Shown here one piece after another: positions 1 through 20,426 of a DNA stretch of 20,426 bases; positions within the stretch are counted from its first letter, which is position 1; every line of letters begins with the position of its first letter. A program made the translations under genes and the position numbers. The DNA is from a virus. Below the pieces are notes generated by a model, which was given only the letters and a program-made list of their open reading frames with translations, was not told the DNA's origin and searched no databases. The stretch is taken from IMG/VR virus record IMGVR_UViG_3300013297_000254, positions 1 to 20,426 of that record, one strand, 5' to 3'.

Positions 1-2
1 AG

Positions 3-308
3 GAAACCGCCGCCCTGGCCGCCCGCGAGAAGCCCGACGCGGCCGTGCTGATCGACAGCTGGGGCTTCACCCTGCGCGTCGCCCAGCGCCTGCGTCGACA
101 GGACCCCGGGCTGAAGCTGATCAAATACGTCGGGCCCCAGGTCTGGGCCTCACGGCCCAGGCGCGCCGTCACCCTGGCCAGGGCGGTCGACCACCTGCTG
201 TCGATCCTGGCCTTCGACGCCCCCTATTTCGAGGCTGAGGGACTGCCGGTGACCTTCGTGGGCAATTCGGCCCTGTCGGTGGACTTCTCCAAGGCCGATC
301 CGGCGCGC
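3..308 (+). pseudogene. lpxB: LpxB (lipid-A-disaccharide synthase) internal fragment fused to the phage gene
   Basis: The translated segment contains VLIDSWGFTLRVAQRLRR, KYVGPQVWASRP and VTFVGNSAL, which are the conserved central blocks of LpxB, the glycosyltransferase that joins UDP-diacylglucosamine and lipid X in lipid A synthesis. The style (IDSWGF, VGPQVWA) resembles alphaproteobacterial LpxB. Similarity appears to stop near 300-315 (about VDFSKADPAR), after which phage sequence begins in the same frame. Only about 100 of the usual about 380-400 residues are present, without either end of the enzyme, so it cannot be functional. An assembly chimera is the likeliest explanation; illegitimate recombination is possible. 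Confidence 0.75.
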
Positions 309-2435
309 GGGCCGCAGATGGTGATCCAGGTGCTGCAGGCCAAGCTGGCCACCCTGCAGCCGGGCACCCCCGAACACACCGAGCTCGACAACGCCATCGC
401 CGCCATCGAGCAGGTGGCCGAGCGCACCACCAACCTGCAGGACCGCGGCTACGCCCCGCTGATGCGCTACGGCGAGTACACGCTGAAAGTGGAGCAGGTG
501 ATCAACCAGGTGCCGACGCTGCTGTTCTACGGCATGTTCGAGAGCAAGGTCGCCATGTACGCGATGGAGCGCAAGATGAAAGCGCTCCATCCGCAGGCGC
601 TGACCACCGTCGGCACCCTCGATACCGAGTCGTTCAAGCTGTTGCGCGGGCTCAATCTGTCGGCGATCGAGAGCTTCGCCAACATCGTCGGCTTGAGCCG
701 GGATCAAGCCTTCCAGGCCTACTTCCGCAACGCGGTGGCCAACCGCTCGGCCCTCAAACACCTGCTGCACCGCCACGGCGTGGCGGGGTACAGCGAAGAT
801 CTCTCCCGCGTGCTGGCCTCGTTCATTACCAGCAGCGCCCGGCTGGCGTCGAAGAACTACCACTTCACCGACATCAACGAGGCGGTCAACGCCATTACCG
901 ACGGTGATGTGAAGGGCACGGCCTCCAAGCTGGCCGAGTACGTGAAGAACCCGATGGAAGAGCTGCCGGTGATCCGCGGCCTGTTGTTCGTCAACTTCAT
1001 TGGCGGCTCGGCGGCGGCGGCGCTGACCAACCTGACGCAGACGCCGATGCAGACGCTGCCGCTGATCTCGCAGTACCAGGGCGGCGGCTTCCTCAATGCT
1101 GCTGCGCCGACCAAGGCGATGGCCGCTGTGCTCGCCGCCATGCGCCTGCCCACGCCGGCAGTGGGCACGCCGCTGGCGCTGGCGCTGGACCAGGCGGCGC
1201 ACGAGGGCATCACCGAACCGCAGGAGGTGCACCAGCTGTACGCCGAGAGCATCCGCGGGATCGGCAAGAACCTGGCGCTGCGCAAGGCGCTGCGGGCGTG
1301 GGGCGCCATGTTCGCGGCGGCGGAGAGCTACAACCGCAAGGTGGCCTTCATCGCCGCCTTCAAGACTGCCGAGGCGCGCGGCATGGCCGCCATCAACGCC
1401 GCCAGCCGGCGCGGGGTGCAGACCTTCGCCAACCCCTACGAGTTCGCCCGCTACGTGGTCGACGCCACCCAGGGCGTCTACAACCGCGGCAACCGGCCGC
1501 AGCTGGGCCGCACCGCCGTCGGCGCGACGGTGATGACCTTCAAGCAGTTCGTCATCAGCTACCTTGAGTTTGTGAGCCGTTTGCCGGCGCGCGAGAAGAC
1601 CATCGCGCTATCGCTGTTGATCCTGGCGGCGGGACTGCAAGGCCTGCCCGGCGCGGACGACCTCGAGGACCTGTGGGACACCATCGCGCAGATGCTGGGC
1701 TACAACGCCAACAGCAAGAAGTGGCTGCGCGAGAAGGCGGTGGAGTTGCTGGGCGAGCAGTGGGGCGGGCTGTTGACCCACGGCGTATCGCAGCACCTGC
1801 CGTTCGACATCCAGGCGCGCATGAGCTTCTCCAACCTGCTCCCCGGCACGGCGGCGTTCAAGCCGTCGGACGCCACCCACAAGGCCTCCGAGGTAGCGGA
1901 GGTGTTCGGCCCGGTCGGCGGCTTCGCCAAGCAGATCGCCTCCGGGGCCGAGGCGCTGGCCTCGGGCAACTGGCAGGGCGCCGGCACCGCTGCGCTGCCG
2001 AAGGCGATTGCCGACTGGGTCAAGGGCGTGGATATGTGGCGCAGCGGGATCTACAAGGACATCCGCGGCAAGAAGGTAATCGCGGTGGACAAGCTCGACG
2101 CCGCGCTCAAGTTCATTGGGGTGCAGCCGTCGGTGGTAGCGCAGGAGCAGCTGAAGCGCAGCGATCTGCAGCAGTCGATCGACTTCACCAAGAGCACCGA
2201 AACCCGGATCGTCAGCGACTGGGCCCGCGCGATCGTCGACAAGGACGAGGCCGGGATCAAGGCCGCAGTCAACGCGCTGCATTCGTGGAACCTCAAGAAT
2301 CCGGAGTGGCCGATCCGCATTACGCCGAACCAGGTGAAGCAGCAGGCCTATGATCTGCTGCGGGATAGCACCCAGCGGTTGATGCGGCAGACGCCGAAGG
2401 ATCTTCGGCCCCAAGCGCAGCGTGAGCTGCGGTAA
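3..2435 (+). CDS. PLxRFG-type large phage virion protein, C-terminal part, 5' end replaced by LpxB sequence
   Basis: The reading frame is open at the window edge, so the true start lies outside; the GTG at 45 is only an internal codon. From about residue 105 the protein reads as a phage PLxRFG protein: the signature PLMRYG occurs in the segment near base 460, followed by long helical stretches and a Gly/Ala-rich segment with ALTNLTQTPMQTLP. PLxRFG proteins are very large phage proteins, often thousands of residues, thought to be internal or ejected virion components; only about 700 C-terminal residues are present here. The first about 100 residues (ETAALAAREKPDAAVLIDSW onward) instead match lipid-A-disaccharide synthase. 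Downstream small genes follow after 15 nt with a good AAGGAGG site. Identification of the phage part is fairly secure; its exact role is inferred from the family. Confidence 0.8.
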   Translation, partial: ETAALAAREKPDAAVLIDSWGFTLRVAQRLRRQDPGLKLIKYVGPQVWASRPRRAVTLARAVDHLLSILAFDAPYFEAEGLPVTFVGNSALSVDFSKADPARGPQMVIQVLQAKLATLQPGTPEHTELDNAIAAIEQVAERTTNLQDRGYAPLMRYGEYTLKVEQVINQVPTLLFYGMFESKVAMYAMERKMKALHPQALTTVGTLDTESFKLLRGLNLSAIESFANIVGLSRDQAFQAYFRNAVANRSALKHLLHRHGVAGYSEDLSRVLASFITSSARLASKNYHFTDINEAVNAITDGDVKGTASKLAEYVKNPMEELPVIRGLLFVNFIGGSAAAALTNLTQTPMQTLPLISQYQGGGFLNAAAPTKAMAAVLAAMRLPTPAVGTPLALALDQAAHEGITEPQEVHQLYAESIRGIGKNLALRKALRAWGAMFAAAESYNRKVAFIAAFKTAEARGMAAINAASRRGVQTFANPYEFARYVVDATQGVYNRGNRPQLGRTAVGATVMTFKQFVISYLEFVSRLPAREKTIALSLLILAAGLQGLPGADDLEDLWDTIAQMLGYNANSKKWLREKAVELLGEQWGGLLTHGVSQHLPFDIQARMSFSNLLPGTAAFKPSDATHKASEVAEVFGPVGGFAKQIASGAEALASGNWQGAGTAALPKAIADWVKGVDMWRSGIYKDIRGKKVIAVDKLDAALKFIGVQPSVVAQEQLKRSDLQQSIDFTKSTETRIVSDWARAIVDKDEAGIKAAVNALHSWNLKNPEWPIRITPNQVKQQAYDLLRDSTQRLMRQTPKDLRPQAQRELR

Positions 2436-2450
2436 CCGGAAGGAGGCAGC

Positions 2451-2651
2451 ATGGATCTACTCGGGTTGTTGATCACCCTCGTTATCCTCGGGCTCATTTT
2501 CGCGGTGCTGTGGTGGGGCGTCACCAAGCTCACGCCGCTGCTGCCGCCGCCGTTTGGCGTCGTCATTCAAGTGATCTTCGTGCTGGTGGTGGTGGTCGTG
2601 CTGATCTCGCTGCTGCTGGGCCACATTCCGACGGTGAGGCTGGGGCGCTGA
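2451..2651 (+). CDS. Small two-helix membrane protein
   Basis: A 66-residue protein beginning MDLLGLLITLVILG. Two hydrophobic helices (about residues 3-25 and 36-57) are separated by a Pro-rich turn, TPLLPPPFG. The start is supported by AAGGAGG just upstream. Similar short proteins are common next to virion genes in tailed phages, and I have seen them only as hypothetical membrane proteins. The two-helix form and late-gene position would allow a holin-like or ejection role, but nothing in the sequence proves it. Its stop overlaps the next ATG by one base (TGATG), so translation is probably coupled. Confidence 0.8.
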   Translation: MDLLGLLITLVILGLIFAVLWWGVTKLTPLLPPPFGVVIQVIFVLVVVVVLISLLLGHIPTVRLGR

Positions 2652-2875
2652 TGGACAACCAGCACCGCCAGATCAAGGGCTACCGCGAGCTGAACGCGGA
2701 AGAGATCGCGCTGATGAATCAGGTGAAGTCGCTAGGGGAGCCGCTGCAGGACGTGCTGCTGATGCTGCGCAATCAGGGAATGGTGGACCAGCGTTGGGTG
2801 TCGATCGGCGAGACCCACCTGCAGCAGGGCCTCATGGCGCTCACGCGCGCGATTGCGAAACCTGGATTCTTCTGA
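2651..2875 (+). CDS. acb2: Acb2/Tad1-type cyclic-nucleotide sponge (anti-CBASS)
   Basis: A 74-residue protein. The N-terminus HRQIKGYRELNAEEIALMNQ and the C-terminal WVSIGETHLQQGLMALTRAI match the Acb2/Tad1 hairpin family. Known members bind cyclic di- and trinucleotides (and related signals) made by CBASS or Thoeris immune systems and so silence the effectors. Tyr11 and Lys26, which I recall as 3',3'-cGAMP contacts in Pseudomonas phage Acb2, fall at exactly those positions here. The protein appears shorter than that phage homologue (about 94 residues as I recall), with a short connector between the two helical blocks. It lies between small membrane proteins just after a virion gene, and overlaps its neighbours by one base on each side. 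Family assignment is strong; the bound nucleotide is unknown. Confidence 0.87.
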   Translation: MDNQHRQIKGYRELNAEEIALMNQVKSLGEPLQDVLLMLRNQGMVDQRWVSIGETHLQQGLMALTRAIAKPGFF

Positions 2876-2973
2876 TGATTCGGGAAATCCCACGGCCACC
2901 GTTGGGAGTGGTGGCCGTGGTCGGGCTCATTGTGCTGCTGATCTGCCTCGCGCTGGTGTGGGCGGCGTGGTGA
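2875..2973 (+). CDS. Very small membrane peptide
   Basis: A 32-residue peptide, MIREIPRPPLGVVAVVGLIV followed by LLICLALVWAAW. It has a short basic/Pro N-terminus and one hydrophobic helix of about 20 residues. It starts at the last base of the acb2 stop codon (TGATG), as do the two genes before it, which supports coupled translation. The first third of the gene is also one arm pair of a strong hairpin (2890-2920), so part of its codon choice may be constrained by RNA structure. It ends directly against the stop codon of the convergent gene. No family recognised. Confidence 0.55.
   Translation: MIREIPRPPLGVVAVVGLIVLLICLALVWAAW
2890..2920. terminator. Perfect 11-bp hairpin near a convergent junction (possible terminator)
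   Basis: CCACGGCCACC (2890-2900) and GGTGGCCGTGG (2910-2920) are perfect inverted repeats with a 9-nt loop. It lies about 50 nt before the junction of the rightward late genes with the leftward PEP-CTERM unit. No good U-tract follows on either strand, so it may be a Rho-assisted or pausing structure, or an mRNA 3'-end stabiliser, not a classical terminator. Confidence 0.4.
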
Positions 2974-3177
2974 TCAGCGGAACACGGCCACGAAAGCGCG
3001 GATCCATGCGTCGTTGATGACCCATGGGCACGGCAGCACGGTCGCCGCTGCCGCGGTGGTCGCCGCCGAAAGCGTTACCGCCGCCACGAGGGCACGCTGC
3101 CACAGCAGGTTGAGCATGGCCGCGTGCTCGACGGCTTCCGGCGATTCGGTTACAGGCGTGAAGGTGATGCTAGGCAT
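2974..3177 (-). CDS. Small membrane-anchored protein downstream of the PEP-CTERM gene
   Basis: A 67-residue protein, start ATG at 3177 preceded by a strong GGAGGA site. It has a hydrophilic N-terminal third and then a hydrophobic, Ala/Thr/Leu-rich helix (about residues 28-49). The start overlaps the end of the PEP-CTERM gene by 8 bp, so the two are co-translated. No family recognised. The arrangement suggests a partner of the secreted protein, but this is only positional. Confidence 0.6.
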   Translation of the reverse strand: MPSITFTPVTESPEAVEHAAMLNLLWQRALVAAVTLSAATTAAAATVLPCPWVINDAWIRAFVAVFR

Positions 3178-4009
3178 GGCGCTTCCTCCGGATGAAGGCC
3201 AGCAGCAGGAAACCTGCGCCGACCAGTGCGATGGAGCCCGGTTCCGGCGCCGCGAAGGCGAAGGTGCCGGGCAGGTAGGCCCATTCCTCAAAACCATCGG
3301 CGGCGTCCGCGCCGGGCGTGGTGCCGCCGGCATCGCCGAACGCGCTGGAGAACAGGATGCGGCTATCCGCTGCCAGCCCGATGAAGGCCGACGTCGGGAT
3401 CAGCACCCGCAAGTCATAGCCGAGTCCCGACCCGGCAAACAAGTTGTAGTCCAGCATCAAGGTGTTCTGCGGCCCGAGGGCATAGACAAGCTGCAGGTTG
3501 GGCAACAGATCGAGGTCCGCGAGGCTGGTGACGTTGGTGTTGTTGAGCATGAACGGCGCGGTCTCCCCCGACGTGCCGCTGCGGCCCCAGATCCGCAGCG
3601 TATCCAGCGACAGCAGGCTGTTGGTCCCCCCGTTCGGCTCGTTGATGTCGAGGAAGAAGGCGAAGTAGTCGATCCCCGCCAGCGTGATGGTGCCCAACTG
3701 ATTGAGTTGGAAGGTGGTGGTGAAGGTGTTGGTGTTGTCGCGCTTGTCGTCCAGCGGCAGGGTGTTGACGGTAGGGTCGTCGGTGGACACGCCCCCTTCC
3801 GTGCCGTTTTGCTGCAGGCTCAAGAACGGGGTGATGACCCCGCTGCCGATGTTGCTCAAGTTACTGGGGTTCTGGAACAGCGCCCCGCCGGCCGTGGTGT
3901 CGGTAGCGAAGGTGCAGGTGCCGCCGACCAGGAACAGGTTGCAGGTGGATCCGGCGAAGGCCGGTGCGGCGAGGATGGCCAGCGCCGCGGCGAGCAATAG
4001 ACGTTTCAT
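3170..4009 (-). CDS. Secreted PEP-CTERM sorting domain protein
   Basis: A 279-residue protein. It starts at ATG 4009 with GGGAGAT upstream and a classical Sec signal peptide (MKRLLLAAALAILAAPAFAG). The body is rich in Asn, Thr, Gly, Ser and Leu, with a cysteine pair soon after the signal (CNLFLVGGTC), typical of beta-rich secreted proteins. The C-terminus is a textbook PEP-CTERM signal: PEP motif at residues 255-257, a hydrophobic helix, then RRKR. In hosts with an exosortase (EpsH/XrtA), such proteins are sorted to the cell surface and linked to exopolysaccharide and floc or biofilm formation. The gene stands alone, opposite to the late genes and insulated by a terminator, like a lysogenic-conversion moron. 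The molecular function of the body is unknown. Confidence 0.88.
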   Translation of the reverse strand: MKRLLLAAALAILAAPAFAGSTCNLFLVGGTCTFATDTTAGGALFQNPSNLSNIGSGVITPFLSLQQNGTEGGVSTDDPTVNTLPLDDKRDNTNTFTTTFQLNQLGTITLAGIDYFAFFLDINEPNGGTNSLLSLDTLRIWGRSGTSGETAPFMLNNTNVTSLADLDLLPNLQLVYALGPQNTLMLDYNLFAGSGLGYDLRVLIPTSAFIGLAADSRILFSSAFGDAGGTTPGADAADGFEEWAYLPGTFAFAAPEPGSIALVGAGFLLLAFIRRKRHA

Positions 4010-4046
4010 GGTGATCTCCCTTGGGTTGGTGTTGCCTGCAGAGGGC

Positions 4047-4063
4047 AAGCACGGAATGCACCA
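4047..4063 (-). promoter_or_regulatory. Candidate sigma-54-like promoter for the PEP-CTERM gene
   Basis: On the minus strand the sequence TGGTGCATTCCGTGCTT has GG and GC dinucleotides separated by exactly 10 nt, the spacing of -24/-12 elements, with partial consensus matches around them (TGG..C and TGCT). A sigma-70 style -10, TACAAT, lies just upstream at 4070-4065 but without a convincing -35 box. The region between the terminator and the gene must contain a promoter; which one is used cannot be told from sequence. Confidence 0.3.
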
Positions 4064-4078
4064 AATTGTAATCCGGTG

Positions 4079-4105
4079 AAAAAACAAGGGCCCCCGCAGG
4101 AGCCC
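4079..4105 (-). terminator. Rho-independent terminator of the 17-gene leftward operon
   Basis: On the minus strand GGGCTCC TGCG GGGGCCC forms a 7-bp stem (one G-U pair) with a 4-nt loop, followed by TTGTTTTTT. It lies 25 bp beyond the last gene of the operon and directly upstream of the PEP-CTERM unit, separating the two transcripts. Confidence 0.85.
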
Positions 4106-4129
4106 GTTGAGCGACTGTAAACCCTGCCG

Positions 4130-4369
4130 TCAATGGCCGCGGGTATTGTCGGTTGGCATGGCGTGGAAGTTCTCCGCGCTGGGCAGATCGAAGCCGGAGT
4201 CCAAGAGGTACTTGAGGATGGCCTGCTCGTCCTCGCCGTAGACAATCGAGATCGTTGGCAGGCCCGCCATGCCGTGCTTGAGGATCGGGTGGCCCTGCTG
4301 CAGCAACTCGAGGTTGCGGCGGGAGAGCCCGAGGATGATGGCGCCAGTGGTGGAGAGGCAGATGATCAT
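4130..4369 (-). CDS. Hypothetical phage protein, last gene of the leftward operon
   Basis: A 79-residue protein starting MIICLSTTGAIILGLSRRNL. It looks compact, with an N-terminal beta-strand-like segment and a central helix; I do not recognise a family. The start codon overlaps the previous gene's stop as ATGA (4366-4369), so translation is coupled. A strong terminator follows. Confidence 0.7.
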   Translation of the reverse strand: MIICLSTTGAIILGLSRRNLELLQQGHPILKHGMAGLPTISIVYGEDEQAILKYLLDSGFDLPSAENFHAMPTDNTRGH

Positions 4370-4668
4370 GTTGGCTGCGGCCCTACGGTGCCGCGGATCT
4401 CGGCGGTGACGTTGCCGGCCGGATCCTGCTTGTAGGCCGCGCCCTGGCGGGCGGAGCCGAAGATAGCGCCACCCTCCATGAACACGCCGACGATGGGGAT
4501 GCAGGACTCGTCGGGGTGGATCTCGCAGATCTCGCCGTTCTGCAGCACCACGGCGAGCCCGCGCATGTCCTTGAGCATCAGGTAGGGGGCGGAGCGCACG
4601 CTGCAGCCGAAGGTGTCGCCCGGGTGCAGCTGCGAGAAGGGAACAGGGGTGCGTAGCATGACTTGCAT
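4366..4668 (-). CDS. Hypothetical phage protein
   Basis: A 100-residue protein. ATG at 4668 is chosen because GGAGG lies 6 nt upstream; a second ATG three codons on has no such site. The sequence is probably a small beta-barrel type fold: FSQLHPGDTFGCS, AVVLQNGEICEI and CIPIVGVFMEGG look like strands, but no family was recognised. One base separates it from the zinc mini-protein gene upstream. Function unknown. Confidence 0.7.
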   Translation of the reverse strand: MQVMLRTPVPFSQLHPGDTFGCSVRSAPYLMLKDMRGLAVVLQNGEICEIHPDESCIPIVGVFMEGGAIFGSARQGAAYKQDPAGNVTAEIRGTVGPQPT

Positions 4669-4669
4669 T

Positions 4670-4774
4670 TCAAGCCTCCAGTTTGCGACAGCGGATGCAG
4701 ATCCGCAGCCGGTCGTTGCGGCGATGGCGCCAGCGGTGCCAGCCGAGCCAGCACAGCACGCGAAGTAGTTTCAT
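4670..4774 (-). CDS. 34-residue Cys/Trp-rich putative zinc mini-protein
   Basis: Sequence begins MKLLRVLCWLGWHRWRHRRN and ends with CIRCRKLEA. A C..xxxH and a C-x-x-C pair give a likely zinc site; the layout resembles the very small prophage proteins of the DUF1660 type (C/H near the start, CxxC near the end). It is highly basic, which would fit nucleic-acid binding. The start overlaps the previous stop as ATGA. Too short for automatic ORF callers but well supported by the unbroken overlap chain. Confidence 0.65.
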   Translation of the reverse strand: MKLLRVLCWLGWHRWRHRRNDRLRICIRCRKLEA

Positions 4775-5214
4775 TGGTTCCAGCACTCGGGATCGGCACA
4801 CGGCGGGCCGCCATGATTGCCGTCACACTTGTCTTGCGCCGCCTTGGGCGCGAGGGCGCGTTCGCAGCGGTCAGCTACCTCTTCCGCAAGGTCTGGTGCA
4901 CCGTTGCCATACTGATAGCTCCGCAGTGCATGGATAGCCGCTTGCAGCGCCGCCGCTACCTCTCCCTGCGCGGCCTCGGCGGGAGCGGCATCGCGACGGT
5001 TCCATTTGGCGATTGCCTCGTCCTCTGACCGACCGAGAACAGACCATCCGCATCCACCGCCCCCACCTTCAGTACACACCGCATTCCACAGCGTCCGTTC
5101 GCGGTTGACCGGATAGACGAAATCGTTATCCAACTCGAATTCGTTTGGCGGCGCTCCCGGAACATGACCACAACCGGGGCATGGGAGCGGGCACACCTTC
5201 GTTGGGTCGGTCAT
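4771..5214 (-). CDS. Zinc-ribbon protein resembling the Lar restriction-alleviation family
   Basis: A 147-residue protein. The start at 5214 is chosen because it overlaps the preceding stop (ATGA) and has GGAAG upstream. The N-terminal part has CPGCG (Cys12, Cys15), a second Cys pair in CTEGGGGGCGW, and the closing motif EAIAKWNRR: this Cys pair, Cys pair, A..WNRR order is typical of Lar-like phage proteins. Lar of Rac prophage alleviates type I restriction by acting on the modification balance. Here an extra C-terminal helix and a Cys-rich tail are attached (about residues 90-147), which is longer than usual. The role in restriction evasion is inferred from the family only. Confidence 0.6.
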   Translation of the reverse strand: MTDPTKVCPLPCPGCGHVPGAPPNEFELDNDFVYPVNRERTLWNAVCTEGGGGGCGWSVLGRSEDEAIAKWNRRDAAPAEAAQGEVAAALQAAIHALRSYQYGNGAPDLAEEVADRCERALAPKAAQDKCDGNHGGPPCADPECWNQ

Positions 5215-5354
5215 GTAGTCAGCTTCCATAGTCCGATATTCGATAGTGCATACCCGCCGTAAACGATCGCCAGCGGCCATTCGCCCTTGATCCCCTGCAT
5301 GATGGAAACGTAGCCGTAGATCAGGCCCACGAGGGCGATCAGCCAGCTATTCAT
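5211..5354 (-). CDS. Small membrane protein
   Basis: A 47-residue protein, MNSWLIALVGLIYGYVSIMQ then a short polar turn and a second hydrophobic segment. Two likely membrane helices. The gene overlaps the one before it by 8 bp and the one after it by 4 bp (ATGA). Not recognised. The overlaps on both sides and clear hydrophobic pattern are the evidence for it. Confidence 0.6.
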   Translation of the reverse strand: MNSWLIALVGLIYGYVSIMQGIKGEWPLAIVYGGYALSNIGLWKLTT

Positions 5355-5628
5355 CTTCTACGAGGCGCCAATTCATAACCTGGCCGCCCTCGATCCAGCG
5401 CCCGTACAGATGCAGCTCGCAGTAGTCCCACGGCCGCCGCGTCCTCCCGAATCCACGCATCAGCGTGGCGACCGCTGGCCGCTTGCAACTATAGCGGTCG
5501 AGGATCCAGCGGCAGCGTCCCGCACCGATGGGCGGATGGATCCATTCCTTGCCCGAGACCATTACTTCGTAGTGATAGCCGGGGGCGCTGCGGGGCGGTT
5601 CAGGCCGCGTAAACGGGTTCGCACTCAC
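5347..5628 (-). CDS. Hypothetical protein with a probable Cys/His zinc site
   Basis: A 93-residue protein starting at GTG 5628, chosen because it overlaps the previous stop as GTGA. It contains CRWILDRYSC and then WDYCELHLYG; the spaced Cys residues and the C-x-x-H pattern resemble a treble-clef or similar zinc site found in many small phage proteins. Basic and aromatic residues around the site would suit nucleic-acid binding. No named family recognised. Confidence 0.65.
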   Translation of the reverse strand: MSANPFTRPEPPRSAPGYHYEVMVSGKEWIHPPIGAGRCRWILDRYSCKRPAVATLMRGFGRTRRPWDYCELHLYGRWIEGGQVMNWRLVEDE

Positions 5629-5903
5629 GGCTGCAGCTTCACGATGTCGTCCAGCAGCTGCATGAGCGGCGCGGGCACGATCAGTTGATCGTGGGGGCCG
5701 AAGGCCTGCACCCGGATGCGCTTGAGCGCCGCCAGCTGCTGCAGCACCACCAGCATGGCGTCGCGCTGCGGCGTGACCTTGGCCAGCTCGGTGCGCGCGA
5801 GGCCCAGTGCGGCCTGCAGCAAGGCCTCGCGCTCGGTAGCCGGCTTGGCGAACAGCCGCACGTCCTCGCGGCCCTCCCGATCAAACTCCTGTGTGCTGCT
5901 CAT
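5625..5903 (-). CDS. Hypothetical mostly helical phage protein
   Basis: A 92-residue protein beginning MSSTQEFDREGREDVRLFAK. The middle (about residues 22-65) is a long, Ala/Leu-rich amphipathic helix with coiled-coil character; the rest is short and hydrophobic. The start overlaps the previous stop as ATGA. No family recognised. Confidence 0.65.
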   Translation of the reverse strand: MSSTQEFDREGREDVRLFAKPATEREALLQAALGLARTELAKVTPQRDAMLVVLQQLAALKRIRVQAFGPHDQLIVPAPLMQLLDDIVKLQP

Positions 5904-6577
5904 GGCAGCGGCAGCAGCGGCATGAAGCGATCGACGTAGCGCAGCAGCATCGCCTGCGCGGCCGGCCCCTCCTTGTCGGCCATTTCCTGCAGGTAGGGCA
6001 TCCCGGTGCGGATGGATTCCTCCACCTGGGCCCGCGTGGCGGGCTTGCCCTCGGCGAACCACTCGACGTTGCAGGGCGCCCCCATTTCGATGATGCGGCC
6101 GTTGTCGACCTTGTGCACCTGGTAGCTCTGCGTGGTCCACAGCAGCGTCACGCCCGGGTTGCGGGTGATGGCGGTGCCGCCGATCACGTGGTTCTCGGTC
6201 ACCTTGGCCTTGTGATGCTTCACCTCTTCCGGCAGCCCCGCCTCGCGCCGCACCGCCTTCGGCAGGGTGAGGAAGGGGCAGGCCAGGGCCGCGTACTCCG
6301 CGCAGTCGTGATGGCTGGGCGGCTCGGCCGAGGTGCGGTTGATGCCGCACATGGGCCCGGCGACGAAGGTCATAAACGCCCCCATGCGCTCGCCGCACAG
6401 CCAGCACAGGCGATCGCGCACCGCCCGGACCCACTTGTGGCCGTCCATGATGCGGAAGTCGCGGGAGCCGTCGGGCAGCGTTTCCACGAACCAGGGGATG
6501 GGGTAGCCCTTGTCGTTGAGCGGCAGCGAACGCATCCGCGGCGGGCGCTCGGGCAGGCCTTCACGGTAGGCGGTCAT
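5900..6577 (-). CDS. Conserved hypothetical phage protein with CxxC motif
   Basis: A 225-residue protein. The conserved look comes from GYPIPWFVE, then RLCWLCGERMG, FVAGPMCGINRTSAEPP and later VTLLWTTQSYQ and WFAEGKPATRAQVEE. This order of blocks recurs in phage and bacterial proteins that I know only as hypothetical. Cys58/Cys61 plus later Cys and His residues suggest a bound zinc. The start overlaps the upstream stop (ATGA). It lies two genes downstream of RecT; a role in DNA metabolism is possible but unproven. Confidence 0.75.
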   Translation of the reverse strand: MTAYREGLPERPPRMRSLPLNDKGYPIPWFVETLPDGSRDFRIMDGHKWVRAVRDRLCWLCGERMGAFMTFVAGPMCGINRTSAEPPSHHDCAEYAALACPFLTLPKAVRREAGLPEEVKHHKAKVTENHVIGGTAITRNPGVTLLWTTQSYQVHKVDNGRIIEMGAPCNVEWFAEGKPATRAQVEESIRTGMPYLQEMADKEGPAAQAMLLRYVDRFMPLLPLP

Positions 6578-6810
6578 GGCTTCCCCCCCTTCTTCCCTGC
6601 CCCGGCCACCAGTTCCTTCTTCACGAACCCCAGCGCATCCATCATCCCGCCCACGTAGACGCAGTAGATGACGCTCTGCTGGTTCTCGGTCAGGCGCGAG
6701 AACGGGATCGCCGGGTGGGCCTTGGCGTAGGCGGAGCGCGCCGCTTGCTTGCCTTCCTCGGCCAGCTCGCCCGCCTCGCTGATCACGAAATTGTCGGTGA
6801 GGCCGCTCAT
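6574..6810 (-). CDS. Hypothetical phage protein following RecT
   Basis: A 78-residue protein beginning MSGLTDNFVISEAGELAEEG, largely helical with a Gly/Lys-rich C-terminus. The start overlaps the RecT stop as ATGA, so it is probably translated at a ratio set by RecT. No family recognised. Confidence 0.65.
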   Translation of the reverse strand: MSGLTDNFVISEAGELAEEGKQAARSAYAKAHPAIPFSRLTENQQSVIYCVYVGGMMDALGFVKKELVAGAGKKGGKP

Positions 6811-7901
6811 TCCATGGCCTCCACCTTGTTGCGGTAGATCGCCTGCAGGGTGTCCTTGCGCGGGCCCGGGACCAGCGGCTGGATGTGGAGGCTGGCGAAC
6901 AGCTGCGCCTCTTCCTTGGTCTTGGCGTCGCTGATGCCGGCGATGATCTGCTCGTCGGTCAGTGGATCGGGGGCCGAATTCTTCTCCGTAACACTATTGG
7001 TCGCCGTCGCTGTCGCGGTCTCCGCCACTGACGCATTTTTCTCCGTCACTTCCGCCCCGTGGAGGCCCGCTTCTTGCCCGGCGTTGAACACCCGATCCTT
7101 GGCCACCTTGTACGCGGCCCGAATCTTGGCCTTGTCCGGAATGCTGGCGTCGCGCATGGCGGTCGCCTTCTGGTAGGCAGCGTCGAGCCCGGCGACGTCC
7201 TGCACCCCCTCGAACTCGGCGATCATGGTCAGCGTGGCCGGCAACGGGGCCAGGTGCTGCTTCATCTTGTCGGTGGCGTTGGCCGAGGCCGCGATCGGCT
7301 CGCGCGGCAGGGTCTCGCCCTGGGCGGTGACGTCGACCTCCATGTCGCGCAATTCCTCGGCCTGCGGGAGGCCGCGCAGGATGTCGGCTGCCGCGTCGCG
7401 CGCGGCGAACCAGAACGCACGCCACGCCATCTGGCGGAAGGGATAGCTGCGCCAGGGGCCTTCCTTGTCCCACAGCTTGGCGCGCACCGCGTCTTGCTTG
7501 CTGAACGTCCGCGTCACCGGCGGCCGTCCGGGGCGCCCAATGGTGCATTGGGCATAGCCAGCGCGCTCCACCGCGGCGGTGTCCATTTCCACGATGGTGC
7601 AGCCGTGCTTGAGCAACAGCGCCTTGCCCCCATCCCCGTACAGGCCCGGCTTGCCGTTGATCACGGCGATCGACTGCAGCGACTGCACCGGCTTCAGACC
7701 CAATTCAAAGCCCATGGTCATGGCCACGTACACGTTGCCCGGCTTGCCCAGGTAATCCTTCGGCACCATGGTCGACTCGGCCAGCATCCGCGCCAACTCC
7801 ATCGCCTCCCCGTTGTTCTTCGGCATGAAGTCGTAGGGACTCTCGGCCACTGCTGGCAGCTGCTTCTGTTCCATCGGCACTACGTTGGTGTTCTCGTCCA
7901 T
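6807..7901 (-). CDS. recT: RecT-family single-strand annealing protein
   Basis: A 364-residue protein. Conserved RecT blocks are present: PKDYLGKPGNVYVAMTMGFE with LGLKPVQSLQSIAVINGKPG (about residues 47-86), and GPWRSYPFRQMAWRAFWFA (about 148-166). RecT coats single-stranded ends and anneals them to complementary strands, working with a 5'-3' exonuclease, here the YqaJ-type nuclease two genes upstream. A variable Ala/Thr-rich linker (about 285-315) carries an imperfect VTEKN repeat and joins a short C-terminal helical tail, where RecT proteins often bind partners. ATG at 7901 has GAGGA upstream. Family assignment is secure. Confidence 0.92.
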   Translation of the reverse strand: MDENTNVVPMEQKQLPAVAESPYDFMPKNNGEAMELARMLAESTMVPKDYLGKPGNVYVAMTMGFELGLKPVQSLQSIAVINGKPGLYGDGGKALLLKHGCTIVEMDTAAVERAGYAQCTIGRPGRPPVTRTFSKQDAVRAKLWDKEGPWRSYPFRQMAWRAFWFAARDAAADILRGLPQAEELRDMEVDVTAQGETLPREPIAASANATDKMKQHLAPLPATLTMIAEFEGVQDVAGLDAAYQKATAMRDASIPDKAKIRAAYKVAKDRVFNAGQEAGLHGAEVTEKNASVAETATATATNSVTEKNSAPDPLTDEQIIAGISDAKTKEEAQLFASLHIQPLVPGPRKDTLQAIYRNKVEAME

Positions 7902-7903
7902 CG

Positions 7904-8080
7904 CTAGTCCTCGTCAATGCTGAATCCCCGGGCCCGCGCCCAGGCTTCCAGCTTCTCGTTGTCGAAAATATCCTCCGGCTGCGCGGTGTCGTTGAGGTAC
8001 TCCTTCACCGACTCGAACAGTGTCTCGGGCTCGCCCACCAGGGCTTGAAACAGCCCCACTCCCAATTCGCTAGGCGTCAT
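7904..8080 (-). CDS. Small acidic hypothetical protein between exonuclease and RecT
   Basis: A 58-residue protein, MTPSELGVGLFQALVGEPET onward, ending RGFSIDED. Strongly acidic and helical. It begins 11 bp inside the end of the exonuclease gene and stops 2 bp before RecT. Position between the two recombination partners makes a modulating role attractive, but I recognise no family. It is too short for many gene callers; overlap on the upstream side and continuity of the operon support it. Confidence 0.6.
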   Translation of the reverse strand: MTPSELGVGLFQALVGEPETLFESVKEYLNDTAQPEDIFDNEKLEAWARARGFSIDED

Positions 8081-8981
8081 TGCTGCTGTCCTTCGCTTTG
8101 TAACGAAACTCCATATGCTCGTCGGGTTCCACCGTGTAGCCCTTGCGCTTCACCATCTTGCGCACAAATTCGCCGGCCACGCCGGGGATGCGCATCACCG
8201 CGGCCTCGCCCATGAAGCGCTCCAGATGGGCCTTCGCCACTTCCTCCGTCTTCGTGTACTCCAGCCGCAGCTTGGCCGAATCGCGCATGATGGCGATCCA
8301 CGGGGTGAGCGAAACGTCGCCTTCGATGATCTCGCCATTGGTGCCGGGATAGACCCGCTTGATGACGTCGAGCGCGCGCGGACTGGCGGCGTCGATCTCG
8401 GGCGGCACCCCATTGATAACCGCCTCGTGGAAGTCGTGGGTGCTGGAAATGATGAGCTCGTCCATTTCACGATCTCGCACCACTTCGTAAAACCGCAGAT
8501 CACCGCCGCCGAAATAGCCGGCCACGGTCCACACCGGGTAATTCTTCACGAGCATGTAGGTGTGCGGCTGCGGGAGGTAATGCTGCGGGATCTCGTCGGT
8601 CCCCTGCTCGCCCCAGCCCTTCCACGCGCGCGGTCCCACGTTTTTGATTTCGAGGCCGCGCTCCAGGCCGACGAAGTCGCGGTCAATGTGCACCGTCAAC
8701 CAATCGTATTTGGGATGCACCAGGGTCAGGTTGCAACGGCGCAGCTTGACCTCGGTACCCCACTTCCGCGTCAGGCGGCGGGCCACCAACTCGGCGATCG
8801 GGGTCTCCATGATGTTGCCGGCCTCGACGTTGTCGTTGGTCTCTAGGTCGGGAATCGGCAGTTCGCCCCGTTTTTCGTGATACAGCTCGCGTGCGCTTTT
8901 CCACGGATTGAGCCCGAGGATCGTCGCTACATCGGAGCCGCCGATCTTGCGGGCGGCCAGTTGCTCTTTGGTCAATGCCAT
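8070..8981 (-). CDS. YqaJ-type viral recombinase exonuclease
   Basis: A 303-residue protein; ATG 8981 is chosen because it overlaps the preceding stop (TGATG) and starts the conserved domain. N-terminal IGGSDVATILGLNPW (13-27) and the G-x-x-x-E block around Glu59 are typical of YqaJ/lambda-exonuclease-like enzymes. The catalytic PD-(D/E)XK core is visible as Asp100 (HIDRD) and Glu111-x-Lys113 (LEIKN), followed by the Tyr/Gln motif HYLPQPHTY (134-142). These enzymes digest the 5' strand from DNA ends and load the annealing protein, here RecT. All catalytic residues appear intact. Confidence 0.92.
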   Translation of the reverse strand: MALTKEQLAARKIGGSDVATILGLNPWKSARELYHEKRGELPIPDLETNDNVEAGNIMETPIAELVARRLTRKWGTEVKLRRCNLTLVHPKYDWLTVHIDRDFVGLERGLEIKNVGPRAWKGWGEQGTDEIPQHYLPQPHTYMLVKNYPVWTVAGYFGGGDLRFYEVVRDREMDELIISSTHDFHEAVINGVPPEIDAASPRALDVIKRVYPGTNGEIIEGDVSLTPWIAIMRDSAKLRLEYTKTEEVAKAHLERFMGEAAVMRIPGVAGEFVRKMVKRKGYTVEPDEHMEFRYKAKDSSNDA

Positions 8982-9262
8982 CAGTGCGCTCCTTGTGGGG
9001 GTTCGTCGTCCTCGTTGCGAATGGTCTCGATCATGGCCTCGACCTGGGCGATACGGATCTCGTCGCCCTCCGGGCCCATGCGGGCCGCGTGTTCGGCGTA
9101 CAGGGTGGAGGCGGCGATGAAGCACAGGCACGCACCCGCGTCGGTGTCGTAGCCGAAGGCTTTTTCCAGGACGTCCTTCAACTGCTCGCTCACCGCGTTC
9201 AGCTTGGCGGGGTCGAAGGCATCGAGGAAACCCTCCACCTTTGCAATGTCTCGGGCTCGCAT
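8981..9262 (-). CDS. Hypothetical phage protein
   Basis: A 93-residue protein beginning MRARDIAKVEGFLDAFDPAK. Helical and acidic, with a Cys pair in AGACLCFIAAST that lies in a hydrophobic helix. It overlaps its two neighbours by one base each (TGATG). No family recognised. Confidence 0.65.
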   Translation of the reverse strand: MRARDIAKVEGFLDAFDPAKLNAVSEQLKDVLEKAFGYDTDAGACLCFIAASTLYAEHAARMGPEGDEIRIAQVEAMIETIRNEDDEPPQGAH

Positions 9263-9549
9263 CAGTGCACTCCTGTCGGCGGCGGTTCCAGCTGCTGTAG
9301 GGTCACCTGCTCGCAGTAGTGTTCGTAGTGCAGCTCGAGCTTGCGTTCGGCCCCGGCGAAGATCTCCGCGTCGGCGTCCCCGGTCTTGGTGCGGCAGCAG
9401 GCCAGGTGCTGCGCGGTGCAGTGCACCAGCACCATCAGCACCCGCACCGGATCGTCCGCGTGCAGCTGCATCAGGTGCTGCCGCAGCGCCTCGGCCTCGC
9501 TGACCGCGGCCTGCTCCATGGCCTCGTACTCGCTGTCGGGGCGGTCCAT
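9262..9549 (-). CDS. Hypothetical phage protein
   Basis: A 95-residue protein; ATG 9549 overlaps the preceding stop by one base. Sequence MDRPDSEYEAMEQAAVSEAE leads into long helices with Cys and His residues (VHCTAQHLACC, HYEHYCEQ), which could bind a metal. No family recognised. Confidence 0.65.
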   Translation of the reverse strand: MDRPDSEYEAMEQAAVSEAEALRQHLMQLHADDPVRVLMVLVHCTAQHLACCRTKTGDADAEIFAGAERKLELHYEHYCEQVTLQQLEPPPTGVH

Positions 9550-9752
9550 CAACTCCCCTTCGGCTTGCGCACGCGCTTCTTGGCGACCGCGATGTCGCAG
9601 GAGACCACCTGCGGATCGGCGCCCATGCCGTTGATGTGCACCGTGGCCACCGCGGCCTCGTCGTCCTGCAGACGGTTCGCCACGTAGGCCACGCAAGCGG
9701 CCTCGATCTGGCCCTGCGTCAGCGTAAATCCCACCCGTTTCTCCATCACCAT
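9549..9752 (-). CDS. Small hypothetical phage protein
   Basis: A 67-residue protein, MVMEKRVGFTLTQGQIEAAC onward, with a basic C-terminal tail (KKRVRKPKGS). Two starts compete: ATG 9758 overlaps the upstream stop as ATGA but abuts the GGGAGG; ATG 9752 has GGAGG at the ideal 6-nt distance, so I prefer it. The function is unknown. The basic tail could bind nucleic acid. Confidence 0.6.
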   Translation of the reverse strand: MVMEKRVGFTLTQGQIEAACVAYVANRLQDDEAAVATVHINGMGADPQVVSCDIAVAKKRVRKPKGS

Positions 9753-9754
9753 CG

Positions 9755-9943
9755 TCATCCTCCCAAAATTGGTTCGGCCAAGGCGGCGTCCCTCACGGTC
9801 TTGAGCACGGCTTGCATGGTTTCGATTTCGTGCTCGGCTTGCTCTGTGGTCATCTTGCCGCGGCTCACCCAGCGCGCGTACACCCGGCGGCGGTAGGTCA
9901 GCTCGCGCTCGACGCACTTCACCTGCTCTTGTAGGGTCTTCAT
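9755..9943 (-). CDS. Small coiled-coil phage protein
   Basis: A 62-residue protein beginning MKTLQEQVKCVERELTYRRR, with VYARWVSRGKMTTEQAEHEI in the middle. This pattern (heptad helix, VY.RWV..GKMT, second helix) recurs in many phages of Pseudomonadota as a hypothetical protein near recombination genes. The start overlaps the previous stop as ATGA. Confidence 0.7.
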   Translation of the reverse strand: MKTLQEQVKCVERELTYRRRVYARWVSRGKMTTEQAEHEIETMQAVLKTVRDAALAEPILGG

Positions 9944-10197
9944 TGCACCAGCTCCCCGGCGCGGGCCAACACCCGGCCCGGCCCCAGCGTGCCCTCTTCG
10001 TCGATCATCGTGTAGGCCACGTCGCGTGCCTCACAGCTGCAGCACTCCTTGCGGTAGCACGCTCCCTGCCAGCGCTTGGCCGGGCAGTTGTCGTCGTGCT
10101 CGGCCATGATCAGAGTGCATTCGCCCTGCCTGCGGGCGATCTCCAGCATCACGTTGTGGCGGATGGTCTCGAGAATTTCAAATGTAGTGAGCTTCAT
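9940..10197 (-). CDS. Cys-rich hypothetical protein, first gene of the leftward operon
   Basis: An 85-residue protein. A basic N-terminal helix precedes a Cys-rich segment (NCPAKRWQGACYRKECCSC), probably a metal or disulphide knuckle. There is no Shine-Dalgarno sequence: the predicted leftward -10 box ends only 6 nt before the ATG, so the transcript should begin at or next to the start codon and be leaderless. As the first product of a 17-gene chain it sets ribosome entry for everything downstream. No family recognised. Confidence 0.65.
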   Translation of the reverse strand: MKLTTFEILETIRHNVMLEIARRQGECTLIMAEHDDNCPAKRWQGACYRKECCSCEARDVAYTMIDEEGTLGPGRVLARAGELVQ

Positions 10198-10203
10198 CCC
10201 GCG

Positions 10204-10232
10204 AGTTTACCCTTGCTCAACGGGGCTTGCAA
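10204..10232 (-). promoter_or_regulatory. Leftward early promoter
   Basis: Reading the minus strand: -35 TTGCAA (10232-10227), 17-nt spacer, -10 TAAACT (10209-10204). Transcription should start 6-8 nt further on, at the ATG of the first leftward gene (10197). The -35 hexamer is palindromic and shared with the rightward promoter. Confidence 0.6.
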
Positions 10233-10256
10233 TTTTTACATGAGGGGGGGTAAACT
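10227..10256 (+). promoter_or_regulatory. Rightward early promoter for the Cro-like gene
   Basis: -35 TTGCAA (10227-10232), 18-nt spacer, -10 TAAACT (10251-10256). A start about 7 nt downstream leaves only about three bases before the ATG at 10266. The purine run GAGGGGGGG is upstream of the -10 and cannot serve as a ribosome site. Confidence 0.6.
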
Positions 10257-10265
10257 CGCGCGACT

Positions 10266-10520
10266 ATGGCCCAAATTACTCTGAAACAATGGTTCGGCCG
10301 CCGCGGGTCGCCCTCGCAGGCGGAATTTGCCAGCTTGATGGGCGTAACCCCAGGCATGGTCTCGCGCTGGTGCAGCGGCGAGCTCGTCAGCGCGGACAAG
10401 GCCCCTTCGATTGAGCGGATCACTCGCGGTGCGGTAAAGTGCGAGTTGCTCAATCCGCACGTGGATTGGGCCGCACTACGCGGTCAGCGACGGCGCCGAC
10501 CCCCCTCCAAAGCGGCATAA
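10266..10520 (+). CDS. Cro/YdaS-like helix-turn-helix repressor
   Basis: An 84-residue protein. ITLKQWFGRRGSPSQAEFAS, LMGVTPGMVSRWCSGE and later IERITRGAVKCELL form the compact helix-turn-helix seen in phage Cro and YdaS-type regulators (recognition region about residues 17-40), with a basic tail. It should bind the inverted repeat just upstream. No Shine-Dalgarno sequence exists and the -10 box ends 9 nt before the ATG, so the mRNA is nearly leaderless. Opposite it lies not a CI gene, as in lambda, but the recombination operon. Confidence 0.85.
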   Translation: MAQITLKQWFGRRGSPSQAEFASLMGVTPGMVSRWCSGELVSADKAPSIERITRGAVKCELLNPHVDWAALRGQRRRRPPSKAA

Positions 10521-10585
10521 AACCGCTTGGGGCGGAGCGGGCACCGCCCAACGAACACACTGCCGGGAAATCCCTTCGCGGGGCC

Positions 10586-10620
10586 GCCGCTGCCACAACA
10601 GCGGCTACCGGCGCCTTTTT
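10586..10620 (+). terminator. Possible terminator between cro-like and replication genes
   Basis: The 120-nt gap after the Cro-like gene holds a 7-bp stem (GCCGCTG at 10586-10592, CAGCGGC at 10599-10605) followed, after a GC-rich stretch, by TTTTT at 10616-10620. The position corresponds to lambda tR1. The distance between stem and T-run is large, so this is tentative. A second imperfect hairpin (TTGGGGCGG with CCGCCCAA) lies near 10529-10552. Confidence 0.35.
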
Positions 10621-10640
10621 CGCCTCTTGTGGGAGCGCAG

Positions 10641-11399
10641 TTGTATACCAAGCTGTTCCCCTCGATGTTCGACGGGACCCTCGTCACCAAGGGGCCGTGG
10701 CAGGCGCTAGTCACCTTCCAGCAGATGCTGATCCTGGCCGACGAAACCGGGGTGGTCGACATGACTCCCGGCGCGATCTCCAACCGCACCACCATCCCCC
10801 TCGACATCATCCAGACCGGCATCGCCGCGCTGGAACAGCCCGACCCCGACAGCCGCACCCCCGACCTTGAAGGCCGGCGCATCGTGCGCCTCGACGAACA
10901 CCGGACGTGGGGTTGGCAGATCGTCAACTACCAGCAGTTCCGCGAGATCCGCGACAAGGAAGAGCGGCGGGCCTATCAGCGGGAGTGGTTGCGAAACAAG
11001 CGGAAACAGGCGTCGACAGATGATGACAGTTGTCGACAGCCGTCGACTGGTGTTGACGATGTCGACCAAAGCAGAAGCAGAAGCAGAAGCAGAAGCAGTA
11101 CTTGTAATGAAGCAATAGCGTTTGATGCTTCGCCTCCGGCTCCGCCAACGGACGCAAAAACGAGGAAGAAGGGCAACGGCACCCCGCTGGGGCAACGCCT
11201 GCCTGCCGACTGGAGGCTCCCCGACGAGTGGAAGGAGTGGGCGATCGCGTGCTACCCCGACCTTGACCCGCAGAAGGTAGTGCGCATGTCGCTCGAATTT
11301 CGGGATTACTGGGGCGCGGTCCCTGGCGCCAAGGGCCGCAAGACCGACTGGCTGATGACGTGGCGCAACAACATCCGCCGCAAAATGGGGGACGCATGA
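10641..11399 (+). CDS. Phage replication initiator, O-like
   Basis: A 252-residue protein beginning at TTG 10641, chosen because GGGAG lies 5 nt upstream and similarity to related proteins seems to start there (LYTKLFPSMFDGTL). Residues about 20-100 form a winged-helix style domain (ALVTFQQMLILADETGVVDM, TTIPLDIIQTGIAALEQPD, WGWQIVNYQQFREI). After a low-complexity Asp/Ser/Arg linker (125-153), the C-terminal region (LPADWRLPDEWKEW, EFRDYWGAVPGAKG, DWLMTWRNNIRRK) is the helicase-loading type tail shared by many phage replication proteins. The linker DNA carries an iteron-like array, a likely origin. Family role is established; details are inferred. Confidence 0.82.
   Translation: MYTKLFPSMFDGTLVTKGPWQALVTFQQMLILADETGVVDMTPGAISNRTTIPLDIIQTGIAALEQPDPDSRTPDLEGRRIVRLDEHRTWGWQIVNYQQFREIRDKEERRAYQREWLRNKRKQASTDDDSCRQPSTGVDDVDQSRSRSRSRSSTCNEAIAFDASPPAPPTDAKTRKKGNGTPLGQRLPADWRLPDEWKEWAIACYPDLDPQKVVRMSLEFRDYWGAVPGAKGRKTDWLMTWRNNIRRKMGDA
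11012..11135. other. Candidate replication origin inside the replication gene
   Basis: Five units begin every 10 bp at 11012, 11022, 11032, 11042 and 11052 around a core GTCGAC or one-to-two-base variants, with a further GTCGAC at 11061. Next come five perfect AAGCAG hexamers (11069-11098), then a more AT-rich stretch containing an inverted repeat, GAAGCA and TGCTTC, near 11108-11130. Iterons, then an easily melted stretch with a palindrome, inside the O gene, is the plan of lambda ori. Confidence 0.5.
11069..11098 (+). repeat. Five perfect AAGCAG tandem repeats
   Basis: Five contiguous copies of AAGCAG encode an alternating Arg-Ser run in the linker of the replication protein. As a multiple of three, copy-number change would not shift the frame. 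Confidence 0.9.
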
Positions 11400-11400
11400 G
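11385..11400 (+). repeat. Duplicated translation-start cassette, copy 1
   Basis: ATGGGGGACGCATGAG, carrying a ribosome site and start codon, is identical to 11767-11782. Here it supplies the start at 11396. Confidence 0.85.
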
Positions 11401-11767
11401 GCATTGCCCGAAATGTGGTGAGGGACTGATCGAGGGAGTCTGTCCTGGCTGTGGCTACGGCCAGCGCAAGGCCAAGGGCAGCGGGTCAACGGATCCTCTC
11501 CGCGGCACCTGCGAGCACTTCGATCGCGGCCAGCGCTGCGCCGAACCGGCGCCGTACTCCAGCTCTACCACCGGCAGCGGGCCCTGGTACTGCGTAACGC
11601 ACTTCCCGGCCTTCAAGGGCTGGAACATCGGCCGCGAGCGCACCGAACCGCCCGCCGGCTTCGAAGCCCTGCGCGCGCTGACCAAACGGGTGCCGACCGG
11701 CCCGAAGAAGCTCGACTTGGAAGCCGAACTGGAGCGCGACGCCATTCAGCGCGAGCCGCGCACCTGA
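11396..11767 (+). CDS. Double zinc-site hypothetical protein
   Basis: A 123-residue protein. MRHCPKCGEGLIEGVCPGCG gives a zinc ribbon (Cys4, Cys7, Cys16, Cys19). A second Cys/His set (Cys39, Cys48, Cys66, His69, in PWYCVTHF) is a probable second site. The start overlaps the replication gene stop (ATGA) with GGGGG upstream. Position next to the replication gene suggests nucleic-acid work, but no named family was recognised. Confidence 0.7.
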   Translation: MRHCPKCGEGLIEGVCPGCGYGQRKAKGSGSTDPLRGTCEHFDRGQRCAEPAPYSSSTTGSGPWYCVTHFPAFKGWNIGRERTEPPAGFEALRALTKRVPTGPKKLDLEAELERDAIQREPRT

Positions 11768-11782
11768 TGGGGGACGCATGAG
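11767..11782 (+). repeat. Duplicated translation-start cassette, copy 2
   Basis: Identical 16-bp copy of 11385-11400, here supplying the start at 11778. Confidence 0.85.
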
Positions 11783-12026
11783 CGACACCTTCGACAGCTT
11801 GACCGGGTCCAATGTCGGCGAGGCCGAGAACCTGACCGGGTCGCCGTTCCCGCCCGATTGCGTGGTCCCCGGCATCCGCGACGGACTCGTCGCCATGTTC
11901 TTCCCGGTGGAGCCGCCACGCCCCGCCGCCAGCCATGTGATCGTGCTGCTCGACACGCTCGACCCCAACGACTGGCAGGTGCTGGAACGGAGCGACTACG
12001 CAGCCATCAAGGCGCGGCTCTCGTGA
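11778..12026 (+). CDS. Hypothetical phage protein
   Basis: An 82-residue protein beginning MSDTFDSLTGSNVGEAENLT. GGGGG sits 5 nt upstream of the ATG, within the duplicated cassette. It is acidic, with a hydrophobic strand (HVIVLLDTLD) and a terminal helix (YAAIKARL). No family recognised. Its stop overlaps the next GTG start. Confidence 0.65.
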   Translation: MSDTFDSLTGSNVGEAENLTGSPFPPDCVVPGIRDGLVAMFFPVEPPRPAASHVIVLLDTLDPNDWQVLERSDYAAIKARLS

Positions 12027-12325
12027 GCGACGCCACCGATACCCGCATCATCCCCAGGCGTGACTGCGCCCACTACGTCCACCATGGCTGGGAGTGCGCG
12101 ATCAAGTTCGTCGGGCGGTACTGCCCGCAACCGCAGCTGCCGTGCCATTGCGGCGGCTACGTCAGCAAACACGGAGGCGGATCGTGTTCGTCGCACTCAC
12201 CGAAGCAGACCAGCGTTACGCCGAGCGGGTTGGTCGAGGCAGGTACGAGGCCAACCAGATCAACACCGCCATGGGAGCCCACAACAAGCAACTCGACTGG
12301 GGACGGGAAACCGTCGACCTCTTGA
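12023..12325 (+). CDS. Cys/His-rich small protein with out-of-frame overlap
   Basis: A 100-residue frame from GTG 12023, which overlaps the previous stop as GTGA. The first about 54 residues look like a real protein: CAHYVHHGWECAIKFVGRYC and CHCGGYVSKHGG have evenly placed Cys and His residues. The last about 47 residues run through the start of the next gene in another frame and are Ser/Thr/Pro-rich, so they may be a passenger tail. Function unknown. Confidence 0.5.
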   Translation: MSDATDTRIIPRRDCAHYVHHGWECAIKFVGRYCPQPQLPCHCGGYVSKHGGGSCSSHSPKQTSVTPSGLVEAGTRPTRSTPPWEPTTSNSTGDGKPSTS

Positions 12326-12699
12326 TTGACGGTTCAACCGGCGAGCTGGCGTTTTGCCGCAAGTACGACCTGCCGTTCGACGACAGCGTCGGGGTTGGCC
12401 GAGGCTGGGCCCGACGGCCCGATACGGTCGATCGCCAGGGCAATCGCTATGACATCAAGGCCACGCCGAAGCCGCGTGGCCGGCTGATGCTCTACAAGCC
12501 CAAGCCGGGCGAAAACGACTACAGCAATATCGACATTTTTGTGCTCACTCGGCTGCACCGATTCCCGCCGGCGGTCGAGGTTGTGGGGTGGGCCTACAAG
12601 GCGAATTTGATGCGCGACGAGAACCTCGAGGATTGGGGTTATGGGCCCACCTACTTCCTCAACGAGCACGATCCGCGGTTCCACCACTTCCTCCCATGA
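12184..12699 (+). CDS. Putative PD-(D/E)XK nuclease-fold phage protein
   Basis: A 171-residue protein from GTG 12184, chosen because GGAGG lies 6 nt upstream. Helix motif TGELAF (Glu54) and strand motif NRYDIKAT (Asp90-x-Lys92) are spaced as in the restriction-endonuclease-like fold, and LMLYKPKPGE follows as the next strand. This suggests a DNA-cleaving or DNA-binding enzyme, maybe a resolvase-like or repair nuclease; the assignment rests on motifs alone. It lies between the replication gene and the Ref/Q genes, where phages often keep Nin-type recombination functions. Confidence 0.55.
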   Translation: MFVALTEADQRYAERVGRGRYEANQINTAMGAHNKQLDWGRETVDLLIDGSTGELAFCRKYDLPFDDSVGVGRGWARRPDTVDRQGNRYDIKATPKPRGRLMLYKPKPGENDYSNIDIFVLTRLHRFPPAVEVVGWAYKANLMRDENLEDWGYGPTYFLNEHDPRFHHFLP

Positions 12700-13160
12700 G
12701 CGACCTGCTGCAGGTGGAGCTCATGCTGCTGAACTGGGCCAAAACCGCCACCGGCGGGGCGAAGGTTATCTTCCAGGTGCAGCCCGAGGATCTGGCCAAG
12801 TTCGAGCCGCTCACCATCGCCAAAGGCGGGCACGGGGGCCAACGCTTCATGGCCGCCCTGGCGCTGATCGGCGACGACGAGCAGCCGGCCGACCTGCCGG
12901 TGGGCCCGCTGTGCCGCACCGCGGTGATCTGGTGCCGCGATCCGGCGTTCCAGGAGTGGCTGGGGACCAACTTCCCCAACACCTGGGCGGAGAGCGTCGG
13001 CACCAACCCCATCGACTGCGCCAAGGAGGTGGTGTGCACCCTCTGCGGCGTGGTCTCGCGCAAGGACCTCGACTACGCGGCCGAGGCCGGGCGTATGTTC
13101 AACGAGTGCATCCAGCAACCCTACCGGGCGCACCTCAACCGTGAAGGAGCACAAGCATGA
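12696..13160 (+). CDS. Conserved hypothetical phage protein
   Basis: A 154-residue protein. Starts at ATG 12696 overlapping the previous stop (ATGA). Blocks LNWAKTATGGAKVIFQVQPE, EPLTIAKGGHGGQRFMAALA and PFQ-like PAFQEWLGTNFP occur in the same order in replication-region proteins of other Pseudomonadota phages, annotated as hypothetical. Several Cys residues are spread through the C-terminal half. Function unknown. Confidence 0.7.
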   Translation: MSDLLQVELMLLNWAKTATGGAKVIFQVQPEDLAKFEPLTIAKGGHGGQRFMAALALIGDDEQPADLPVGPLCRTAVIWCRDPAFQEWLGTNFPNTWAESVGTNPIDCAKEVVCTLCGVVSRKDLDYAAEAGRMFNECIQQPYRAHLNREGAQA

Positions 13161-13423
13161 TCGGACAACCGCGGCCGCAGCTGTCGTCGGAAGCAGTGAG
13201 CCAGCTCGACCAACTCGCCATGCGCATGAAGAACGAGATCGGCCAGGCGGCGGGGAAGGAGGGGATCGACCTCTGCTACCGCATCCTGATCTCGCTCATT
13301 GCCGACACCGTCGGCCCCAAGGTCGACGACGTCAGCCGCACCCTGCGCAGTTCCACCGACGCGGTCATCCTGTTCCTGGAGCGCATCCCGGGCGGGGAGA
13401 TCAAACGCATCCCCCAGCACTGA
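13157..13423 (+). CDS. Hypothetical phage protein
   Basis: An 88-residue protein beginning MIGQPRPQLSSEAVSQLDQL, helical, with a hydrophobic middle (YRILISLIADTVG). The start overlaps the previous stop (ATGA). No family recognised. Confidence 0.65.
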   Translation: MIGQPRPQLSSEAVSQLDQLAMRMKNEIGQAAGKEGIDLCYRILISLIADTVGPKVDDVSRTLRSSTDAVILFLERIPGGEIKRIPQH

Positions 13424-13773
13424 TGGCGACCGCTGAAATCGAACGCTACTGGAAGCTGATCGTCCGCTACGGCTGCATCACGCTGATCGGCGACGACCTG
13501 GCGGTGGCCTGCGGCGCGCCGGCCGAGATCGCGCACTGCCATGGGGGCTCGATTGTCGAGCGGATGCAAGAGCCCAAGGCCAAGGGCCGCAAGCTGCCGC
13601 GCTACGATTGGCTGGTGCTGCCGATCTGCCCCCATCACCACCGCCTGACCACCTTCGGCCTCGATCACGGCCCGCTGCGGTGGGAGCAGCGCCACGGGCC
13701 GCAGGCGGTCTACCTCGACCACCTGATCCGCCGTACCGGCGTCGACGTGTGGGCGCGGGCGCGGCGGCCATGA
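13423..13773 (+). CDS. Ref/DUF968-like HNH protein
   Basis: A 116-residue protein. Cys18, Cys30, then AEIAHCHGGS and, later, LVLPICPHHHRLT form the Cys/His pattern of the small HNH fold used by Ref (P1 RecA-dependent nuclease) and DUF968-type phage proteins; WEQRHGPQAVYLDHLIRR is the usual ending. Such proteins nick or bind DNA in recombination; the catalytic role here is inferred. The start overlaps the previous stop by one base (TGATG). Confidence 0.68.
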   Translation: MATAEIERYWKLIVRYGCITLIGDDLAVACGAPAEIAHCHGGSIVERMQEPKAKGRKLPRYDWLVLPICPHHHRLTTFGLDHGPLRWEQRHGPQAVYLDHLIRRTGVDVWARARRP

Positions 13774-14408
13774 ACCTGCGCGAACTGGTGGCCGGCGCGC
13801 TGCAATCGAGCCACCTCGAGCAATCGGCCATCAGCGAGGCCGCCATCGACCGCATCGGCGGGCTGGCCTTCTCCGATCCCCTGGGCTGCGAGCTGTGGCG
13901 CCTGATGGCGTTCCAGGCCAACGCCTACGAGCGGGTGCTGGGCCTGCTGGGCAAGCGGGCCCGCAACGTGATCGCGGTGCGCACCATGCGGCGCAAGGTG
14001 TGCGTGGCGGTGACGGCGGAATTCATCGACCAGGCCTGCCGCACTTGTGGCGGCATCGGCTACCTGCTCGCCACCTCGACCTCCGCCAAGCGGTTGTGTC
14101 CGACCTGCGAAGGCACGCGCCAGCGGCGCTACAGCGACCTGTGGCGCGCGCGGCAGCTCGGGGTGGACGTGGAGGCCTACCCGCGGTGGGATCGACGCTA
14201 CAGCGTCGTTTCCGGGCTTTTGGCCGACGCCGACCGCCTGACCTTCCGCGAGCTCTCGCTGCAGCTGGAGCGGGTGCTGCCCAAAAGCGCCCTTTACGCG
14301 CTTGAAATCCAGCGCCGCCGTGCTACGCTGCGCGAGTCAGCGAGCCCTACATTTACACAAGAGCAACAACAGGGGGCGCCCTTCGCTGTCAGCACTGCCA
14401 CCCTATAA
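13770..14408 (+). CDS. Phage antitermination protein Q-like
   Basis: A 212-residue protein starting at ATG 13770 (ATGA overlap). Two Cys knuckles, ACRTCGGIGY (Cys90, Cys93) and LCPTCEGTRQRRYSD (Cys110, Cys113), are followed by a basic helical segment (LWRARQLG, YPRWDRRYSVV). This order is that of zinc-containing Q-type antiterminators, which load on RNA polymerase at the late promoter. Being the last gene before the late-type genes at 14492 agrees. A Gln/Pro-rich tail follows. I give moderate confidence because Q families diverge strongly. Confidence 0.62.
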   Translation: MNLRELVAGALQSSHLEQSAISEAAIDRIGGLAFSDPLGCELWRLMAFQANAYERVLGLLGKRARNVIAVRTMRRKVCVAVTAEFIDQACRTCGGIGYLLATSTSAKRLCPTCEGTRQRRYSDLWRARQLGVDVEAYPRWDRRYSVVSGLLADADRLTFRELSLQLERVLPKSALYALEIQRRRATLRESASPTFTQEQQQGAPFAVSTATL

Positions 14409-14436
14409 CTCGAACACTTCCAGGTGGCGGCCGCGA

Positions 14437-14453
14437 GTCCCGAGCCACGGGAC
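14437..14453 (+). promoter_or_regulatory. Hairpin in the Q-to-late gap
   Basis: GTCCCG AGCCA CGGGAC forms a 6-bp stem with a 5-nt loop in the 83-nt gap between the Q-like gene and the next gene; it is followed by a GGGTA repeat, not a T-run. A pause or qut-like role would fit the context but is a guess. I see no clear late promoter here. Confidence 0.3.
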
Positions 14454-14491
14454 AGGGTAGGGTAGGTACGCCCAAAAATCAGGAGAACCGC

Positions 14492-15166
14492 ATGAAGGAT
14501 CGCCGGCAGGACCGTCCCGAGACCAAGCCTGTCGATCCCAACTGGATCCCGGCGAAGAACTACCAGACCTCGCTGCTGATGGTCGAGGATCTGCAAGCCC
14601 ACCACTGGGCCAACAAGGTGACGCTCGACGGTGGCGATGTGGTCCAGTTTTCGCTGCTGCCGCCCCCGGTGCTGGCGTACTACACCCAAGCCGACTGGAC
14701 CGTCGGCCAGCAGTACACCGCAGGGCAGCCGACCGGCAGCGGCGCCGCCACCACCCAGGGCATGGAGGCCGGGGTGCTCCCCTTCGGCGGCCACGTCTAC
14801 ACCGGCACCCCGCCCTACCCTTCGATGAAGGGCGACGATCTCTACCAGCTCAAGCTCACGGTGCCCGCGGACTGGCCCAAGGGCCCGAACATGAACACGG
14901 TGTCGATCGGCGAGCACGGCGCTTCCGGCGGGCCGCAGTCGCGCAACGTGAAGATCCGCGACAACGCCGGCAACCTGCTCTACGAAACCACCGGCACCTA
15001 TCCGTCGATCCCCTACTGCGTGGGCGGGCCGCCGGGCGCGGGCGTGATCGTGCTGCAGCCGGGCGTTACCTACGGCATCGAGATCTTCAACGACGGCCCC
15101 AAGCCCACCGGCACCTATCCCCCGGTGACGGACATGGTCGTGTACTGCTACGCCCCGCAGAAATGA
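14492..15166 (+). CDS. Hypothetical protein, probably virion-associated
   Basis: A 224-residue protein with AGGAG upstream of ATG 14492. It is rich in Gly, Pro, Thr, Tyr and Val and appears beta-structured (DGGDVVQFSLLPPPVL, GVIVLQPGVTYGIEIFND), without signal peptide or helix. First gene after the Q-like protein, followed by other structural-looking genes, so a virion or host-contact role is likely. No family recognised. Confidence 0.65.
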   Translation: MKDRRQDRPETKPVDPNWIPAKNYQTSLLMVEDLQAHHWANKVTLDGGDVVQFSLLPPPVLAYYTQADWTVGQQYTAGQPTGSGAATTQGMEAGVLPFGGHVYTGTPPYPSMKGDDLYQLKLTVPADWPKGPNMNTVSIGEHGASGGPQSRNVKIRDNAGNLLYETTGTYPSIPYCVGGPPGAGVIVLQPGVTYGIEIFNDGPKPTGTYPPVTDMVVYCYAPQK

Positions 15167-15167
15167 T

Positions 15168-15311
15168 GTGGTCACAGAACCTCGGCAAGGTGAGCAGGGG
15201 CTGCTGCTGCGGGTAGCCCTGCTGGAGGCGCGGATGCGCCTCGTCATCCTCGCCATCGAGGGCATGATCGTCGCCGCCGTCACCGCGCTGATCGCCTACT
15301 TTTTCAAGTGA
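15168..15311 (+). CDS. Small membrane protein with helical N-terminus
   Basis: A frame from GTG 15168 encodes 47 residues: a charged helix, then MIVAAVTALIAYFF as a membrane helix. Starting at GTG has no ribosome site and depends on coupling to the previous stop 2 nt away. An alternative ATG at 15234 has GGAGG 5 nt upstream and would give a 25-residue peptide. Coiled coil plus one terminal membrane helix resembles phage hemolysin-XhlA-like small proteins. Function unknown. Confidence 0.45.
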   Translation: MVTEPRQGEQGLLLRVALLEARMRLVILAIEGMIVAAVTALIAYFFK

Positions 15312-15328
15312 TTTACAAGGAGTCCACC

Positions 15329-15889
15329 ATGCTAGGCAAAGCCATGTTCGCCTTCGTCATCCCGCTTGACGGCACCCCCGTCGATCCCGGCTATGGCCGT
15401 CCCGCTTGGGGCGGGCGTCCCGATCAAGGGCTCCCAGGCTATGGGCACCCGGACCAAGGGCTCCCCGGCTACGGTCATCCGGACCAGGGCTTGCCCGGCT
15501 ATGGGCACCCCGACCAAGGGCTGCCTGGCCACGGTCATCCTGGCAACGCGCTGCCGATCGCGCCGGTGCGCCCCTCGCCGCCGATCACGCTGCCGCCCGG
15601 CACCTGGCCGCCGCAGCTGCCGCCCGGCGCCAACGTGCCGGACAACTCGCTGCCGCCCAGCTACGGCGGGCGACCGACGCCGCCGATCGTGATCCCGCCC
15701 GATCCGTCCATCGGCATCGAGCAGCCGATCTACCTGCCGACCTTGCCGCCCGGTACCGCGCTGCTGATCGCGCTGCCGCACGCCCAGCCGAAGGGCGACA
15801 CCCCACCCGGCACCAAGCCCGCCATCCTGGTGCAGTCGGGCCAGAAGCCGGTGCTGGTGTACGTGAGCGCAGCGCCCTCGCCGAAGTAG
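15329..15889 (+). CDS. Pro/Gly-rich decapeptide-repeat protein
   Basis: A 186-residue protein; ATG 15329 has AAGGAG upstream. Residues 31-70 are four tandem copies of PDQGLPGYGH (last copy PDQGLPGHGH), then a Pro-rich stretch with LPPGTWPPQLPPG and a hydrophobic C-terminal domain (AILVQSGQKPVLVYVS). Similar PDQGLPG-type proteins occur in podovirus-like genomes as hypothetical structural or accessory proteins. The repeat probably forms an extended spacer. The role is unknown. Confidence 0.7.
   Translation: MLGKAMFAFVIPLDGTPVDPGYGRPAWGGRPDQGLPGYGHPDQGLPGYGHPDQGLPGYGHPDQGLPGHGHPGNALPIAPVRPSPPITLPPGTWPPQLPPGANVPDNSLPPSYGGRPTPPIVIPPDPSIGIEQPIYLPTLPPGTALLIALPHAQPKGDTPPGTKPAILVQSGQKPVLVYVSAAPSPK
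15419..15538 (+). repeat. Four 30-bp tandem repeats encoding PDQGLPGYGH
   Basis: Four in-frame 30-bp units. Alternate units resemble each other more closely than adjacent ones (GGGCACC versus GGTCATCC at unit joints), indicating a 60-bp higher-order unit that was duplicated. Confidence 0.85.
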
Positions 15890-15890
15890 C

Positions 15891-16400
15891 GTGCTGCCGA
15901 CGCTGCTGCCGCCGCAGGCTCTGCGCAGCCTGCTCTACTACGCGGCACGGGCGCCGGCGGGCGCGATCGTCGAGGTTGGCGTGTACCAGGGCGGCAGCGC
16001 CTCCGCCCTGGCCACCTTGGGGCGCGAGCTGTACCTTTACGACACCTTCGAGGGGATGCCGGTCTCCGGGCCCTCCGACACCCACCCGCTGGGCCACTTC
16101 GCAGATTGTTCGGCGGCAGCGGTGCAGGCCGCCATCCCCTCGGCCCATGTGATCAAAGGGGTGTTCCCCGCCTCCCTGGTGGCGATGCCGCCGATCGCCT
16201 TCGTGCACGCGGATGGCGACCAGTACCAGACGACGAAGGACATCCTGCAGCACCTGCCGCCGCTGATGGTGAAGGGCGGCATGATCCTGTTCGACGACTA
16301 CCTCGTGGACGACTGCCAAGGCTGCACCCAAGCCGTCAACGAGTCCCGCTACCGGCTGCTGCTGCTGGCCGAGACCATGAAGGCATTGATCATCGTGTGA
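15891..16400 (+). CDS. TylF/MycF-type SAM-dependent methyltransferase
   Basis: A 169-residue protein from GTG 15891, one base after the previous stop. AIVEVGVYQGGSAS (25-38) is the SAM-binding motif, DTFEGMP (51-57) the acidic loop, HADGDQY (106-112) and ILFDDY (132-137) the metal-binding Asp residues of the TylF macrocin O-methyltransferase family. These enzymes methylate sugar hydroxyls with Mg2+. It is shorter than antibiotic-pathway TylF (about 250 residues), having lost N-terminal helices, but the core is intact. In a phage late region the target could be a glycan on the virion or host surface; this is inference. Confidence 0.8.
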   Translation: MLPTLLPPQALRSLLYYAARAPAGAIVEVGVYQGGSASALATLGRELYLYDTFEGMPVSGPSDTHPLGHFADCSAAAVQAAIPSAHVIKGVFPASLVAMPPIAFVHADGDQYQTTKDILQHLPPLMVKGGMILFDDYLVDDCQGCTQAVNESRYRLLLLAETMKALIIV

Positions 16401-16413
16401 AGGGAGTATCACC

Positions 16414-16986
16414 ATGACGAAAACAGCAGCGGCCAAGTGGGGCGAGGACGAGCGGGGCAACTGGGACGCCAAGGCGCAGAAACAGGACGCCACGCGCGAC
16501 GTCAAGCAATCGCTGCTCGACGCCGGCCTGGTGCTGTGCACCACCATTCGCAACCTGGTGATCGGCGCCATCACCACCGAGGAACTCACCCTCATCAAGA
16601 GCCAGGCGGGTGAGCTCGAGCAGGCGCTGCACGATGCGGGCGCGCTGCCGCCCGGCGAGACTGTGCCGCCGGAAGGCGAGCTACCCATGCCCACCGTGAC
16701 CAGCCTGGAGCCCTCCAGCGGGCCCGACGGGACCGAGATCCTCATTGCCGGTACCGGCTTCCAGCCGCAGGGCGATTCATCGCAGGTGAAGATCGGCACC
16801 CACAACGCCACTGTGCTGTCGTGGGCCGAGGATGCGGTGGTGATCGCCGCGGTGCAGGGCGACACGCCCCCGGACGCGCCGATGGCGGTGTGGCTGCGGC
16901 CGGAGAGCAAGCAGGACGTCAACGCCGGCGCGTTCACCTTCACCGAGGAAACCGAAGCGCGCAGCGGCAGCAAGAAGCGCAAGTAA
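16414..16986 (+). CDS. IPT/TIG domain phage protein
   Basis: A 190-residue protein; GGGAG precedes ATG 16414. Residues 1-75 form a helical N-terminal part; about 92-175 (MPTVTSLEPSSGPDGTEILI, GTGFQPQGDSSQVKIG) is an IPT/TIG immunoglobulin-like domain, a fold that in phages decorates capsids, tails or fibres and can bind carbohydrates. A basic tail (SGSKKRK) follows. Last gene of the rightward unit; a terminator for the opposite strand begins at its stop. Virion location is likely. Confidence 0.75.
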   Translation: MTKTAAAKWGEDERGNWDAKAQKQDATRDVKQSLLDAGLVLCTTIRNLVIGAITTEELTLIKSQAGELEQALHDAGALPPGETVPPEGELPMPTVTSLEPSSGPDGTEILIAGTGFQPQGDSSQVKIGTHNATVLSWAEDAVVIAAVQGDTPPDAPMAVWLRPESKQDVNAGAFTFTEETEARSGSKKRK

Positions 16987-17013
16987 AAAAAAGGCCCGCA
17001 TGGGGAGCGGGCC
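16985..17013 (-). terminator. Rho-independent terminator of the leftward operon at the right
   Basis: On the minus strand GGCCCGC (17013-17007) pairs with GCGGGCC (16999-16993) across a 7-nt loop, followed by eight T residues (16992-16985). It ends the transcript of the genes at 17058 and above before they run into the IPT/TIG gene on the opposite strand. There is no T-run on the plus strand. Confidence 0.85.
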
Positions 17014-17057
17014 GTGGGAGATCAATACACTGACGGACGAGGGGCTAGTTTACTCCC

Positions 17058-17342
17058 TCATGGGTGCTTCTCCTTCGCCTTCTGCTCGATGTAGCGCAGC
17101 GCCTCCAGGCGCGAGTCGAACAGCGCCACGGTCTTGTAGATGCCGATGTCCTCGGGCACCTCGTTGGGGCGGAACACCACCAGCTTGCCGGTGGCGCGCA
17201 CCTGGATGCCGCGGTGCGCGGCGTGGCTGCCGACGTGCTCGGCTACGCTCCATTGCGGGGTGGCGATGAGCCCCTCGCTGATGGGGGGCTTCGGCTTCGG
17301 GGGCCGTCCGACTGGGCGGCCGGTAGGCTTGCGGCGGCTCAT
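17058..17342 (-). CDS. Hypothetical protein with AT-hook-like N-terminus
   Basis: A 94-residue protein beginning MSRRKPTGRPVGRPPKPKPP. Two GRP-centred basic motifs resemble AT-hooks, which bind the DNA minor groove. The remainder is a small domain with FRPNEVPEDIGIYKTVALFD and a terminal helix. The start overlaps the next gene by 4 bp. Last gene before the terminator. Function unknown. Confidence 0.65.
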   Translation of the reverse strand: MSRRKPTGRPVGRPPKPKPPISEGLIATPQWSVAEHVGSHAAHRGIQVRATGKLVVFRPNEVPEDIGIYKTVALFDSRLEALRYIEQKAKEKHP

Positions 17343-17623
17343 GTTTCCTCCACTACCGCCACGTCGCCGCAGATCGGGTGCGTGGTGCCGGGCTTGCAGA
17401 TCGCGTGGTACATCGCGGTGGCCTTGGCGTTGAGGGGCAGGCCGCGGGTGTGGCCCAAGTCATCCACCCATACCCGCTTGCCGTTGCGGAGCGAGAACGA
17501 GTCGAGCGTGCCGGCGCCGATCAAGGCGGCGACGTGGCGCAGCTGCAGCGTGTCCGGGTCATGCGGGTGCGTTTCCTCGGTGCCGTCGGCGCGGATAACG
17601 AGGAAGGTTTTTTCAGTCGGCAT
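17339..17623 (-). CDS. DUF3846-like protein
   Basis: A 94-residue protein. MPTEKTFLVIRADGTEETHP, LIGAGTLDSFSL, VWVDDLGHTRGLPLNAKATA and a final PICGDVAVVEET give the order of blocks typical of DUF3846 phage proteins (strand, then VGG-like turn, N..AT..., GD). That family is widespread in phages and its role is unknown. The start overlaps the next gene upstream by 11 bp. Confidence 0.65.
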   Translation of the reverse strand: MPTEKTFLVIRADGTEETHPHDPDTLQLRHVAALIGAGTLDSFSLRNGKRVWVDDLGHTRGLPLNAKATAMYHAICKPGTTHPICGDVAVVEET

Positions 17624-17927
17624 GGGGGTTCCTGGTGGCAGAGGGTTGTTGGGAGCGCACGTAATCCCACAGCTTGTCTTTCACGCTGTGGGGGATGGCG
17701 AGCCACTCGGCGGTGGTCAGATTGAGCCAGCCGCAAATGTGCCGTTCGCGGGCGGGGGCGATGGTTTCCTCCTGCAGCTCGATGGGGAGCAACTCGAACA
17801 GATCGTAAAAGGCGCCCTCGGGATAGGCGAACTCGGCCTGCTCCTTGGCGTGCTGCGGGTCCTCGCCCTCACACAGCAGGTGGATGCGATCCGGGTAGCC
17901 GCTGATGAGGACGAGGTAGCGTTTCAT
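17613..17927 (-). CDS. Hypothetical phage protein
   Basis: A 104-residue protein; ATG 17927 overlaps the stop of the regulator gene as ATGA. MKRYLVLISGYPDRIHLLCE is a strand-loop start; the rest is helical and Trp-containing (GWLNLTTAEWLAIP). No family recognised. Confidence 0.65.
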   Translation of the reverse strand: MKRYLVLISGYPDRIHLLCEGEDPQHAKEQAEFAYPEGAFYDLFELLPIELQEETIAPARERHICGWLNLTTAEWLAIPHSVKDKLWDYVRSQQPSATRNPHAD

Positions 17928-18679
17928 CCGCGGCGGGACAGGTAGGGGTAGTAGGGATCGTAGAAGGCGCCCACGGCCGGGTGCAGCGGGGGAATCCACG
18001 TGGCCAGCCCCTGCTCGACCGCCTGCTCAACCCAAGCATCCATCCCGAACGTGTCCTGCGGCGGCGGGATGTCCTCGAAGCTGGCCGGCAGCAGCGGCAG
18101 CAGCTGCTCGGAGCGCGACGGATGGCGCATCTTGCGCAGCGCCTTGGCCTCGATCTGCTGGACGCGGGCGACGCTCAAGTCGAACATGCGCGCCACTTCC
18201 GTAGCGGTTTTCTCCTGCCCTCCGCCCAGGCCGAAGCGGTACACCAGCACCTTGCGCTCGTAGACGGTCAGGTGCTTGACGGTCTCGATCACCCGCAGCA
18301 CTTCGGCGGCGGTCTCCTTCTGCTGCAGCAGCGCATCCGGCCGCTGGTCGGCCTCCCGCAGCGCCGCCATCACTTCGCGGCGGTTCAGGGTGTATTGGGC
18401 GTGGTTGCTGGAGAGTGCCAGCTGGACCGCGGAGGGGAACAAGTCCTCCGGCGGCACCCCGCAGGCGTCGGCCACCTGCAGCGCCGGCCGGCGCCACTCG
18501 CCCGTCATCTGGTTGATCGGGTTGCGCTTGAGGTTGAGCAACTCGCCCACTTCCGACTGGCTCAAGTCGAACTTCCGGCAGAAGTCGGCCACGCTGTCGG
18601 CGCGGGCCTCGATCGCGGACAGCAAGGGGTGGTTGCGGACCTTGATCGAAATGCGGAATTCGTCGTCGTCCCGGTTCAC
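17924..18679 (-). CDS. XRE-like and sigma-70 region 4 fusion regulator
   Basis: A 251-residue protein from GTG 18679, with GGAG 7 nt upstream. Residues about 19-82 (LLSAIEARADSVADFCRKFD, LSQSEVGELLNLKRNPINQM) are a Cro/XRE-type helix-turn-helix with a PEDLFPS ending. Residues about 126-188 match sigma-70 region 4: VYERKVLVYRFGLGGGQEKT, TEVARMFDLSVARVQQIEAK, ALRKMRHPSRS. Regions 2 and 3 are absent, so it cannot replace a full sigma factor; similar fusions in Pseudomonadota phages are labelled sigma factors. It may contact host polymerase beta flap or -35 DNA to redirect transcription. Role inferred. Confidence 0.82.
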   Translation of the reverse strand: MNRDDDEFRISIKVRNHPLLSAIEARADSVADFCRKFDLSQSEVGELLNLKRNPINQMTGEWRRPALQVADACGVPPEDLFPSAVQLALSSNHAQYTLNRREVMAALREADQRPDALLQQKETAAEVLRVIETVKHLTVYERKVLVYRFGLGGGQEKTATEVARMFDLSVARVQQIEAKALRKMRHPSRSEQLLPLLPASFEDIPPPQDTFGMDAWVEQAVEQGLATWIPPLHPAVGAFYDPYYPYLSRRG

Positions 18680-18681
18680 GG

Positions 18682-19011
18682 TCAGCTCCCGTGCGGGTGG
18701 GCGACGAGCGCGTAGGGGCGCCCGTTGATCTGCACCGTTTCCACGGCACCCGCGGCGAGGATGCTGAACAGCGCGTGCTCCTCTTCGTCGAAGGTGTACT
18801 CGGCGTTTTCGGGCAGCTTGGCGAACTCTTGGATGTCGGTGGGCTCGCCGTCGGGGTCCTGCGCCAGCCGGTAGGCTTCCAGGTGCATCGGGCAGCCGGC
18901 AATGTAGATCGTCGCCAGTAGCCGCGTGGTGGGGTCCTGCACGGGGCCCGTGGGTTCCCACACGATGCGCTCGGCGTCGATGGAAGGGATGTTTTCGAGT
19001 GGGTGTTGCAT
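18682..19011 (-). CDS. Hypothetical phage protein
   Basis: A 109-residue protein; ATG 19011 has AAGGAG 10 nt upstream within a leader shared with other phage genes here. Acidic, with ENAEYTFDEEEHALFSILAA and VETVQINGRPYALVAHPHG. No family recognised. It ends 2 bp before the XRE/sigma gene, so the two are likely co-translated. Confidence 0.65.
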   Translation of the reverse strand: MQHPLENIPSIDAERIVWEPTGPVQDPTTRLLATIYIAGCPMHLEAYRLAQDPDGEPTDIQEFAKLPENAEYTFDEEEHALFSILAAGAVETVQINGRPYALVAHPHGS

Positions 19012-19041
19012 AATCGTGGTGCTCCTTGGTTGGGGTGTGGC

Positions 19042-19079
19042 AAAAGGCACAGCCCCGGGGCTTCGGCACCCCGGGGCTG
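19042..19079 (-). terminator. Strong intra-operon hairpin with short T-run
   Basis: CAGCCCCGGGG (19050-19060) and CCCCGGGGCTG (19069-19079) form a perfect 11-bp stem with an 8-nt loop. On the minus strand a TTTT run follows 4 nt later (19045-19042). It lies between two leftward genes and probably attenuates transcription into the XRE/sigma genes. Confidence 0.6.
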
Positions 19080-19085
19080 CTGCTT

Positions 19086-19391
19086 TCAGGCGAGATCGAG
19101 CGCCGCTTGGCGCTCCGGTTCTTCCTCCGGTTCGCGGATGGTGTAGCCGTTGTCGGTGAGCACCGCGGCAATCGCGCTCGCGGTGTCGCTGTCCCATTCA
19201 GTGCCGTCGAGCAGGGCGTGAATGGCCTCCACCATCAGCAGCAGGTTCGGCGCCTTGGCGATCAGTTCGGCGTCGCCGTTGTCGTTGGCGTACACGACGG
19301 CCACGCTCGCGCCAGTGACCTCGGACGACACGATGCTCTGGAAGGCCCCCACCCGTGCCAGCCACGGCGCGGGCGTATGGGCGGCGCTCAC
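19086..19391 (-). CDS. Conserved phage protein of the HTPAPW / IAKAPNLL type
   Basis: A 101-residue protein from GTG 19391, which overlaps the previous stop (GTGA) and has AGGAGG 5 nt upstream. HTPAPWLARVG at the start and DAELIAKAPNLLLMVEAIHA in the middle are the two hallmarks of a very common small phage protein (usually TPGPW ... A.LIAAAPELL). Its role is unknown. Confidence 0.75.
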   Translation of the reverse strand: MSAAHTPAPWLARVGAFQSIVSSEVTGASVAVVYANDNGDAELIAKAPNLLLMVEAIHALLDGTEWDSDTASAIAAVLTDNGYTIREPEEEPERQAALDLA

Positions 19392-19567
19392 TTGACCCTC
19401 CTGCGCACGATGGGCAGCACGTTGAGGGGCAGCGGGGCGCGGTCTTCCGCCTGCAGCTGCGCCACGGCCTGCGCCAGCCGCTGCCGCCGCAGTTCCGCGA
19501 AGGTCTCGCGGATATTGGTGGCGTGGCTCGGCACGTACTTGAACGTCGGATCGAGGATGGATTTCAC
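19388..19567 (-). CDS. Conserved small phage protein
   Basis: A 59-residue protein, start GTG 19567 with GGAGG 7 nt upstream and overlapping the preceding stop. ILDPTFKYVPSHATNIRETF is a conserved opening I know from many small proteins of Betaproteobacteria and their phages, followed by a basic helix and tail (VRRRVK). Function unknown. Confidence 0.68.
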   Translation of the reverse strand: MKSILDPTFKYVPSHATNIRETFAELRRQRLAQAVAQLQAEDRAPLPLNVLPIVRRRVK

Positions 19568-19926
19568 GCGGTAGCCTCCTGCTCCTTGGCGATGGCGGAA
19601 GCGCGGTAGTAGGCAAGCGCCGCCTCCTTCACCCCTTCGATCCCGGCCAAGCAACGCTCGTGGGTGCGGCGGAGGTTGGCTTCGGTGCCCTTGCCGCCGC
19701 GGTCGTCGGCCAGCGTCTTGTGGTAGTCGCCGCCGGGCCCCATGCCGAACACGAACGAGATCATGCCGTCCTCGCGCTTCACTACCTGGGCGGTGCAGAT
19801 GATGCCGCGCTGCCCCTTCCAGGTGCTGACTTGCAACTCCCGGTTGGCGCCGTTGATGGTGCCCAAGGGAATGACGGTCTCGCACTTCCAGCCGTCGCGT
19901 TTACTGCGGGTGCAGGTGTAGTCCAT
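19564..19926 (-). CDS. Hypothetical phage protein
   Basis: A 120-residue protein; ATG 19926 has GGAG 7 nt upstream. N-terminal strands (MDYTCTRSKRDGWKCETVIP, TINGANRELQVSTWKGQRGI) and a C-terminal helix (EAALAYYRASAIAKEQ). First gene after a terminator, with a TTTAC..GTAAA palindrome in its upstream region, so probably separately controlled. No family recognised. Confidence 0.65.
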   Translation of the reverse strand: MDYTCTRSKRDGWKCETVIPLGTINGANRELQVSTWKGQRGIICTAQVVKREDGMISFVFGMGPGGDYHKTLADDRGGKGTEANLRRTHERCLAGIEGVKEAALAYYRASAIAKEQEATA

Positions 19927-19953
19927 TGCGGTGCTCCATTGAGAGTGGTTGGG

Positions 19954-19968
19954 TTTACTACGGGTAAA
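19954..19968. promoter_or_regulatory. Candidate operator, TTTAC/GTAAA palindrome
   Basis: TTTACTACGGGTAAA lies 28 bp upstream of the leftward gene starting at 19926. Its GGGTAAA half is shared with the arms of the operator at 10248-10260. No convincing -35/-10 pair was found around it. Confidence 0.4.
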
Positions 19969-19992
19969 GCACTTGCATGGTACTCCAGCGGC

Positions 19993-20015
19993 AAAAGGGG
20001 GCACAAGGCCCCCTT
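19993..20015 (-). terminator. Rho-independent terminator after the gene at 20020
   Basis: On the minus strand AAGGGGGC (20015-20008) pairs with GCCCCCTT (20002-19995) over a 5-nt loop, with the T-run at 19996-19993. It lies 5 bp after the upstream gene's stop and separates it from the 19926 gene. Confidence 0.78.
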
Positions 20016-20019
20016 CCGG

Positions 20020-20289
20020 TCAGACTTCGGCAACGATCTTCGCCCCGCAGTAGCAGCGCAGCCCGCACGCAGCTGCGCGCAGATGGAAGGTGCGGCCGGA
20101 AGGCAGGTCGGTCACGGTCGCCCGCCACACCGTGCGGCGGGGGCCGATCTGGGCGTGATGGGCGGCGCTGACGGTGAGAATCCAGCGCGAGCCATCCTCC
20201 ATCTGCGGCAGCTTCCAGTCGTCCCCCGGCTCGACGTTGGGCGTGATGAGGCGCGCCCCGGGAAAGCGCGGATCGGGCGATAGTTCCAT
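20020..20289 (-). CDS. Hypothetical phage protein
   Basis: An 89-residue protein; AGGAG precedes ATG 20289, within a leader almost identical to that of the PEP-CTERM gene. Sequence MELSPDPRFPGARLITPNVE, then strands with WRATVTDLPSGRTFHLRA and CGLRCYCGAK; the Cys spacing (C..xxCxC) may bind metal. No family recognised. Confidence 0.6.
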   Translation of the reverse strand: MELSPDPRFPGARLITPNVEPGDDWKLPQMEDGSRWILTVSAAHHAQIGPRRTVWRATVTDLPSGRTFHLRAAACGLRCYCGAKIVAEV

Positions 20290-20363
20290 ACGGGTCTCCT
20301 TGGGTTGGGAATGAGGCCAGTCAGCCTCCCGCGCCCGCCTGTCACGCGAGCGCAGGCGGCTGG

Positions 20364-20426
20364 CTAGGTGAGGGTCATGTTGGCGATGGCGCGGCACAGC
20401 CACACGATGGCGCCGCCCACCACCCA
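20364..20426 (-). CDS. Partial hydrophobic reading frame at the window edge
   Basis: A frame entering from the right edge ends at TAG 20364; the 20 visible residues (VVGGAIVWLCRAIANMTLT with one more) look like the end of a membrane helix. Between it and the next gene (20290-20363) lies a GC-rich imperfect inverted repeat near 20336-20357 (CGCCTG and CAGGCG arms). Too little is seen to identify it. Confidence 0.35.
   Translation of the reverse strand, partial: WVVGGAIVWLCRAIANMTLT

Follow-up and report, generated by a model that had tools for sequence, protein, structure and literature searches.

Organization of the PEP-CTERM locus

The window analysed here, a virus record of IMG/VR taken over its full 20,426 nucleotides (IMGVR_UViG_3300013297_000254), encodes on its minus strand a PEP-CTERM protein of 279 aa (3170–4009), identified by a TIGR02595 match and by reading of the sequence. 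The protein begins with a predicted signal peptide, residues 1–19 (3953–4009, minus strand), that ends at AFA|G (MKRLLLAAALAILAAPAFA|G); A19 is invariant in 20 homologues, and the AxA-type site is conserved in the homologues. At the C-terminus lies a complete PEP-CTERM tag (3173–3250, minus strand) of three parts, APEPGSIALVGAGFLLLAFIRRKRHA, in which Pro-Glu-Pro at residues 255–257 (codons at 3239–3247, minus strand) is followed by the hydrophobic stretch GSIALVGAGFLLLAFI and the basic tail RRKRHA. Specifically, the protein scores 18.9 bits against TIGR02595, above the cut-off of 16, and 20.4 bits against PF07589, 0.3 bits below the cut-off of 20.7, and an AlphaFold2 model places a helix at residues 257–278. 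The TIGR02595 match, the predicted signal peptide and the C-terminal PEP, helix and basic cluster of a PEP-CTERM protein are all present, in agreement with the anatomy proposed in an initial annotation of this DNA (signal peptide, PEP at 255–257, hydrophobic helix and RRKR tail).

The middle domain of the protein has no known relatives. The AlphaFold2 model is of middling confidence (pLDDT 69.6), and a Foldseek search with it returned no match at E < 0.001 in the PDB or BFVD. VIA-align gave a best Z of 4.9, with jelly-roll coats, Eph domains and carbohydrate-binding modules mixed among the matches, and no fold was assigned; a PDB sequence search with the protein produced chance-level matches only. 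The flocculation protein family PepA (NF033554) aligns over the full length but weakly, at 13.9 bits against a cut-off of 80.

The late genes, which extend to about position 2973, lie on the plus strand, opposite to the PEP-CTERM gene. The plus strand carries the C-terminal part of a 5,909-aa PLxRFG polyvalent phage protein (291–2435; profile match and longer contigs), the open reading frame of TM66, a 66-aa two-helix membrane protein at the end of the late genes (2451–2651), and a gene for a 74-aa protein with an Acb2/Tad1 hairpin domain (2651–2875; PF24729, E 2.9e-15). The 74-aa protein may counter CBASS or Thoeris as a cyclic-nucleotide sponge; PF24729 is above its cut-off in 6 of the 16 phage records with a PEP-CTERM gene, and in one of them (L009) it lies about 0.7 kb from that gene. 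On the minus strand, the PEP-CTERM gene is preceded by a Shine-Dalgarno-like AAGGGAG (4016–4022) and by a terminator-like stem-loop with a T run (4079–4105; stem 4105–4088, then TTGTTTTTTC), beyond which lie the two open reading frames (79 and 100 aa; 4130–4668, minus strand) that close the leftward early operon. The terminator-like site would stop the leftward early transcript just ahead of the PEP-CTERM gene. Downstream, an open reading frame for a 67-aa protein with one hydrophobic stretch (2974–3177, minus strand) has its start overlapping the stop of the PEP-CTERM gene and no family match in profile searches. The setting described initially, on the strand opposite to the late genes with a terminator ahead and a small membrane protein after, is the one that we find.

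Phage origin of the gene

The PEP-CTERM gene occupies the same place in three other contigs (L002–L004). The contig behind L004 (G003) contains the window phage as a closed circle of 70,724 bases, with a 200-base overlap, that encodes small and large terminase, portal and major head protein. In this other assembly, the gene sits inside the same phage and not in host DNA, and its homologues have terminase, portal and capsid genes around them, so the initial description of the gene as phage-borne holds.

An origin of the locus as host DNA or assembly artefact, in which a bacterial PEP-CTERM gene was spliced onto phage sequence, finds some footing in the false joins that these records do contain. 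At the left end of the window, an lpxB fragment that is not phage (1 to approximately 290, plus strand; profile match and contig comparison) is fused in frame with the giant PLxRFG gene. L002–L004 continue instead into the real gene of 5,909 aa, and the lpxB and PLxRFG gene sequences share just the short stretch CCAAGGCCGATCC at the junction; positions 1–290 are therefore a chimeric join, the sole such part of the window. The 109-kb G003 contig fuses two circular phages across 112 bases in which they are identical, and its second phage (about 38.5 kb), reached through this repeat, is likewise an assembly join; joins of this kind inflate viral records. For the PEP-CTERM gene itself, host contamination or a chimera was rejected because the gene lies inside the closed circle. 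Its identical placement in three other contigs and the phage structural genes that flank its homologues further leave an artefact with almost no probability.

In the second phage of G003, homologues of the TM66 and 79-aa genes lie close together with no PEP-CTERM gene between them, which indicates that the PEP-CTERM gene is accessory.

Relatives in unrelated phage backbones

A search of viral contigs with the window protein as query returned 8 loci, and the alignment as query returned 29. These relatives are 46–72% identical and span several phage backbones that have almost no other gene in common with the window, except that TM66 and Acb2-hairpin genes are shared in a few of the relatives' phages. 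The tag model PF07589 matches 26 of the 29 homologue records, 25 of them above the cut-off; the three records without a match are further copies of the phage in the window. In phages of about 40 kb (L005, L007, L022 and L027), the gene is found where the replication genes meet the convergent head genes, whereas in L013–L015 and L020 it belongs to the head operon, a few genes past the capsid gene, with the order terminase, portal, capsid and then PEP-CTERM gene in L014, L015 and L020. Further backbones with a relative are those of L006, L009, L012, L016–L018, L021, L024, L026, L030 and L031.

Among INPHARED phages, neither the window protein nor the L021 homologue nor a second PEP-CTERM family described below found a match. 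Peptide patterns of the window protein, searched across genomes representing about 85,000 species of bacteria and archaea, detected relatives in only two Planctomycetota chromosomes, both distant (33–38% identical) and both in genomes with an exosortase, and a profile search found a relative in 1 of 294 Planctomycetota genomes. Within the scope of the bacterial profile search, which covered Planctomycetota only, this suggests that the ectodomain family is mainly phage-resident. The backbone proteins of the window phage match phages of many hosts weakly.

The position behind the capsid gene in L013–L015 and L020, together with an unrelated PEP-CTERM gene located immediately behind the capsid gene in L102, is what would be expected of a virion-associated protein that is expressed alongside the head genes and ends up on the particle. 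However, a signal peptide and a membrane anchor direct a protein away from cytoplasmic assembly, and in most other phages the gene lies outside the head operon; we consider a virion role highly improbable. A spanin- or holin-like lysis protein, linking or breaking membranes at lysis by means of its N-terminal signal and C-terminal anchor with the PEP being incidental, is slightly easier to entertain and still very unlikely. A unimolecular spanin has in outline an N-terminal signal and a C-terminal helix, as the window protein does, and small membrane protein genes adjoin the PEP-CTERM gene in the window and in L007 and L008. Against this, the protein lacks the lipobox of a unimolecular spanin, since V, L, F or T precedes the conserved Cys, which follows the AxA site. 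Its tag is a complete TIGR02595-type tag with an invariant PEP, and the gene is distant from the TM66-type gene in L006 and placed among head genes in L014.

Phage morons are independently transcribed cargo genes with their own promoter and terminator, typically of temperate phages. The initial annotation regarded the PEP-CTERM gene as part of an insulated, moron-like unit, a description that fits in part: the gene has its own strand, a terminator ahead of it in the window and a sister phage that lacks it, but a sigma-70 promoter for the unit was looked for in the window without success, and in other phages the gene is located inside operons. Moreover, 15 of the 16 longer records are without a tyrosine or serine recombinase, so lysogenic conversion is not an obvious role. 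Because an integrase occurs in just one of the 16 and a serine recombinase in none, which leaves room for lysogeny by other routes, and because the gene has a late-operon location in some phages, we think that the PEP-CTERM protein acts (mostly) in the lytic cycle.

Conservation of the ectodomain and modularity of the tag

Conservation was assessed in 20 distinct family members that differ at up to about half of their residues. Within the C-terminal part, the three PEP residues are the same in all 20 members and form the single fully invariant stretch; the linker and helix residues vary, and a hydrophobic stretch followed by three to five basic residues is present in every member. The identity of PEP in all of these members, along with the PF07589 match in 26 of 29 records, argues that the tag of the window protein is more than a chance resemblance. 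The ectodomain shows a majority identity of 0.70 and many invariant residues, including two cysteines, and dN/dS is 0.15–0.53 for the five closest pairs, with a median pN/pS of 0.56 for all pairs. Judged from these comparisons, the ectodomain is under purifying selection, and the gene is retained for what its product does, tag included. A neutral passenger gene taken from a host and useless to the phage could vary in presence among sister phages, as seen for the second phage of G003; yet the many diverged and intact copies, all tagged and with dN/dS below 1, and the independent capture of other PEP-CTERM families make this reading scarcely credible. In L007, L022, L026 and L027, a PEPxx(Y/W)A-type tag replaces the common VPEPGSLALLG type on the same ectodomain family, and it is possibly fitted to a different exosortase.

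In five phages (L009, L017, L018, L024 and L026), an unrelated second PEP-CTERM gene lies beside the first, and in L066 the pair consists of one of those second families and a further PEP-CTERM family. The second PEP-CTERM protein of L009, used as a query, found no relative other than itself. The first genes of the pairs in L018 and L066 are homologous and the ectodomains of the second genes are unrelated, whereas the tag DNA (L018:10660–10739 and L066:11259–11338) is 81% identical over 80 bases ending at the stop codon. These side-by-side unrelated PEP-CTERM genes, and the tag DNA common to L018 and L066 under unrelated ectodomains, suggest that the tag is a module, retained as ectodomains are swapped. 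A permutation test of whether the two tags of one phage are more alike than tags of different phages gave 1 of 120 permutations for five pairs but 93 of 720 once a sixth pair is added, which does not establish such matching. Additionally, a scan with the pattern VPEPG(S/T)LALLG detected more viral contigs with other PEP-CTERM families, of which a part was checked for a purely viral nature and one (L106) looks otherwise; in L103 and L111, a gene of another family lies near the terminase genes.

The invariance of PEP alone within the C-terminal part, and its attachment to unrelated ectodomains even where the tag DNA is common, would also be expected if the protein were a decoy substrate that swamps the host exosortase, at the expense of the host's own PEP-CTERM proteins and of matrix formation, and whose ectodomain is of little weight. 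A mere decoy, however, would not require an ectodomain as well conserved as this one, and we regard the decoy as unlikely.

Host exosortase and proposed mechanism

No exosortase (PF09721) was found in the 29 phage records, some of which are fragments and among which the window's own phage is complete. In nearly all of these records the number of PEP-CTERM genes is one or two; in bacteria that have the sorting system, the median is 8, alongside EpsH (PMC1569441). Both observations point to use of a host enzyme, and the simplest reading is that the phage product relies on the exosortase of its host. Use of the host exosortase, as the initial annotation had it, is thus well supported, if indirectly, by the invariant PEP, the full tag in every copy and the phage records devoid of the enzyme. 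In the mechanism that we propose, the phage PEP-CTERM protein would be secreted by Sec and held in the inner membrane by its tag, the host exosortase would cut at or near PEP, and the cut protein would be displayed on, or released into, the surface polymer layer of a Gram-negative host with an exosortase system. We consider it probable, with moderate confidence, that the exported protein depends on the host exosortase and is displayed at the host surface.

The purpose of such display is more tentative. A surface change or a block of superinfection, the purposes suggested initially, is plausible. Our first guess, which is possible and short of likely, is that the beta-rich domain, once displayed, covers or modifies the cell surface in the lytic cycle, such that competing or newly released phages fail to adsorb to infected cells and debris. 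The second guess, somewhat less likely again, is that the exopolysaccharide matrix or host flocs are loosened or changed, aiding release; the host PEP-CTERM protein PepA shifts exopolysaccharide between bound and soluble forms and alters floc formation (PMC9850573). Considering the tag and the ectodomains together, soil phages may own a modular surface-display kit, in which exchangeable unrelated ectodomains on a common exosortase tag, often two per phage, are repeatedly acquired, matched to the host exosortase and used to control the host surface in lytic infection, a proposal that we hold to be nearly an even call.

Relation to known systems

In bacteria, PEP-CTERM proteins and their exosortases are well established, and sorting is tied to exopolysaccharide, flocs and biofilms; to our knowledge, the function of most PEP-CTERM proteins is not established. 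Phage surface proteins that exclude superinfection or re-adsorption, such as T5 Llp and lambdoid Cor, are lipoproteins or small membrane proteins. The window protein resembles them as an exported phage protein that alters the host surface, if the proposed purpose is correct, and we know of no superinfection-exclusion protein such as Llp or Cor that needs a host sorting enzyme of this kind. With the PEP-CTERM/EpsH sorting system of Gram-negative bacteria (Haft et al. 2006, PMC1569441), it has in common a signal peptide, a near-invariant PEP, a transmembrane helix, a terminal basic cluster and an ectodomain without known relatives; it differs in being phage-encoded, present in one or two copies per record and not accompanied by an exosortase gene. 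PepA of Zoogloea and Aquincola (NF033554; PMC9850573) bears the same tag, but PepA is the product of a bacterial gene, has another ectodomain and belongs to a family whose cut-off the window protein falls far below.

The initial annotation considered a PEP-CTERM cargo on a phage to be rarely discussed. A search, which scarcely covered subscription papers and bioRxiv preprints, found no literature linking PEP-CTERM with viral genomes, viromes or auxiliary metabolic genes, and the literature searched contained one passing listing, undiscussed in the passages concerned. In those passages, a hot-spring virus paper counts 13 TIGR03118-type proteins, horizontally acquired, with a putative exosortase interaction domain (PMC11003980). 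They are similar to the present proteins in being virus-encoded and in this putative domain; the passages only count them, and analyse no family, context, exosortase or mechanism. The window phage and many unrelated soil phages encode tagged, predicted secreted proteins without a detectable exosortase. If such proteins are a recurrent cargo of phages and depend on the host enzyme, sorted surface proteins would be part of phage–host conflict, the exosortase system would bear on infection within flocs, activated sludge and soil aggregates, phage genes would be tools for learning what the tag does, and the gene would mark phages whose hosts own an exosortase.

Other genes of the window phage

Farther along the window lie genes for a proline-rich repeat protein with GYGHPDQGLP units (15329–15889), for a TylF-type methyltransferase (15891–16400) and for a protein with a helix-turn-helix-like start and a sigma-factor-like middle (17924–18710; phrog_351). 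Similar Pro-rich proteins are encoded near the PEP-CTERM gene in L016, L017, L018, L021, L026 and L066.

Follow-up and report, generated by a model that had tools for sequence, protein, structure and literature searches.

Predicted divergent early promoters and putative Cro operators in a 68-bp phage control region

How two divergent early operons might be controlled from a gap of 68 bp is the question raised by a locus in a 20.4-kb fragment of a soil-type phage, referred to here as the window (the whole stretch of DNA that was analyzed, 20,426 nucleotides). The gap, at positions 10198-10265, lies between a leftward operon carrying recombination genes and a rightward operon that begins with a cro-like gene. 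A sequence-only reading of the locus had proposed that two divergent promoters share one palindromic -35 box, that both mRNAs are leaderless, and that RNA polymerase, which could bind in one direction only at a time, makes a built-in choice between left and right. From the analysis described here, the locus appears to be a known type of phage control region in compact form rather than a new kind of switch.

Genomic setting of the control region

The first gene to the right of the gap (10266-10520, plus strand) encodes an 84-amino-acid protein of the YdaS/P22-Cro family, which matches PF15943 with 45.2 bits (cut-off 30) and PF14549 with 31.6 bits (cut-off 30.2) as well as the Xylella Cro structure 3bd1. 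It is followed by the gene for a replication initiation/primosomal (O-like) protein (10527-11399, plus strand; PHROG 3992 and 1408) and by one for a possible Q-like protein. The leftward operon, on the minus strand, starts with left85 (9940-10197), whose product has no family match, and includes genes for a YqaJ/RecE-like exonuclease (8070-8984; PF09588, PHROG 434) and a RecT-like annealing protein (6807-7901; PHROG 561, 3.6e-29).

Four other viral contigs carry the region in near-identical form, and one of them (G002, 109 kb) contains what appears to be the whole phage, a ~70.7-kb circle as judged from its repeated ends, and then part of a second phage. This second, distinct phage (G002 70.8-109.4 kb; L014, L015) is apparently joined via a ~100-bp identical stretch that sits in a Lar-like gene common to both phages. 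Searching the window's own record with 501 bases of the control region returned the self-match only, the record being the window itself. Positions 1-288 of the window are fused in frame to a phage virion protein, and the other contigs match the window only from position 289; this segment, which by eye we take to be a fragment of lpxB (lipid-A-disaccharide synthase), is either an assembly chimera or an insertion junction. At 9535-9560, the junction of l68 and l95, a cluster of mismatches and gaps distinguishes the window from its four sibling contigs, which agree with one another, and reflects either local variation or an assembly error.

No S24 repressor, tyrosine integrase (PF00589) or resolvase (PF00239) was found in the records carrying the phage, which are possibly incomplete, and no HTH_3 protein besides Cro was found in the phage's own part of the record. 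The locus differs from a lambdoid CI/Cro region in that no CI-type gene lies divergent from cro and no integration gene was found in these records. Among the annotated named phages with a similar Cro that were checked, a repressor gene mostly lies across the gap and the operators are different. Scans of genome contigs with cro and with exo returned no host or prophage relative. Distant mycobacteriophage DNA matches were rejected as relatives of the control region, the short match lying close to where the O-like gene ends and outside the control region.

Candidate promoters in the gap

The elements described by the sequence-only reading are all present when the DNA is read directly. A perfect 13-bp inverted repeat has its left arm at 10200-10212 (CGCGAGTTTACCC) and its right arm at 10248-10260 (GGGTAAACTCGCG), and its center at 10230 falls within TTGCAA (10227-10232), a palindrome that is a candidate -35 box in both directions. 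Both candidate -10 boxes lie within the arms of the repeat and have the sequence TAAACT: the leftward box at 10204-10209 (minus strand) is 17 nt from TTGCAA, and the rightward box, which would serve cro, is at 10251-10256 (plus strand), 18 nt away. The start codons adjoin the gap, with the leftward ATG at 10197 and the rightward ATG at 10266. Scored with approximate weights, TTGCAA is the best -35 box for both window -10 boxes. TTGCAA and TAAACT each agree with their consensus at four of six positions, and the resulting 8/12 pair is below the threshold of a default sigma-70 promoter scan, which gave no matches and was dropped as a source of promoter support. Both window promoters are predictions from sequence. 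A search of 9900-10700 against Rfam gave no match, and no tRNA was found in the window.

The repeat is the only perfect inverted repeat in the window of at least 12 bp with a gap of at most 50. Some 13-bp inverted repeat arose in 5% of dinucleotide shuffles of the whole window and in none of 20,000 shuffled versions of the intergenic gap. The window has a single instance of the shared palindromic -35 arrangement, which was absent from 200 whole-window shuffles and appeared in one of 20,000 local shuffles; the TTGCAA-based arrangement is thus beyond chance in these shuffles. This rarity, together with the rank of TTGCAA as the best -35 for both -10 boxes, favors the possibility of a polymerase-exclusive switch, in which the palindromic -35 forces a left/right choice and two leaderless mRNAs favor particular ribosome states; polymerase as its own switch has been proposed for the Pr/Pc promoters of pLS20 (PMC4207663).

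If transcription starts 7 nt past each -10 box, the leftward transcript is predicted to begin at 10197, the A of the left85 ATG, and the rightward transcript at 10263, 3 nt upstream of the cro ATG. The proposal that neither gene has a Shine-Dalgarno (SD) sequence was borne out for cro, for which a survey of phage genes found none, and nearly so for left85, which has just a 4-nt AAGG 13 nt away. Of the other phage genes in the survey, nearly all do carry an SD.

Comparison with a relative of the phage

The one informative relative to be found is L035 (6.8 kb), the other contigs with this region being near-identical to the window. L035 has the same divergent gene order, with identities to the window of 48% for Cro, 57% for l68, 63-64% for the exonuclease and 55% for RecT, and an O-like gene is also present. 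The first leftward gene of L035 is the relative of window l68, left85 and l62 being extra window genes that are absent from L035. Relatives of the O-like, RecT-like and Exo-like proteins other than those in L035 have no matching cro at the site.

The gap in L035 is 102 bp and TAAACT is kept on both sides, at 1405-1410 for the leftward promoter and upstream of cro for the rightward one, yet each -10 box has a -35 of its own: the cro promoter reads TTGCAT-17-TAAACT and the leftward promoter TTGACT-16-TAAACT, with TTGACT matching the consensus at five of six positions. A search for the same arrangement in related phages, which the sequence-only reading had suggested, turned up two separate -35 boxes, and one candidate -35 for both directions can be proposed for the window but not for L035. 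By-eye alignment (AGTTTACCcttGCTCAA-CGG in the window versus AGTTTACCgccGCTCAATACCAAGTCAACGG in L035) indicates that the window corresponds to L035 with 11 bp missing between two copies of TCAA; written out, the difference is AGTTTACCnnnGCTCAA[TACCAAGTCAA]CGG. The difference takes away TTGACT, and TTGCAA is then the sole candidate -35 for both sides. We infer that the 11 bp were lost in the window rather than gained in L035, deletion being the simpler reading.

The start of cro is conserved in L035, where its mRNA would be near-leaderless too (TAAACT-CCCGCGC-ATG, the start codon following 7 nt beyond the -10 and lacking an SD). The first leftward gene of L035, on the other hand, has a leader of ~25 nt carrying GGGGAGAAG as its SD. 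An essentially leaderless and conserved cro mRNA is thus the better supported half of the claim that both mRNAs are leaderless, and the predicted leftward leaderless start is, from this comparison, restricted to the window lineage. Because L035 has separate -35 boxes and a leftward leader with an SD, the shared -35 is likewise taken to be peculiar to that lineage.

These same differences argue against a polymerase-exclusive switch. An either/or choice would also have no obvious purpose, because the recombination and replication operons both serve lytic functions, and all five E. coli bidirectional promoters that have been tested fire too seldom for basal competition between polymerases (PMC12825309). 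The built-in left/right choice thus found no support, and such a switch is considered very unlikely. Mutual exclusion of polymerases at the predicted window promoters is plausible on geometric grounds, but it is probably not a decision device. Steric exclusion is already usual at closely overlapping divergent promoters, and a choice need not follow from it.

Operator-like dyads over the -10 boxes

The inverted repeat makes better sense as portions of two putative operator dyads than as promoter symmetry. All four -10 boxes, those of the window and those of L035, end a 17-bp near-dyad with the consensus GTTGA-N7-TAAAC. The proposed operator OL (10205-10221, minus strand; GTTGA-GCAAGGG-TAAAC) lies on the leftward -10 and has its counterpart at L035 1393-1409. 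The proposed operator OR (10239-10255, plus strand; CATGA-GGGGGGG-TAAAC) lies on the cro -10 and is a poor dyad with two mismatches and a weaker left half, CATGA, while its counterpart at L035 1348-1364 is a perfect dyad. In full, the window dyads are GTTGAGCAAGGGTAAAC and CATGAGGGGGGGTAAAC, and those on the two TAAACT boxes of L035 are GTTGAAAGCCGATAAAC (perfect) and ATTGAGCGGCGGTAAAC (one mismatch). The dyad centers are 34 bp apart in the window and 45 bp apart in L035, so that the two spacings differ by 11 bp, roughly one turn of the helix. The two operators would appear as an inverted repeat because each is placed in the same way with respect to its own promoter. In the window as in L035, the layout is that of a YdaS/P22-type Cro, with the gene divergent and palindromic operator-like sites on both promoters.

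The inverted repeat could instead be just two similar -10 regions with no role in protein binding, as what the four arms have in common comes down in essence to (G/A)TAAACT, which is the -10 box itself. The 13-bp identity reaches beyond the -10, however, L035 again has TTGA half-sites spaced 7 bp from TAAAC, and TTGA-TAAAC dyads also occur at distant sites where a promoter role is not evident, all of which makes this explanation highly improbable.

Among viral contigs, inverted repeats of the AGTTTACCC type were found only in the same phage and in one unrelated Firmicutes-like contig, the latter being judged a chance match. A sequence resembling the OR arm is present at 17046-17060 (reverse strand CATGAGGGAGTAAACTAG, with 2 bp less in the spacer), just beyond the end of the leftward gene at 17058-17342.

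Dyads elsewhere in the phage genome

In the ~70.5-kb phage, GTTKA-N7-TMAAC is matched perfectly four times versus 0.017 expected from shuffles, one of the four matching by construction since the pattern was drawn from these sites; perfect copies of 68 scrambled or re-spaced control patterns numbered at most one each. When up to one mismatch is allowed the excess is less clear, with 11 dyads versus up to 9 for control patterns. The gaps taken alone (7.3 kb) hold two perfect dyads and four with at most one mismatch, for which 0.15 were expected in shuffles, and six of the dyads with at most one mismatch are located either in gaps or at the beginning of a gene. The dispersed dyads are near-palindromic, few in number and mixed in orientation.

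One perfect dyad, GTTGAGCGACTGTAAAC (4106-4122, plus strand), is intergenic and lies beside a terminator-like hairpin upstream of a gene (3170-4087) for a secreted-type protein whose C-terminal PEP-CTERM motif, at 20.3 bits, is just under the cut-off of 20.7. Another, GTTTATGTCAGGTAAAC at L016:2848-2864, overlaps the start codons of the terminase small subunit (L016:2846-2864), which have no SD, and one of the four (L017:2450) is within a coding region. Dyads with one mismatch are found just upstream of a second leftward gene (GTTTACTACGGGTAAAG, 19953-19969) and, at L016:11827 and 12806, in two short gaps within the late operon.

Perfect dyads in an intergenic position or where a gene starts, and one-mismatch dyads in late-operon gaps, would also suit a different regulator acting genome-wide at stoperator-like sites. 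Such a regulator could be an unrecognized CI-like repressor or the protein encoded at 17924-18667, an unusual fusion of a weak N-terminal HTH with a clear Sigma70_r4 domain (53.2 bits) that might be a late regulator. The sites are few and of mixed orientation, however, neither an S24 repressor nor an integrase was found in the records, and published work on the YdaS/Cro family describes a half-site that matches as well as divergent autoregulation. The binder of the dyads could still be an unrecognized repressor, but this explanation is judged unlikely.

Model for early control

On balance, accumulating Cro probably occupies both dyads and represses the two early promoters. The early control region would be of lambdoid style, with no cI separating the recombination operon on the left from the cro and replication operon on the right, and with PL and PR back to back within 68 bp. 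Each TAAACT box would double as a -10 and as one half of an operator dyad, and a dimer of the adjacent Cro protein on each dyad would shut both promoters, which are presumed active, once enough Cro is present. Loss of the 11 bp relative to L035 would have drawn the promoters together, with one palindromic TTGCAA coming to serve as both -35 boxes. Joint binding by two polymerases would then be impossible at the merged promoters, exclusion being a by-product, and the mRNAs may be translated without leaders. Binding specificity varies within the Cro family, the Rac-type phage relatives of enterobacteria having TTAGGC/GCCTAA repeats (PMC5700373).

In phages with Cro but without CI, it is puzzling what purpose Cro serves when there is no lysogeny choice to make. 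The locus offers a small and testable example, where the role of Cro would be confined to timing the shift from early to late expression, symmetrically on both arms. Comparison with L035 suggests that a deletion of about one helical turn can merge neighboring promoters into a shared -35 while the operators stay in register. A bolder proposal is that of an orphan-Cro phage, without cI or integrase, in which one bidirectional unit (a single palindromic -35 open to one polymerase at a time, two operators, leaderless both ways) runs the early program and Cro acts genome-wide in a stoperator-like manner through further 17-bp operators between genes, among them those where the terminase gene starts and in gaps of the late operon. 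That proposal is a long shot; should the dispersed dyads turn out to be bound, however, a genome-wide function that is not usually credited to Cro would follow.

Comparison with known systems

The ydaS/paaR2 region of CP-933P in E. coli O157:H7 is similar in having a divergent YdaS-family Cro, in this case with a gap of ~97 bp, palindromes with a GTTTA outer half-site on both promoters, and one mRNA (paaR2) that is leaderless (PMC8630535). YdaS footprints on both divergent promoters of CP-933P at 18-bp palindromes with the half-site GTTTAGTAA, and it represses PR, PRM and also PL (PMC8630535). The outer GTTTA agrees with the window dyads and the spacing differs by 1 bp, the orientation of the published half-site being our own reading. 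CP-933P has the CI-like repressor gene paaR2 on the left and a separate PL (PMC8630535), whereas in the window the repressor gene is absent, the recombination operon lies directly to the left, and one candidate -35 would serve both promoters. The racR/ydaS region of the Rac prophage shares the Cro family, the divergent gap and the palindromic operators, but the RacR repressor is present, the operator is TTAGGC/GCCTAA and the recombination genes lie beyond racR (PMC5700373). In the cI/cro region of PY54 both divergent transcripts are leaderless, as mapped by RACE, but cI is present, Cro acts on a single operator (OR3) and no shared -35 was reported (PMC4488713).

At E. coli bidirectional promoters the DNA is pseudo-symmetric, and polymerase can engage it in either orientation but not in both at once (PMC12825309). 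These promoters share a -10, and the window promoters, which would share a -35 and have two -10 boxes 47 bp apart, are therefore not bidirectional in the Warman/Grainger sense of one common -10. For pLS20 Pr/Pc, polymerase exclusion has been proposed as a layer of the switch and one regulator acts on both promoters, but there a -10 box coincides with a -35 box, RcoLS20 loops the DNA, and the system governs plasmid conjugation (PMC4207663). A limited search of the open literature returned no described case of a palindromic -35 serving two -10 boxes in a phage control region, while divergent transcripts that are leaderless both ways (PY54, PMC4488713) and overlapping divergent promoters with polymerase exclusion (pLS20, PMC4207663) are already known.
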